A stretch of 64,000 nucleotides of DNA, taken from NCBI GenBank assembly GCA_021432635.1, contig MU270025.1, forward strand, positions 703,244 to 767,243. Direction: 5' to 3'. Below, piece after piece: positions 1 through 64,000 of this stretch (within the stretch, counting starts at the first letter, position 1; each line of letters opens with the position of its first letter). The notes below the pieces were generated by a model. That model was given only the letters and a program-made list of their open reading frames with translations, was not told the origin of the DNA and ran no database searches. The stretch is from Thozetella sp. PMI_491 (Eukaryota; Ascomycota; Sordariomycetes; Chaetosphaeriales; Chaetosphaeriaceae). The position numbers and the translations under genes are program-made.

Positions 1-1177
1 CTGAGAACTCTGCGTACTGCAAGGGTGGCGGCAGCATCTCGCCCGCGTAGGCGCGCGGAAGCTCGGTTTTGATGGCGATGATGCTGGAACCATCGATGTT
101 GATGTGCTGGTAGCCAATGATGAGGTGGTGCTTAGTCGCCGACTCGCTCAGGAGCGCCATCCGTAATGTCTGGCCGCCGGCGAGGTCATATATATGATCG
201 TTGAACTCGGCGATCTGCTGGTGGGCTTCGAGTTCCGAAGAAATCGTCTTCGTCTCGAGGAACAAGGGTGACTCGGCCATGATTCCTTGTATTGGCTTCT
301 GTGCCTCGTCGCAAAAGAAGCAGGTTCGCAGGCCCTCATGGCGCACGCCTAGATCGCGGACAATCTCAGCTAACCTACTCACGTCGAGGTTTCCTGTGAT
401 TAGAAATGATACACAGCCGTTGAAGAGTGTTGGGTCGTCGACGAGTTGTCCCATGAACCAGAAGCCGGACTGGCCATACGACATTGGCAGCTGCTTCACC
501 AAGCGTTTCCCAGCTGGCGATAAGTCATGTTTTGTCTGATTCCCCATAAGTGGATCTGCGTTCGAACGAAGGGGTTCGTCTGAATGCGACCACAGAGAAG
601 CCGATGGAGCCATAGGTGAACTCTGTGGGGTGCCCGGTCCCGGACTGACCGTGTTTGTTTCTGCATACACGCGAGGCCATCCCTGGTGGACTGAAGCACA
701 GCTGAAGTCATCCCAGGTACGGATCATGAAAGACCCCAGCCCGTGGGACTGAAGACCACCTTCGTGTTTTGTTTTGACATGGAACTCGAAGAAATGGGTT
801 CTATCTCCACGCCTTGCGAGCGTTTCGACGCTATGACTCTCAAGAACGAGTTCGATCTTGGCCACGGGGCTGCTCAGTCTGATGTCTGCCTCGATAACAA
901 GTTGCTCAAGCTCAAGTCTATGCACGACTTTGGGCTTGAAAAATTGAAAGGCCGCCTCCGACCCCAGCGCGACATATCCGGAAGCCGGTAGCACAGCAGG
1001 GAGAGCGTGTGAGGAGGTGACAAGATTGGCGAGTTGAGCGGCAGTCAAAACGTTGTGCCACGCCCATTGTGTCCCAAGAGGATTGGGACTCGCACTTCCG
1101 AGGATCGGGTGCTCCCACGTGGAGTTGGACGATACAGCCTTAGGGTGATTCGGCCTGGGTTCTGTGCGTGACAACAT
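1..1177 (-). CDS. PKS-NRPS-like open frame: dehydratase segment joined to condensation domain (partial, probably a remnant)
   Basis: One uninterrupted minus-strand frame runs from an ATG at 1177 (in-frame stop at 1187-1189) to the window edge, about 392 codons. The first ~120 residues look like the start of a polyketide synthase dehydratase domain: HPILGS, then WAWHNVL and PASGYVAL, as in fungal PKS-NRPS hybrids. About residue 160 onward is a Ser/Pro-rich linker. From LPMSYGQSGFW the frame reads as an NRPS condensation domain, with RHEGLRTCFF and the active-site region QHINIDGSS, where the second (catalytic) His is kept. Known PKS-NRPS enzymes place methyltransferase, ketoreductase and carrier domains between dehydratase and condensation domain; here there is no room for them, and no ketosynthase or acyltransferase is visible upstream. 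I infer a degraded megasynthase fused by a large internal loss. The alternative is a heavily reduced but expressed protein. Product unknown; the gene continues to the left. Confidence 0.7.
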   Translation of the reverse strand, partial: MLSRTEPRPNHPKAVSSNSTWEHPILGSASPNPLGTQWAWHNVLTAAQLANLVTSSHALPAVLPASGYVALGSEAAFQFFKPKVVHRLELEQLVIEADIRLSSPVAKIELVLESHSVETLARRGDRTHFFEFHVKTKHEGGLQSHGLGSFMIRTWDDFSCASVHQGWPRVYAETNTVSPGPGTPQSSPMAPSASLWSHSDEPLRSNADPLMGNQTKHDLSPAGKRLVKQLPMSYGQSGFWFMGQLVDDPTLFNGCVSFLITGNLDVSRLAEIVRDLGVRHEGLRTCFFCDEAQKPIQGIMAESPLFLETKTISSELEAHQQIAEFNDHIYDLAGGQTLRMALLSESATKHHLIIGYQHINIDGSSIIAIKTELPRAYAGEMLPPPLQYAEFS

Positions 1178-2203
1178 CGTCTCTGGCTACGCGGTAGTGA
1201 AACAAAATAGATACCGGGTTTTCGTTCCTGTAATATATGCTGGTCAACAAGCAAGCTGGCATTCTCCCCCTCTTATCTCCTTTATTGCCCAACTTTATAT
1301 CTCGTCACATGATCCTGCCGTTGTACACAGCCGCTTTAGGTATGCACACCGAGGGGATCGACAATGGCTGGGTACGGATTCCGGCGGTGTCACACAACCA
1401 AAGTGCCTAGTGACGAGCCATACTAGTTCCAGCACTTCGAATTCAACAACCACTTAGACTTGGGGATTTGGCACTTTATTGGCTTGGGTTCTCAGATGTG
1501 TGCACGCGACATCTCCTTGGCACCTAGTCAGCAACACGAAAATGGAGTATTTTTGCCAAACTTGGCTGAACGAAACTGCCTAAGCTGACACGGCCTCGGG
1601 TTCGTCGGCCTAGTTTCTTGCCTCTTTGGTTGGAATAGGGCATTCGGCATTCATCAGCATTATAATTGGTAGGAGGAGGTTTACAACACGTCTATTTCTG
1701 TATGTGGTAGTGTCCCGATTCGCTGATGCATCACCATGTCGACCGTCACATAATCCTTCGGCTACTTCCAGGAGGAAGATATCACAGAAGGAGTTCCGAG
1801 GCGAGTTCTACCGCCAACAGGGGGGGATTTGGCTATATGCGATGGTGCAAAACAAAGGAATATACCTTGACTGGTAGGATCGCTGTGTGTGGCTTCAATA
1901 AGAGTATGTGTGCCCTCGTTTTCCAGAAGCAGAGAGGTGTTCCGACCCGAAAGCTCGCTAACAGAGCCTTTTCAGGCCCCAAATCCCACGGATCCCGAGA
2001 CTTCAGGTTTGCTCTGTGTTAACCCTGTGTGGTATGAGACACGCGATGCTATGTGGCAACTTTTCCGTACCCCCCGAAACATTCCCCATTGTCATTACTA
2101 GCGCACCATCGTTATTTTGGACATTTATTGCGAGGCATTGTCCCGGTCCATCCGTGAACTGGATTAGAACGGCCTCCTCGCTCTTTGCGTCTTTCCTCTG
2201 CTC
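1178..2203. other. Intergenic, no gene recognised
   Basis: Only short frames lie here, and none resembles a known family. I looked for ketosynthase or acyltransferase remnants of the gene at the left edge and saw none. Confidence 0.5.
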
Positions 2204-3497
2204 TTAGAGATACCTGCGCCTTCCCCACGTCCAGTGGCTCCTGGGGTCCTCGACCAGCATTCTCATTGAGTGGAAGTCACCGGCCTCTCGGCCGTACTCC
2301 CTTTCCACCGCCTCTGCCGCCACAGCAGCATACTTGCTCGCCCTCTCTACCTCCCCGAACAGAGCAAAGTTGAGGGCCGCTCTGGTGTACACATGGCCTA
2401 AGTAAATGTGCAGCCGCTCCTTTTCGTACAACTCCACGAGCTCCTTGCCTGTTTCGGCTGTCACGCTCCGGTCGTTGAAGTCGTCCAGCTTCTTCTCCAG
2501 CGCCTCGATCCTTTTTAGCCTCGCGTCAGATGCGGCCACCTCAGCTGCACTCGCGAGACAGTGCTGGCAAGTGCAGTTGAAGCCCCAGTCGCTCAAGCGT
2601 TCTCTACGCTCCGCCAGCGGGAGCATAGAGTTGATGTAGCTGATGGTGAGCTCCTCACCGGGGGCGATATCCCGAACCGCAATTGTGGAATGGGTAAGGT
2701 TTCTGATTCGGTACTGGATGCTGAGGATCGCGACAACATTAGTGCCGTCGGCCCCGAGAGCCTTGGAAGGTTCTGAAAACTCACTTTGGCCGGCAGTCAT
2801 GGTTGAACCAGGACGCCTCCACGAAGCTACCGAGGTGGATGCCTTCGCTGCTGTTCCCCAGAAGAAACATGCGGAAGGAATTCTTGTCTACTTTTGTACG
2901 GACATTGTGGCCCATCAGCTTGTTAAAGGCCCGTCTCCGTGGAGCAGGTAGCATCTGCACGGCGGTCTCGTACAGACCCGATTGCGCCTCGTCCTCCATG
3001 TAGTAGTGCGCATCATTCTGCATTAGGAGAGTCGGAGCTTGGGCCATGATCTCCTCGCCCGCCTTAATCAGTCTCGATGCGATGAGGCCCACCCCTTTCC
3101 CTTCGACAGGGGTGGAATAGAAGGCATCCGACTCCCGGCGGAGGGCGGGCAGCGCAGCCGTCATCTCGGCCACCGCTTGGGCGTTCTCCTCCGTCGAAAC
3201 CAGCACACAACCGCCACCGAAGTCTTTATTGACGTAGATGCAGAACTCGCCGATGCAGTTGGATGGGCCCTCCCACTTGGACAAGATCGAGCCCACATTT
3301 TGGTGTTGGAATCCCAGATCCCCCCTTGAGCTGGCAGCACTACACGTGGGCTCGTCTCTCCATGGGACCTCTTTCAGACAAGAGTCCACGTGGGCTGCTA
3401 CTGGGATGAGGTGTGTGCAGCAAGCGGCCAGCACCACGGACCATGAGGCAGTGTGTCGCATGAACCGTGTCAACAGTGGCCTCTTACTGGCGTACAT
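2204..3497 (-). CDS. SET-domain protein (putative lysine methyltransferase) with N-terminal secretion-type segment
   Basis: Two exons, 2785..3497 and 2204..2720. The 64-nt intron has donor GTGAGT, branch-like ACTAAT and acceptor CAG. About 409 residues. The SET core is clear: GKGVGL opens the domain, the splice rebuilds NHDCRPN, and GEELTISY follows; CTCQHC is a post-SET-like cysteine cluster. These are the S-adenosylmethionine and substrate site motifs of SET methyltransferases. A helical, charged C-terminal region follows, as in SMYD/SET5-like fungal proteins. The ATG at 3497 has A at -3; a second in-frame ATG at 3461 gives a classic signal peptide (MRHTASWSVVLAACC, ending near VAAH). Either start puts a hydrophobic segment at the N-terminus, unusual for a histone methyltransferase and suggesting a secretory or membrane location. 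Substrate cannot be inferred. Confidence 0.82.
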
Positions 3498-5066
3498 TCT
3501 GCTGTGCAGAGTGCGGCCAAGCGAGGATGACAAGATTAGATGGCGTGAAGGAGTCCAGAGTTTATGAACTCAACAGGCGACAGTTTTAACTTGGGCTGAG
3601 GAGTGATGGCGCGTGGAGAAGACGTTGTGAATGAAGAGGAGGACACATGGCTATCGCATCAGATTCGGCTCATAACAACCGGCACAAGCCCATAGCATGC
3701 TCTTGGAAGCTCGGCAGATACCGCTTTAGCCTGAGCCGCCGGGCTTCACAGCGGACGGTCTCTGGGGAATGTACGCATTGGCCAGAGGCCGGCCTTATGA
3801 AACCTGAAGCTATGGCAAGCCAGCGTGCGCTTCTCTCCCAAGCGGGCCGAGCGTCATAGCAAGAAATTCTATAGCCGGCACTCACCTATGGCACAACAGT
3901 TGACTGCGGCCGGCAGGATTTTTCTTCTTGCGCCTTGGAAGAAGTCGTCGATACCATTTTTTCCCCCTCTCTCGTAGCCTGAACGTGTATTCAAGCCTAA
4001 TATCGACATTCTATGTGTCTGTCCTGTAAGTTGAGCTGGCAACTTCGATGCATCTCATACGTCAGCATTGTTGAGGATAGCTCGATCCGGTGTTGCAGCC
4101 AAGATCGATCCAAAACGAAATGGGAGCGATCCAAGTGGTGGTGGCCCGGGTCAGGCCCACAATACCCACAGTGCCACAGCGTTGCAACTCAGTAGCTCTT
4201 TCCCATCTTATCTACGCACGTACTGTGGCAGCAGATTAGATAACGACTGTTATCGACAAAGCCTGGCATCTTTGTGGTCCTTCCCCGCCCGTTCTGTCCC
4301 TGTGGCGAGCTCTCAAGTTTATGCCATAGACTGCTGCTTTCTTTGTGGCTGTAGAAGAGGGAACCGTGCGCCCCAACTGTCTCGCAAAGGCGGCAAGCGT
4401 CACGTGGGCGGCCTCCGGGGTTGTGGCTAAGTTGTGCCAGACTATGCACGTCTCATGAAAATTAAATTGCTGCCACAATGCTGAAAAGCTGGGGAAGCTT
4501 CCTCTGATCCCACAGCAGGCGCGCCCCGGTGCGTGCACAAGACAGGGAAGGACGATGCAGCGAATCCCACCGCAAATGGCAAATAGCAAATGCCATCAGA
4601 GCAGAGCCCCCTCTCTATCTTACTTCTGCCACTAATTAACATCTCCCTCCCGCACGTGGCAGGGATGCGGCCCGAGATCGCCCGCGGGCTAGCTAGCATC
4701 GTGGTGGTACTGGTAGATCTTAGGTGGAAGTCGGGGAACCATAAAAAGAATTCCCCCCTTCCATTGTCCTCGGTCGGCTCCAGCCGTGTCTTTGACGGCG
4801 TCTTGGTTTCCAATCCCGCCCGAGGCGTTCGGGAGAAGCGAACAAGTGGAAGAAGCGAAGCGCGCAGGCTGCGCTGCGACCAGAGACAAAGGCTAGAGAC
4901 CTTCCCCATTCGGGTGTCAAAAAGTTCGACGCATTGAAGCTAAGCGCTTGCGTCAATGGGGAGTGTGGTTCGCTAGCGCTCGTGTGTGGCTCGCCGGCGT
5001 GCGCGCGAAGGCTCCGCGGCCCATTTCCTGCCTCCTTAGACCGGCCCTCGAGATAAGCCACTGGTG

Positions 5067-5099
5067 TTAGTAGCAGTATTAGTAGCAGTATTAGTAGCA
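5067..5099. repeat. Short tandem repeat, 12-nt unit
   Basis: The unit TTAGTAGCAGTA occurs twice in full (5067-5078 and 5079-5090), followed by a partial third copy. Related TAG-rich sequence continues to about 5126. Non-coding microsatellite-like sequence. Confidence 0.85.
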
Positions 5100-5899
5100 A
5101 TGTGTACTGTAGTAATCTGTAGTAGCGATGCCAAGGCAGGGAGAGAGTCTGTGAGGGAAGAAGCTTCGGTGGATTATCGGGTGAAGGGTGAAGGGCCCGC
5201 GAGGGGGCTGCGGTATTCAACGTTGCCAAGGGTGCAAGCGACATTTCGGGAAGGGCGGACCGTCTCTAGCAAGGCCCAGAAGATCCAGAACCCAGAACCC
5301 AGAACCCCTCCCCCTTTCCCCCCTCGCCTCCCCGCCACCGACCCCCATTCCCCTGCATTTTTTTGCGTTCCTCGCGAGCCCTTTGCTACGGGATGGTGCT
5401 ACTGTAGGTAGTATGGTGCCGTTGGACCGTAGCATCAGCCACGAGCTTGTGTCCCCTCATGGATCCAAGGATGGGACGAAAGAGGGTGCTTGGCTGCTAA
5501 CGACCAGTGGGAAACGTGGTGTGGCGGGCAGGTAAGAGAGCGTGCGACAGGGGCAACAATGCTCAGACCCCCGCTAACTGGCGCACTAAGCCTGTTTGTC
5601 GCTGGCTCCAAGCGCTTTATCAATTCGTTGGGCGCCATGTGGGGCTCCTCCCCCTGGCGACCATGTGGGGTTTTGAATGAATATGGCAGTAGAGCGCAGA
5701 GCTGCTCGGTCTGCAGGCGGAATTAGGATCGATTGGCCGAACCACCCCATGCGCCTGGATTCGAGACGTTTCTTGTCTTCTCTACCCACGCCGCTCCCCT
5801 CTCCAGTACCAACCTTCGTTTTTTTCTTGCATCCAACTCCTTCACGGTCTAGCGAAGCGCAAGCGCAACCCAAAAGCTGCTGTATAGACTCCGTCGTTC

Positions 5900-5931
5900 A
5901 TTTTCCTTCTTTCTTTCCTGTCTGTCTTGTT
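5900..5931 (+). promoter_or_regulatory. Pyrimidine-rich block upstream of the gene at 6303
   Basis: A nearly pure C/T run lies about 370 nt upstream of the ATG at 6303. CT blocks of this kind commonly mark transcription start regions in filamentous fungi. From here to the ATG there is no upstream ATG, consistent with a long leader. Assignment is by analogy. Confidence 0.45.
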
Positions 5932-6302
5932 TAAACCCGCGAATATAGGCTCCTCGTTTGGATAGATTCCACCACGAGAACTCCCCCAGAAAACGAGCCA
6001 CGGATTCCCGCACGACTCGCACCGCTCCCTCTGCCCCGAGCCCAGCCTCGCCCATCTCGCCCCTCCGCCGAGTCAATTGACGACTTGGGACTTCCCCACG
6101 GTCTCGAAACCCATCCAATCCCACTCAGACGCCCTGTGCTCTTACCCAACGGCGAGCTAAACCACGTCGTCTCTCCTCCAACCCCCGGCTGAACGGTACA
6201 CGACGCCCCGTCCACCGCGATCAGCCAGAACACGCGCCCTTTCGGCCTATAGATAGCCCTCCCTACCTTTAAACTATACATTAGACTACATCACCCGTCA
6301 TC

Positions 6303-6662
6303 ATGGGCCTCAACATCCTCGATCGCATCCACCAGAGGATCGAGCTCTTCCGCCTGGAGCAGCGCTACACGCGGAACCGCAACCGCCGCTCCACCTTCGT
6401 GTCCAACGCTACCTACGTCGACGGCGAGTACGTCTTCAACACCCCCAACACCACAGGCTCGTCGTCCAACTCGAGCAGCAAGAACAGCAGCACTGCCTCG
6501 AGCCCCATCGACGCGCCTACCGCCCAGGCCGATGAGAAGGCCGCCAAGAGGCTGAACCGGTGGTCCTCCATGCCCGGCTTCGGCTCCATGAGCAAGGCCT
6601 CGGGCCGCGACGCGCAGCGCGACTGGAGGACGAGCAACGTCAGCGTCAACGAGGTGCGGTGA
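6303..6662 (+). CDS. Small conserved fungal protein of unknown function
   Basis: Single exon, 119 residues. The ATG is in good context (CATCATGGGC) and is the first ATG after about 550 ATG-free nucleotides. The N-terminal ~45 residues are basic and probably helical (MGLNILDRIHQRIELFRLEQ, then RRSTFVSNATYVDGEYVF). This is followed by a Ser/Asn/Thr-rich linker and a short basic C-terminal segment (KRLNRWSSMPGFGSMSKASG). No signal peptide, membrane segment or catalytic motif is visible. From general knowledge I believe short proteins of this layout recur in sordariomycetes, but I cannot name a family. Cytosolic or membrane-peripheral location is a guess. Confidence 0.72.
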   Translation: MGLNILDRIHQRIELFRLEQRYTRNRNRRSTFVSNATYVDGEYVFNTPNTTGSSSNSSSKNSSTASSPIDAPTAQADEKAAKRLNRWSSMPGFGSMSKASGRDAQRDWRTSNVSVNEVR

Positions 6663-8078
6663 GCGGTCCAAGACGACCCGCCCTCAGCGAGGCTTCTCGG
6701 CGTCCTACTGCCGAACCCGGAGCCGGGGAGATGCGCGGCGGCCTGCTCACTCGCGGCGCTGCGCTCCTCCCCGGCCCACGGGGGCATGCCATCCCGTCCG
6801 CCAAGGGACGGCGCTTTGGCCCGCTCCCGCGTGCATGCGCAATGATGACTCGGTAACAAACTTGATGCTCTGCTTTTTGGGGCGTTTTATGAACTAGCAC
6901 AGAGCGGCATGCATCCTTCGGCCTGTTTCTGGTGCATTGCTTTGGTTCCAGGGGAAAATTTTCGAATGGGCAACCATATTCATGGCAGGACGCCTGCGTT
7001 TTGGATGCAGATGCCGACCCCGAATGGGGCGAACAGCGGAGAGCGTGGCGACGCAGCGCCGCAGGGTCGAGACGCCCGCGGTGTTGCCTCAACATGCCCG
7101 CGATATCTGTTTTGTAATTACATGACGGTGTTGAATTCGATGGGGTTACTTTTTTGGTCTCACACCCTCCTGATACGTACGCGTGTACCAGCCTGCCCGT
7201 TGCTCGTAGGACCCAAGTACCGAATCGTGCGATATGCCGATGGGGTGGTGCTGTCTTTTCGACCCTATCTATGCTGGCTGTCTTGAAGTCTTTTCTTACT
7301 TTGTCGCCTGAACCCACCGGGTATCATGGCAAATGTGTAGGCTATCTTCTCCGAAGTTATTCGAGCCTGGAGGAAACATGTTTCCGTGGTTTCACCATCG
7401 TGTTAATCGTCCCAGTTTGGCCCACCCAACAAGGTCTTACCCTGCCAGCCGCACCCGCACAAGGATATCCATTACCTGGTGACAGTAGTCTCTGCGTCCG
7501 GGGTGAATATTGTGGGCAACCCGGGGGGTTTTGCATGCTATTTCGGTAGGACCATCAGCCAAGCGGCGGGTCACCACTGAGACACAAAAGTACGAGCCCT
7601 ACGTAGGTAGATGCACACTGCGCATAATGACAGCGTAAGCAGAGTCTCAGAGCCGTCATGACATGACGCACCGGCCATGTTTGCGCAAAAGAAACACAAG
7701 ATGCGATGACACAAGGCTGACAGGACCTAGAATTGACTCACGCTCTGCCTAGATCCCGGGGGTTTTGGTGGACAAAGTCAAATATCAATTGACAAGTTAA
7801 TTGAAGCAGTCTGCTGACGAGCCTAAGTTTTTGACGCCTAAGCTGAGCTATATAGAGTCATTATTCGATTGCTAGTTAGTTGCATATTTGACCTCGGCCG
7901 TTTTTATCATCATAACATCTTCCGCCTCTCCTCCCGCAATACACCCCCTGCTCGGCTGGTTGACCGCATACCGCTCCGCAGAAAGACAAAAAAAAAGAAA
8001 AGGGTCATCAGGTTGTTGCTCCAGAAAGCAAGAGTCCGGATCGTAGTGTGTGTTTCAGGTGGTAAATGTCGAGTACCC
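6663..8078. other. Intergenic between convergent genes
   Basis: It should contain the 3' ends of the genes at 6303 and 8079, which point toward each other. No recognised coding region. An A-rich run lies at about 7987-8000. Confidence 0.55.
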
Positions 8079-9740
8079 TTACAGGGCGGTGCCGGTGAGG
8101 CTGGTCATGGACCGGGTCGGAGGCTGCCGGTTGAAGCCGGGGATGTCCATGGGCACGTTGTGGTCACTCTCCCAGTCCAGCTTCTGGCGATCCATGGCCG
8201 GCAGGTATTCGTCCTCGTCGCGCTGCCTCATGCGGCGCTTCCAAAGGATGTAGACCACCCCGGCGGCGACGAGCAGGGCGCCCGCACCGGCGCCGAGCCC
8301 GATGGCGACCTTAGTAGCCGTAGACATGCCGCCGTTGTCGCCGCTGAGCGCGTTCGGGCTGTCCGGGTTGGGGTCCGTCGACGACCCAGAGTCGGCGGGA
8401 GTGCTGGTAGTGGCACCCTTGGCAGGGGTAGAACCGGTGGGCGTATCCGGAGATGCCTGGACGGCAGGCAGCGCGGTCGCTGGAAGGCGGGGCAGAGTAG
8501 TCAGAGTAGTAGCGGAGGCAGTGGCACGGGTGAGAGATTCGTTGGGTGCCTCCGGGTTAGCGGCGATGGGGGCCGGCGCCTTGGCCGAGGCGAGGGGCGC
8601 CTGGGACTCGGTGGCGGTGCCCGCGTTGGTCGCGGCGGGCGGGAGCGCGCCGGCAGAGGTAGCACCAACAAGAGGCAAAAGTCCAGTAGATCCCACCAAC
8701 GGGTTGACAAGGCCGGGAATCAGGCCGGGGTTGGCAGCTGCCGCCGAGGTCGCAGCCGGGGGAGCAGCGGCGCCGGCGCTGGTCGCAGCAGGTGCCGCAG
8801 CGGTGGTCGTAGCACCGCCAACGACGCCTCCTACCTGGCCGGCGGCGGTCTCGACCGCACCGCCGGCACCACCCACGGCGGTGCCCACAGCTGTGCCGAG
8901 GTCGCCAACAGCAGTTCCGAGATCTCCACCAACAGCACTGCCGACGGCTCCGCCAACGCCGCCAACGGCACCACCAACAGCGCTACCCGTGTCGCCCACA
9001 GTGGATCCGACGCCGCCGACGGCACCTCCAACGGCGCCGCCCACCCCGCCAACGGCGCCTCCGAGATCGCCGTTTCCAACATCGCCGACGGCGCCTCCCA
9101 CGGCCTGTCCGGCGTTTCCAACGGTGCTTCCGACGTCGCCAACTGCGGTTCCGACGCCGCCGCCCACGGCACCTCCAACGTCGCCGACAGCACCACCAAC
9201 GGCGCCGCCGACACTGCCGACCGCAGAACCAACACCACCCACGACGCCACCGAGTAGACCACCACCATTGCCCTTGTCGGTAGCCGCAGGTGCCTCCGCT
9301 GCGCTTGTCGCAGGAGCCTCCGCTGCGCTTGTCGCCGGAGCAGCGGCAGGCTCAGAGGCCGCAGGTGCCTCGGTAGTGGCAGCAGCTGCAGCAGTGGTGG
9401 TTTCAGGTGCCTTGTTGTCGTCCGGAGTGTCCTGGCCTTGCTTCCCAGTGTTACCAGAGTCCGCGGCGTTCGTGCTTCCTCCAAGCACGCCACCTACGGC
9501 ACCACCCACGGCACCACCCACGCCGCCTAGTAGGCCGCCATCCTGAGAGTCTTTTGTCGGGGCTGCGTCGGCAGCGGCGCTAGTTGCTGCCGGCGCCGGC
9601 GAGGCGTCAGGAGCAGCGTTCGTAGCTGCGGGAGAAGAAGCCGCGGCGGCATCATCGCCGCCTCCCAGCAAGCCGCCCAGGCCCAGATCGAGGGCCGAGG
9701 CAGCTGCAAAGTATACAGAGAAGAGAAGGACGGCCCGCAT
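8079..9740 (-). CDS. Secreted-type single-pass membrane protein with glycine-zipper-like repeats (Mid2-like layout)
   Basis: Single exon, 553 residues. An N-terminal signal peptide (MRAVLLFSVYFAAASA) is followed by a long Ala/Ser/Thr/Pro-rich ectodomain that should be heavily O-glycosylated. Residues ~159-305 are almost only Gly, Ala and Val in GGAVG/GSVG/GDVG motifs. A single membrane helix (about residues 478-500, GLGAGAGALLVAAGVVYILW) is followed by a basic stop-transfer KRRMRQR and a ~50-residue cytoplasmic tail rich in Asp, Pro and Ser. This is the layout of Mid2/Wsc-type wall sensors, but there is no cysteine-rich WSC domain, so a sensor role is inferred from layout only. Long frames on the opposite strand are shadows of the GC-biased repeat. 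Confidence 0.78.
   Translation of the reverse strand: MRAVLLFSVYFAAASALDLGLGGLLGGGDDAAAASSPAATNAAPDASPAPAATSAAADAAPTKDSQDGGLLGGVGGAVGGAVGGVLGGSTNAADSGNTGKQGQDTPDDNKAPETTTAAAAATTEAPAASEPAAAPATSAAEAPATSAAEAPAATDKGNGGGLLGGVVGGVGSAVGSVGGAVGGAVGDVGGAVGGGVGTAVGDVGSTVGNAGQAVGGAVGDVGNGDLGGAVGGVGGAVGGAVGGVGSTVGDTGSAVGGAVGGVGGAVGSAVGGDLGTAVGDLGTAVGTAVGGAGGAVETAAGQVGGVVGGATTTAAAPAATSAGAAAPPAATSAAAANPGLIPGLVNPLVGSTGLLPLVGATSAGALPPAATNAGTATESQAPLASAKAPAPIAANPEAPNESLTRATASATTLTTLPRLPATALPAVQASPDTPTGSTPAKGATTSTPADSGSSTDPNPDSPNALSGDNGGMSTATKVAIGLGAGAGALLVAAGVVYILWKRRMRQRDEDEYLPAMDRQKLDWESDHNVPMDIPGFNRQPPTRSMTSLTGTAL
8826..9266 (-). repeat. Degenerate Gly/Ala/Val-coding repeat tract
   Basis: About 440 nt coding for overlapping GGAVG, GSAVG, GDVG and GSTVG motifs inside the surface protein. 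Copies are 9-15 nt, imperfect and irregularly spaced, typical of slippage-driven expansion. Confidence 0.75.
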
Positions 9741-11207
9741 CTTGAATATAGTTTAAAGATTTACAAGAAAGTAAAGATGACTGGCAGGAGAAGAAAAATA
9801 AGGGAGAAGCGAAAGGGGGCCAGCCATCAACAAGTAGTGCCGAATATCATTGATAGGCCAGCATCGATGTCCTACAACAAAGACGCTCAAGAAAAGTGAG
9901 TGAGAACAGAATGGGATGGAAGCCCTGTCCTGTGCAGGCTGGGCATTGTGCAGAAGAAAAGAACGGACGAGCGCGATGGAGCACGGATCATGGAGACCGG
10001 CTGCCCAGGACAACCAGCTGTGGGCGCGCAGGCGGGTCGGCGCATTATGGATCACCGACGATGTGCAGGAGAAAAGAGTGAAGGCGGCGCTGTCTAACCC
10101 AGGTTTCCGGACAGACGAGGTTTCAGCCGCCAGCCTTGACAAGGGGACTGTGTGTCGTGTCACTGATTCGGGTCAAAATCAGCACCCCGATCGACAGGGG
10201 GGCGTCTGATCGCCCCTGCATTAAGAACCACCCACCCAAGCACTAAACGGCAGCTAAAGGGCCCCAGAGAGGGTCGAGAGGGTCTGCTGAGCGAGCCAGT
10301 TTGAGCTTTACAGTAGCCGACTGTCTGTCAGCCTCGCTGCCCCTGCGCCCCTTACCACCCCCTTTCGGGGCGCCTCATAGGGCACCGATGTGCGCCCGGG
10401 TGCGACCGACAAGCTTTCTCTAGGGCTTGGTAGATCGTGAGAGATTGACCAGACCGAGCGCACCTTCAGACGGTGTGGCGGCGCACGATCAAGGAGCAGC
10501 AGTACGCAGTAGTGGCAAAAGGGCACCGACCCGCCACCTCGGCTGTGTTTCCCCTCGCCCGCCGTGACCTTTTTGCTAAAGGGTCTAACCCCGCGCTGGC
10601 TCGTTCCTCCCAAGTGGCCAGGAGGGCCCCGTCGTTCGTCGCTCGTCAGCAAAGGAGGCGAACAGCAACGGGGTGACAGGGCAGGAAACACGGCCAAACC
10701 GACAAGTCTCTCGCTACGTTTGAGCATTTGTTTACCAAACACAACTCGCTCCGTTCGAGGTTGACAGCTGTCGCAATCCTACCAGCTCCTATGCGGGCCC
10801 CGGGGAGAGCCAGAAGCGCGTCGGCCAGCACGGCAGCCCCCTGAGCCGGCCCGGGGGCCAGTCATACAGCGCGCTCGCCACGCCACAGGACTGTTAGGCC
10901 CTGGTCCCGTCCCCTCGTAGCCGAGAAAAAGAAAGCATGGGAGCTTGCGCTAGAGAATCGTCTGATGATATTCGTTTATGGTGTTCAAGAAACAACCAGC
11001 CAGCCCCTCTCTGGGCGACGCGATTGCCCAAAGCAGTAATGGTCACGACACCTGGATCTATAGAGTCGAGCGGCGGCCTCTCTAATTACCCATCTCTTGC
11101 CAAGTCGTCGCCAGCCCGCCTCGTGAACCTTCTTATCCACCCTGGCTCGACCCCAGCCCGGTTCCTCCGTCCCCCGGCTCCTCCACCGGCCTGGGCTTAC
11201 GGGACGC
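9741..11207. other. Intergenic, no gene recognised
   Basis: It contains the promoter of the surface-protein gene ending at 9740 and the 3' region of the aldo/keto reductase gene. Frames present are short and of skewed composition. Confidence 0.55.
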
Positions 11208-12371
11208 TCAAGCCGGCAGCTCGGGCGAGTCGGCGAACAGGGTTGCCATCATGGCCGTTGGGTAGCGGTCTCCCTTCCTGCCCCCGAGCTTCTCGATGGC
11301 GCCCCGCAACTCTGCCTCCTCCTCCTTGCTGAGCGTCACATGGGCCGCCCCTGCGTTCTCTTCGAGATACTTGACCCGCTTCGTGCCCGGGATCGAGAGA
11401 AAGTCGTCGCTGCGGTCCATGTCAGCACGGTATGGAGCGAACAGCCAGCCCATCGGGCTCGTCGGCGGATCAACCTACCCTTGCGCCAGTACCCACGCCA
11501 GCGTGAGCTGGCCCGGAGTCACACCCTTCCGGCTCGCAAGCTCAGTCAATTTGGCCACAAGCTTTAGATTATCATCAAAGTGGTCCGCACTAAACCGGGG
11601 ATGATTGAACCGGCTGTCGGTCGGATCCAGGTCCGCCCTACTCTTAATACTGCCAGTTAAGAAGCCCCGGCCGAGCGGCGAGTACGCAATGATCTTGACG
11701 CCGAGCTCGCGGGCTGTGGCAAGGAAGTTGGTCTGCTCGCTCTCGATCTCGAGGGCGAAGGGCGAGAACTCCATCTGCGCTGCCGCGATCGGGTGGACCT
11801 TGCAGGCGCGGCGGAGCGTGGCCGCTGAGCACTCAGACAGGCCCAAGTACCGGATCTTGCCCTCCTTCTTGAGCTCCGCCATGGCCGCCACCGTCTCCTC
11901 GATGGGCGTGCGGGGGTCAACCCTGTGCTGGTAATACAGGTCGATGGTGTTGACGCCGAGCCGCTTGAGACTCGCCTCCGCCGCCTCCCGTACGTAGGCC
12001 TTATCGCCCCGGACGGTGAGCCCTTTCCCATCCGGCGCTCGGATGTTGCCGAACTTGGATGCCAGGAAGATCTCGCCGCGGCGCCCGGTTTCCTGGAACC
12101 AGCGGCCCAGCAGCTCCTCATTCGCGCCGAAGCCGTAAAGGTCGCTGGTATCCCAGTGGTTGATGCCGAGATCGGCCGCCCGCGTCAGGACCTTCTGCGA
12201 CTCGCTCTCGTCGTAGCCGCCGAACGACGTATATCTTTGATCTCGTCAGTTTTACAAGTTTATTAATCTAGGTTGGTCTTGACCTTACGCGAACGACATC
12301 CCCATGCAGCCGAGGCCGAGGGCGGAGACCTCGTCATCGCCAATCTTGCGGGTAGGAAACTTAGCCGGCAT
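11208..12371 (-). CDS. Aldo/keto reductase
   Basis: Three exons: 12289..12371, 11479..12234 and 11208..11409, with introns of 54 and 69 nt (GTAAGG and GTAGGT donors). 346 residues. An NADPH-dependent (beta/alpha)8 barrel oxidoreductase acting on carbonyl compounds in the cytosol. The start GLGCMGMSF is typical, and the catalytic tetrad is complete: Asp56 and Tyr61 (WDTSDLYG), Lys88 (ASKFG) and His131 (YYQHR). YSPLGRGFLTG and SIPGTKR are cofactor-binding motifs of the YhdN/AKR13-like group. The acceptor of intron 1 is the least certain point and affects only a few residues near YTSFGGYD. A TATA-like element lies about 92 nt upstream of the ATG. Substrate unknown. Confidence 0.92.
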
Positions 12372-13432
12372 GATTATGTCTATCGAAGAGAATGTGTAAG
12401 ATATGTCTGTTGGTTTACTGAAGTTACTGCTGTGCGCTTAGCTGAACTCTAGCTCGGGCTGGATTTATACTCGAACGCGCCTGCCGGTTACGTCAGAGCC
12501 GGGAGATGGAAAGGCTTGATGTCGCTTCTAGCCCACAGCGGATCGGAGCGCAAAAATCCCTTAATTCCTTGAGCGACAAACTCCAGTCTTCCCCCGCTAG
12601 CTCCTAATCCCCTTCTTCAAGAAGCCGATGTCCGCGGACGCTTTATCTCCTCGCGTCGATCTTATTGGTTCTAGCCAATGAATGACCTTACGCCCCACCA
12701 CAAATTCATGGCCCAGCTGAACCCCTCCCCCGCACCACGGACATGTTGTACGTTAACACCGTCGCTCGGGAATCTTCAAATCGCCACATATAAGAAGCTG
12801 TCGTTGTTCACAGTCTTGGGAGGATCGAAGCATTTTTGCTGCTCTAGCGGCTCTTGCGTCAGGCCGATCTACAATTCCTTGGTTTTAAGGGGTTACCGCT
12901 AGTGCCTGGGGGCTAGTTGGCTGAGGAGCGGAATAATATCGAAAGAGGAAATATTTCGTCACTTCCCCCGACGTACCTACCAGGTACCTAGTTCCACCGC
13001 GGTTCCCCGGCAAGATCTGGTATCGATGGATGCGGAGTCATCAGCTATGATAGGCATGCTCGCCAACTCGCCTCCTCATTCACGCTAGCTTGTACGCAGT
13101 GCGTCATTCGCGACGGATTCAGGGTCTAGATAGTGTCACAGTGAGATTTCAATCCGCTAGCTATGATCTCCTAGGTTGGCATCGATCCGGAATTGTACGT
13201 ATGCTATGATTTTATTGCTCCGCGTAGCCATGAGTTTCTCATTCTCTCACACAAGCCACGCAGGTCACCAGATCGGCCACCGTAGCTGCAGAAAGCGGGC
13301 CAACATGTAAATAAAGAGAAAAGGTTCGCTAGGTCAACGCCGGTTACATCCTATCCTCCTTTCCACTATACTTGCGCAAAGCAAGTGACTATCGTCTGCT
13401 TGATATGCTAGCTTTTCGACCACCCCCGGAGC
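12372..13432. other. Intergenic: promoter of the aldo/keto reductase gene and 3' region of the next gene
   Basis: Apart from the TATA-like box listed separately, I see no gene here. Confidence 0.55.
12463..12469 (-). promoter_or_regulatory. TATA-like box of the aldo/keto reductase gene
   Basis: TATAAAT on the minus strand, about 92 nt before the ATG at 12371, a normal spacing for a fungal core promoter. Confidence 0.5.
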
Positions 13433-13819
13433 TCAGAGGAGCACGGCAGCGACCACCAAACCGGCTACCAGGTTCACGGCAGCCGCACCCATAGTTGCCT
13501 TAGCAGCAGCGCCGCCAGGTACAGTGCTGGTTGTAGACGAAGAACTTGGCTGCGTTGAGGTAGTTGAGTTCCCCGTCGAAGTCTGCGTGCTTGACAGATT
13601 GCTAGTAGTACTGTAGGGGGTGGTGACAGTGGTCACGCTACTAGGAGGAATATCAGGGGTGCATGCATTATCGGTCTCGGAGGAAACAATGACGGTCGTA
13701 CTCGGCGTGATGCCTCCTGCTGTCGAAGGAGTAAGCGTCGTCGTAATTGTCTCAGCAATCCCTGCTGTCGCTGAAAGGAGGATTGCGAGCAGAATCGCAA
13801 TTCGAGGAAAAGCCGTCAT
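13433..13819 (-). CDS. Small GPI-anchored-type serine/threonine-rich surface protein
   Basis: Single exon, 128 residues. It starts with a signal peptide (MTAFPRIAILLAILLSATAG), continues with a Ser/Thr-rich body carrying several N-glycosylation sequons (NSTT and the like), and ends in a small-residue stretch plus hydrophobic tail (AAAVNLVAGLVVAAVLL), the pattern of a GPI-anchor signal. The frame is open further upstream, but the ATG at 13819 is the one that gives a clean signal peptide. Likely a plasma-membrane or wall mannoprotein; no enzymatic domain. The low-complexity body prevents family assignment. Confidence 0.75.
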   Translation of the reverse strand: MTAFPRIAILLAILLSATAGIAETITTTLTPSTAGGITPSTTVIVSSETDNACTPDIPPSSVTTVTTPYSTTSNLSSTQTSTGNSTTSTQPSSSSTTSTVPGGAAAKATMGAAAVNLVAGLVVAAVLL

Positions 13820-14363
13820 GATGAGACGCGAAGTGGTAGTGTTTTCTTTTGATGTAGGACGATCGGTATTGCCATTCAAACTTGACGTCTCCTCTTCCTT
13901 TTTTAACAACTCGCTGTGCCACCGACTTGCGCGAATCCGCGAGGAGCAGCAGGCCCAGCCTCGTTCAAACAAAAGCAACAACGGCAAAGAACGCCTCGTC
14001 GCCAACTAACAACGTTGGGCGGCGAGGCTGCCAAGAACCAACTGTGGGCATATTGGCTGAGCGCATCGAAAGTGCACATGCAGGAATTCCACTCGTTGGT
14101 GCACTCAGGGCGTTGTTACAAAATCGATTGGCCTGCAGGTATCTGCTTAGCGCCCTGTCTGCCAACGCCTCCTGCTATGTTAACAAGTTTTCTAAGGCAT
14201 ACTTGGCGATCTGGCATCAATTTCCTGGACTGTAATAAACGACTGAGAATGTAATCGATGTCGTGGCTAGAAGCCAGATTCCAGCGCCTGGATGCAGCGG
14301 ATTGTCCAAACCTAAAAAGTGTTTGGGCTTCGATTTCGTGTGCCACTGCTAGGTCCTTCTCAT
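13820..14363. other. Intergenic, no gene recognised
   Basis: Promoter of the GPI-type protein gene and 3' region of the alpha-galactosidase gene. No recognised coding content. Confidence 0.55.
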
Positions 14364-16502
14364 CTATTGCTTGAGCAAAACTATCTGGCTGGAGAAATTC
14401 GAGCATTTGTTAACCCTAAGCTCATTCTGACTGAGAACAACTGGTAGGTCGGTAAATGTCTCGACAACCCGCCACGTGCCCCCGGTGGGAAGCTCGATCC
14501 GCAGAGCGCCTGGAGACTTATCAAACGTATGTATGACGACTAGCCCATGAGTTGCACCCACACGTATCAACGCTTGCCACCCAGTTGGGTGTCTCCAGCT
14601 CGCGCCTGCATCTCCAGCCAGCCGGCTTTTCCCGTCTTTGATCACCGGGGCTGCGCGTGCGTACAGCTTGATGGCTGTATGGACCCTGGCTACTTGATGC
14701 TCGTCAAGCTCAAGTATGTCGCCGGATAGGCACATTCGACCCAAGAACGTTGCTGCTAGGGTGTAGTCCATCCTCTGCGGCGTATCATCGTGGTGGAGCA
14801 CAGCCCATATCTGCGACTGCCGGGGTAGCATCAGACGATGCAGTGCCGCAGCTATGATGGGGATCTCGACGATCTCATGGGCGTCAGAAAAACTAGCCTG
14901 GGAACTCCGCTGAAGGAAGCTAGCCTCCAAGCGGTGTCCACCTGCCGATACGGTCTCTATCACCAGCTTGGGCAGCGCCGCTGTGATCCGGTCAAACATG
15001 GCATGTGTGCCCTCGATCTGTCGGCGTAAACCCTCTCCTAGGCCATCGGGGTGATCCACACCTATGCCAAGAGTCTCGCTGTAGTCAAATTTTGCGTATC
15101 CGAAACCTGACTGCTCGATCATTTTGATTATGCGCTCGTCAATGTAATTAGTAGCGTATGGGTCATGCAGATCCCAAGCTCGGCGTATCCCAATGGTTAG
15201 CGGCTGGCCATCTCTTTTCACCAAATGGTCAACGTCTCCAAATGCTACCGAGTCTTTCGCGACATGCTCAGGCTCTACCCAGATTCCCGGGATCAGGCCG
15301 CGCTCCCGAATGGCACGGGCAGTGGCTTGCAGCCCATCTGGAAACCTTTCTCGGTTGGCCTTCCAGTCACCGAACGTCGTAGCCCAGTGGGCGTCTTTAC
15401 CGACCGGCATGTACCATCCGGCATCAATCACGAGATATAGGACACCAAGTGGCGCTATTTTGTCCGCAACTTTGAGGATCTGATCATGTGTCGGAGCTCC
15501 CCAAGATGTGCACCAGTCGTTGTATACCACGGGGAGGTCGTGCTCGATCTCGGGCTTCGCCTCTGCCGCGGGGATATCGACGCTGACTAGGCGCTCACAG
15601 GCAACGTCGAGGGAGCCGGCCACGCACGTCAACCACGCCGGTGGTGTTCTGAACGACTCCCCCGGCTTTATCGTCTTGGTCCAGTGCCCAAATTCCCGAT
15701 CGGCTATGCCGCCAGAGAGGACGAGATCGTCGTATCTTCGTCCCAGCTCAAGCTGCCAGCTGGCTGGACATGCAAGACGCGCCCCCCACACCACGCCCGC
15801 CTCGGCATCCTCGACCAGAGCTGTTGGGAACCAGCCGCGCACAGGCATTGAGCCCACCTGACCGAACCTCTCGGCGAAGTACATGTTACCTGCCCAGCAT
15901 CGTTCCAGGTGGAGATGTTCAACGGAATCAGTAACCAAGCGACCTTCAGCGGACCACACTGATCGAAAGCGGTGCACCACCAACCGGCCGGGTGCATCAT
16001 CCACGGCAAACGGAGTGATTCCACTTATCGAAAACGAAGTAAGGAGCTCAAGTTGAACCGGGCGATCGGAGCCATTTATAAAAGTGGCTTCGCTCCTGCA
16101 TGTCTTCTCCTGGTAGCCGACCTGCAGACGATGCTCGATTCGCAGCCCCGTGTTATCGCCAAGGACTGTAAGCACCGACGTGGGATCGCACTGCTGGCTA
16201 ACCAGCCGGAATCGGTCGATTGAAGGAGACCACATCAGCGTGCGGCCCGGACCAAACTGAGGAGCCTGATCATCTCCGCTGATTCTGATATGGACAAGAG
16301 GCTCCACCTTGATGGCGGCACGAGCGCCGGTCTTGTTGCGAACCCAGCTCTCGTTGGCAACGGTGGCTCGACGGCTGGCTAGTTGACCCGCCAGGGCTGT
16401 GGGATAGAGCCACAAGCCCACTCTTCCGTCATCATCGGTCAGAAAACGGGCAGTAGTATCGCCAATGGCGTGCTCAGACAAAATGTTGAGTGGGCAGGTC
16501 AT
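14364..16502 (-). CDS. Alpha-galactosidase, glycoside hydrolase family 36
   Basis: Single uninterrupted exon, 712 residues. It should release terminal alpha-galactose from melibiose- and raffinose-type sugars with retention. An N-terminal beta-supersandwich domain (about residues 1-310) precedes the barrel. DAGWY lies at 360-364, Asp473 in YAKFDY is the expected nucleophile, and Asp540 in ASFSDAHE the expected acid/base; GGHRLEAS precedes it. No signal peptide, so an intracellular enzyme, unlike the secreted GH27/GH36 enzymes of many fungi. The combination of DYxETxGIG, SAGGHRLE and FSDAHE is what I know from Firmicutes-type GH36 enzymes. With the complete lack of introns, this suggests acquisition from bacteria (inference). 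No permease gene is adjacent. Confidence 0.9.
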   Translation of the reverse strand: MTCPLNILSEHAIGDTTARFLTDDDGRVGLWLYPTALAGQLASRRATVANESWVRNKTGARAAIKVEPLVHIRISGDDQAPQFGPGRTLMWSPSIDRFRLVSQQCDPTSVLTVLGDNTGLRIEHRLQVGYQEKTCRSEATFINGSDRPVQLELLTSFSISGITPFAVDDAPGRLVVHRFRSVWSAEGRLVTDSVEHLHLERCWAGNMYFAERFGQVGSMPVRGWFPTALVEDAEAGVVWGARLACPASWQLELGRRYDDLVLSGGIADREFGHWTKTIKPGESFRTPPAWLTCVAGSLDVACERLVSVDIPAAEAKPEIEHDLPVVYNDWCTSWGAPTHDQILKVADKIAPLGVLYLVIDAGWYMPVGKDAHWATTFGDWKANRERFPDGLQATARAIRERGLIPGIWVEPEHVAKDSVAFGDVDHLVKRDGQPLTIGIRRAWDLHDPYATNYIDERIIKMIEQSGFGYAKFDYSETLGIGVDHPDGLGEGLRRQIEGTHAMFDRITAALPKLVIETVSAGGHRLEASFLQRSSQASFSDAHEIVEIPIIAAALHRLMLPRQSQIWAVLHHDDTPQRMDYTLAATFLGRMCLSGDILELDEHQVARVHTAIKLYARAAPVIKDGKSRLAGDAGASWRHPTGWQALIRVGATHGLVVIHTFDKSPGALRIELPTGGTWRVVETFTDLPVVLSQNELRVNKCSNFSSQIVLLKQ

Positions 16503-16831
16503 TGTAGTGTCTCTGCTGGTATTTACAGAAAGGTTGTCGCCTTGGCGATGACCCCGCAGACTCGTGGCCTAGTATATGCATCGAGGCTCCGAATTTCGGC
16601 CATCGATTCGCTTAGAAATCCCGTGTCACTGACAAAATATCCAAAACGGCCTGGTGCCGCGAGACAAGAGGCACAGGAACCTCGGATTATGGGTTGTGCC
16701 CCTAAGCGAAGCCGCAGCTTACTAGGGATCATCAACTAGTTTAAAAGGGAACCATGGGCAGGCTAATCAACTACAGAGGAGCTCCACTCTGTGATGACGT
16801 GACATGTCTTTCTCAGGTATCTAAGGTCTGG
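16503..16831. other. Short intergenic region
   Basis: Promoter of the alpha-galactosidase gene and 3' end of the methyltransferase gene. No other feature seen. Confidence 0.55.
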
Positions 16832-18180
16832 TTATGGTTTCCTTGCAATCCAGAATTGTGAGCTGTACACGTTCTTAACCAACCCCTGAGTATCCAGCCC
16901 ATAAGCTGACTCGACGCTCCGAATGGGGAGCCCAGGTAGAGTGAGGTTGCCAACCGAAGCGGCCGCAGCTGTGCCAGCGGGATGATCAAGAAACTCGAAG
17001 CCCATAGCCAGAACAATAGTGGCAATTTCTTCCATTGAAAGCTGTACAAAAGGGCCGCTCCCATATAAAAGAGGACCGAGATTGAGCCATAGCCCACCTG
17101 GCTTCAGAAGCTTGTGGATGGTGTCGAGGTAATTCATGAGATTTCTGGCCGTATCGATGAAGAAGTGCGTGACTATGGCGTCGAACTGGCCCTCCTCCTG
17201 GAATACGGTTGTGAAGTCACCCTCGACCAGTAAAACTGCGTTTGGGTCCATAGCAATGTCCGGAAAGGAGACGCTCCGCAACATATTTGCGGTGCTGACG
17301 TGATGAGACCAGCTGTCGATGAAGGGATAGGCCACCTTTGATTGCCGCGCGTGTTGCTTCTCCATGAATCTATACGCAACGTTCATAAACATAGACCATT
17401 CGTTGTTGGTGACCTCAAAACCTAGGTGACCCACTGCTTAGCTACCAGATTCCTGGGTGGTCGACTTTGGCACTTACCACCGAGCGCGGCCAATTCGTGA
17501 CCGAGTCGTCCAAGTCCTGCTCCGGGAAGCAGAGCCTGAACTCTTCGCTCGGCTCGGCTCGGAAAGAGTCTGTGTAACGACTCTAGTATGAGTGGGAAAG
17601 CCTGGGCACGCTCTGCGTCCCCTTCTTCTGACCAGTCTCGAACAAAATGCTTGAGCGCTTGCGCAACCGAAATTCGGTCAATAGTATGGTTGTCTTTTTC
17701 CCTATCCTGAACGAATTTCTCAAATTCGCTAGGTTCAATTTCGTAGAAGTCTAGGCCGAACTGGAGAATTTCCTGGCAGAGGGCATGATTCAGGTCGATT
17801 ACAGCGGCGATGGAGTCGAATTTTCGGCTGTAGTTTATCGTGCGCTCAAGGAGCTGGGGCAGGTTAGGGCAAACTGGGATTCATATGCCACATGGGACTC
17901 AAATCACCTTTCTCTGCTTGGGTGAAACATTCCTGTATAGGTCTTTCCATCGCTCCAACTCAGGCAAATTCTTGTCCTTGTATCTGTAGAATCCATGAAG
18001 GGCTTCGAGTAACCGATGTCTCGGATGGTGAATGTTCCATGAACCATGCCATTTGCTTAATCGCTTGATCAACCTTCCACGTTCAGTCGTATGGCGAGCT
18101 GATGGGCTCTCGGATGCTGCGTATGGATCCTCCAAGGTGACAACGATTCTGTGTATTTCGATGATGGCATGGATAGAGCC
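16832..18180 (-). CDS. N2227-family methyltransferase (carnosine N-methyltransferase-like)
   Basis: Three exons recognised: up to 17908..18180, 17478..17853 and 16832..17421, with introns of 54 nt (GTGATT donor) and 56 nt (GTAAGT donor). About 413 residues are visible. The first splice rebuilds QRKLLERTINYS and the second joins LLPGAGLGRLGHELA to FEVTNNE, forming the S-adenosylmethionine-binding loop of the N2227 family. Later motifs are DAIVTHFFIDTA, KPGGLWLNLGPLLY and LSMEEI. The human and yeast members methylate carnosine or related histidine dipeptides; the substrate here is unknown. The start is unresolved: no in-frame ATG lies between the 5' border used here (a plausible CCAG acceptor at 18181-18184) and the known exon, so a short upstream exon is expected. 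Confidence 0.85.
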
Positions 18181-18876
18181 CTGGATTATATCAGTTAGAC
18201 CGGAGCTTCAACATGTGGCGCGACTACATACAGACCCAAGCCGACTGGATGGACGGGTAGGGGTCAATTCGTTGTTTAGCACCGCGTTCGGCTGATCCCC
18301 TGAGCAGGAGTGTATCAACCGTACCCAGTAACACCAGACTCCCACTACTGTCGCTAATCGCATGTCGTTTTTAAGGTCTTCGTGTAAAATGGTATGAAAA
18401 GTCTCAGAACTCGATCCTCTAACAGTGCGCCAAGAAACGAGCGAAAGAGTGAAAAGTGTCTCAGCCACCACGAGGTAGATATAGAAAAAGGTTGCGTCTT
18501 GCCGTTGTGGGTATTCTAGACGAATAAAATCAGTTTGCTTGGGCTTGGGCTTCCTAGTATGTCCTGGTACGGGCTTGGTATTGGGCACCTCGATGGCCAG
18601 GCTTGGCCGAGAAGCATCGTGACCATCTCGAGAATAGGTCTTTGTCCTGACTGGGTAATCATATATTTATGATCATCAAACCTGCCAATATTCGAAAAAG
18701 TGTTATGGACAACATGCTTTTTAGCCGTTGCAATAGCAGCCTAGTTTCCCGTTACTAGTCAGTTCCCTTCAAGAACACACTCCGTTCGCCCCTTGTGAAA
18801 GTGATGCTTTATATTCCCCCCACAGATACCCAGCCAAAACTCCATTCCAGTTCCCTTTCAGTGCCCGGTTCCCAGA
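18181..18876. other. Intergenic; may hold the first exon of the methyltransferase gene
   Basis: The 5' end of the neighbouring methyltransferase gene probably lies here, but I could not fix an ATG and donor. No other feature seen. Confidence 0.45.
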
Positions 18877-19878
18877 TCACCGCCAAGCCGGTAGTTCGTA
18901 CACCTCTTTCGCGTGCGCTTGTTGCACTTCTCGTACTTCTTGTACTTCGCTCGCCTTGTAAGCTTCTGTTTCCTTCACCCACATCTCCGTAGCCGCGGGA
19001 TCTGACCCCATCTCGTGGAAAGCCCGACCTTCAGGCATTTCAACCAGGGTTCTAGCCCGTGAAGAAGCTGATGACGGTGGCGGCTTTATCGATGACCGGC
19101 TTTCTGATTCTGGCGACGATTCTCCTGCAGTTCTACGGCGACGAACGAGGAAGAGTACCGCCGCAGCTGCGCCCCCTATGCCTATTACAATGGCGACTAT
19201 GCTGATGCCTGCTTTTGCTCCGGTGGACAAGCCTTCAGATACAGACAGGGTCGAATTTGCGCTGGTGCTGGACGCAGCTGACGTTGGTTGTGCAGAGCCC
19301 GGTACTGATGTGGTACTCAACCCAAAGGTGCCCTTTAGAGAATTTGTTAGCACGATATCCCAGCTTGGTCCACGAGACTGCATTGACAGCAGAAGCAGAA
19401 ACGAGGTAATAACAGAGGAGGACTAACGTTTCCGGCCTCCTCCTTAACATAGTTAAACTCGGGGCTCTTCACTCCTATGTCGCTGTCGGGCGCCGGCTGC
19501 TGTGGAGCAAGGTTGAACCAGCATGTTGTGCCAGTGTACTGGGTGTCGGATTGTAGTTGCGCATTAACTGTGCTTCTGCCCTTCACCTCACTGGGGCTGT
19601 AGTAGATGATTTCTGGAGAGATGTAAGCGGTCGGTGTACATGGATTTTGTTAGAAGCACCGGCTCACCCTGGCGATTCCCAGAAGCGTCCCAGCAATAGA
19701 GGTACAGCCAAGGATGGTCGTAGGTCGTCTCGAGGGACACCTTCACTGTGTCGAGATAATGAAAAGTGAGATTTGCGACTGGGTATAGTATCCTGTTATC
19801 GGTGTCTTGCGCTGATGCGATCCACGCAAGCGCGCCGAGCGCTAAGGCGGCCGCGAAATGGCGCCTTTGGCGGGCCAT
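18877..19878 (-). CDS. Secreted-type single-pass membrane protein, fungal-specific
   Basis: Three exons: 19668..19878, 19428..19612 and 18877..19377, with introns of 55 nt (GTGAGC) and 50 nt (GTTAGT). 298 residues. Signal peptide (MARQRRHFAAALALGALAWI), then an ectodomain with paired cysteines (YLYCWD and TTCWFNL) and strand-like segments, and a Ser/Thr-rich stalk. A single membrane helix (ISIVAIVIGIGGAAAAVLFL) is followed by RRRR and a charged cytoplasmic tail. The splices restore DASGNRQEIIYYS and EEAGNSRGPSWD. The layout fits the many fungal surface receptor-like proteins with a short immunoglobulin- or beta-sandwich-like ectodomain; no named family can be given. The upstream in-frame extension is ignored because the ATG at 19878 gives the signal peptide. 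Confidence 0.8.
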
Positions 19879-21544
19879 GACGCGAGGAATCGTCGGAACA
19901 AGGCCTGTGAACAATCCAGGACGCAGGCTGTGGGCCTCGCGAGGAAAAGAGAATTCAAGTACCCCCGACCACTAGTCCAAAGCCGAGAGGTGGTCCTAGC
20001 CCCTGCATATTGTTAGAGACCAGTTTTGACATGGGTATGCCAAAAGGGGTGAAAGATAGCGCCGAGCCGGGGGCCTACTAGGCCAGCCGGATTCTCCGAT
20101 GGTATAGGGCTGCAGGAAAGCTGCAATAACCTGCGCCTCTCTGTGCCCCACGGATATTCTCACATCAGCTGCTATTGGATGTCGGCCCATATATGATACA
20201 TATTAAAAGACCCTCAATCCAAGGACCCACGGCATTTACTTTCAGTTCTGGGGCATACGAGGGATATTCTCATGGACCACCCAGGATGCCTTGTTTTACC
20301 ACTAGTCGACTCAAACCCGTGCTCATTGGGCGTCATGAGGTGCCCCTCCGTTTTCACTCCGAGTTCCTGGCTTTGACCCCCCCTGAGCTTTTAATTCTCC
20401 TCGCCACACATTGACTTTCACGTGGCGTTCGTATATCAGAGGTGTCTTAGCGGCGCAGGTGGACCGGGATAGAGGTTGGCAGCTCTTTTGCATAATTTCG
20501 CATCCTCCGATCGCCAATCCCAAACAGCGATCTCATAGCGGGCGTTTTCGGATTGGCGGACACATTAAATATCGAAGGGCGGGCCGAAAACCACGCGGTC
20601 GAGCATCCACGGCGCCATGCATCAACGCCACCAAGGAACCTCGCCGCATCCTTGGCCTCACACAAGCCTCGGCCTCAGAACCGGCTTATCTTCGAGTGCC
20701 GCCCCCTCGTAGAGATTGGGCATTTAGAAGTGAGTCAGATCCGGCCTCTAAGGCGGCCACGTTAAATAGCCGCTCCATGTTTCCGCGATGGATCCGTTGG
20801 TAGAGATCAAGCCTTGTGAGGGAAAAATAATGTACCATGCGTGAAAGGCGATGCGCTAGATTTCCAGATTGTCCCTATAGCCTCAGGTGGTATCTTTCAC
20901 GCCCGCAGCTCCTAGTAGTAGACGGGCGCCGAAGGACCCCAATGAAGTACAGTGCTTGGGAACTACCTACCTACTCGTGCGGATGACGTTGCGTAACTTT
21001 GAGTAACGTGCCGGCTTCAGGTGGACTAGGGAATATATTCGAAGAAACCCGTAGCCATCTTTCAAGAGTTGGTAACGGAAACTACCTACCTCGCTCCACT
21101 CTTGTTCGGTCATTTCATCCAGTGGAGAAGTTAATCGATCAATGGGGGTTGCACGTGCTAAAGCAAGCCAGACCAGCCAGTAGCAGGGCTAAGAGAAGGA
21201 TTAAATAGTGAGGACTCGATATCGCTAACGAAGTTTCGGCGAGGAGATGCATGCTCTCTAGGAGAGCAGCAAGTCGGAGCGTGTGAGTTACTTTGATACC
21301 TTGAGAATCATATGCCAGGCCTACATTATTCACAAGGCGCAACATTATGGAGGATTAAATCCTATTTAATTCTTTCTTCATTCCTCCACTCATCGTTATC
21401 ACTGGCTTCCATATCATTTGCCTCTAACTTCGACTGAAATTACCCCCAAACCTTAAACATGATCTAGCCATAGACTAACAAACTCTGCACAACTAGGAAC
21501 CCATGCACAATTTATGATAAAATATCGTGGCAAGTTGAACCCCC

Positions 21545-21621
21545 NNNNNNNNNNNNNNNNNNNNNNNNNNNNNNNNNNNNNNNNNNNNNNNNNNNNNNNN
21601 NNNNNNNNNNNNNNNNNNNNN
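21545..21621. other. Assembly gap (77 N)
   Basis: A run of N, entered from CCCC and left into a run of C. The true sequence is unknown and is probably a C/G homopolymer or another sequence that is difficult to read. Confidence 0.99.
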
Positions 21622-21640
21622 CCCCCCCCCCCCCCCCCCC
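21622..21640. repeat. Poly-C run next to the gap
   Basis: Nineteen consecutive C after the N run, with four more before it. The opposite strand is a G run able to form a quadruplex, which may explain the gap. Confidence 0.9.
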
Positions 21641-22287
21641 TTTTTGGCAATTTGCATGACCGCTGCTGCATCCACCCTATGAGTAATCTTTCTCTTAGGT
21701 AGAACCTTCAGTGAGCTCGCTCGCCTCCGCTCTTTTCGCTCTTCGTGCCCCATTTTGTGTGGGCGATTCTGTGGCCGATGACGTCGAAATAACTTAACGA
21801 TGCCCTTGAAGGATCCCTACAAATTTGTTGGGGTTAAGATTGTTCAACTTTAGTTGAAACCGAGTCACCCGATAGGTGGGAATGCCTAGGTTGTTTCACT
21901 CCCCTGGATAGAGCTGGGATTGCAGGGATCTAAGGCTGGGCGTCGTGAGATATTAGATGATTGCCCCGGTCCGCCTTCTGATCTCGAATTCTCCATGGCC
22001 AGTTCATAGCTTGATCCTTTCAAGGCCAAACCACCTTTAATTTCTAGCTTTATTCTAGGCCTTTCCCTCTCACTAGCGGGGCGTAACCGAAGCCATGGGA
22101 CCACTTCCGCGTATGCACCTACACACCCATGGACACCTAGGTTATAAGTTACCATGATCGCCGCTGGGGGCCGGGGAAGAGGCAACAATCTGCATCGCTC
22201 AACGCGGGCTGACATTCCTTGGTTCATTGCATTGCTGTCTTTTTCGTTTCTTGACGCTCTTTTTCTCAGTGCGCTTCGCTGGCCAAC

Positions 22288-24063
22288 ATGAAGCTTTCGT
22301 TCTTTGCCCTCGCGACCTCGGTCGCCCTTCCTTCTCTGGCTCTGGCAGACTTGACCACCGACTCGTTCGAGAAACACGTCGATGTTCTGACTCTCTCTAA
22401 CTCTTTTGACCCTATAAAGGCCGCATACTGGACCGGCCTCCCGCACCACCGACGAACCCCATTCTCCGTATCGTCAACCGGCAAGTCGGCCTACCTTGCC
22501 TATCTCGATTCCAGTGGTACGGATGTGCACATTCAGCCCGTGGATCCGGCCACATTCGCTGCGACGGGCACTGTAGTCACTGTGACAGGGGGCAAGGAAG
22601 CCGGGGGCCTTGTTGCTTTCGACGATGGCTTCGCCCTTCTGACAAACGAAGCCCTGCCATCTGGAACTGCCAACGCACCGGCGGGCTCAACACCTGTTCC
22701 GGTTGTCTATCGCTTCGACCAGAGCGGGGCACAAACTTGGAAGACATTCATCGGCGGGCCTTCCGTCTCGGCCTCGCTCGGCCACCTCGCTTCACCTGAT
22801 ATCAATGGAGATTTGGTGTTTTCTGAAGACTCTGGTTACTTGGCAGCGTATATTGTTGTAACAGCTTATGATGGCGACGCGAACGGGCACTTCGGGGATG
22901 CCATTCGTTACATAAAAGCTGACACTGGGGCCTTGGAGACGATCAACGGCGCTTCAAGTGACTGGGGCTGCAGTCATAACACCGGAATCGCTTTCGAGGC
23001 TGCCGCAGACCCCCCGTTTGCTAGCATCTGCGCCGAGGACCAAGGGGCCATCTGGCTCAACACGAAGGGCCAGGGTATGACCACGGTGGGCGTCAAAATC
23101 TCGAACGAGAACGTGACGAACGGCGCGAGCAACGAGCCCATGGGCGGCATGAGTGGGTCCTATAGCAACCTCGCACGCTTTGCCAATGGAACTCAATACA
23201 TATTCGCATGGGTTTCTCGCGGCGCCGTCGATCTGACGGATAACACGTGGATGGGCGGCGGATACGTCCACAGCTCCAATAGGACCAATGGACGTAGGGT
23301 AGCAGTCGCGCTCTTCTCGGACAAGAACACCCTTGTGGGACCACAGGCCACCAGCGAAGTTGGGGCCAAGGACGGTGACTCTCAGGTCAACTTCATCACT
23401 GAGAGCACTGCCGACTGCTCTAACGCCCATGCGGCAACCTTTGACGCCTCCAATGCGCTCGTGACCTGGGAGGAGATTGCGAGCCCCCAGTGTGACTTCA
23501 TCGCCATGGGCTGCCGGGGAACTTTCTCGGGATCCTTCTTTCAGCAGGTCTCCGCCGACGGTATCAAGGTCGGCGAGTCCGTTCGCTTCGACGACGTGTA
23601 TGTCGCCGGCGACATGGTTACGATGGCCGACGGAAAGGTTTGCTGGCCCTATGTAAGTGGTAAGTGGGATCTGGACCGAACCGTTGGGGACGGCGCCAGC
23701 GGCACCACCACCACCAAGATCTCGTTCGCGTGCGCCAGTCTCTCGGGCGCCTCAGGCAACAGCACCCAGAACCCCGGCACCGGATCCTCGTCAGCTGCGG
23801 CGACCAGTCCAGTCGCGTCGTCCACCGCGGACTCCGTTTCGTCCAGCTCCGTTCTAGCCGTTACCAAAGATGTGTTGACCTCATCGTCCCATGTTACGAC
23901 TGCTTCCTCCCAAGGTTCTTCTTCATCCTCTCCTGTGGCTGTGTCGTCCTCACCCGCAGTTTCGTCCCAGCAAGCTGTTTCTGCTGCGCCACTGCCCGGA
24001 ACTCTTTCCTCAACAACCGCCAAATCTTGTCCACCTCGTCGGACTCACACAGTCTATGTCTAG
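22288..24063 (+). CDS. Secreted protein with repeated strand-like segments (beta-propeller-like) and Ser-rich tail
   Basis: Single exon, 591 residues. A clear signal peptide (MKLSFFALATSVALPSLALA) is followed by about 460 residues of repeated strand-rich segments (GKSAYLAYLDSS, GGLVAFDDGFALLT, GDLVFSEDSGYLAAYIV, SNLARFANGTQYIFAWVSRG), the texture of a beta-propeller. Several paired cysteines (DWGCSHN, FASICAED, TADCSNAH, PQCDFIAMGC) suggest disulfides, as expected for an extracellular protein. Residues ~490-580 are Ser/Thr/Val-rich low complexity, a likely O-glycosylated stalk. No catalytic motif is recognised; carbohydrate binding is a possibility, not shown. The start follows CCAAC and is the only ATG giving a signal peptide. 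A donor-like GTAAGT near 23653 looks coding, because the protein stays family-like through it. Confidence 0.8.
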   Translation: MKLSFFALATSVALPSLALADLTTDSFEKHVDVLTLSNSFDPIKAAYWTGLPHHRRTPFSVSSTGKSAYLAYLDSSGTDVHIQPVDPATFAATGTVVTVTGGKEAGGLVAFDDGFALLTNEALPSGTANAPAGSTPVPVVYRFDQSGAQTWKTFIGGPSVSASLGHLASPDINGDLVFSEDSGYLAAYIVVTAYDGDANGHFGDAIRYIKADTGALETINGASSDWGCSHNTGIAFEAAADPPFASICAEDQGAIWLNTKGQGMTTVGVKISNENVTNGASNEPMGGMSGSYSNLARFANGTQYIFAWVSRGAVDLTDNTWMGGGYVHSSNRTNGRRVAVALFSDKNTLVGPQATSEVGAKDGDSQVNFITESTADCSNAHAATFDASNALVTWEEIASPQCDFIAMGCRGTFSGSFFQQVSADGIKVGESVRFDDVYVAGDMVTMADGKVCWPYVSGKWDLDRTVGDGASGTTTTKISFACASLSGASGNSTQNPGTGSSSAAATSPVASSTADSVSSSSVLAVTKDVLTSSSHVTTASSQGSSSSSPVAVSSSPAVSSQQAVSAAPLPGTLSSTTAKSCPPRRTHTVYV

Positions 24064-24565
24064 GGAAACCTCGATGGATCTCTACACAAGATAAGGAAAA
24101 GGATATCAGTATCGAGTATCTGGCTCGTTGTCTTTCATGTATATATTTGATGAACAATGCTCTTTCACTAGGCCTGTGGAATGTTCTTGCCAGCAAGCAA
24201 GAAAACAAAATACATTTCTGCCTTGTTTGTTGCCACCATATTCCGCTTGCTCTATCCTCTTCTTCGCCAACTTGTGATGGCTGCACAATAAATTTATCAC
24301 GAATACGACAACCTACCAAAATAGTTGGAGACCGCGACAAAGAAAACTAGGTACAAGACAGAGTTCTTGTATCTACTCGGCACGGTACACGACTGGTGGG
24401 TCTCTGATGACATGTCCCACTTTTTTGACAACCGGTGCCACCTGCAGCCCGTTAAGAACCTTGTTTCAGGTCTAGTCTGATGGAAAGCCGTGAAGTGGCC
24501 CGGCCGGACTTCTCCGCCTCACGGACTTGGGCCAAACCTGCACCTCACTCCCTTTCCAGAGCCCT
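24064..24565. other. Intergenic, no gene recognised
   Basis: 3' region of the secreted protein gene and promoter of the DUF423 gene. Confidence 0.6.
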
Positions 24566-25110
24566 ATGTCTGCGCAGGAGCCTCAGCCCGACGAGACCAC
24601 GCCGCTTCTCGTCACCGTCGTAGCAGAAGACCCCGAAGAGGAGATCTCGGAGACCATGAGCAGCCATCTGTTCTGGAGAATCGGCGCCATTTATGGCGCC
24701 GCAGCCGTTGGCCTGGGTGCTTTCGGCGCACACGGATTGCGCAACAGAATCCAGGACGACAAGAAGCTGGCAAGCTGGGGAACTGCCGCTCAATATCAGG
24801 TATCCACAACTCCCAATCTCAGCTTCCCATAGCCTATCGGACTGACCTCCTTCTTCCTCCCCTCACCCAGCTCATTCATTCGGTCGCTCTGCTTGTGGCT
24901 CGGGGCAACCCCACCGCCTCGACCCTCTTCACAGCTGGAATGACCCTTTTCAGCGGTTCGATCTATGCCCTCGTGTTGGACCCCCAGAATTTCAAGTTCC
25001 TCGGCCCGACCACCCCCATCGGTGGGCTCTGTCTGATTGCTGGATGGATTGCCCTGGCAGTAGGTGGCCCTGGGGCCGGCCGCTTTGGCGGCAGATGGCG
25101 CCGATTCTAA
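24566..25110 (+). CDS. DUF423/TMEM256-like small membrane protein
   Basis: Two exons, 24566..24799 and 24871..25110. The 71-nt intron has a GTATCC donor and CACCCAG acceptor. 157 residues. An acidic N-terminal segment precedes the DUF423 core: AAVGLGAFGAHGL, then SWGTAAQYQ joined across the splice to LIHSVALLVA, then the later segments LFSGSIYALVLD and GLCLIAGWIAL. The protein should have four membrane helices, as in bacterial YwdK and animal TMEM256. Function in the family is unknown. The ATG at 24566 is the first in frame. Confidence 0.93.
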
Positions 25111-25335
25111 ATCCCGACTCGGTATTCGTACATATCATGGATGAGCTTCGTCCTCTCATGACTCTGTATTTGTATACTATCTCCACTCGAACGCATCTTT
25201 CCCTACATGTAGCCTCCTCATCGGGCAGCTGAAATGTCCTGCATAGATAGCTCGACTAAACATAACTGTAACATGAGCAACTGCATTTGCGCTATGGCCG
25301 CTATTCATGGGGATTGATCTGGTTGGTTCCACAGC

Positions 25336-26208
25336 CTAGAAGGGCTGCACTCCATACCCTGCAATTATCTTGCCCACATCTGCGTCTCGCTCTCCAGCCA
25401 ATACGTTTGAGAGAAACTTTCCTCCTGTGGACGGATCGCCAGCGCCGCGGGCTGCGAGGGCTGCTTGGTCGCCCCCGAGCCCGGTGGCCAGGAACCCGGG
25501 CGAGACAGCCCACACCTTGACGCCGTCTTCCCTTAGCTTCCAGTGCCAGCTCAGCATCATCATGTTCAGCGCTAGCTTGCTGGATCGGTACGCATCCGGC
25601 GTGTATCCTACTTGCTTCGGCCAGCCCGCAGGTACAGGCACAGGCCCAGGTGCATACGACTTGCTCACACCTTGGATGGTCGCCAGGCCACTGGTGAGGA
25701 AGATGAGGCGCGGGTCGGAGGACTGTAGGAGGAGCGGGACGAAGGTATGCGTCATGACTTCTGCCCCGGCGACATTGACGTTATACGTTAGATTCCAGCA
25801 TTCGCGCAGACTTATCTCCGGCCCTATGCTTTTGTCGAGCAAAATGCCTGCCAGGTCTTAGACTCGGGGATGCATCGGGGAGGGGGGGGGGAGGGGAAAA
25901 GAGAGGGGCCACCAACCTGCGTTGTTGACAAGCGCATCAATGCGGCCATGCTTGGCCTTGACGCTTTCGAAAAGTTTGTTAATCGAGTCATCGCTGGCAA
26001 CGTCGATCTCTACCAGCTCAATCGTGCTGGAAGTGCTAGGGACATCCTGCTTCAGCTTCTCCACGGCCGCTTCTCCCTTCTCGAGGGAGCGGCAGCCGAG
26101 CAGCACGTGGTAAGCCTGGGGCGACTGCAGAAGTGCCTTGACGGTTTCCCATCCAATGCCTGTGTTGGCACCGGTAATTAGGATGATCTTCTTCTCGGAG
26201 GTTGACAT
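25336..26208 (-). CDS. Short-chain dehydrogenase/reductase
   Basis: Two exons, 25917..26208 and 25336..25847. The 69-nt intron is very pyrimidine-rich on the transcribed strand. 267 residues. A Rossmann-fold NAD(P)(H) oxidoreductase: TGANTGIG at residues 12-19, EIDVAS, then NNAGI restored by the splice, a Ser-rich strand (IFLTSGLAT) and the catalytic AYRSSK. SPGFLATGLGG is the usual loop after the active site. I chose the CTGGCAG acceptor over one 9 nt earlier because it restores NNAG; the earlier one gives NNAD. Substrate not inferable. The ATG at 26208 starts right at the Rossmann fold. Confidence 0.9.
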
Positions 26209-26888
26209 ATTAAATCGCTGTTGTGAAGCCACCTGGGGCGAGATGCGTTGAGGAGGGAATGAGCAAACGGCCAATTTGTCAGTCACAATCCGCTTTAGGT
26301 TGCACGTCCTTATGGTCCCGGCCGACGGTACGCACTATTAGTTTTTCGGCTACGGGACCCGACAACCTTCAGATCTAGGTACCCGCCGCCCACGCGACGA
26401 CCTAGCCAGATAGATAGGCCCCGCACATGCTAGTAAACCTATGGGAGATGAGGGACAAGAGATGGACCTGCGATAGAAAAGCGGTCCAAGACGGCTGCCT
26501 TCATCCGATCTTCGGCGTTTAGGGGCCAGAAACTCAGTGGGGAACTAAGTGTAGGCAGCGCCATATGCTAGTAGTGGCTGCAGGTAGAAAATCCTTAACT
26601 GCGTACTCGGTACTTTGTACACAATGCTCGGCAAAAGTACAAAAATCGGCCCCCAACTTGTGGGTGAGAGAGCCGATCTGACAAGTGAATACGCGCCTGG
26701 CCGTGGAGTAAAATGACCCCTGGAGCGCATGCGCCGTATCAGGGGTTGTCGACGCGACAAGGAATGGACATATGTAACCTCAGCCCTGCGGCCGCCTTCC
26801 GCCCAGTTCGCTACCTGAGTATATTTCACCTTTCATCACCAAAGGCGAACCCGTGCGGGGGCATCACGACGCCCTACGAAATGACGAA
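26209..26888. other. Divergent promoter region
   Basis: Lies between the dehydrogenase (minus) and the membrane protein gene (plus), so it must hold both promoters. No gene seen. Confidence 0.6.
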
Positions 26889-26892
26889 ATGA
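26881..26892 (+). promoter_or_regulatory. Minimal upstream ORF overlapping the start codon
   Basis: ATGACGAAATGA encodes only three residues, and its stop overlaps the main start at 26889 (shared ATGA). It could make translation of the membrane protein depend on leaky scanning or re-initiation. No expression evidence. Confidence 0.4.
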
Positions 26893-28413
26893 CCCAAATT
26901 CTTAGCCTCGCTCTCGTGGCCCTGTTAGCCTACACGCCTCTGTCCCACTGTCAACCCGACTCTCTCGCCGACGGACCGAACAGCACTGCGCCGGGCACCG
27001 AGCGAGTTGGCTGGGTGTCGCCCCCTGACACCGGACGTAGCACTTGGGGCATCATCACAAGCTGTTTTACCGTCTTCCTCCTGTGCTCTTGGAAATGCAC
27101 GCACCTGAACCTTCCAAGCGCCGCGGAACGCCGGGGGGAATGGCATCGATGGCACCGCATTCCTTACCTGCCCAAGCTTCCAACTTGTCGCAAATGGGTG
27201 CGAAAAGTGTGCTTCATGGCGCTTAGTGTTGTGGCCCCCGAAATCATCGTGGGAATGGCTGGTGCTCAATGCTGTCGGGCTTACATTGACTTAAGAGAGA
27301 TCGAGGAGGAAGCAGAGATTTCAGAGTTTACCATGTCCCACGCCTTCTTCGCCAGGATGGGCGGCGTTATCGTTAGGCTCCCTAAGCGCGGGACGAGTCC
27401 GGAGCCAACGAGCCTCACAGCGGGCCACGATCCGGAGGCCCCAGATACGCACTCCAAGGAGCCGAGTCCGGGAATCACTGAGGGAGTGCCGGGCTACATT
27501 GATGTGGCCTGCTCGATACCGGTGATTGGTACGTGGGATTGCGCTGGCACCATTTTCTTTCACTGACTGAATGGGTTTAGTAATGTTGATGGAAGAAGGA
27601 CCTCTCCCATTTAACGTTAGCCAAGAGGACATTAAGGAAAAGTCACAAGCCGACGCCCTCACGAAACTCCTTGCCATCGTCCAGGCTTCATGGCTCGTGA
27701 TACAATGCATCGCCCGCAAGGTCGCCGGCCTCGAGATCACCCAGCTCGAGCTCATGACGACAGGTTTCATACTCTGCGCGCTCGTGACGTATCTCTTTTG
27801 GTGGAACAAGCCATTCGACGCAGAACGACCTATTGTTATCGACTGTCCTGATGCGTTGAAGGAATATTTTTGGCGCGTCCTGGACAACATGGAAGCAGAT
27901 CCCGACTCTTGGTTCACGAATAACGGCAACATTCAAGTGCTCCATGACGACTCTCGCGTGAAGGATCTCGGAATCTATAACTTTATGGGTATGCTTTTCG
28001 ACATCAATGCCCTTGTCGTGTCATTCGTCTCGGAGGGCCTTGCCGGATCTCTCTTAATGTACCTTACAGGTGCTTCCTTCTCGGCAATCCACCTGGCAGC
28101 TTTCAACTGGGAGTTTCCACAGCCGTTGATACAGACACTCTGGCGATACTTCAGCGTCGCCGCTCTGGTCTCAGCTGTGTATCCTGTGTTCGTCGTCATA
28201 TTCTTCTCTTACGTGGGAAAACAACTCAGCACATTCGGATCATGGATGGAACGGGCGTATCGGGTGGCTCGCTACATTCTTTACGTTCTTGTAGTCATCA
28301 ACCTTGTGTCGCGGCTCGCGCTTGTGGCACTCACATGTTACTGCTTCACTTCGATGCCGGCTAGTGTATATACCGACATCGACTGGACAATATGGTATCC
28401 TCACTTTTCCTAA
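26889..28413 (+). CDS. Fungal-specific polytopic membrane protein
   Basis: Two exons, 26889..27528 and 27581..28413. The 52-nt intron has GTACGT and TTTAG ends. 490 residues. It opens with a signal-type segment (MTQILSLALVALLAY) and a first membrane helix (TWGIITSCFTVFLLCSWKCT). MSHAFFARMGG follows, then the region around KSQADALTKLLAIVQASWLV, and ITQLELMTTGFILCALVTYLFWWNKP, all hallmarks of a large fungal integral-membrane family with the WWNKP motif. Several more hydrophobic helices lie in the last 150 residues. The family is expanded in ascomycetes and often near secondary-metabolism or incompatibility genes; its biochemical role is unknown. A three-codon upstream ORF overlaps the start. 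Confidence 0.88.
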
Positions 28414-28756
28414 GGATCGGAGCAGATCGTTTTGGCTAGATATTTTCGTTATTGGAGAATATATAAGGTATAAACAATAGCAAAAAATTGACTCAGACGT
28501 CAAGCAGATGCTATCTCAGCAGGATCGACGGCGAATCGGTGGGTAGCGCTGCTCACATTCCTCAAGTTGAAATGAGCGTGCTAGCCAGGGTGTTCTTGAG
28601 AAGTTTGAACCCAGTACTCGCGTGCTCAAACTAGATAGAGTTGTGGTCATTCCACGGAATCACAGACTTCCTCCCCCCTTCTCCCACCCAAAAACCATTT
28701 ATCCGTTGAACAACAAATCGATCGTCGCTCGGACCTTGAGCTACCTGTGACGACTC
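28414..28756. other. Short region between convergent genes
   Basis: 3' regions only. It may hold a terminal exon of the NmrA-like gene if the donor-like GTAAGT at its 3' end is used. Confidence 0.5.
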
Positions 28757-29665
28757 TCACTTACCTAGCGCTTCCTTCACGACCGTGTCTAGATCCTCAT
28801 TCTGCAGGCCCAGGAGTTCCATGGCAAAATCCTCCTTCTCCTCCCAGTTCCCCTCAATCACCCCAAGCGCGAAGACCAGGTCCTCGATTGAGTCCCGGTT
28901 CCCGGCATCGGCTAGAGCCTTGTGCTTTTTGACAAATTCGTCGATGTCGACGTAGTCCGCCGAGTATTTCTCCCCGGTAATCCGCTCCAGAGACTCCAGC
29001 ACGTCCAGTTGCGAGACGCAGAAGCTTTGGATCATCAGCACGCGGTCCCTGGTTTCATCGAGCTTCTTGAAGATCTGCACGACGCCCTTGCTGATCTGCC
29101 CCAGCGTCGCGTTAGAGCTCTTCGCTTTGCCATCGCCGAGAATCTCAGCCCGCTTCTCGTCCGGGTAGAAGTGCAGAAACCCGTTGGTCAGGCCCCAGTC
29201 AAAGAAGTGACCGTTGACCAAGCTGGTCCACGAGAAGGCTCCGCCGCTCGCTGCCGCCAGTTCCTGCAGCCTCTCCCGCACCTTCACCTTGTTATCGAAC
29301 AGCTTCACCAGCTGCTGCGCGTAAAGACTGCGCGAGTCAACGCTGCCGTAGTCGGCCGGGATGAAGCGGCGCACACCAGCAGCGGCGGCGGCTTCGGCGA
29401 AGCGGATGTGCTGTGAGACATCGCGTAGCGGCCAGCACGCAATGGCAGCATCGTGGCCCTTTAGCGCTTCCGTAAGCTCTTCCGTAGTCCAGGCATCTGA
29501 GACCTCGACCAACTTTACTGAAGGAGGTGCCTCCGGTTGCGACTGGGATGACGCCCGCTTGATAACGGTGACGTTGAAGCTACCGTCGGCGAGGAGTGTT
29601 TTCAGCAGCACAGCACCCAGGTTGCCGTTGGCCCCAGCAAGGGCGACGTTCTTGATCTCTGACAT
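28757..29665 (-). CDS. NmrA-like / isoflavone-reductase-like NAD(P)-binding protein
   Basis: Single exon as read, 302 residues from the ATG at 29665. The N-terminal NAD(P)-binding loop is GANGNLG (residues 11-17). It continues with HDAAIACWPL, RRFIPADYGSVD and ERITGEKYSADYVD, the pattern of NmrA/PCBER-type atypical short-chain dehydrogenases in fungi. In this family some members are redox enzymes and others cofactor sensors for nitrogen control; the sequence does not decide. The frame is open upstream of 29665, but the Rossmann fold begins right after this ATG. A perfect donor (G|GTAAGT, near 28764) sits four codons before the stop, so the true C-terminus may lie in a further exon. Confidence 0.85.
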   Translation of the reverse strand: MSEIKNVALAGANGNLGAVLLKTLLADGSFNVTVIKRASSQSQPEAPPSVKLVEVSDAWTTEELTEALKGHDAAIACWPLRDVSQHIRFAEAAAAAGVRRFIPADYGSVDSRSLYAQQLVKLFDNKVKVRERLQELAAASGGAFSWTSLVNGHFFDWGLTNGFLHFYPDEKRAEILGDGKAKSSNATLGQISKGVVQIFKKLDETRDRVLMIQSFCVSQLDVLESLERITGEKYSADYVDIDEFVKKHKALADAGNRDSIEDLVFALGVIEGNWEEKEDFAMELLGLQNEDLDTVVKEALGK

Positions 29666-30518
29666 GGTGGAGTTTGGAGAAGCTGAGAGGGTCGTAGAGG
29701 ATGAACGAGCGTTATTGATGGTCAGAAGCGGGATGCTCGTTGAGTAATCCGACGCTGAGGTGGAGGCTCCGGAAACGGAAGGCAAATTCACGACGGGGGT
29801 ATACGACGGCAGTCACGCAAGATGCCAGACTAGTTTCTGGGTCACGTCAGCTCCAACGAAACACTTCTGAAATTGAAGCATTACCTACTATATCGGTATC
29901 TGGATCAGGTATGCGTGCCGAGTGAGGTGGGTTAGAGTCTATCTTTGATGGGAGGGGTGCTTCGATCGTAAGTAACCCCCCGGTCGACGACCTTGAAGAC
30001 CCACTCTGCACCCTAGTGTCATTTCCTTGGCAAGGAACTGGGGACCCACTGCCAAATTCAATACTCCTGAACTCTCCCGGTGAGTTCTCTCGATAAGGCT
30101 TTTCTAGTAGGAGAAGTGGATGAGCAAACATGCAGGGCCCAGGGATGAGTGTGCTATATAGGTACGTGCACTGGCAGATGATTCCGGTATGCGTGGCGGT
30201 GGCTTCTGCCGAATCTGAAGAGCACCTGGCTTGGTTCCGCTAATCTTCCTACCAAGCATTCATCTGAACCAGCCGTGCATTGCGCAAGACATGATTACAT
30301 AGATTTGATTGACAGGCTCGATTGTATCCAGGGGAGGCCATGGAAAAATATTAAACAGACACCTGTGTCTCCCGATGAACCAGGTTGGCTATAGCCATAT
30401 ACGCCGAATAGGGCCACAGGCTTGCCCTGACATAGAAGCCATAGTTATCTATTTCCAGGGCAATCGTATTGATCTCAGCTCAATTTCTTACTGTGATTAT
30501 AGCCATCTATCGGTTGCA
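29666..30518. other. Intergenic, no gene recognised
   Basis: Promoter of the NmrA-like gene and 3' region of the fusion gene. Confidence 0.6.
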
Positions 30519-32779
30519 TTATACAATTACGGGTGCCTCTTTATCTTGGTTTCCCGCCATCAGCGCCTCCTCCGCGACCGCTGCAATGTCAAACACCTTC
30601 GCATCATAGCCGCTCCCGCCCAGAATCGTGATACCAAATGGCAATGTGGTGCCTTCAAGATTTTGATATACGCCAGCGGGAATGTTCAGGCCGCACATGT
30701 CTACGACGTTCGCATAGTGGGTGAATGTGCCCAGCTTGGAGTTCAAGGCGATCGGATCCGCCTCCATGTCTTGTACCGTCGGATGCTGCGTCGTGGTCGG
30801 CACCACAAGGACATCTATGCCGCCTCGAAGCGTGTCGAATGTCTGCTGTGCCTTGCGGGTGAGCTGGATCTGCAGTGCTTGGTCGCAAAACACTTTATGT
30901 GCTGTCGGCTGTGAGGCCAGCGCCCGCCCAAACAGAGCCTTGATGGTCGGGTGGAGCTCATCGAGCTTCGTGGTGAGGAAGTCCAGTCCGATGCAAGCTA
31001 TGCGTTCGTGAAGCAGGGCGCCTTCGTAGAGCAGATCACCTGCGACCTCGAACACACTGTAGTCGATTTCGACAAGCCGGCCACCTTGCGAGCGAAGCGC
31101 TTGCACAGCTTTGGAGAACAGTTCTCGGTACGTGGGCGTGCAGACCTCGAGCGCCGACTCAGGGGGGACGGCAAATGTGAAACCCCCGAGACGGGGCCCA
31201 CGGAAATCTGTCTTCCACGTGGGCAGGACGTGCGGCAACTTGGAAAAAGCATCATCAGGATCATGGCGAGCGATGGTTCGCCATACTTTACGGGCGTCCG
31301 CTACGGATGGGGCGACGACGGTGATGGTGTCAAGGGTCCGGCAGGCCGGCACGAGCCCCCGCGCGGACACCGTCCCTTTTGTCGGCTTGAACCCGACGAT
31401 CCCGTTGAAAGCCGCCGGCACTCGCCCGCTCCCGGCCGTATCCGTGGCCAGGCCGAAGGACACCAAGTTCGCGCCGACAGAGACGGCCGAGCCGCTGGAA
31501 GAGCCTCCGGAGATGTGCTTCTCACTGAAGACACTGTGTGGGACTCCATAAGGAGACCGACACCCGGACAAGCCGGTAGCAAGCTGATCGAGGTTGACTT
31601 TTCCGACGAAGATGCCTCCAGCGTCAAGCACATGCTGCACCGCAAGTGCGTTTGCCTCTGGTGTAAACGCGTATTGGGGGCACGCGGCCGTGGTGGGGAT
31701 GCCGGACACGTCGATGGTGTCTTTTACTGAGAATGGAATGCCGTAGAGTGGCGGCAACGGCTTACCTGCATACTTGGACGCGAGGGTTGCGGCTGCTTCG
31801 AGACACTTCTCGCGGCTCTCGAGATGGATCCATACTGCAGGATCAATGGCCTGATATCTCTCGATCTTGTCTAAGACAAGGTTGACGATATCTGTGGGAG
31901 TCGTGATGCCCTTCTTATACCGGGACAGGAGCTCGTCGATGGGGGGCAAGACGTCATTAGAGAGAGTGGGAGGTGTGGATGGTGGCGTGAGCTCCGTTAG
32001 AGCCGCGGTGGTGGCATTGAAGAAGTCTGGGCTCGTTCCGACGAAGCCAAAAAGCCCGTCCTGTCCGCAGATGGTGTCCAGCGCAGTGGTGACCTGCTGG
32101 GCGTCGAAGCCCTGCGTACAGTCGTCCAGTACGCAGCACTGGTAGCCCCGGTCGTTGCATTCTCGTAGTGTTGTCGTCACGCAGCATCTAGTTCCCTCCG
32201 TCAGTGTCCTATAGCTCTTCTATATGAGCGATTGAATCGCATATGAACTTACTCTGTGGTAACGCCGGCAAATAGGAGATGCGTGACCCCCCGCGCGAGG
32301 AGTACACGGTGAATATCGGTCCCCCAGAAGCTCCCCTTTCCTGGCTTGTCGATGACGATCTCGTCGGGCCATGGCGTGAGCTCGTCGACAATGTCGTGTC
32401 CGTATTCCCCACGGACTAGTAACCGACCCATGGGGCCTTGATCGCCGATGCCCATGGTATGGTGTCCGTGAGGTGCTGATATCTGTCGTAGCCGCTTGGA
32501 TGCAGGTAGGTCGGCCAAGTCCGGCTGGTGGCCCTCGCGGGTGTGGATAACATGGCCGCCGGTGGAGCGGAAGACGTCGAGCACCCGGCGGACAACTGGC
32601 ACGATGGCGCGAGCCTTGGCAAACACCTCGGGGTCGCCGCACTGGATGGAGCCGAAGCCGCCCGGGTCAACAAAGTCGCGCTGGATGTCGATGATAATCA
32701 GGGCGGTGGTAGACAACGGGAACTCGAAGGCATACGGCCTGGCGTTAGGTAGGGACAGCATGAGGCCGTCGCGGGCCAT
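30519..32779 (-). CDS. Fusion of isochorismatase-like cysteine hydrolase (biuret-hydrolase type) and allophanate-hydrolase-type amidase
   Basis: Two exons, 32253..32779 and 30519..32187. The 65-nt intron (GTAAGT to ACTAG) restores GVTTECCVTTT. 731 residues. Residues ~20-230 are an isochorismatase-fold hydrolase with Asp31 (IIIDIQRDF), Lys145 (VIDKPGKGSF) and Cys177/Cys178. Residues ~255-725 are an amidase-signature enzyme: Lys331 (FSVKDT), cis-Ser405 (ISGGSSSGSA) and Ser429 (DTAGSGR). LNSKLGTFT and MCGLNIPAG are typical of allophanate hydrolases; the extra C-terminal domain of bacterial AtzF/DUR1,2-type enzymes is absent. In bacteria, biuret hydrolase makes allophanate, which allophanate hydrolase degrades to ammonia and CO2, so the fusion would carry out both steps (inference). 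Other ureido substrates, such as ureidoacrylate or carbamoyl compounds, remain possible. It is divergent from an NCS1 permease gene. Confidence 0.9.
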
Positions 32780-33280
32780 TGCGGCGGTGGATGGCCGGTG
32801 TTTACTTTGCTGTGTCTCACGTACTCAGGGGCAAGTGTGGGGGTTGTTGATGTAAACCCCTTCCAATTCAAATAATTGGAGGCTTGCAGCAGAGCAATAC
32901 GACTACACGTCTGAGATTCGACGGGCCCGTGAAATGAACAAAGGAGGGTAGAAGAAGCTTCGCCCCTTCGATGCACAAGACTCGCTTCGGTTGCGCTAGC
33001 CTGTTGGTTGATACAGCAGGAAAATTTTCATTCAGAGGCTGGCGGCTTGGTCACATCTCACAGCCCGGATGGGAGGCGCCACCTTGTGTTTATCTGTTCC
33101 CCTTTGGTTGCGGGGTATCTATCACCAAGGCGAGCTTATCAGCCCCGGCGGCCCGCCGGGGACTGCGGCGGCGTGGGGTGAAGGGATGAAGGGGTCCCCG
33201 CCTTCCCCGGCCGAACCAATACCCACCCGCCCCGGGGCGATCGAGAGATCCTGCATCCAGAGATCTCTTGTGCGATATTT

Positions 33281-33332
33281 GATATCCCACCTCGATATCC
33301 CACCTCGATATTCCAGCTCGACATCCCAGCTC
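33281..33332. repeat. Four tandem copies of a 13-nt unit
   Basis: GATATCCCACCTC occurs twice exactly (33281-33293 and 33294-33306), then GATATTCCAGCTC and GACATCCCAGCTC. It lies in the shared promoter and could be a cluster of protein-binding sites or simple slippage. Confidence 0.88.
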
Positions 33333-33832
33333 GCTTGGCCCTTGTCGACATGCAAGAGGGTGGGCGGCTCCCTCTCGCGGATAATGAATCATTCCTATGA
33401 CTAGTCCTCCTCAGCAACGAGTAGCAGCCCAATCATGGCTCTTTCCTGCCTGCATGCGACGCGGGCTTGTGGGAGCGACCGTTGGGCAAGCCGTCAGCTC
33501 TGGAACCTCTCCGCCGGGGTTCCTTCGAGAACCTTGCGGGTCTTGAATGAGGAAAGCTATCGCAAGATGATTGATTTGGCTATTCACTTGTCTAATCCAG
33601 TCGTTCGGTAACTTCTGCAAGGTCGCGCCGACGCCTGTGGTATCACAACCTAGCTCTCGCTTGCACGTCTTTATCGCACCGACCAATGGGGAATTGTCCA
33701 GCCTGCATGAGAGTGCCGGGGCCACATTGCCGAGTCCAGTCACTGTTTGGGTCGCCCTGCAGCTTATCTCGACCTCGAGCTAGTTGTCACACGGCTGAAG
33801 GAGGCCGGCGGCGATATCGAAAGGGGTGTGGT

Positions 33833-33843
33833 CTTATCTTATC
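33833..33843. promoter_or_regulatory. Tandem GATA-factor sites (AreA/NIT2 type)
   Basis: CTTATCTTATC, which on the minus strand reads as two adjacent GATAAG-type sites. Fungal nitrogen regulators of the AreA/NIT2 family bind HGATAR and favour closely paired sites. Position: about 340 nt before the permease ATG and 1.05 kb before the hydrolase ATG. Confidence 0.55.
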
Positions 33844-34048
33844 GACACCAACCTTGATCCTTGCCAATGAGAGCGACTACCACGCCGTCGGGCTGGGACT
33901 CTGATGTTGCTCAGTTTGCCCCGCCGGCAGAGAGACCCTTGTGCATAGGCGGCGGGCTGGCGCTATCGCCCCGGCGCGCGGTGCGGATGGAGAGCTGAGG
34001 CTGGGGAGCGTTACACTATCAACAGCACCTAGTGGTGAGGTCTGACTG

Positions 34049-34056
34049 GTATATAG
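34049..34056 (+). promoter_or_regulatory. TATA-like box of the NCS1 permease gene
   Basis: GTATATAG about 130 nt upstream of the ATG at 34186, suitable spacing for a fungal core promoter. Confidence 0.4.
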
Positions 34057-34185
34057 ATCAAGTCCACACCCGGCTCCTTACGACTTCGCATGCTGCAACG
34101 AGCCCTTCTCAAGACAACAGAGCAAATTTGAAGTCGATACAAAATCCCAAGTGACATATTCCATCCGGCCAAGACATCGATCGAC

Positions 34186-36190
34186 ATGTCGAGCCTCCGA
34201 GCCAGGGCGGCTGCCATCAAGGCTGACCTGAGGACCAAGGCCAAGCCGTCGGGCTGGGTCCTACCCCAGCAGCCTTCATCCTTCGCCGATGAGGGAACCT
34301 GGTAAGCCGAGTAGCTGCCCGAGACATCTATACCATTCTTACAAGGTGCTGATTCGTCTCGAAACAGGACCAACATCGACTGCGACGTGACTCCCCTCGA
34401 CCGCCGCACGTGGACTGCTTGGACCATGTTCGGCTATTGGTTCAGCGATGCCCTCAATGCTCAATCGTGGATGGCACCGGCCTCCATCATCGCGCTTGGT
34501 CTCACGTGGTACGACACAGCACCTGCTGCTCATGTTTGATGACGTGCTTAAGAGGCCGAGCTTCTAAGATGAAAACACTAACACGCACTTTTCCTCGCAG
34601 GCGTGAAGCTGTCGTCTGCATCATATTCGGTAGTCTCGTCTGCACGGTTCCGCTAGTGCTCAACGGGATGATTGGTGCACGCCTCCATATCCCTTTCCCG
34701 ATAGCCATGAGGGCCTCCTTTGGGTGGTACTTCTCGCGCTTTGCCATCGTCACCCGGGCCATCACTGCCCTCTTCTGGCATGCCATCCAAACCTACACAG
34801 GCTCGACGGCTATGACCCAGATGATCCGAGCTATCTGGCCATCGTACCTAGATATCCCAAATACCATCCCCGAGAGCATCGGTATTACGACACAGACCAT
34901 GATCAGCCATCTGGTCTTCTGGACCATTCAGTTCCCCATTCTCCTCATCCCGCCGCACAAACTCAAGTGGTTCTTTGTCGCCAAGTGTGGTAAGTGCTCG
35001 CAATTCCCGACACTGCTGTTTGCTGATCGAGACTAATCGAACAAGTTCTTGTGCTTACCTGCTCCGTGGCGGTCGTCATTACCATGACTTCCAAAGCAGG
35101 AGGTACCGGCGCTATCTGGGATCTACCTTACGGAGTCGAAGGCTCCGCTAGATCTTGGCTCATTCTTTCATCGCTCTCGAGCATCACTGGTGGATGGTGA
35201 GCCCCTTGTCGTTACCCTATGCCGTCCAAGCGTATATTCTAACTCTGCTTCCAGGGCGACGATGGCAACAAATATTCCGGATTTCACGAGATATCTCAAG
35301 ACTGATAAGGGTGTCTACTGGCAGGTGGCTTTCCTTCCCGGTATCCAGCTCGTGCTGGGGATTTTCGGCATTATATGCTGCTCCTGCGCCAAAGTTGTGT
35401 ACGGAGAATACATCTGGGATCCGCTAGTCCTCGCCGCTCAGTGGGACGGCCCCGCCGGACGATGTGGTGCCTTCTTTGTCGGACTGACCTGGGTCGTAGC
35501 CCAGATCGGCACCAACCTCTCAGCCAACGTCATCTCGGCCGCCAACGATATCACGTCTCTGTTCCCGAAATATATCAACATTAAGCGAGGCGTCATTCTC
35601 TCCACCATCACCGCTGCGTGGATCATGCAGCCGTGGAAGATCATCCACTCGGCGGCGTCTTTGCTGGCTTTCATGGCTGGTCTCGGTATCTTTCTCGCCC
35701 CGATCGCTGCGATCCTCGGCGCCGACTACTGGGTGGTTCATAAGCAACGCCTTGATGTCCCCAGCTTGTACAAGTCTCACGGCCGGTATCGATACAACAA
35801 GTATGGAACAAACTGGCGAGCTGCTATCGCATTCCTGGTTAGCGTCGTGCCCAGTCTACCCGGAATGTGAGACTTCCTGTCCCTTCTGTTCCCTCCGATG
35901 ATGATGACGTTGCGACTGATCCTGATCTTGATAGGGCTGCCACCGTGAATCCTGACATAGCGCCCAGTATCGGGGACGCCAACAAGCTCTATTTCATGTT
36001 TTATTTCTGGGGCTACACGTCCGCATTCGTGATATACAGTGCTCTGTGCTACTTCTTCCCAGCCCAGGAGACCATGATTGCAGCTACTGTCTTTGGTGAG
36101 CTGGATATCGACTCCAGCGACTCGGTCGCTAAAGTGGATTCCGAGGACGTTGAGAAGAAGGCTGTCGAGGTGGAACAGTCGGCCCTCTAA
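34186..36190 (+). CDS. NCS1-family permease (purine/cytosine/uracil/allantoin type)
   Basis: Six exons: 34186..34301, 34368..34508, 34601..34989, 35046..35196, 35255..35866 and 35935..36190. All borders are GT-AG and the frame is kept throughout. 554 residues. A proton- or sodium-coupled plasma-membrane importer of nucleobases or ureides with about twelve helices. Family motifs are FGYWFSDALNAQSW in helix 1, MRASFGWY, FFVAKCVLVLTCSVAVVIT, the substrate-site region ATNIPDFTRY, then SANVISAANDI, ADYWVVHKQ and VNPDI before the last helices. The acidic C-terminal tail is Asp/Glu/Lys-rich, as in transporters controlled by ubiquitylation. Being divergent from the biuret/allophanate-type fusion hydrolase, it is the likely importer for that enzyme's substrate or precursor (inference). 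Confidence 0.93.
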
Positions 36191-36702
36191 GCAGGAAAGG
36201 AAGTCGGCAGGTACGGCGCTAGGGATGTAGTCAGAGGCTGTTTTGTTCTACAGGGCATATCTGATATACCATGCCACACTCAACTTCTATTTTCTAGGAA
36301 CTACTCTTGCGTACCGAGTGCTTCTCGCCCTGTTAGTACATGCCTTGAAGCTATTATTGACCAGACAGATGAATAACAATCGTTTTGGAGAAGTATACTA
36401 TCAATATTCATGACTTACGCATTGGACTTTTCTAAGTGAATCTTGCTCTAGAACCTCTGTTGTATAAGCTTTTTACCACAGGTCTAGAAAATGATAGGCA
36501 TGACGTCCTGGTCCAGCTGACGATCTCCTCAGACAGACAAAAAGATAATTAAAAAATATTGTGAGCACCTACTCTAATGAATTCAGATCCTGACGATTTA
36601 ATGCTCTGCTCATGGGTCACTCAGCAATCTAAGAGAACACAGGATGTCGCATGATGATACAATCAGTATCTCTGTTTTTCTCCCATTAGATTTGAGGTTG
36701 TT
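36191..36702. other. AT-rich region between convergent genes
   Basis: 3' untranslated sequence of the permease and the DUF4267 gene; no gene seen. Confidence 0.6.
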
Positions 36703-37182
36703 CTAATTTTCAGCTGTGAACCACATCCAGGCGCCCATAGTAGCAAATAACGATGTGATGACCACATGACCAGTCGCCGCGGATTTAGCATGCTCGAGTC
36801 GTTCCTCTTGTATCCCTCTCGCCTCAGCCTGGGTGTCCGTCACCTGGCCGCCGAACTTAGTTACGGCCCAAGCATCCAATATGCCAGTTAAAACAGAGCT
36901 CATCAGGAGAACGCCAGTGGCCCTGTCAGCTCCGAGATACGCGCAGCCCAACAGTGCAACGCCTGAGGCAATAGCCCGACCGCCCGACACCACAATAAAC
37001 GGATTAGATATGGCAGACTTTGCGATGACGGTTGAGGGGTGGAAGCCGAAGGCGGTGGCATAGGATACCGGATCGGCAAGGGCGCGAGCGTTCATGAAGA
37101 GTCCAAAAGAGCCAATGACGTACGTCGCGCCTCGGGCGAGCTGCATGGGGGTAACTTCGTACTTGCCAAGAATATTCGCCAT
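36703..37182 (-). CDS. DUF4267-like small membrane protein
   Basis: Single exon, 159 residues. Hydrophobic segments lie at about residues 15-35 (ATYVIGSFGLFMNARAL), 62-82 (IVVSGGRAIASGVALLGCAYL), 88-105 (TGVLLMSSVLTGILDAW) and at the C-terminus (HVVITSLFATMGAWMWF). This is a four-helix layout with the G-R-A-I-A-S and D-A-W positions I associate with DUF4267 proteins of fungi and bacteria. No function is known for the family. The ATG at 37182 is the only sensible start. It lies next to the permease gene, convergent with it. Confidence 0.8.
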   Translation of the reverse strand: MANILGKYEVTPMQLARGATYVIGSFGLFMNARALADPVSYATAFGFHPSTVIAKSAISNPFIVVSGGRAIASGVALLGCAYLGADRATGVLLMSSVLTGILDAWAVTKFGGQVTDTQAEARGIQEERLEHAKSAATGHVVITSLFATMGAWMWFTAEN

Positions 37183-37999
37183 GCTGAATATCCTATATCT
37201 GATAGCCTTGGTGGGTTTGGAGGCCTAATGGGTTTTAGGATGGTGAAGGCAAGCCTCGGTTACTTTCGGGACGTGTCCAAGGAATGTGGTCGACTGCGGC
37301 ATTTGTCTCGAAATCCACGTGTATTACTACTACCTTAGCTTGCTTAGCTTGAATTAGAGCATTGTGCCATCCCCTTACGTCTAAGCATTGGCTCAGTTAG
37401 CCCGGTGTAATGGCCCATATTGCTCTTTACGGTTCAACTGGCCCCATGTAACCCAGTGGGCTCCTCGTGGCCGAGTTGGCTCGTTCTTGTCAATCTTGTG
37501 TCGATCGTCCTGATGGCCTTGTAATGGCGCAGACGACAGCTGGCTCCCTACTATTCCACCTTAATCGCCAGCTGACGGCACCTGGACAGTAGGTATGCCG
37601 CCCAGAAGAAACGGGCTCCTACGAATGGCCAAGATGCATAACGTCTTGGGCCTGATGATACGAGCATTGACAAACCCAAATGACAGTAGGCAGGATCCGC
37701 CTTGTATTAAAACAGAGCCACAGTGGGAATGGGGGTGAATAGGGGGAGACGGTTCCACCGACTGCGAACATTGCGTCACAATTGGGGTTGGGGGCAGCAA
37801 GGCAACCACTCAGAGGGCAACTCGAGACTGAAATTGCGGGTCGTGCGGCGCGGCTCTTGGTCCCGCCAAAGAGCAAACGCGCTCTCGCCAAGAAAAGTTC
37901 CGGGGAGATGAGTTGATGAGGTGCAGCCTACGCCAAATTCGCATCCTTCCCTTCCCTCCCCTCGCAACGGAGCCCTTGGAGTTCCATGAGGCCCCTACA
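37183..37999. other. Divergent promoter region
   Basis: Between the DUF4267 gene (minus) and the glycosyltransferase gene (plus). A short repeat (TTAGCTTGCTTAGCTTG) lies near 37337. No gene recognised. Confidence 0.55.
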
Positions 38000-39619
38000 A
38001 TGTCGGCTATCCTGCAGTCGCCCTTGATGCGGCTGATACTTAACAAAAGATTCTCCAGGATCATCTTGCTCGCGGCTGCGACAGTCTTGGTGCTTTCTCT
38101 GGCTGGCGTATGGTCTCGCCGGCCCCGACTTGATAGCAATGGCTTCGAAAACAACGGCCTCCTACCTCTGCTGGGGCTCAGCGGCAAAACCCCCGAGGCG
38201 TACAACTTCGAGACGGCGAGCGCCTTCTTCCCCGTGAGCATGGACATCGAGAAGGCGACGAATAAGGAAATCTGCGCCTCCTTCCCTAGCTACATGACGC
38301 AACGCATCCAGCCCGTGCTCAAGATGGGCCACGGCGAGAGCCGCGCCAAGATCAACGGCCAGCTCGACAGCGTATCGGCCTGCTTCACGAACGATGAGCT
38401 CCTCATCTTCTCGGACCTCGCTGAGAAGATCGGCGACCAGGAAGTCATTGACATCCTCGCCGACCTCCCCGAGGCCTTCCACATCGACAACCCGGACTTC
38501 GAGGGCTACATTGCTATGCAAGAGATGAAGAGGAATGGGACTCTCGACAATGACAAGGAGGCTATGAGCCGAATCAACGGTTGGAAGGTCGACAAGTACA
38601 AGTTCATCCCCATGATCGAGCGCGCGTGGACGATGCGGCCCGGCCGCGACTGGTACGTCTTCTACGAGACCGACACCTACATCGTGTGGGACAACATGTT
38701 CCGCTTCCTCTCGACCCTCGACCCCGCCGCACCCCTCTACATGGGCAGTCCGTCGCCGGGCCAGCACGACGAGAAGAAAAAGTTCAAGACATGGTTCGCC
38801 AACGGCGGGCCCGGCTTCGTCCTGTCGCGCGCCGCCATGGAGAGGCTGCTCCACCGGGAGTCGAGCTTGACCGGCCAGCTCATCGACCCGCCGCTGAACC
38901 TCAAGTGGCGCGACCTCCTCCGCGGCGATTGCTGCGGCGACAGCGTTCTCGGCTGGGCCCTCTGGAACGTCAGCGTCCCCTTGAGCGGCTTCTTCCCCAT
39001 GTTCAACGTCTACCCTCTGCACGGAATCCCCTTCACCGAGAGGTTCTGGTGCCAGCCCGTCTTGACGATGCACAAGACCACGCCAGAAGACATGGTTAAG
39101 CTCTGGAAGTGGGAGCATTCGAGGCGCAAGCGAGGAGTAAGTCCCCCAACACAACCCCGCCGTCAATCTTCTCTGGCTAGCCTGCTTACAAGAGAATCGC
39201 TGCAGGAACCGCTTCTGTACTCGGGCCTCTACGAGTTCCAGCACCCCGGCGAGCCAGCGGTCGTGTCCGACTGGGACAACGGCGACCTCGACCAGTTTCG
39301 GCCGCCCCCTGAGGCCAAGGTCGACTCATTCGACACGTGTGGTCAGGCGTGCCGGGACAGCACTGACTGCTTCCAGTGGTTGTGGCGCGGCCAGGACGTC
39401 AAGGAGTGCGTATTGATGCGGTCGATCCGAAAAGGCATACCCCGGAAGATGGAGGTCCTCGAGCAGCCTCAGGCCGCGACCAAGGACGCAGAGGCGAAGC
39501 CGGGGAGGAAGATCGACTACAAGAGCGGATGGGTGATGTCTCGGATCGAGCAGTGGAAGAACGATAATGCATGCAAGGCCCCCCAGTGGCTTGGCCCAAG
39601 CATCACGAGGGTATATTAG
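38000..39619 (+). CDS. GT31-type (fringe/core-1-like) glycosyltransferase with C-terminal apple/PAN-like segment
   Basis: Two exons, 38000..39136 and 39206..39619. The 69-nt intron (GTAAGT to TGCAG) is a multiple of three with no stop and so is invisible to frame tests; removing it joins RKRG to EPLLYSG. 516 residues spliced. A type II Golgi membrane enzyme: a short basic N-terminus, one helix (IILLAAATVLVLSLAGVW), then the catalytic domain with FIPMIERAW, WYVFYETDTYIVW (the DxD-like metal site), GGPGFVLSR and DCCGDSVLGWAL. These belong to the fungal GT31/DUF604 group, which adds sugars in beta linkage. The C-terminal CGQACRDSTDCFQWLW is an apple/PAN-like cysteine module often found in these fungal enzymes. 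Acceptor and donor sugars are unknown. Confidence 0.87.
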   Translation: MSAILQSPLMRLILNKRFSRIILLAAATVLVLSLAGVWSRRPRLDSNGFENNGLLPLLGLSGKTPEAYNFETASAFFPVSMDIEKATNKEICASFPSYMTQRIQPVLKMGHGESRAKINGQLDSVSACFTNDELLIFSDLAEKIGDQEVIDILADLPEAFHIDNPDFEGYIAMQEMKRNGTLDNDKEAMSRINGWKVDKYKFIPMIERAWTMRPGRDWYVFYETDTYIVWDNMFRFLSTLDPAAPLYMGSPSPGQHDEKKKFKTWFANGGPGFVLSRAAMERLLHRESSLTGQLIDPPLNLKWRDLLRGDCCGDSVLGWALWNVSVPLSGFFPMFNVYPLHGIPFTERFWCQPVLTMHKTTPEDMVKLWKWEHSRRKRGVSPPTQPRRQSSLASLLTRESLQEPLLYSGLYEFQHPGEPAVVSDWDNGDLDQFRPPPEAKVDSFDTCGQACRDSTDCFQWLWRGQDVKECVLMRSIRKGIPRKMEVLEQPQAATKDAEAKPGRKIDYKSGWVMSRIEQWKNDNACKAPQWLGPSITRVY

Positions 39620-40156
39620 CCGTCGCCCATGGCACGGTGGGCATGACTTGGGTTTGGTTCACGATTCACTTTACTTTTGGCACAGGCAATCGGTGTTAGG
39701 TGTTGCACTAGAGACGGGATCGGAGTTGGGGCAACTGGCTTGGGCTGGAACCTCGAGGTTTCATGGCTGTGCAAAGCAGGCGTTGACCGCGGATAGAAGC
39801 CACTTAATACAAACGGGCAACAATACAACAAAGTACCCATGCCTTCTCTGTCGAGCTCACACAATGACAAGTGGTGGCCCTATTTGGGGTGCGTATTCTA
39901 CAACTTGTAAATTTATGGCTATGGGCGATGATCGGCCTCTCGTAGTATTGCTTATCGCTAACACACATTTACAGGGATTGGCCGTATTGATTACGCCGTC
40001 GTAGGGTATCTCAAAGGACCATGAAGAACAAAAATATCAGTACCCACTGCCCAAGGGTTGACGTGGCTGGGGAGGAGTGCATCGTGGCAATAATAGAGGG
40101 CTAGGAAGCCGGAACGAAAGCTGGTCGTTCAGGGTCCCTTTTTACTATGGGGATCA
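39620..40156. other. Region between convergent genes
   Basis: 3' regions of the glycosyltransferase and MARVEL protein genes. No gene recognised. Confidence 0.6.
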
Positions 40157-41298
40157 TTACTGCCCGGTATGAACAGGAGTCTGCTGCTGGGCGGGCACCT
40201 CCTGCGGGTGCGCAACTTGATAGTGCTGGGGTGGGGGCGGTTGCTGGTAAGGTTGCTGCTGGACCGGCGACTGCTGTGGGTAGGGGGCCTGCGGAGGTGG
40301 CGGCTGCTGCTGGTATGCCTGGGGCGGTGGCGACTGCTGGTATACCTGCTGCTGCGGGTATGCCTGCTGGGGTTGCTGTGGGTATGCCTGCTGGGGTTGC
40401 TGCGGGTATGCCTGCTGGGGTTGCTGCTGGTATACCTGGGGTTGCTGTTGGTACACCTGCTGCGGCGGGGCCGGCTGCTGGGGCATTGCCTTCTCGACCT
40501 GGGTTGGCTGGGTGCCGGGAGCGGGGGCAACCTGAGGCGCATTCTTGCGGTGCTTCACGAGGGCAAGAGCTGGATAAAGACCGTCAGCATTAACACGCAT
40601 GTCTACCGGCTAGAGGCGCCATAGCGAACGATCGGTAGCCGGTAAAAAAGTCCTTCAGCTTACCGAAGAAGACCAGGTTAACGACAGAGAGAATCCAAAC
40701 GGCCGCGGACACGCCAGCGGCGGCCTTTACCATCGCAATGGCGAGCAAGGTGGCCTGGTAGATCCCGTTGTTGATGAAGAAGGCGTATGCCGCATAGGAA
40801 TTGAGATCGGAGATGGCAGATGCCTCGCTGGCGAGGAGAGCGAACGACACGAGCCACCAGAGGCATGTCACGGCTTCGATGGCGCTATAGTCCCTGTCAG
40901 CGGGGTCTCGTTCTGCTGGGAACGGGGTTATACGACAACGCCACTTACAGCTCCGCCCAGTAGTGGTACGCCACGGGCTGGTAGAGGACCGCCACGAAGA
41001 GCCAGATGTAATAAACAATAGTCCAGCTAAAAGCGAAGAAGGTGAATGCGAAGCCCGGGATCTGCGATGCGTATTAGCGCGCGGCCAGGGCCCAAGCTTG
41101 CCTTCGACGCCGACGACGTACATTGGCAGATCCAAACCCATTGGCGGCAATGCCTATCAGGATGATGTCTATCACGGAGACAAGAAGCAGGGCACCACGC
41201 AGAAAGCCAGTCCACAAGGGGAAAGCCGGGACGTGCGATCGGTTCTGGCCGTCGTCCCCGCGCACGACGATCCAGACGTTGTTGTTGTGATCAACCAT
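40157..41298 (-). CDS. MARVEL-domain membrane protein with Gln/Pro/Tyr-rich tail
   Basis: Four exons: 41122..41298, 40949..41061, 40664..40884 and 40157..40569, with introns of 59, 64 and 94 nt. 307 residues. Four membrane helices form a MARVEL domain: FLRGALLLVSVIDIILIGIA, then FTFFAFSWTIVYYIWLF, then EAVTCLWWLVSFALLASEAS and VWILSVVNLVFF. The acidic/aromatic loop between helices 3 and 4 (LNSYAAYAFFINNG) is typical of the fungal members. The last ~130 residues are a cytoplasmic, nearly uncharged tail of Gln, Pro and Tyr with QQPQQAYP repeats. MARVEL proteins organise membrane microdomains and vesicle traffic; this one resembles the fungal group with disordered tails. The ATG at 41298 gives a short polar N-terminus before helix 1. 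Confidence 0.88.
40357..40428 (-). repeat. Three 24-nt copies coding for QQPQQAYP
   Basis: Near-identical units at 40357-40380, 40381-40404 and 40405-40428, differing in one or two bases, with a shortened fourth unit after them. In-frame expansion inside the last exon of the MARVEL gene. Confidence 0.85.
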
Positions 41299-42721
41299 GA
41301 TTGGTAGCCCTACGGGACACTGGTTTGGTTTGGCTAGGCTTGAGCTGCTCGCAGCTAACGATGAATATAGAAGCACCCTAGTGAGTGTCGACACGAACTA
41401 CGCAAAATCCCGAGGGTGGCTTGCAGTGCGAGAGATGAGAAGCAGGGCTTAGTTGGGAGGTACCAGCTTTAAGAGCGACTTCCCAACGCCGGTCAGGTCG
41501 CGAGGGGGGAGGGGGAGGCTCGAGGCTCTTCTCCACCGTGCCGCGTCCTCAAACAGGTCCAATCCCGCCAAGACTTCCGTATTTGTGTGCCTGATCGTCG
41601 AGCTGAGCTGGGGTCCCCGAGGTATTACTGGGACGCACCCTCCTCTGGGTTGTCTATGATTACTCCGCGTGTGTGGGGCGGTTGCCATTGGCTGCATGCC
41701 CTCCAGATCTGCCTCTCTCATGCAGTCTGGAATGGAGGTGTACCATGGGAAGGCAGCAAGAGCAGGCATCGTCGCGGCGGTCTCGGACCACCAGATGGGA
41801 ACATGCAGCAGAGCAACGAGCGGGCCAATCATGTCCTTATACACCAAGCAGCGGCGTGCGCTATAGGACAAGATGGAGGGTGGCTACCCAGCTTTGTTGG
41901 GATCGTACCACGACTTATTGTCGAGCAGCAGCGCCCAGCCTGCTGCTGTATTCGCAAGCAGACCACCTCTATTGCGCCTTTTCAGCTGAGGGGTCAACTC
42001 TGGCCAGCACCGCACGGCTCAGCACGTCCTTTGGCGCCCTTGGCAGATTCATCTCCGAACGCTGTTGGGAAGATCACTCGGAGCCCAATCCTTCCTTCTT
42101 ACCAACGGAGCACAGAGGATGCTTATAGAAAGCCTCGTCACTCATCTCCCTGAAGAGGATCCAAGACCGGCACTGCATGGGGACCCATCGCCTCGGCCAA
42201 TCACAGCTCTACCTGGCAGCCACAACGTTCGAATAAGCTTGACACTGCTGACGGGTTCCCCTGTTGTTCGGCATGTAAATACCCCGACTTGGCCCTCTCC
42301 ACTGGCTGCATGTGTCTAACGGGCGGTTGGGCGGCTCCCCTAGGCCATAGATGCCGGCACTTCGCCCTTCCTCTTGCTCACAGTGTGCATGGGGCTTAAC
42401 ACGGCAGTAACAGCAGCACGCCCTGAATGGCCAGTCCGCTGCAGTAGAGAAGGTGTTTGGGCACGACAGCAACTGAGGTACATATATAATAGACTTAGAA
42501 CGGCCGCTTGCCGCAGCAGGTAGTGATTCAAGCAATCACACGAGCACCGGCGAGCAAACGCAGGGGCTTGCGGCCCATCCCAACACCCAGACTTCCGGTA
42601 AGGCTACCTATACATAGGAACAAGCCGTTTCCTCCTCGATCCGAAACCGCCCCAAACGCTAGCCTCCGTCCCGCTCCCGCTCCAGGGCCTAGTAACTGGA
42701 GCCGAGGCCAAATAGCCGACC
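41299..42721. other. Intergenic, no gene recognised
   Basis: Promoter of the MARVEL gene and 3' region of the amine oxidase gene. The longest plus-strand frame has no family resemblance. Confidence 0.55.
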
Positions 42722-45028
42722 CTAAGCCCCGTTGCTGCCGCAGCACGCCTCTCCAACTTTCAGGCCGTCCATCGCCTCGTTCAGACCGACGCTGCAGTTC
42801 ACGGCCTGCACGCTCGGCGCGCAGTCGAGAGCCGGGTTGCGGTCGAAGAAGTTGACGGGCCGGAGCATGACGCGCAGCGTCTCGACGGGCATGACGGGGA
42901 AGTCTTCGATGCGGGGCACGTGGTTGATGCCGAACTGAAGCCACAGCACGGGGTCGCCACCGCGCAGGCTGTCCTGGCGGTTGGCCCAGTTGCGGACGCC
43001 CGTGCCGCCGCGGCTCTGGTTGGTGTACAGGCCGCCGGAGTACAGCTCGCCCTCGGCGTAGCGCGTGACGTAGACGCTGTGGTCGGCAAACTCGGCGCGC
43101 TTGTAGTGGAAGCTGTCGCTATCGGCGAGGATGGGCTGCATGGGCGGCAGCATGACCTTGTAACCGACGACGGCGCCGTTGACGGCGTTGCGCACCGCCG
43201 GGTTGGTAATCTTGAAGGTGCGGTTACGGTTCACGTCGAGGTCGTAGCCGCCCGACGTGGCGACCTCGGTCCGTTGGACCGTGTAACCGGTGCCGTGCGG
43301 GTTCTGTTTGGGGTCCCGCGGGAGCGGGACGGCCTCGTCGTACACGATGGCGTTGCCGTGGCCGCCGATCATGGGGTCCACGCGCAGCGAGAAGAAGTGC
43401 TGGTGGAAGCCGGCAAGCACACCCGGGTGCACGACGGTGCCGTAGGGGTGCGGCGTGGTGGTCAGGTCGAGGTCGAGCGGCTGCGTCGACAGGATACCGG
43501 TGGCGCGCGCCTCATAGGTCATGTCTCCGGCCGTGTTGAAGACGAACTGCAGGATATACTCGTAGTTGCTGACAGTCAGGATGGTCTGTAGCACCAGCTC
43601 GCGGCTACGAACGACCACGGGGCGGTTGGTGCGGTAGTTTGTGTGCTTCCAGCCGATGCCGGCGTCCTGCTCGTGCACGCAGATGACGTTGGGCATCTCG
43701 ACGGCCTCGCCGCGGCTGCCCGAAAGCACGCCGCTGATGTAGTAGATGCTGCCGAGGCAGTCGCACCCCAGCTGCAGGTTGTTGGCCATGATGCCGGCGC
43801 CGGCGTCGCCGAGGTCGAAGGCGGCCTTGCGGTGGAACGGGTGGCGCGGGTCCGAGTAGGGAATCGACATGTCCGACAGGCTGAGGCGGTAGAAGAGCGG
43901 CTTGTTGTCGTAGTGCACGTCGTAGAGCACCATGCCCTCGCGCTGGTTGAAGCCCACCTTGAAGTCCCACTTCTGCCACCGAATCAGCCGCCCCATCTCC
44001 GAGAACGGCTCGACGGTGAAGGATGCGCCTTCGGGCTGCACCACGCGGAGCGGCTTGAGGTCGGTCCGGAGCGTCTGCGCCTCCGGGATGTACTCATTCG
44101 GCGGCCGGGGCTGCCACGGCTCCAGCGGCTTGACCGTCTCATCCAGGCCCGTGGGCACGATATCGATGCGGATCAGCTCCATCGTGGCCGGGTCGATAAC
44201 GGGGGAGATGGGAAGAGGGAACGAGTAGTGGCAGCTGTCCGCCTCGCCCGAGTTGTTAGGGTCTCGCATGTAGAGGAAGCACTGCATCACGCGCTTGTCG
44301 TCATAGAACTTGTCGTCCTTCACGCCGTCAGAGCCTAGCCGTCGGTCAGCAGCCGCGCTCACTCGAGGCGTGGGGGAGCACGGAGAAGGATTCACCATAG
44401 ATCCAGGGGTCCGCGACCAACACGGTCCCCTCCGGAAGCTTCAGCTTGGCGATCTCTGCCTGGACGTCTGGGTGCTCGAGCAAGGCCTTTTCGACGGCGA
44501 TGATCTCCTCGCCGTCACCGTTGGCGTGCATGAACGGCCCCAGCTTCACGTTGCTCTCAACCTTGCTCTGCGTGAGGTTGACGACAGCCTCATGCAGGTT
44601 GTGCTGTGATCTCATCAGCAAGGAAGAACCGGGCACTGCCAGAGAGGACGGCAAGGGGCGAAAGCCCGGAAGGTACCACGCACCGTGCCACGGAGGTAAT
44701 AGACAACAAAGGCACGCCGGTCAATATCAGTTGGGAGCTGGCCCCCGCGCTCGGCAGCCAGGTAGGGTATCAGCTCGGCCTTGGCCGGCTCCAGGAGGGT
44801 GATAGCCTTAAACTGGAACTCGGTGCCTGCTGGCCAGGAGCCATGGATAAGTTCCGCGCCGCGGGTGATCTCCTGGGCGCTCAGAGGCCCCAGCGGATGA
44901 GCGCGGTAGGCCGGGGGCCCCGTGGCGCCGTTCGCGGCCTTCGCAGCGACTCCGGCATCGTGGGCCGTGTCCCCCTCAGCCGGGACGGGGGGCTGCGAAT
45001 CGACACGGATGTCGTTGTTGGCGGTCAT
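42722..45028 (-). CDS. Copper amine oxidase
   Basis: Three exons: 44684..45028, 44396..44603 and 42722..44334, with introns of 80 and 61 nt. 721 residues. It oxidises primary amines to aldehydes with release of ammonia and hydrogen peroxide, using copper and a self-made topaquinone. The topaquinone Tyr lies in SNYEY (about residue 442), the catalytic-base Asp in AAFDLGD (about 358), and the first two copper His in FHQHFF; the distal His lies in the C-terminal domain (INHVPRIEDFP region). N-terminal HPLGPLSAQEI is the usual start of the D2 domain. No signal peptide, so it is cytosolic or peroxisomal; the C-terminus GSNGA is not a classic peroxisomal signal. It fits use of amines as nitrogen source. 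Confidence 0.94.
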
Positions 45029-46258
45029 TTTGGCAACTAATAAGCCTTTCTATTTTAAAGGGTGCGAGGAGAGTAGTGAGGATGGCCGCGTGTGGCGAAC
45101 AACTCGCGGGACGTTCTCTCAATAAAGCAATCCAAAAGTGGAGATGAGGAAGAGACGACTTCTCACGGGAGCTATATTCGACTACGGTCAAGAGCTAGGG
45201 AGACGAGGAGAGATGGTAGCGCCAACACAGGCCAAGATATACTAGAAGGAATTGGAGCACGTGTGGTCATGTATCGACGAAGGGCGCACAGGAAAGGGGG
45301 GAGGGGAGGCAGAGAATGGATCGAGTGTTAGATGCTAACGTTGTCCCGCAGTTGAAGCCGCTCTGATGGGGTCAAGTGCCGGCTGAATCGCTGTCTCCCT
45401 GATTTCAGCGTATACGCTACTCTTCTCGCCGAGCTAGGGACGGGCGGAGTCGGCTGGTACTCTCACCTATGCCGCGAATCTTGGACATATGTGTGTCGCA
45501 CCGGCCCACTCGACGCCCCCGCGTCGCTTGGGAGCAACGAGACCCCTGGCAACACTCTGCGATAAGGATCGCGACTGACCCCACAGTGTCGCGCAGTGTA
45601 TCTTACCTGCGTACCTACCTCGAAGGCCGCATGTATGTATGTCGCGCGCGGAGGGATCTACCGGCTTAGAGGTACTTGGAGTACGCATAGGTGCAGCACC
45701 TAGCTCTGTGCCTAGGTTTAAGTCGTCCTTTATCACTGGTGCGGGGAAGATTGGGGGTTCTTGGAGCTGGTCGGGCCCACAATCGCATGGACATGCCTAA
45801 AGCGGCCTGGGGTATGATCTGATGCCCCTTGCTCGATAGCGTACTGGGGTGACCTCCGGGCCGGCGCATTTGTATCTGGGATGCCCGGCGGGCTGGAGCT
45901 GGGGCGACAGGTATCGCCAGCTCGCTGAGGGTTATGCCGCCGGTGAAAAAGAACAGGAGGCGGTAAGGGACACCAAGAAAATAGAGAAACTAAGAGGGAA
46001 GCGGGGGAAGACGAGACGCTGACACGATGACGGCATCCGAGAACGGCACTGATGCTAGTCAAAGCTCCAGACGGTCAGCTTGTTCCAGTCTCACATTGAA
46101 TAGATAACCGAAAGGTATGACTTGGTTCTAATCTAGCGCAGATATCGAAGCTTCTTGCCGGGGACAGCGGCTACGAGCGGTCTGCCAGCCCCTCCAATCC
46201 TGACTGATCAATATACACGGGCTCGTGGAGCACACACTTCCTCCTAGCCACCCTGGCC
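45029..46258. other. Intergenic, no gene recognised
   Basis: Promoter of the amine oxidase gene and 3' region of the next minus-strand gene. No recognised coding content. Confidence 0.55.
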
Positions 46259-47070
46259 CTATCGCATCACCTTGGATGCCCCAGTTACCATCCAAAGTCG
46301 GGCGTACCACCGGTGCAGATGCTCCGTCAGTGGCGGCATGGGCCCCCGGGGCCCCGGCATCTTGGTGGCACCGTTGAAGAAGCAGCTCTTTAAGCCGAGG
46401 ACTGCCTCGCCACGCTTCTCGTCGATCTCGGCGCTGATGACGAAGAGACCGTCCGACGGCCGCGGCCCGGGGTTTCGCGGCGTGTCGCCGCAACGTACCA
46501 CAATCTCGGTCGGCGTTTGCTCCACCACCTCGAAGTGGTCGTTCAGCTTGGTGCCCACCTGATAGTCCGAGCGGGCGAGCTCTTCCACGCTCCACAGCTG
46601 GTCCGGCGTCTCGGCCTGGTACTTGCGGGAGAGATTGTTGCGCTGGTAGCGGTATCCTGCATGCAGCGGCCACGGTCAGCTTCAAGCGGTGTCCACGGTT
46701 AGGCCGGCCGCCCCAAGCTACCGGCTGGAGCGGGGGACGAGCAAACAGTCAAGCAGAGAAGGCACCAGTGTTATAGAGGGTGTGAACATGACGCACCCAG
46801 TCCGGACCAGACGCCGCGAGAGAACTCCTTCACAAGGGCGCCCGGGGTCTGCAGCAGCTCGGGCTTGATCTTGGCCAGCGGGATGCGCTTGATGACGATG
46901 TCCTGGGTCACCGGGTTCTGGTGAATGTTGAGCTTCTTGTAGCTCTTAGACGTCCAGATGGGGTCGTCGCGCGGCAGCGGGCTAATCAGCGTCGTCGACG
47001 CGCCGAGGTACGCGAACACGCTGCCGCCGGCGAGCGCGCTGCCGAGGATTGTCTTGCGAATGAGGCCCAT
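46259..47070 (-). CDS. Conserved fungal protein of unknown function
   Basis: Two exons, 46797..47070 and 46259..46656. The 140-nt intron has GTGCGT and TGCAG ends. 223 residues. The N-terminus is a hydrophobic segment (TILGSALAGGSVFAYLGAST) that could anchor the protein to a membrane, possibly mitochondrial. The remainder is soluble: PLPRDDPIWTSKSYKKLN, EFSRGVWSGLGYRYQRN restored by the splice, then DHFEVVEQTPTEIVVRCGD and DGLFVISAEID, with a beta-rich texture like a lipid- or small-molecule-binding fold. I recognise the pattern as recurrent in ascomycetes but know no function or named domain for it. Confidence 0.8.
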
Positions 47071-48601
47071 CGTTTCCGACGGATGGGAAGGCGACTGTGC
47101 GGGCGATGTCTGGGGTCGGCAGTGTTGCGCTTCTCGCCTGCCGTCGTGTTGAAAGTTGCGTGCGGGAACCGGCGAATGGCCTCGGAAGCTGGGAGCTGGG
47201 AGCTCGACAAGTTGGAGAGTTGCGCCGGGAGCTTCCCTGACTAGCGGGCGGGGCGATTGCGGGCCGGCTCAAGTGGTTTGTGGGGTCGGCTTTTCGGTCG
47301 GATAACCGGGGTCCTGCGGGCGTCGCTGCCGGATCGCGACTGCGCCTCTCGCCGCGCTCTATTCGCTATTGACTATTCGCTTCCCTACTATATTTTAGAT
47401 ACTTGCCTTTCGTGAGTATATCTCTCACCCGTTGCCATGTCGTAAGTGTCTTCCTCCCTTAATATGGGGTAGACTATTTTTTGTCAAGAATTCCGACAAA
47501 TCGTACAAGTGCCAGCTCTGTGCAATAGTCTAAGAGGCATCTCCTTTGAAGGATGAGAGACTCCATGGAGACGTTGAATATTTCCGATGCTTCGGTAGTA
47601 TCAGCACCATATAGACAATCTAGAAGCATATAGGGACACCGGACGATAGCAGAGGACCTAGAAGGACACGATTCACCAGAGCAGGCTATTGTCGTTGGCC
47701 CCAAGCACTCAATTGCCCCTGTACTAGATTTTCAATTGTAGACGTCGCTCCAACCATCGTTAGAAAACAAGAAGTTATGATACGGCAGCGTAGCGAGATA
47801 TATCTCGCCCAGACTTGATATTGTTGCGCGTATGCGCTCTTTTTCTCTTTACTCCCTCGCACTGGCCCCTATTTGACACTATGACGGTTCCAATGATTCA
47901 TTAACCGGGCGGCTTCTTCCCGAATGCGGTTTCGGATAAAAGCTTTATCTCGACCGAGGTAGCTCACATGCGTCAAGACCATTCCTGGCCCCGGGCACAA
48001 CGCTCCGGGGCATCTACGAGTCATCATTTGAGCCACCACTGCCGAGACCATGTGAGTTCGCGCCGTGGCGCGTTTACTCGGCCCACATAGACGCGAGCGC
48101 TCAGCTCCGGAACGGCCGCGACGCGGATCTTTCCATTACTCGTACCCGGCGAAGCGTGCTCAAGGACGTCACCACTAAGTGACTAGTGTCGAGAAGTGCA
48201 AGAGAAATCACCGGCATTCAGGGAGGGATCCTTAAGTTGCGTTCCTGCTAGTGTATCGATCGCTCCAGCTCGTTTCCAATTGCGTGATTCAAACACCCCG
48301 TGTTGGCGTTGAGCGGCCTGTGCCGAAACATAGCTCTAGGCCGTGTAGATTAGTGAGGAAGGTTGTGGCGCTCCGGCGACTCGGAGGCAGACACGATCGC
48401 TTCGGACAGCGTCGATGACCGAGGATTCATGATATCACCAGTTGGCGCCGAGTATCTAACCACGTATGCATCTTAGCTATATTAAGGGGCTTGGTTCCTC
48501 TTCTTGGAAGACTTACCTTTCCTCATCCCCATTGACAGCCAACATCTCATCTATACCTCTTTTCAGTTTCTCCAACGAACCAACGTTCCAACATAATCAA
48601 C
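47071..48601. other. Divergent promoter region
   Basis: Between a minus-strand gene and Con-6. Near 48474 lies a TATA-like stretch (CTATATTAAGG), about 125 nt before the Con-6 ATG. Two short minus-strand frames have no family resemblance. Confidence 0.5.
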
Positions 48602-48974
48602 ATGTCTGATGCTCAAGTTGCCGGCGGCCACAAGGCTAATCTCAAGAACGCCAACACCTCGGAGGAATCCAAGGAGCACTCCAAGCAGGTCCTCGACAAC
48701 GAGTATAATGGCGGTGACGGTAAGTCATGGCCATCTCCAATGTGAGACAAGAGTCTGACAGAACTGGTGTAGTTCCCAAGGCCGGTGAGAAAGAGGGCGG
48801 TAAAAACCCGAATAACGTTGCTGGTGGCCTCAAGGCGTAAGAATTCTACTCTATGTGTGCATCGCAATTCCGTCATGCAGATCTCTGATTCTTTGATAAT
48901 ATAGTACGCTCAAGAATCCCAATGTGTCGGATGAAGCCAAGGAGTCAGCCCAGCAGCGTCTGAACAACATGTAA
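48602..48974 (+). CDS. con-6: Conidiation-specific protein 6 (Con-6)
   Basis: Three exons: 48602..48719, 48773..48836 and 48905..48974, with introns of 53 and 68 nt; too fragmented to show as a long frame. 83 residues. Two copies of the Con-6 motif are visible: the first around GGHKANLKNANTSEESKE in exon 1, the second around GGLKATLKNPNVSDEAKE across exons 2 and 3. The protein is small, hydrophilic and probably disordered, as in Neurospora Con-6, which builds up during late conidium formation. Its molecular role is unknown; desiccation protection has been suggested. Start and stop (ACATGTAA) are clear. A TATA-like element lies upstream. Confidence 0.95.
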
Positions 48975-50292
48975 ATGGGTAGGGAATCGGTTACCTAACA
49001 CAGGCGGGATACCCATACGGGTGGGGCATGAGCTGGAATTCGATTCCGGGAGGGCCCGGCCTAGAAATGGATCTTCTGCGTATGTGCGAGAGCGATCCTC
49101 CATGTTCTCGGGAGTTTAGCTGCTATATTATCATATCGGTCACAATCCACCCTGGTTCACGTATCGATCGTGGGGCGTGGCTCTGCCCTCTGCCAGCGCG
49201 AAACTTGTAACACTTGAATCTTGGGTGTTATGATTTCAGTAATACTAGGGTTCGTACTCGTAATTAACCACCAGGGTTGAAAGGTTGCGTTCTCTTCCGA
49301 GAAGGTTCCGGCTTCTAAACTCCCCGTTCCGTCCGCTCCGGCTCCACCTGTTATCCTATGGCACAGTCTTGTAGGCTCGGTTTCGCGTTCTCCAGTACCC
49401 AGTTCCTAAAAGTAGCTCATCCCAGCGTCATGTCACAGCAACGGAAGGCCCATCCAAAGTCACGTGTTCGAGATGGGCAAATATTACGACGAGAGCGGCA
49501 GGTCATGATCGCTTTGCCACAGCTGTTTCCACTCGGCGGCGAGAATCCGCTCCCGAAACGTACTTGTGGTGAGTGGTTCTAGATCGATGGTAAGGGACTG
49601 TGCGCAAACTGAAAGGCTGCTCGGCGGAATATCAGATGGAGCCGCGAGGTTGGCGCGCCGAGACAGCGTCAGTGTCGGCACGATGCGACGATGTTTAGCA
49701 TCGGCGGTACTGTTTCCTGCCAACCAGCACCGCCTCGCTGCCAAATCGGAAAATTGACCAGAAGTGCAGGGCTGGTTGGGCCGAACCGGCAAGGGGGCCC
49801 TGCGCGGCGGCCGGCGATGGCGTTTAGGGCAGCACTGACGCCGCTCGGAGCCCGTCAAGAGAAGCTTCCAGCCAACAGCAGGTCGCCTCGTTTCGGAAGA
49901 CCACCCAAGCGCCGACGCCGCTCATCAGACGGTCAGCCTCGCATCAAATACTGCTCCTTATTTTGGTTCTCTGAACTACAGACCAAACATCAATGACGCC
50001 GAGGTCGCGCAGGATCCCCTACGCCCAGAACTGCCTCGCCGAAGTCCGCAGGCTGCGCCGGCGTGGCGGCTTGGTCGAGAGTCTCGATGTTCATACTAAT
50101 ACGGATATCCCGCCGAGTGGCGGCGCATGGGCACTTGATCTTCCGGACTCTCTTTCCCGCTCCAATAGTTGTATTGTACATATATTTAAGGATTGAATGG
50201 TTGGAGCGATTGGCTGGACCATCATTGTTATTGCTTGCTCTTAATAGACGACATTTCTTTTCCCGGCAGAGCCGCATACAACCTCGCGCACC
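48975..50292. other. Intergenic, no gene recognised
   Basis: 3' region of Con-6 and promoter of the repeat protein. No recognised coding region. Confidence 0.55.
50181..50190 (+). promoter_or_regulatory. TATA-like box of the KGSA repeat protein gene
   Basis: TATATTTAAG about 105 nt before the ATG at 50293. Confidence 0.45.
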
Positions 50293-51795
50293 ATGCATCT
50301 CACTCTGTCCTGGCAGACAGCCCTCACGGCCGCCCTTCTGCTGGGCGATGCCCTTGCGCAGCATACCGGAGGCGAGCCCTCCCGCCGAGCCCTCGCGAGA
50401 CGAGACGAAGAGAACATCCCAGCCGTGGCTCACGCCGCCTACGCCCGCCAGGCCAAGGGAAGCGCTGTTGGAAGTGCTGCGCCAGCAACGACCGCGAAGG
50501 CTAAGGGAAGCGCTGCGGTAGTAGCCGCACGTCAAGCGAAGGGAAGCGCCACCGCCAAGGGAAGCGCGGCGCCGGCCACCACCGCGAAGGGTGCTAAGGG
50601 CAGCGCAGCGGTCCTCGCTGCCCGCCAGGCAAAGGGAAGCGCGACAGCAAAGGGCAGCGCCGCGCCCGCAACGACCGCGAAGGCCAAGGGAAGCGCTGCT
50701 CCGGCGACTACTGCGAAGGGTGCTAAGGGCAGCGCGGCGGTCCTCGCTGCCCGCCAGGCCAAGGGAAGCGCGACTGCTAAGGGAAGCGCTGCACCGGCCA
50801 CCACCGCGAAGGGTGCTAAGGGCAGCGCGGCTGTCCTCGCTGCACGACAGGCGAAGGGGAGCGCCACCGCCAAGGGAAGCGCGGCACCGGCCACCACCGG
50901 GAAGGCTAAGGGTAGCGCTGCGGTAGTTGCTGCCCGTCAGGCGAAGGGCAGCGCGACCGCCAAGGGAAGTGCTGCACCGGCCACCACCGCGAAGGGTGCT
51001 AAGGGCAGCGCGGCCGTGCTTGCTGCCCGCCAGGCGAAGGGCAGTGCCACCGCCAAGGGAAGCGCTGCACCTGCGACGACCGCAAAGGCCAAGGGTAGCG
51101 CTGCGGTAGTTGCTGCCCGCCAGGCCAAGGGCAGCAGCGCTACCGCTAAGGGAAGCGCCGCGCCCGCGACGACGGCTAAGGCCGCCAAGGGCAGCGCGGC
51201 TGTGCTCGCTGCACGACAGGCGAAGGGAAGTGCGACAGCCAAGGGAAGCGCCGCGCCTGCAACAACTGCGAAAGCCAAGGGGAGCGCTGCGGTCGTCGCG
51301 GCTCGTCAGGCCAAAGGTAGCAGCGCAACTGCGAAGGGAAGCGCGGCTCCGGCGACTACCGCGAAGGCCGCCAAGGGAAGCGCCGCGCCCGCAACGACCG
51401 CGAAGGCCAAGGGCAGTGCTGCGGTCGTCGCGGCTCGCCAAGCTAAGGGGAGTGCCGCTACCGCCAAGGGAAGCGCTGCTCCGGCGACTACCGCCAAGGC
51501 CGGCAAGGGCAGCGCGGCGTTGGCCGCAGGCCAGGCCGAGGCCACCGCTGCCGAGGCCGCTTACCGCCGAAACGCAGCCGCCGTCGCCGCCCATGTCGCC
51601 GCCCGGGCTCCCGTGCCGGCGCTCGAGGACCCCACGACGCTCCTCAAGGTGGCCCGGTCTCCTCGCCCTAGCACGGAAGCCGGTAAGTCCTCATCCCCGT
51701 TTCTGCATTCTCGGAAACGGATAGCTGACAATGCCGCAGAGAAGCGAGTCATCGCGCAGCTAATCGAGCGCGCCAACAACAACCATGAGGCTTGA
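50293..51795 (+). CDS. Secreted Ala/Lys-rich tandem-repeat protein (KGSA/PATT repeats)
   Basis: Two exons, 50293..51682 and 51740..51795. The 57-nt intron (GTAAGT to CCGCAG) is a multiple of three without a stop. 481 residues spliced. Signal peptide (MHLTLSWQTALTAALLLG, cleavage near ALAQ), then a short pro-region with dibasic pairs (PSRRALARRDEEN). Next come ~360 residues of tandem repeats of 30-31 residues, built from AKGSAAPATTAK, AKGSAAVLAARQ or AKGSAAVVAARQ, and AKGSAT. APATT occurs 13 times. The C-terminal ~90 residues are unique and partly helical, with a charged end (EKRVIAQLIERAN). The repeat is strongly basic, Ala-rich and almost without aromatics, like a linker-histone tail but exported. 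No dibasic site lies within the repeat, so it does not look like a standard Kex2-processed repeat precursor. Function unknown. Confidence 0.82.
   Translation: MHLTLSWQTALTAALLLGDALAQHTGGEPSRRALARRDEENIPAVAHAAYARQAKGSAVGSAAPATTAKAKGSAAVVAARQAKGSATAKGSAAPATTAKGAKGSAAVLAARQAKGSATAKGSAAPATTAKAKGSAAPATTAKGAKGSAAVLAARQAKGSATAKGSAAPATTAKGAKGSAAVLAARQAKGSATAKGSAAPATTGKAKGSAAVVAARQAKGSATAKGSAAPATTAKGAKGSAAVLAARQAKGSATAKGSAAPATTAKAKGSAAVVAARQAKGSSATAKGSAAPATTAKAAKGSAAVLAARQAKGSATAKGSAAPATTAKAKGSAAVVAARQAKGSSATAKGSAAPATTAKAAKGSAAPATTAKAKGSAAVVAARQAKGSAATAKGSAAPATTAKAGKGSAALAAGQAEATAAEAAYRRNAAAVAAHVAARAPVPALEDPTTLLKVARSPRPSTEAGKSSSPFLHSRKRIADNAAEKRVIAQLIERANNNHEA
50440..51510 (+). repeat. Protein-coding tandem repeat, 90-93-nt units
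   Basis: About a dozen 90- or 93-nt units in frame, alternating between VL and VV versions, with two places where a half-unit is repeated alone. Unit identity is high, so copy number probably varies between strains. Confidence 0.85.
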
Positions 51796-53133
51796 AACGT
51801 GAAGAGGTGGGACGGGGCCTGAATAGGAAATATACATGTATGCCTCGAGAGCACTGCGTCGCGATGGAAGGCGATTTTCGCCTGTCGCGATGACTAACGA
51901 GATGAAACGTGACGCTCTTGGGATGAGACATTTGTGTGCTTCATGCATTGCCATTCGCTATCATGATGAAGACACTACGGCCACAGATAGAATGACGATA
52001 GAGATTGTGCTAGAAATGACTGCATGCCACTAACTGACCTTCACTGCGCATGTGACGATCGTCCTGCTATAGTCGCCTCCGACGGTCGAGGCTAGCAGGG
52101 CTCGTATCTGTATTGCATTTACGAGCCTCCTCCGCCCCTATCGGAATCGTCCGGGAACGCCATTCGATAGAGGACCCTAGGAGCTAGTTAGTGTGTGCTT
52201 AGACTATATTCCACGTCTGAAATTGTTTGGCCTAGGGATTCTTGCCCGCCGGAACGGAGTCTCTTGGCTTGCCGGACGAGATGCTAAGTATTCAGGACGG
52301 AGTACGCTATGGCGCCATTCCGGGCAGGAGGGTGCTTGACACCTCAATATGTCGAAATCAACCAAGAAAATCAGCAGAAGTCCCAGCAGGACCAGGCCAA
52401 CCGGAGGGCTATTTCAATATTAAAATACCGACATAGGCCCTATCTTGCGCGCACTCGTGCCACTCAGCTCGCCTCTGTCCTCCAAAAAGGGTGCTACCAA
52501 ATGCAGAAACCGCTGCAGCCGGCACCTGTTCGGCCGTAGGCATGTCAGCGCATGATACGACCCCCCGAGCACTTCACCAATGATGCGGCAGAATGGACGC
52601 TCAGAGCGGCAGCATCCAGGGGATTTCCTCCTGTCGCCTCCTGTGGATGGTCATCGATGTCCAGAATCACGCCGAGGGGCGATAAGATGACGATGACAGT
52701 GGGCGGCATGGTCGTGGTGGCCAATGGGGTGGAAGAGAAGACCTGGTAGGACGGACGGGTTCAGCTGAGAGATTATTTAGAGCCATACGAGCTAAGGTAG
52801 GCTCGCAATGCGAGTACAAATACCAGGGAGCAGGGACTCGTTTCCTCACTCGGCAGAGTGCCTAACCTCAAACTGCAGCAAAATTCGACAATATCACCAC
52901 AGAGACGCCGTTCTTGACGACCCCCCTGGAGACCGCCGCACCCGTAAACGACATGGCCATAAATTGTGCGCTGCAAATCTTCACGTGGAGCGCTGCTGAG
53001 TCCCAATTAAATAGAGAAGCCGGCCTCGTGAGGCGCAGGCGATCATTATTATGTCTACGCAATATAGTGCTCTGTAGTTGCCCCCGACCAGCGCCAGCTC
53101 GTCGCACCTGAACGCCCGTGGCTCGGGAATGCA
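51796..53133. other. Region between convergent genes
   Basis: 3' regions of the repeat protein and the Zn2Cys6 gene. No recognised coding content. Confidence 0.55.
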
Positions 53134-54870
53134 TCAGTAGGTCATGGGCGAGTGGGCGACTGACTGCGCGCCGATGAACCGCAGCGCCCAATCCGTCGTC
53201 TCGCCCCAGGGCGGCGAGATGATGGGGGCAATATCTCGCAGCAGCCCATACGCCCAGCCTCGCGTGTACCAGAACTGCTGCTCGGTCCGGTAGAGTATAC
53301 AGCAGTACAAAGATAGTAAGGCTAGGGCGACCGGGTGTCGTTGTCGCGCCAGTGACACGAAGTGGTCGCTGCAGCCGATCGGCCACGCGAGGGCGACGCG
53401 TAGTTCCGGGTCGCTTGGATTGTTCGTGGTCTCGAAGCCGCGATGGATCCAGTGTACAAACCCTTCGAGCTCACCCTCGAGCGTCCTGCGCACTTCGTTA
53501 TCCAGGGTAACTCCGGCAATCTGAGCGGCCAGGAGCCTGGCGCGGCCAATGATGTTGTGGGCGGGCTCGTTGAGCTCCGAGGGCGGGTGGCGAGCGAACA
53601 GGGCGCGTAGGGGTCCCGTGGACACGAAGTTGGTGGACGTCCGGAGCAGGATGTCGATGCCGCGGAGCAGCATGACCTCTTCGAGCAAGTCGTCCAGGGC
53701 CGGCCCATACGCGGGCTCGTCGCTGCACGCCAGCGCGCCGAAGCCGCCTATGGACAGGAGCGACGACGCGGCGAACAAGGCGTGGCAGTTGTCGGCGTTG
53801 ATGGTACCAATGTGGGCCCGTATGCCCTGGATGGAGAGCTCTTGATGGTGAGAGGCCAGGAGCGAGTACTTGGGGCGTAGTGGTGGGTTAAGGCAGGCGA
53901 GATGGAAGGCAGCCGTGGCCAGCACCTGGTGTAGCAGGAAGACGTGGTTGAATGCGAGCCGGGGGACCTCGGTCTGCCAAAGCGCCGCCAGCATTGATTC
54001 GCGGGCCCGGGGCAAGCTTTGGTAGGTGCACGTGGTGAAGTGATGCATGAGCTCCAGATCCGAGACCCACGCAGAAGGCAGGTCCTCGGCTGGCTGCACG
54101 CCCCTCCCGCTGCTGGAGCCGACGTTGACCGAGCCGCCGTACGAGTCTGGCGTCTGCGCCGACACGACCGAGGGCGAGCGGTCGGGAGTGCCCGCCGTCG
54201 ACGCCTCGGGGGGGACCAGGCGGGCGCCCGCCGCGGCGTCAAGAGCCGTGACCGCGGCCGGGGGGGCCACGGCCGGCAGCAGCGGGCGATGCGACGGGGC
54301 GAGAGGACGGTCGGGGGTGCCGCCCGGGGTCCAATCGGCGTCCGCAAGGTATGAGGACCCCGACGCCTGGGAGCTGCTGAGGTCGCCGTAGGACTCGCCG
54401 TCGCCCGACTGCGAAGCGGGGCCAGACTGAAGGCTGCATTCAACCCCGTGTCTCACGCAGGCGCTGCAGGGGCGGTTCTCGTCACACTGCAATGCCGATT
54501 AGACGACGGGAAAAGGGGGCGGGGGGGAGGGTGAGGGGGGGGATGCCGGGACGTGGAGGTTGCCATTGGGCCGGCACGCCACGAGAGACAGGCACAGAAT
54601 GCGGGCGTATTACCTTCACCCGGCGGGCCTTGCACCGAAGGCACCCGGTCCTGGATTTCCGGTAGCCCAGGCGCAACCGCGCCGCCTTCGGGGGCTCCCT
54701 GCCGCCCCCGCCGCCCCCGTTTCCTTCTCCCGACCCTGGCCCGGAGTCCCCTCCTCCTACGTCTCCTCCTCCGCCACCGCCGCCTCCGGCCCCCGGGGGA
54801 GGGGCCGGGTCTGTGATTGACTGGATGTCCGTCTTGGCTGTCTCCCGCAGAAGAATGCGCCCAGCGCCGG
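53134..54870 (-). CDS. Zn2Cys6 transcription factor (5' end not resolved)
   Basis: Exons recognised: 54614..54870 (open at its 5' side after a TTTTTTCCCAG acceptor) and 53134..54486, with a 127-nt intron. The splice joins GCLRCKARRVK to CDENRPCSAC, giving a perfect C-x2-C-x6-C-x5-C-x2-C-x6-C binuclear zinc cluster for DNA binding. It is preceded by a Gly-rich low-complexity stretch and followed by a Ser/Pro-rich linker. The remaining ~330 residues are the helical regulatory domain with ELMHHFTTCTYQSL, HVFLLHQVLATAAFHLAC and YSLLASHHQELSIQG, as in Upc2/Ecm22-like fungal regulators. The first exon and ATG lie upstream of 54870 and were not found. It is divergent from a P450 gene, which it might control (inference). 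Confidence 0.85.
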
Positions 54871-56939
54871 CTGGGAAAAAAGGGTTATATTAAAAATGGG
54901 GGCGCTCCCAGTGGCCTGTATCCGTTCAAACGGCCCTGCTGCACTGCGCCGGGGCTGGCGGCTCGGTGGGTGGGAGGAGGGGGAGGCAAACCGAAACCGA
55001 GAGCCCAGGACCGACGAGTGGGGTGGTCGAGGGAGACCCGCGAGGCCCTAGGGGCGAGGACGGCGAATTGGCGCAGGAAACGAGCCAGCGCTGAGTCTCG
55101 GGTCGGCCGCTGATTCGTGCGTGCCCTCCCATGAGGACCCAGACTAGGGCGCCAAGGCGCCGTGGAAGGCGAGCCGGCCACCTTAAGGTTTGGGAGTAAA
55201 CGGGCCGCTCTGCGAGCACCAACCGCTCCGTTTTTGAATGTTTGCGCGCCGTGGCATGAAGACGGGTCTGCCCAGCTCCGGTGCCGTCTAGAATATTCCT
55301 AAGCTTAACGGCCAGCGGCGTTGTCTCACGGGCTCGGGCTGCTAGTCGCCTCCCGAGCCGCGCCCGCCGCCTCGCCTTACGGACCCTAAGCTTCCTCCGG
55401 CCTCCTTACTCCCGCCTCTGGTGTCCCTTTCGGCGTGCTTCTTGTTCCCATGTTTTTTTTGGGCCCTACCTCTAGAGGCATGTGAGGCGTGAGCACTAAG
55501 GCACCACCCGCCGAAACGCTTACCCTACATAGTACCTTTGTCCCTGACCTTACCAGACCTACCCACGCGGGCCGCACCCCCCCCTGGTCTGGGGTGTCAG
55601 CACTGTATCGGAGGGTAGATTGATGTCTGCATCTCACCCTGTCCGCGCAGCACCAGCTTCTGCCTGCCGTGGAACGCAACGTAGCTGCATTGTGGCTGGC
55701 AAGGATAGGCAGGGTGCGGTGGCTGCGTCGTACTGACCCAAGTTGCAGAAAAGGGCCTTCTAGCACCTATGCATGCTCGCGGAGGTGTGGCGCGTGCCAT
55801 GCCATGGCATCGCATCAACCATCTAGTTTGGAGGAGGCAGTCTCCTAGGGCCGGCTCCACGGCGTCAAAACTACAGGTGTTTCCGCTTCCCGTCCGTCCC
55901 CGGCTGACGACTGCCGCGGCCCACGAACCTGCGGTGGTGGAGGAGGCAGTGTCCGGACATCGCGCTATAGTAGTGACCTGGCAGATGTCACATGAGCAAA
56001 ATGATAGACAGAGCCCAGGGGAAATAGGGAATGGCTCTAACTGCATACGCGTCTCGCGGTTCTACATGCATTGCTCTGTGGGCCCTCGACATGCGCAGTA
56101 GTATCCAGATTCCATCGCACTACCCCGTGCATTCGGCTAGAGCACAACCCGGATGCCAGCATAGCTTGTGCACTCGGTATGCAGCGAACGGCTGGATACG
56201 CAATTTATGGATAATAACGGGGGCTAGTACCACCCCGATCCCAAAACAGCTTGACTCTCGCCCAACACCTTGCCAGAGCACCATCACCACCGGGCCGCGA
56301 ACAGTTGCAACGGTGGTTATCTAGGTTATTCCGCGTCCACGTCTCGCGGGAGCTACCCCGTTGGCGGGTTTATGACAGCTGGGAGCTACAACACCAGCCC
56401 GTTCCAGAACAAGCATGACGGGCGCCACATAGAAATGTCATAAATCGTATTCATACGATACCTTGGGGTTACTGACGTTCTGGGGTAGCATCGCGCTTCG
56501 CTGTGATGAATCCTGGCCTCCCCGCATTGGATCAGCCCCTAGCCAAGCCCGCTATCTGCCATGGGCTACGGTACTTGGATGCAGATCACTCCCGGTGGCT
56601 ACTGCCGCTCAGGTAAAAAACAGTAGCTATCCGAATACGGATTGGGCTGGATGGACCCGGCGGGCGAATAGACGAAAGGCAGACACCCCTATAGGGCCGC
56701 CCTACATTGCAGTTTCATGACCTCATCCTGGTCGGCCCAGTTTTCACTGTGTACCGGATGTTACATCCCCGGCCACGAGTTATGAAATGCCGTGCTTCCT
56801 AGTGGTTGCCAGAGTATATCTCTATCGTGATCCCCGCGTGATGCCTGTGATATTGCTGTCTATGCCCCCAGCTATGCTCTGCACCAGCGCAGCTTCTACA
56901 CCGAGAAGAGCCGAAAGAATCTAAAGACTCCCCGTCGAC
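54871..56939. other. Divergent promoter region of regulator and P450
   Basis: Probably contains the first exon of the Zn2Cys6 gene and both promoters. No other gene recognised in 2 kb. Confidence 0.5.
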
Positions 56940-58916
56940 ATGGCCGTTGTTCAGACCCTCACTGCCTTTGTCGAGGACAAGTGGCACGTCCTGCTCACCA
57001 CCCTTATAGTCGGCCTTGCGGCTGTGGCCGTCTCGAACCTTCTAGCAAGCAGTCCGATTGCCAACTTGCCACTAGTCGGAGACGACTTAGGAAACGATGA
57101 GAAGAGACGACAGGCCTATCTTGGCAATGGCAGGGCCCTATATAGTGCCGGCTACAAAAACGTAGGTTAGAAAGACTGACGTCAGGGAGCTGGTAACAGC
57201 TAACGAACTGGGTGCTGCATAGTTTAAGGATGGAATCTTTAGGATCATTACGTCGAGAAGTACGCTTGCCCCATGCCCCTGTCCCTTCGTGTCTATCCGG
57301 CCCGGACACACTGACATCGCACAGAGAGCCCCGTCATTGTCCTCGCACCACGCTATCTGCAGGAGGTCAAGAGTCTGCCGGATGATGTGCTCAGCTTCAA
57401 CGCTGCCATCGAGGAAGTAAGTGTATCAAGAAGAACAAGCCCCTCCGAGGAAGATGCTCACTATAGCCCAGTCGATGCACGCCAAGTACCTCAAGATCCA
57501 ATCCGGAGAAACGGTGATTCCTCATACGGTCAAGACGAGTCTGACCCCAGCGCTAGGTATGTAAGCTCGAATAGCAAACACCGATTTCATATAGGCCGCA
57601 CTAGGGGAAGTCGCTAACAGGAACGCAGTCCGTCTTAACCCTTCCATCGCCGACGAAGTGCAGGAATCGTTCCTCCTAGAACTGCCGCCTTGCCGAGACT
57701 GGACCCCAGTCAACATCAACCAGAAGCTTCTCCGCATCGTCGCCATGGTTTCGGGCAGGATCTTCATTGGCCCGGAGCTGTGCCGGTCCGAGGAGTACCT
57801 CGACGCCGCCATCAACTACACCGTCGACCTCATGACAGCCCAGAAGGCTGTGACACGGATGCGGCCTTGGAAGCGTCCCTTCTTGGCGAACCATCTCCCG
57901 TCCGTCAGGCAGCTGGACCAGCGGCTAAAGGCGGCAACGGACTTCTTGCGGCCGGTCGTTGAGGCCCGCCAGAAGCTGGCACCTGAGGAGCGCCCGGACG
58001 ATATGCTGGAGTGGCTGATGAGCGCAAAAGCCCGGGTTGGCGAGAGCACGACTAGGAAGCTTGCCGAGATCCAGCTGGGCATAAGCTTCGCCGCCATCCA
58101 CACCACCACGCTTACCACCACCAACGCGTAAGCGAGATAGCCCCGTAACCCCCATCCAACCACCACAGGCGAGTGCATGCTAAGAAGTGTCTGGCTATAG
58201 CTTCTACAACCTGGCTGCCATGCCTGAGATTGTGCCAGAGCTCCGCGAGGAGGTCCGCGAGGTCCTGGCTGCGCACGACAACACTTTCTCCAGCGCAGCG
58301 CTGCAGGGCATGAAGAAGCTCGACAGTTTCCTGAAGGAGACCCTGCGATTCCATCCAGCGTCGGCAGGTACGTGAGCCGGCTGAATATGGGATATACATC
58401 ACTTTGCTAACTTGTGTGGGAACGGGATAGCGTCGTTCCAGCGCAAGGTGCTCCGACCCTTCACGCTCTCGAACGGACAGACGATCCCGGCAGGCGTGGT
58501 AATCGAGGTCCCCGCATACGCTATCCACCACGACGATACCATCTTCCCGGATGCCGACAAGTTTGATGCCATGCGCTTCTACAAGCTGCGGCAGAAGGCG
58601 AGGGATGAGGGTGCCGTCGAGGGCGCGGCGCAGAACCAATTCGTCAGCGTCAGTGCCAACAGCCTGACGTTCGGCTACGGTCGACACGCCTGTCCGGGGC
58701 GCTTCTTCGCCGCCAACGAGATCAAGATGATCATGGCTAACGCCCTACTGAGCTACGACATCAAGAACGTAGAGGGACAGGAGGGCAGGTATCCCAATAT
58801 GGAGTTCGGCCCGCAGGTGAGTTGCCCGGCTGCCTCGCAGCACTCAGATGCTGACCAACGCTTCCCAGTCGATACCGGATCCCACCAAGATGCTGCTTTT
58901 CAAGAGGATCGTGTAA
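56940..58916 (+). CDS. Cytochrome P450 monooxygenase
   Basis: Eight exons: 56940..57161, 57223..57259, 57325..57416, 57472..57556, 57629..58127, 58201..58367, 58431..58816 and 58869..58916. All borders are GT-AG and the frame is kept. 511 residues. N-terminal membrane anchor ([18 protein letters not shown]) and PIANLPLVG hinge; helix I region [15 protein letters not shown]; Glu358/Arg361 in KETLRFHP; haem-binding [13 protein letters not shown] with Cys455. FKDGIFRI and [11 protein letters not shown] are typical of fungal class II P450s of the gibberellin/ent-kaurene-oxidase-like group (P450-4 type), with an Ala-Ile-His-Thr helix I instead of the usual acid/Thr pair. It should be anchored in the endoplasmic reticulum and oxidise a hydrophobic metabolite. 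No terpene or polyketide synthase is adjacent. Confidence 0.93.
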
Positions 58917-60098
58917 GAGCGGCAGCGGCCCTAATTGAGGGCCACGCATACAAGGCTGAAGAGTTTATTCTCGGTTGTTCTTTTAGGACTGGAGTTGTTC
59001 GCGGGGGCTCAGAACGGCATGTCAAAGACAGCAAGTCCCTAGCTGCTGTATTTCCTTTTCAGGACGTGTGGCGACTATTCTACGTGCTGCAGAAATATGA
59101 CTGGTCTGATCAGATACCTGTAGAAGCTGGCCTAAACTACCGACAAGTTTGGGGACACAACCTGGCAGTCAGGGCGAGGGTGCTACCTGAGGGCTTTCAT
59201 TTATGCCGAGCGCTCTCCGTGATAAGTCATCTAATTCAGAATCTTTTTATCACGTCTGGATGACGTATCTCTCTGGGGGTATCCGAGGGTCTATGAGGTC
59301 CCATGCGCTTGTAAGTCTCGCTGGGTGCCTCTTCTACGAAGACTAGCTCCCATCTTACAAACCAGACCGGCAGCGCCACAATGCAACTACAATGCCTAGC
59401 CCGAACTAAGTAAGGCTCCCATACAGCGGATCACAGCCCCGTATCCGGTCAAGATCATGGCCGGCACGTAGAACTACATCTAGCAGATGCCACTCAAGTT
59501 CCAAGTCTCGGATGATGATAGGGCAAAAGTCGATCGCTTTTTAAAAACGAGGAGGCGGGTTCTGGGACGAGTCCATGGCAAAGGCTTTCCATTTTGACCG
59601 TACCGGGTTTGCCGACTACGTCTTCGCCTACGCGCATCTACTGGCGTCAAACTGCGGGAGCTAGGCGATATCGACAAGGCCGTAGGCGGCCGCGATGGGA
59701 GAATCGTACTGCCGACGATAGCAGAGGATGGCTCAGACCCTTGATCCCTGAGCCTGGTACCCGAGGAGCACAAGGCATGCTACAGGGGAAGGAAAGGGGG
59801 CGTGGCGGTCATCGGAGGCGACAAGCTCGGCATTAGCATTTAGAACTCGCTGCAGTTGCCGGACATCAGCCTCACCGACAGGAACCCATCGGAAAAGGAG
59901 AGGTTCAATATCGTCCTCGTAGTGCGCTCAAGGAGGGCATGGTAATGCAGGCAGCCTAGTCCCGCGTCTTGCCGGCTGTCTCGGTTCGTACGACCGGGGA
60001 GGGAAGGGAATCCGGTGAGAGGGAGGAGGGAATTGGAAAAAAATGCCGTGGGTCCAAGTGTCGGTGGAGTGGTACATGGACGAGAGTGTCAAACCAGC
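58917..60098. other. Intergenic, no convincing gene
   Basis: Between 59450 and 59970 the plus strand has protein-like stretches (MPLKFQVSDDDRAKVD and LRELGDIDKAV) interrupted by stops. This may be a decayed gene but cannot be assigned. Confidence 0.45.
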
Positions 60099-60668
60099 TC
60101 AGCTATCACTATCGAAATGACTTGCCACGTGGTAACTGATCGCGGCCTCATCGCCAGTGAAGGTGCCGCAAACGGGACAAGTCAGGGTGTCCGAGCCGGG
60201 CGGGCGTTGGGCATCCAGCTGGGCGCTCGCGTCGGCAGAGGAAGGGCCAGCGTCGGCAGAGGCAGTAGCCTTCGGGCCCTTTCCCCTGCGGCCGCCTCGT
60301 GGCTTTGCCTGTGTGATGTAGGCGTCCAGGCCGATCTGCTGGCTAGGGACATCGTCACCCCGCTCAAGGCTGCCGTCCCCGCCACGCGACGGGCGCACGA
60401 AGCCAGAGTGGCCCGCCGCAGGCGGGGGGTCGTCTCCTAGGCTGGCAGGCAGGTCGCCTGTCGAGGGAGCGCCGGCGGTCGCCATGGACTGCACTCTGCC
60501 GACGCGCCCATCGGTTAGGCGGACCTTGATGCCGCGGGGGTGGTTACCACGCGTCAGGACTTGGCCGATAACTCCCGACACGGTGCGGCCTGTCGGCTGG
60601 TCGGCCTTGAGCACGATATTGACGGTGGCGCCTGGCACCACTTCCCTCGTGGACGGCACGCGCGGCAT
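60099..60668 (-). CDS. YwbE-type (DUF2196) protein with C-terminal C2H2-like zinc finger
   Basis: Single exon, 189 residues from the ATG at 60668. Residues 1-62 form the YwbE/DUF2196 domain: VPSTREVVPGATVNIVLK, TGRTVSGVIGQVLTRG, HPRGIKVRLTDGRVGRVQ, a small beta-barrel that in bacteria makes up the whole protein. A disordered Pro/Gly/Asp linker follows, with a basic patch (KPRGGRRGKGPKA). The last 25 residues form a CPVC...HVASH finger (C-x2-C-x12-H-x3-H), UBZ- or classical C2H2-like. A longer version from an ATG at 60857 would add 63 residues with a presequence-like composition; I prefer 60668 because the family starts there. A nucleic-acid or ubiquitin-binding role is suggested only by the finger and basic linker. 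Confidence 0.85.
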   Translation of the reverse strand: MPRVPSTREVVPGATVNIVLKADQPTGRTVSGVIGQVLTRGNHPRGIKVRLTDGRVGRVQSMATAGAPSTGDLPASLGDDPPPAAGHSGFVRPSRGGDGSLERGDDVPSQQIGLDAYITQAKPRGGRRGKGPKATASADAGPSSADASAQLDAQRPPGSDTLTCPVCGTFTGDEAAISYHVASHFDSDS

Positions 60669-61172
60669 TTTTCTGTGATAGTCGACAGGTGCTTCGTCGT
60701 GCGCAGCTTTCCAGAGTGATTGCAACCTGAGTGGCTTGGCGGCCGAGAGGGAAAAAAGGATAGGCGGTTTGTGTCGGGACGAAGTGGGGGTGCTCCAGGC
60801 CCAACGTTGCGCGGGAAGGAGCAGCCCGGAAGCTAGACCTACTCGAATAGGGAGCATGGCATTGGCCCGACTTGCGTGCCGCCAGTCAAGGCCTTAGATT
60901 ATACCGAGTACGTACTGGAATAAACATACGTGGGCAAACCGCACTAAGGGCTATGGCTTATTGGGAATTGCAGTAAGGCTCATCCGTTACAGTACCCAAA
61001 GCTCATCAGCTATCTAGGCCATCTCGAGGCGTCCTTTCACCCCTCTCATTGCTGTCATATATCGTAAAGACGAGCGTTTCTGGCCCCGCTAAACGACCCT
61101 AGGACATCCTCATCTGTGTTACCCTCTCAGACCACGCACAGACCGGCGCAAGCAAGAGGGAGACCGAGGCCT
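60669..61172. other. Intergenic
   Basis: Promoter of the YwbE-type gene, or part of its N-terminus if the upstream ATG at 60857 is used, and 3' region of the WSC gene. Confidence 0.55.
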
Positions 61173-62376
61173 CTAGGAGCCATAATAGATCTGCGTGTAC
61201 CCGTAACCGCCGCAGTACTGTGCCAAGTTCCCGCTGCATTGCGTCTGACAGTACAAGTCGGTGGTCTGACGGATGGCCTTGGCTTGGACGCCTGAGTCAC
61301 ACCAGCACTCGTTAAAGTTCATGACGCCGGCATACTTGTACGGCGTGCCCTGGGCGCGGCACCACGCGATACAGGTCTGCACCGTCATGCCGCTCAGGCT
61401 CTGCCCGTTCTGCGCATTGAACGACGTGTGTGGGCCGTTGAGAGCGTTGGGGTTATTGTTCTTGTAGCAGCCCTGATTCTTGTACGTGACCCCGTCTATA
61501 ACAGGGCTCTGTACGTGGTACGGCGCCGGCATGCTGGTCAAGTTGTAGATGGACAGCGCGGCGCTCGCGCCGCACTGCTCCCGGCTGTCACCCGTACGCA
61601 CCATACGCAGACGTCACAGCCAGGGTGCCGCCGCAGTAGCACAACTCGCCGTTCTGCAGTCCCGCCAGCGGCAGGCGGCGGTTGGAGCAGTAGGTCAAGC
61701 AAGACTCGACCGTCATGCGCTTCGTGTCCCGGTAGTAATACGGCGTGTCGGCGCCCAGTGCGTGGTCTGTGGTGGCATCCGAGGCACAGCCGCCGTACTT
61801 CCAGCTGCCGATGCTGGCGCCCGGCGTCGGCGTGCCCGTACAGACGACCGTGGTCACTACGGGTGCCTTGGTCGTGCTCGGCTGAAGCGGGTACTGTTTA
61901 TGGTAGATCTGGAGCACTGACGTGCCGCTGCAGTACTCGATCATATTACCGGTGCATGGTGTATTGCGGCCATTGACGGTAGGATCCGAGCTGCTGATCA
62001 AGACGGGCCCGTCATGTATCGTGTCGCCGCAAGAACTGGCGATAGTTAAGAATGTGAATCCGCGACTACGTTCCGGACTCGGGGTTCGGGGGCGAGAAGA
62101 ACATACCATCCGGCGGACTTAACCGCAGTTCTCAACGTTATAGAAGCCCGGCTGCATGGGGACATTCCATGTCCGGACAGCACCACCCGAGATCTCAGTA
62201 TAACAGCTGAGGAGATTCCATAGAATAGAGACGCTCGAGACCACATTTGGCCCAGTACGAGCAAAGAGCTGGTTCTCATGCACGGCCCCGGCATCGCGAG
62301 CGGCTCGAAAGCCTTCAAGACCCAAGGCGGAAGACCCAGCCACCAGCGAGCCTGCGAGGAAGAAAGCAGGAATCAT
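61173..62376 (-). pseudogene. WSC-domain secreted protein gene, frame disrupted
   Basis: Starts with a signal peptide (MIPAFFLAGSLVAGSSALG) at 62376 and carries parts of three WSC modules, cysteine-rich domains that bind wall or exogenous carbohydrate. The first begins at CYTEISGGAVRTWN and resumes at CGDTIHDGPVLISSSDP and PCTGNMIEYCSG. The second is CASDATTDHALG to CLTYCSNRRLPLAGL and GELCYCGGTLA. The third is YKNQGCYKNNN to CIAWCRAQGTPYKYAGVMNF and CSGNLAQYCGG. Between the halves of module 1 (about 62050-62125) no GT-AG pair keeps frame: donors are phase 0 or 1 and acceptors require phase 2. After module 2 (about 61595) a stop and frame change occur, with the usual N/P-C-S-G-N motif missing; only a 43-nt intron would bypass it. 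Decay or assembly error are both possible. Confidence 0.7.
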
Positions 62377-64000
62377 GGTGGGCTTGTAGTTTTAGTGATA
62401 TCAACAGAGCGGCCGCAAGCTGCGGGCTCTCGTTACAGTATGCTAACAGCTCGATATGTGTGCGTAGGCAGTTCGAGAATAGAAGACTTCTAGAAGCCGG
62501 CCGCAATATCGAGGCCATCATCGAAATTTAGTCCCCCAACTACGGCTTATAAGTCGTTTCTCGACGCCCCAACGGCTGCGTTCGGTTGCCATGACGGCAG
62601 GAATGTTCGATTCCTTCTACGCAGGGCAGACAGGACGGGACGGTCTCCTTGCAATTTCTCGAGATCGAGGTACTTTGAGATCACTTGAAAGGCTAGCAGC
62701 AAAAGACAAGGCGTGCGGTGCTGAGATCGTAGGTAAACGGCCCCTCGCGTCTCCTTGGCATTGAAGCATAGGTGGTGGCTGGAATGTGGACGGCTCACAA
62801 AGCAAAGACCCCCCAACTTAGCCAGACCCCTAATTAGCGTAAATCCGAGAAAGATCGCCGTTACGCCCTGTATTCCCACAGCGGCCGTTTGCGTCTATCG
62901 TCATCGCTTAGCTCGTTGGAGTCTGTAGTGGTAAAGCTTACCCAGGCACGACGAACCTTCGATGACGCATGACGAAGTGCCGGTGGACTACTGCATCAAT
63001 GGAAGGACCAATACGAGGCGGCAGAGTTCAGGGCACATCCCGGCTGCTCGCGTTTGTCGATTTCCGACAACTAACGGCAGGGGCCTCGCCCAAGTTCCAG
63101 GTGTTCCCGATAGAAACTCTCTCTCGCACACGGGAAGCCTCGCTTGCGATCTGTCGGCCAGCGGGAATGCGGCTGCGGAAGAAACTCGAGATAGGATGTT
63201 GATCCCCTTGCCAATACCACGGCTGTGGCTTCGCCCATCTTACTCAGCTCTGGTTCCTGCAGGGCCGCCCCTCGATCCTCGCTAGGGGACCTGGGGGACG
63301 TGGGTTTTCTGGGGTCCTCCATCCGAGATGGCATGCATCTGCGCTACTGTGTGTTGACCGCCGATCGCCGATCCCGTGAGAGTTTGTACGATGGTTTGCG
63401 CTCGGGTCTGCCGTACCTATGACACCTATCTGGCATACGCGGCAATTCAAAATGGCTCACGCTAAGAACAAGTGCAAAAGGGCCGGATGGGATGGCGGGG
63501 AGCCGGGCGCCAAGGGCCTACGATGGGGGATGCAGGCGAGGCAGTTGGGAGTACGATGGTCCATTTCCACAAGCGCCTTCAGCCCCTGAGCCGGTAAGCT
63601 CATGTCATCCTCGGCGGCGCTGGGCGGGTCCACGCGGGAGCCCAGCTGGAGACATGCCTCGCCCGCTATTGAAGACAAGAGGGCTAGCCACAGGGGTGGC
63701 CAAATGAGTGGCTCACATGCTTCCAGCTATTGACGGCAACTGGACTTTAATTCACCAGGTAGGAAAATCGCCTAAAAAAATAAAAACGGGGGGGAGGGAG
63801 GATGCGGCCCGATACACCACACCCTTTGCTCCCCCCCTCTTGGTGCCTGCTACGACGGTGTTGAAGGGGGGGAAGGGAGGGGGGAGGGTTCGCGAAGGAG
63901 GGGTCGCATCTGTCGTGTATGTCGGATTTGCGGGAATATTGAGAAGGAAGCGGGAGCGCTTGAAGCAAGACGAGGCGTGCGTTCCGATTCTCGTCGACTC
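62377..64000. other. Right-end region, no gene recognised
   Basis: Only short frames with skewed composition. A purine-rich stretch (GGGGGGGAGG-like) lies near 63785-63900. No partial gene can be supported at the right edge. Confidence 0.5.

What the first reader, a model, noticed from the sequence alone, without database searches (positions are those of the whole stretch)
30519..32779. Two-enzyme fusion that could convert biuret to ammonia in one polypeptide
The spliced gene joins an isochorismatase-like cysteine hydrolase with intact Asp/Lys/Cys to an allophanate-hydrolase-type amidase with intact Lys/Ser/Ser. In bacteria, biuret hydrolase feeds allophanate directly to allophanate hydrolase; here both steps would be physically linked, and the C-terminal domain of the bacterial amidase is missing. 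I do not know of a characterised fungal enzyme of this architecture.
Basis: partly seen in the sequence, partly recalled or inferred. Interest (0 to 1): 0.75.

Follow-up and report, generated by a model that had tools for sequence, protein, structure and literature searches.

The report
Fungal ureide hydrolase–allophanate hydrolase fusion
A fungal gene joins, in one protein, two enzymes that bacteria make as separate proteins: one that trims small urea-like compounds such as biuret or triuret, and one that turns the product, allophanate, into ammonia; it probably lets the fungus use these compounds as a nitrogen source.

Summary
A minus-strand gene (exons 32779-32253 and 32187-30519) encodes 731 aa: an isochorismatase-type cysteine hydrolase, a short Pro/Thr-rich linker and an allophanate-hydrolase amidase without its C-terminal domain. 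The fusion point lies inside one uninterrupted exon, so it is not a splicing artefact. The amidase half keeps its Lys and Ser residues and an allophanate-site Tyr/Arg pair; the hydrolase half keeps Asp31, Lys145, Cys178 and the five other residues shared by TrtA and BiuH that I checked.

The interpretation needs one change. The N half belongs to the biuret/triuret hydrolase group, far from RutB, but trees put it, as a deep long branch, on the triuret-hydrolase (TrtA) side rather than with BiuH; support is moderate. At six TrtA/BiuH-discriminating positions it fits neither consensus, so the substrate (biuret, triuret or both) cannot be read from sequence.

No prokaryotic fusion was found (0 of 80 best loci). 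A haloarchaeal plasmid carries BiuH and a C-domain-less AtzF in one frame split by one stop codon, near an NCS1 permease; the fungal gene also faces an NCS1 permease. Eight literature searches aimed at it listed no enzyme of this architecture. New variant of a known kind; activity untested.

The parts
32253..32779 (-). exon 1: residues 1-175 and two bases of codon 176 of the fusion; most of the cysteine hydrolase domain with Asp31, Phe36, Phe42, Gly48, Glu82, Lys145, Lys148, Ser150, Thr174
32188..32252 (-). intron, 65 nt, GT...AG with a CTGAC branch-type motif, phase 2; the codon for Glu176 spans the junction
   Evidence: no transcript data
30519..32187 (-). exon 2: end of the cysteine hydrolase domain (Cys178, Phe203, Gln218, Leu221), linker, whole amidase domain, stop codon
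32007..32749 (-). cysteine hydrolase half, residues about 11-236 (interrupted by the intron)
   Evidence: BiuH profile 11-233; TrtA 6xix 12-224, RhdBiuH 6xjm 8-236
31941..32006 (-). Pro/Thr-rich linker, residues about 237-258
   Evidence: sequence
30546..31940 (-). allophanate-hydrolase amidase half, residues 259-723; Lys331, Ser405/406, Ser429, Tyr563, Arg571; no C-terminal domain
34186..35870 (+). divergently transcribed NCS1 permease gene (several exons; 5' end inferred by eye from reading frames, 3' end from the last matching frame, further exons possible); allantoin-permease side of NCS1
32780..34185 (.). intergenic region between the two divergent genes; 10 HGATAR motifs in 32780-34400 against a mean of 3.3 per equal stretch of the window (weak; composition not controlled)

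Best explanation
A bifunctional nitrogen-scavenging hydrolase of a filamentous fungus. The N-terminal cysteine hydrolase (Asp31-Lys145-Cys178, with Gln218 probably donated by the partner subunit as in TrtA and BiuH) removes the terminal amide nitrogen of biuret, and perhaps first of triuret, giving allophanate plus ammonia. The C-terminal amidase (Lys331, Ser405 or Ser406, Ser429, with Tyr563/Arg571 holding the carboxylate) deaminates allophanate to dicarboxyammonia, which can fall apart to ammonia and CO2 without the missing C-terminal domain. The divergent NCS1 permease probably imports the ureide. Shown: architecture, residues, family placement of both halves, neighbour. Inferred: substrate, order of reactions, import. 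The N half looks like an early branch of the triuret-hydrolase side with a second-shell arrangement of its own, so a dual biuret/triuret activity is my preferred reading.
For: Both halves match the right families. All 8 residues shared by TrtA and BiuH that I checked are kept (Asp31, Phe36, Glu82, Lys145, Lys148, Thr174, Cys178, Gln218). The AH Tyr/Arg pair is kept (33 of 36 aligned rows have it, query included). Bacterial operons have the same order, hydrolase before atzF. A haloarchaeal plasmid has BiuH and a C-domain-less AtzF in one frame with one TAG between, and an NCS1 permease nearby. A survey reports biuH contigs that also carry codB, a cytosine permease (PMC12625717, passages). Of 34 genomes searched (chosen by me out of 80 loci), 10 have a below-cut-off, TrtA-type hydrolase and an AH but no BiuH over its cut-off (tallied by hand), so the pairing without BiuH is not unique to the fungus.
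Against: Characterised TrtA hardly touches biuret (four orders of magnitude less; PMC7948467, abstract); if the N half behaves like TrtA its product is carboxybiuret, then biuret, and the fused AH would wait for another enzyme. Positions 48, 203 and 221 fit neither consensus. In yeast-type AH the C-terminal domain catalyses a sequential step (PMC5770610, passage), so its loss could cost efficiency. Some TrtA-side enzymes sit in clusters, and genomes, without AH, so the clade may use other ureides. The NCS1 permeases of the fungus and of the archaeon are not close relatives, so the shared context may be coincidence. No expression or enzyme data.
Confidence: 0.6

Rival explanations
1. The N half is a strict triuret hydrolase. 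The fusion then yields carboxybiuret and biuret from triuret, a separate biuret hydrolase elsewhere in the genome makes allophanate, and the C half finishes the job; the fusion reflects operon order, not direct channelling.
For: Best PDB match is TrtA; TrtA side in trees, and a clade with canonical TrtA is not rejected (p 0.346); Phe42 and Glu176 are the TrtA letters; in plasmid operons L083 and L084 the TrtA-side gene is the one next to, or one gene away from, atzF.
Against: In L081 and L082 the hydrolase before atzF is BiuH-type instead. Asn41, Tyr187 and Ile205 of TrtA are Gly, Phe and Leu here; N41Y and Y187T left under 10% activity in TrtA, though those are other substitutions (PMC7948467). 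No second isochorismatase in the 64-kb window; the rest of the genome is not held. Fusing steps one and three of a three-step path is odd.
Confidence: 0.22
2. The C half mainly serves urea breakdown, as allophanate hydrolase for a separate urea carboxylase, and the fused hydrolase acts on an unrelated ureide.
For: Stand-alone amidases distinct from the DUR1,2 amidase occur in Dothideomycetes, several together with an unlinked urea carboxylase (PMC3073912, abstract, section 6 and passages).
Against: Fusion to a biuret/triuret-type hydrolase is best explained by allophanate from biuret. No urea carboxylase among the window frames scanned (14 proteins or frames only).
Confidence: 0.08
3. The N half acts on another planar ureide (ureidoacrylate, guanylurea, an oxalurate precursor) and the resemblance to biuret/triuret hydrolases is only of fold and triad.
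For: The query's combination of active-site letters occurs in no other of 134 rows; TrtA-side relatives occur in allFGHK-type clusters without AH.
Against: RutB is far (at most 27% identity and 82 bits, against 203 bits for TrtA); the one GuuH compared lacks the Gln202 and Lys132 equivalents that the query keeps; the fused AH uses allophanate.
Confidence: 0.1

Closest known systems
Triuret hydrolase TrtA (Herbaspirillum sp. BH-1, PDB 6XIX/6XJE/6XJ4)
   Same: 49-51% identity; same triad, Phe29, Glu72, Lys132, Thr158, Gln202, plus Phe35 and Glu160; same side of the tree
   Different: Asn41, Tyr187, Ile205 replaced by Gly, Phe, Leu; Ala134 by Ser; TrtA is a stand-alone 24-kDa protein
Biuret hydrolase BiuH (Rhizobium, PDB 6AZO; Rhodococcus RhdBiuH, 6XJM)
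   Same: 46-47% identity; same triad and substrate-binding Lys, Phe, Gln
   Different: the two Tyr, Asp, Thr and Val of BiuH are Phe, Gly, Glu, Phe, Leu; below the BiuH family cut-off; stand-alone enzyme
Allophanate hydrolase AtzF / GbAH (PDB 4CP8, 4GYR)
   Same: matches over the whole amidase domain (E 5.6e-96 and 1.8e-91), catalytic residues and the Tyr/Arg pair
   Different: fused behind a cysteine hydrolase; no C-terminal domain
Fungal urea amidolyase DUR1,2 (KlUA, PDB 5I8I)
   Same: also a fungal fusion that makes and consumes allophanate in one chain
   Different: partner is urea carboxylase, not a cysteine hydrolase; its amidase scores lower (270 against 325 bits for AtzF) and lies elsewhere in the AH tree, on unstarred branches
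Natronorubrum daqingense plasmid NZ_CP019329.1 biuH-atzF pair (L081)
   Same: hydrolase then C-domain-less atzF in the same frame, NCS1 permease nearby
   Different: two genes split by a TAG stop; hydrolase is BiuH-type; permease from another NCS1 branch

Membership tests
Isochorismatase-like cysteine hydrolase superfamily | Pfam PF00857 over gathering score and Asp/Lys/Cys triad | tested here: met
   126.3 bits against 27; D31, K145, C178
Biuret hydrolase BiuH | NCBIfam BiuH equivalog cut-off (370 bits) | tested here: not met
   227.3 bits; in 34 genomes the below-cut-off matches score 245-301 bits apart from a partial one (220) and a distant one (145)
Biuret hydrolase BiuH | BiuH consensus Tyr, Tyr, Asp, Thr, Val at TrtA positions 35, 41, 160, 187, 205 | tested here: not met
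   F, G, E, F, L
Biuret hydrolase BiuH | groups with BiuH in a tree | tested here: inconclusive
   outside the BiuH clade in three trees; AU p 0.0235 (a constraint that also shuts L081 out) and 0.0445 against BiuH+query, but 0.288 when L081 is included
Triuret hydrolase TrtA | TrtA consensus Phe35, Asn41, Glu160, Tyr187, Ile205 | tested here: not met
   2 of 5 (Phe, Glu) kept
Triuret hydrolase TrtA | groups with TrtA in a tree | tested here: inconclusive
   TrtA side with 84/93, 100/99, 98/93, but deep and long; canonical TrtA+query not rejected (p 0.346), nor query as sister to the whole side (p 0.289)
BiuH or TrtA | hydrolysis of biuret or triuret | not testable with these tools
   needs an enzyme assay
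Allophanate hydrolase | amidase-signature Lys/cis-Ser/Ser and the allophanate-site Tyr/Arg (pair recalled as Tyr299/Arg307 of K. lactis AH; from no call) | tested here: met
   K331, S405/S406, S429, Y563, R571; which of 405/406 is the cis-Ser was not tested
Allophanate hydrolase | NCBIfam cut-offs (511.05 for TIGR02713, 487 for NF006043) | tested here: not met
   451.4 and 479.9 bits, with the C-terminal part of both profiles unmatched; of C-domain-less prokaryotic copies, Actinomadura also falls short (507.6) while Natronorubrum passes (576.7)
Allophanate hydrolase | C-terminal domain | tested here: not met
   also absent in L081/L085, L075/L091, L029/L108, L053, L034
RutB ureidoacrylate amidohydrolase | NCBIfam RutB cut-off 377.95 and tree | tested here: not met
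   102.6 bits; RutB used as outgroup, on a long branch
Guanylurea hydrolase GuuH | residues of GuuH (Glu at the Gln202 site, Tyr at the Lys132 site in the one copy compared) and tree | tested here: not met
   query has Gln and Lys; GuuH_MET branches outside BiuH and TrtA sides, with a long-branch warning; I took the pMET-2 cysteine hydrolase at 20653-21288 to be it from PMC9800807 passages
Urea amidolyase DUR1,2 | urea carboxylase domain in the same chain | tested here: not met
   only two Pfam domains

The most novel reading that the evidence does not exclude
A single fungal enzyme that mineralises triuret and biuret to ammonia. Its N-terminal domain comes from the triuret-hydrolase side but has biuret activity by a third arrangement of the second-shell residues, and hands allophanate to the fused amidase: a eukaryotic one-chain version of the bacterial trtA-biuH-atzF pathway.
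Probability: 0.35. Interest if true: 0.7.

Novelty: new variant of a known kind. Interest (0 to 1): 0.52.

Why it matters
Biuret and triuret are fertiliser impurities, and triuret is a product of urate oxidation (PMC7948467). TrtA's authors state that trtA occurs in some fungi (same paper, passage), but my searches listed no described fungal enzyme. A fusion of the two activities would identify a eukaryotic pathway, give a natural test of channelling of allophanate, and add a third natural solution to how this active site tells biuret from triuret.

Tried and rejected
Considered and rejected: splice artefact (fusion lies in one exon); RutB or unrelated isochorismatase; GuuH; fusion inherited ready-made from a prokaryote in the collections (0 of 80 loci with both in one frame; of 33 plasmid records with at least 80% cover, 25 were listed and only H7 was one piece, and it is split by a stop; the other 8 were not seen); an AH C-terminal domain or a second hydrolase elsewhere in the window (none at E 0.01). 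Pantoea plasmid L112 looked like the same trio (amidase, NCS1, hydrolase), but its amidase is not an allophanate hydrolase.

Led nowhere: the viral collection (no relative); the window's own genome (not held); the Robinson et al. paper on biuret hydrolases (not held). No fungal genome collection was available, so the spread among fungi, the other genes of this fungus and its name are unknown. The HGATAR count is only a hint. The 36-row AH alignment holds one gene twice (L027_3 and L086_1474). The AH tree left out three truncated or partial rows (L044_2258, L060_1, L070_2), and the query's place in it is weak (80/52). The archaeal row L081 was left out of the tree and the tests because of its long branch; with it in, the BiuH side is not rejected.

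Full report
WHAT IS THERE. The gene is on the minus strand: ATG at 32779, a 65-nt GT-AG intron at 32252-32188, stop at 30519; the spliced product has 731 residues. Pfam finds an isochorismatase domain (25-215) and an amidase domain (280-707), both far above the curated scores. The intron interrupts the hydrolase domain just before its catalytic cysteine. Everything from there on, including Cys178, Gln218, a linker (about residues 237-258) and the amidase, is one open frame, so the fusion cannot come from a wrong splice. Only the codon of Glu176 spans the junction, so that one diagnostic residue does depend on the splice model.

THE C HALF. The best solved relatives are the allophanate hydrolases AtzF (4cp8, E 5.6e-96), GbAH (4gyr), KlAH (4iss) and yeast-type urea amidolyase (5i8i, 270 bits); GatA and other amidases come far behind, 128 bits and less. 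In an alignment of 36 rows (query, three PDB references, 32 amidases from the loci held then, one gene twice), the query has the catalytic Lys and Ser residues and the Tyr/Arg pair that I recall from the literature as the allophanate carboxylate site (Tyr299/Arg307 of K. lactis AH; from no call). The pair is Tyr/Arg in 33 of 36 rows, Phe/Arg in two distant amidases (L093, L094) and unreadable in one truncated row (L044). The NCBIfam allophanate-hydrolase scores, 479.9 and 451.4 bits, fall short of the cut-offs 487 and 511.05, with the C-terminal part of both profiles unmatched. A missing C-terminal domain is not peculiar to the fungus: the rows from Natronorubrum, Actinomadura, a Propionibacteriaceae MAG, Pseudonocardia and Actinomycetospora also end soon after the amidase; the Actinomadura and Propionibacteriaceae genomes do hold C-domain-like matches beside another AH copy, so help in trans is possible there. 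The BiuH paper (PMC5806882, passages) says that the AH product, dicarboxyammonia, decomposes under physiological conditions, which would make the domain dispensable; against that, a paper on yeast urea amidolyase says that the N and C domains of AH catalyse sequential reactions (PMC5770610, passages). In the AH tree the query does not join the yeast enzyme, but none of the branches concerned is starred and the query's own place is weak.

THE N HALF. PDB matches are ordered TrtA 212 bits, RhdBiuH 195, BiuH 188, RutB 85. From the TrtA paper (PMC7948467: abstract, passages, the Results section and part 1 of 2 of the Discussion) I took the residues shared by TrtA and BiuH and the six positions at which their consensus differs. 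All 8 shared residues checked are kept (Asp31, Phe36, Glu82, Lys145, Lys148, Thr174, Cys178, Gln218). At the six positions (TrtA 35, 41, 134, 160, 187, 205) TrtA has F N A E Y I, BiuH has Y Y S D T V, and the query has F G S E F L: two TrtA letters, one BiuH letter (Ser) that also occurs in 10 TrtA-side rows, and three of neither consensus, of which Phe at 187 is shared with the Bacillota-type group. The query's full pattern occurs once among the 134 rows.

TREES. In a 140-row tree the query falls on the TrtA side (84 rows, 84/93; the bootstrap had not settled). With RutB as outgroup (63 rows) it is inside the TrtA-side clade (34 rows, 100/99) and outside the BiuH clade (24 rows). With GuuH and two more relatives added and the long archaeal row left out (65 rows) it is again on the TrtA side (36 rows, 98/93) and the BiuH clade is separate (24 rows, 96/97). 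Against this: its end branch is the longest in the trees and the third longest, and the program warns of long branches. AU tests reject BiuH+query only at p 0.0235 (a constraint that also shuts L081 out) and 0.0445; they do not reject BiuH+L081+query (p 0.288), canonical TrtA+query (p 0.346), or the query as sister to the whole TrtA side (p 0.289). I conclude: TrtA side more likely, an early lone lineage, not settled.

RELATIVES AND CONTEXT. In none of the 80 are hydrolase and AH in one frame; 23 of 80 have an AH-like match over 150 bits in the stretch held. Two plasmid operons, in Agrobacterium (L083) and Ideonella (L084), run ABC transporter genes, BiuH-type, ABC ATPase, TrtA-type, (cupin in L083), atzF (types); in Rhizobium plasmid L082 the hydrolase upstream of atzF is BiuH-type. 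In all of these the hydrolase comes before atzF, as in the fusion. In plasmids, 33 of 72,556 records have a place covering at least 80% of the fusion; of the 25 listed only Natronorubrum daqingense gives one piece. There a BiuH-type gene and a 459-aa atzF lie in the same frame with exactly one TAG between them, and a cytosine permease (NCS1) follows on the other strand. The fungal fusion faces an NCS1 permease too, which matches allantoin-permease models; the two permeases are not close. A survey of nitrifier genomes reports biuH contigs with codB (PMC12625717, passages).

TrtA-TYPE WITHOUT BiuH. I searched the genomes of 34 of the 80 loci, chosen by me mostly because the stretch showed no BiuH paralogue. 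12 of 34 have a BiuH over the cut-off and 21 of 34 an AH over the cut-off; by hand tally 10 of 34 have a below-cut-off (TrtA-type) hydrolase and an AH but no BiuH over the cut-off. Four of these loci (L029, L040, L072, L075) have the AH in the stretch held. Many are MAGs and may be incomplete. This makes a TrtA-lineage hydrolase paired with AH alone a natural arrangement, and hints that part of this side may use biuret. Against a simple rule: 13 of 34 have no AH at E 1e-120, and 11 of 80 stretches carry FdrA or DUF1116 (allFG-type) genes.

MECHANISM. The main reading is biuret (and possibly triuret) to allophanate in the N half, allophanate to ammonia in the C half. The argument for biuret is the partner: AH needs allophanate, which BiuH chemistry makes in one step, whereas strict TrtA chemistry does not. 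The argument against is that characterised TrtA is almost inactive on biuret. RhdBiuH, which hydrolyses both (1.7 and 0.3 U/mg; PMC7948467), shows that a dual enzyme is possible.

PRIOR ART. Ten paper searches were made; eight aimed at this protein or its pathway and two at side questions. None of the listings named a fungal isochorismatase-amidase fusion; the library holds open-licence papers only, two lists were cut (25 of 140, 10 of 18), and I opened only the papers cited. Strope et al. 2011 (PMC3073912: abstract, section 6 and passages) report stand-alone amidases in Dothideomycetes, distinct from the DUR1,2 amidase, without mention of a second domain in what I read, and the word isochorismatase does not occur in the held text; they might be this protein. 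TrtA's authors mention trtA in some fungi.

Noticed in passing
L110 2547-12648; L109 5001-10559; L001, L006, L018, L022, L023, L055, L056, L059: TrtA-side cysteine hydrolases sit beside whole or partial sets of PucR regulator, xanthine-type permease, AllH (DUF2877), FdrA, DUF1116 and carbamate kinase genes (allFGHK type), also on a conjugative E. coli plasmid (L109); the genomes of the eight L0xx loci have no AH at E 1e-120. In the Bacillota-type group Glu160 is His and Tyr187 is Phe. They may feed a phosphorolytic carbamoyl-phosphate branch.
   Followed up: partly
L081 5794-8037: Haloarchaeal plasmid: BiuH-type gene and C-domain-less atzF in the same frame separated by one TAG, a near-fusion; cytosine permease nearby.
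   Followed up: yes
window 32780-34400: Ten HGATAR motifs, all on the minus strand, in the divergent promoter region (1.3% of equal stretches of the window have as many); could be AreA-type nitrogen control, composition not controlled.
   Followed up: partly
window 42722-44440 (-): Copper amine oxidase gene (513.5 bits), another possible nitrogen-scavenging enzyme in the same window.
   Followed up: no
window 50248-51795 (+): Open frame made largely of AKGSAAPATTAK / AAVVAARQAKGSA repeats after a signal-peptide-like start (signal judged by eye).
   Followed up: no
window 28757-29812 (-): NmrA-like family protein, the next long frame downstream of the fusion gene.
   Followed up: no
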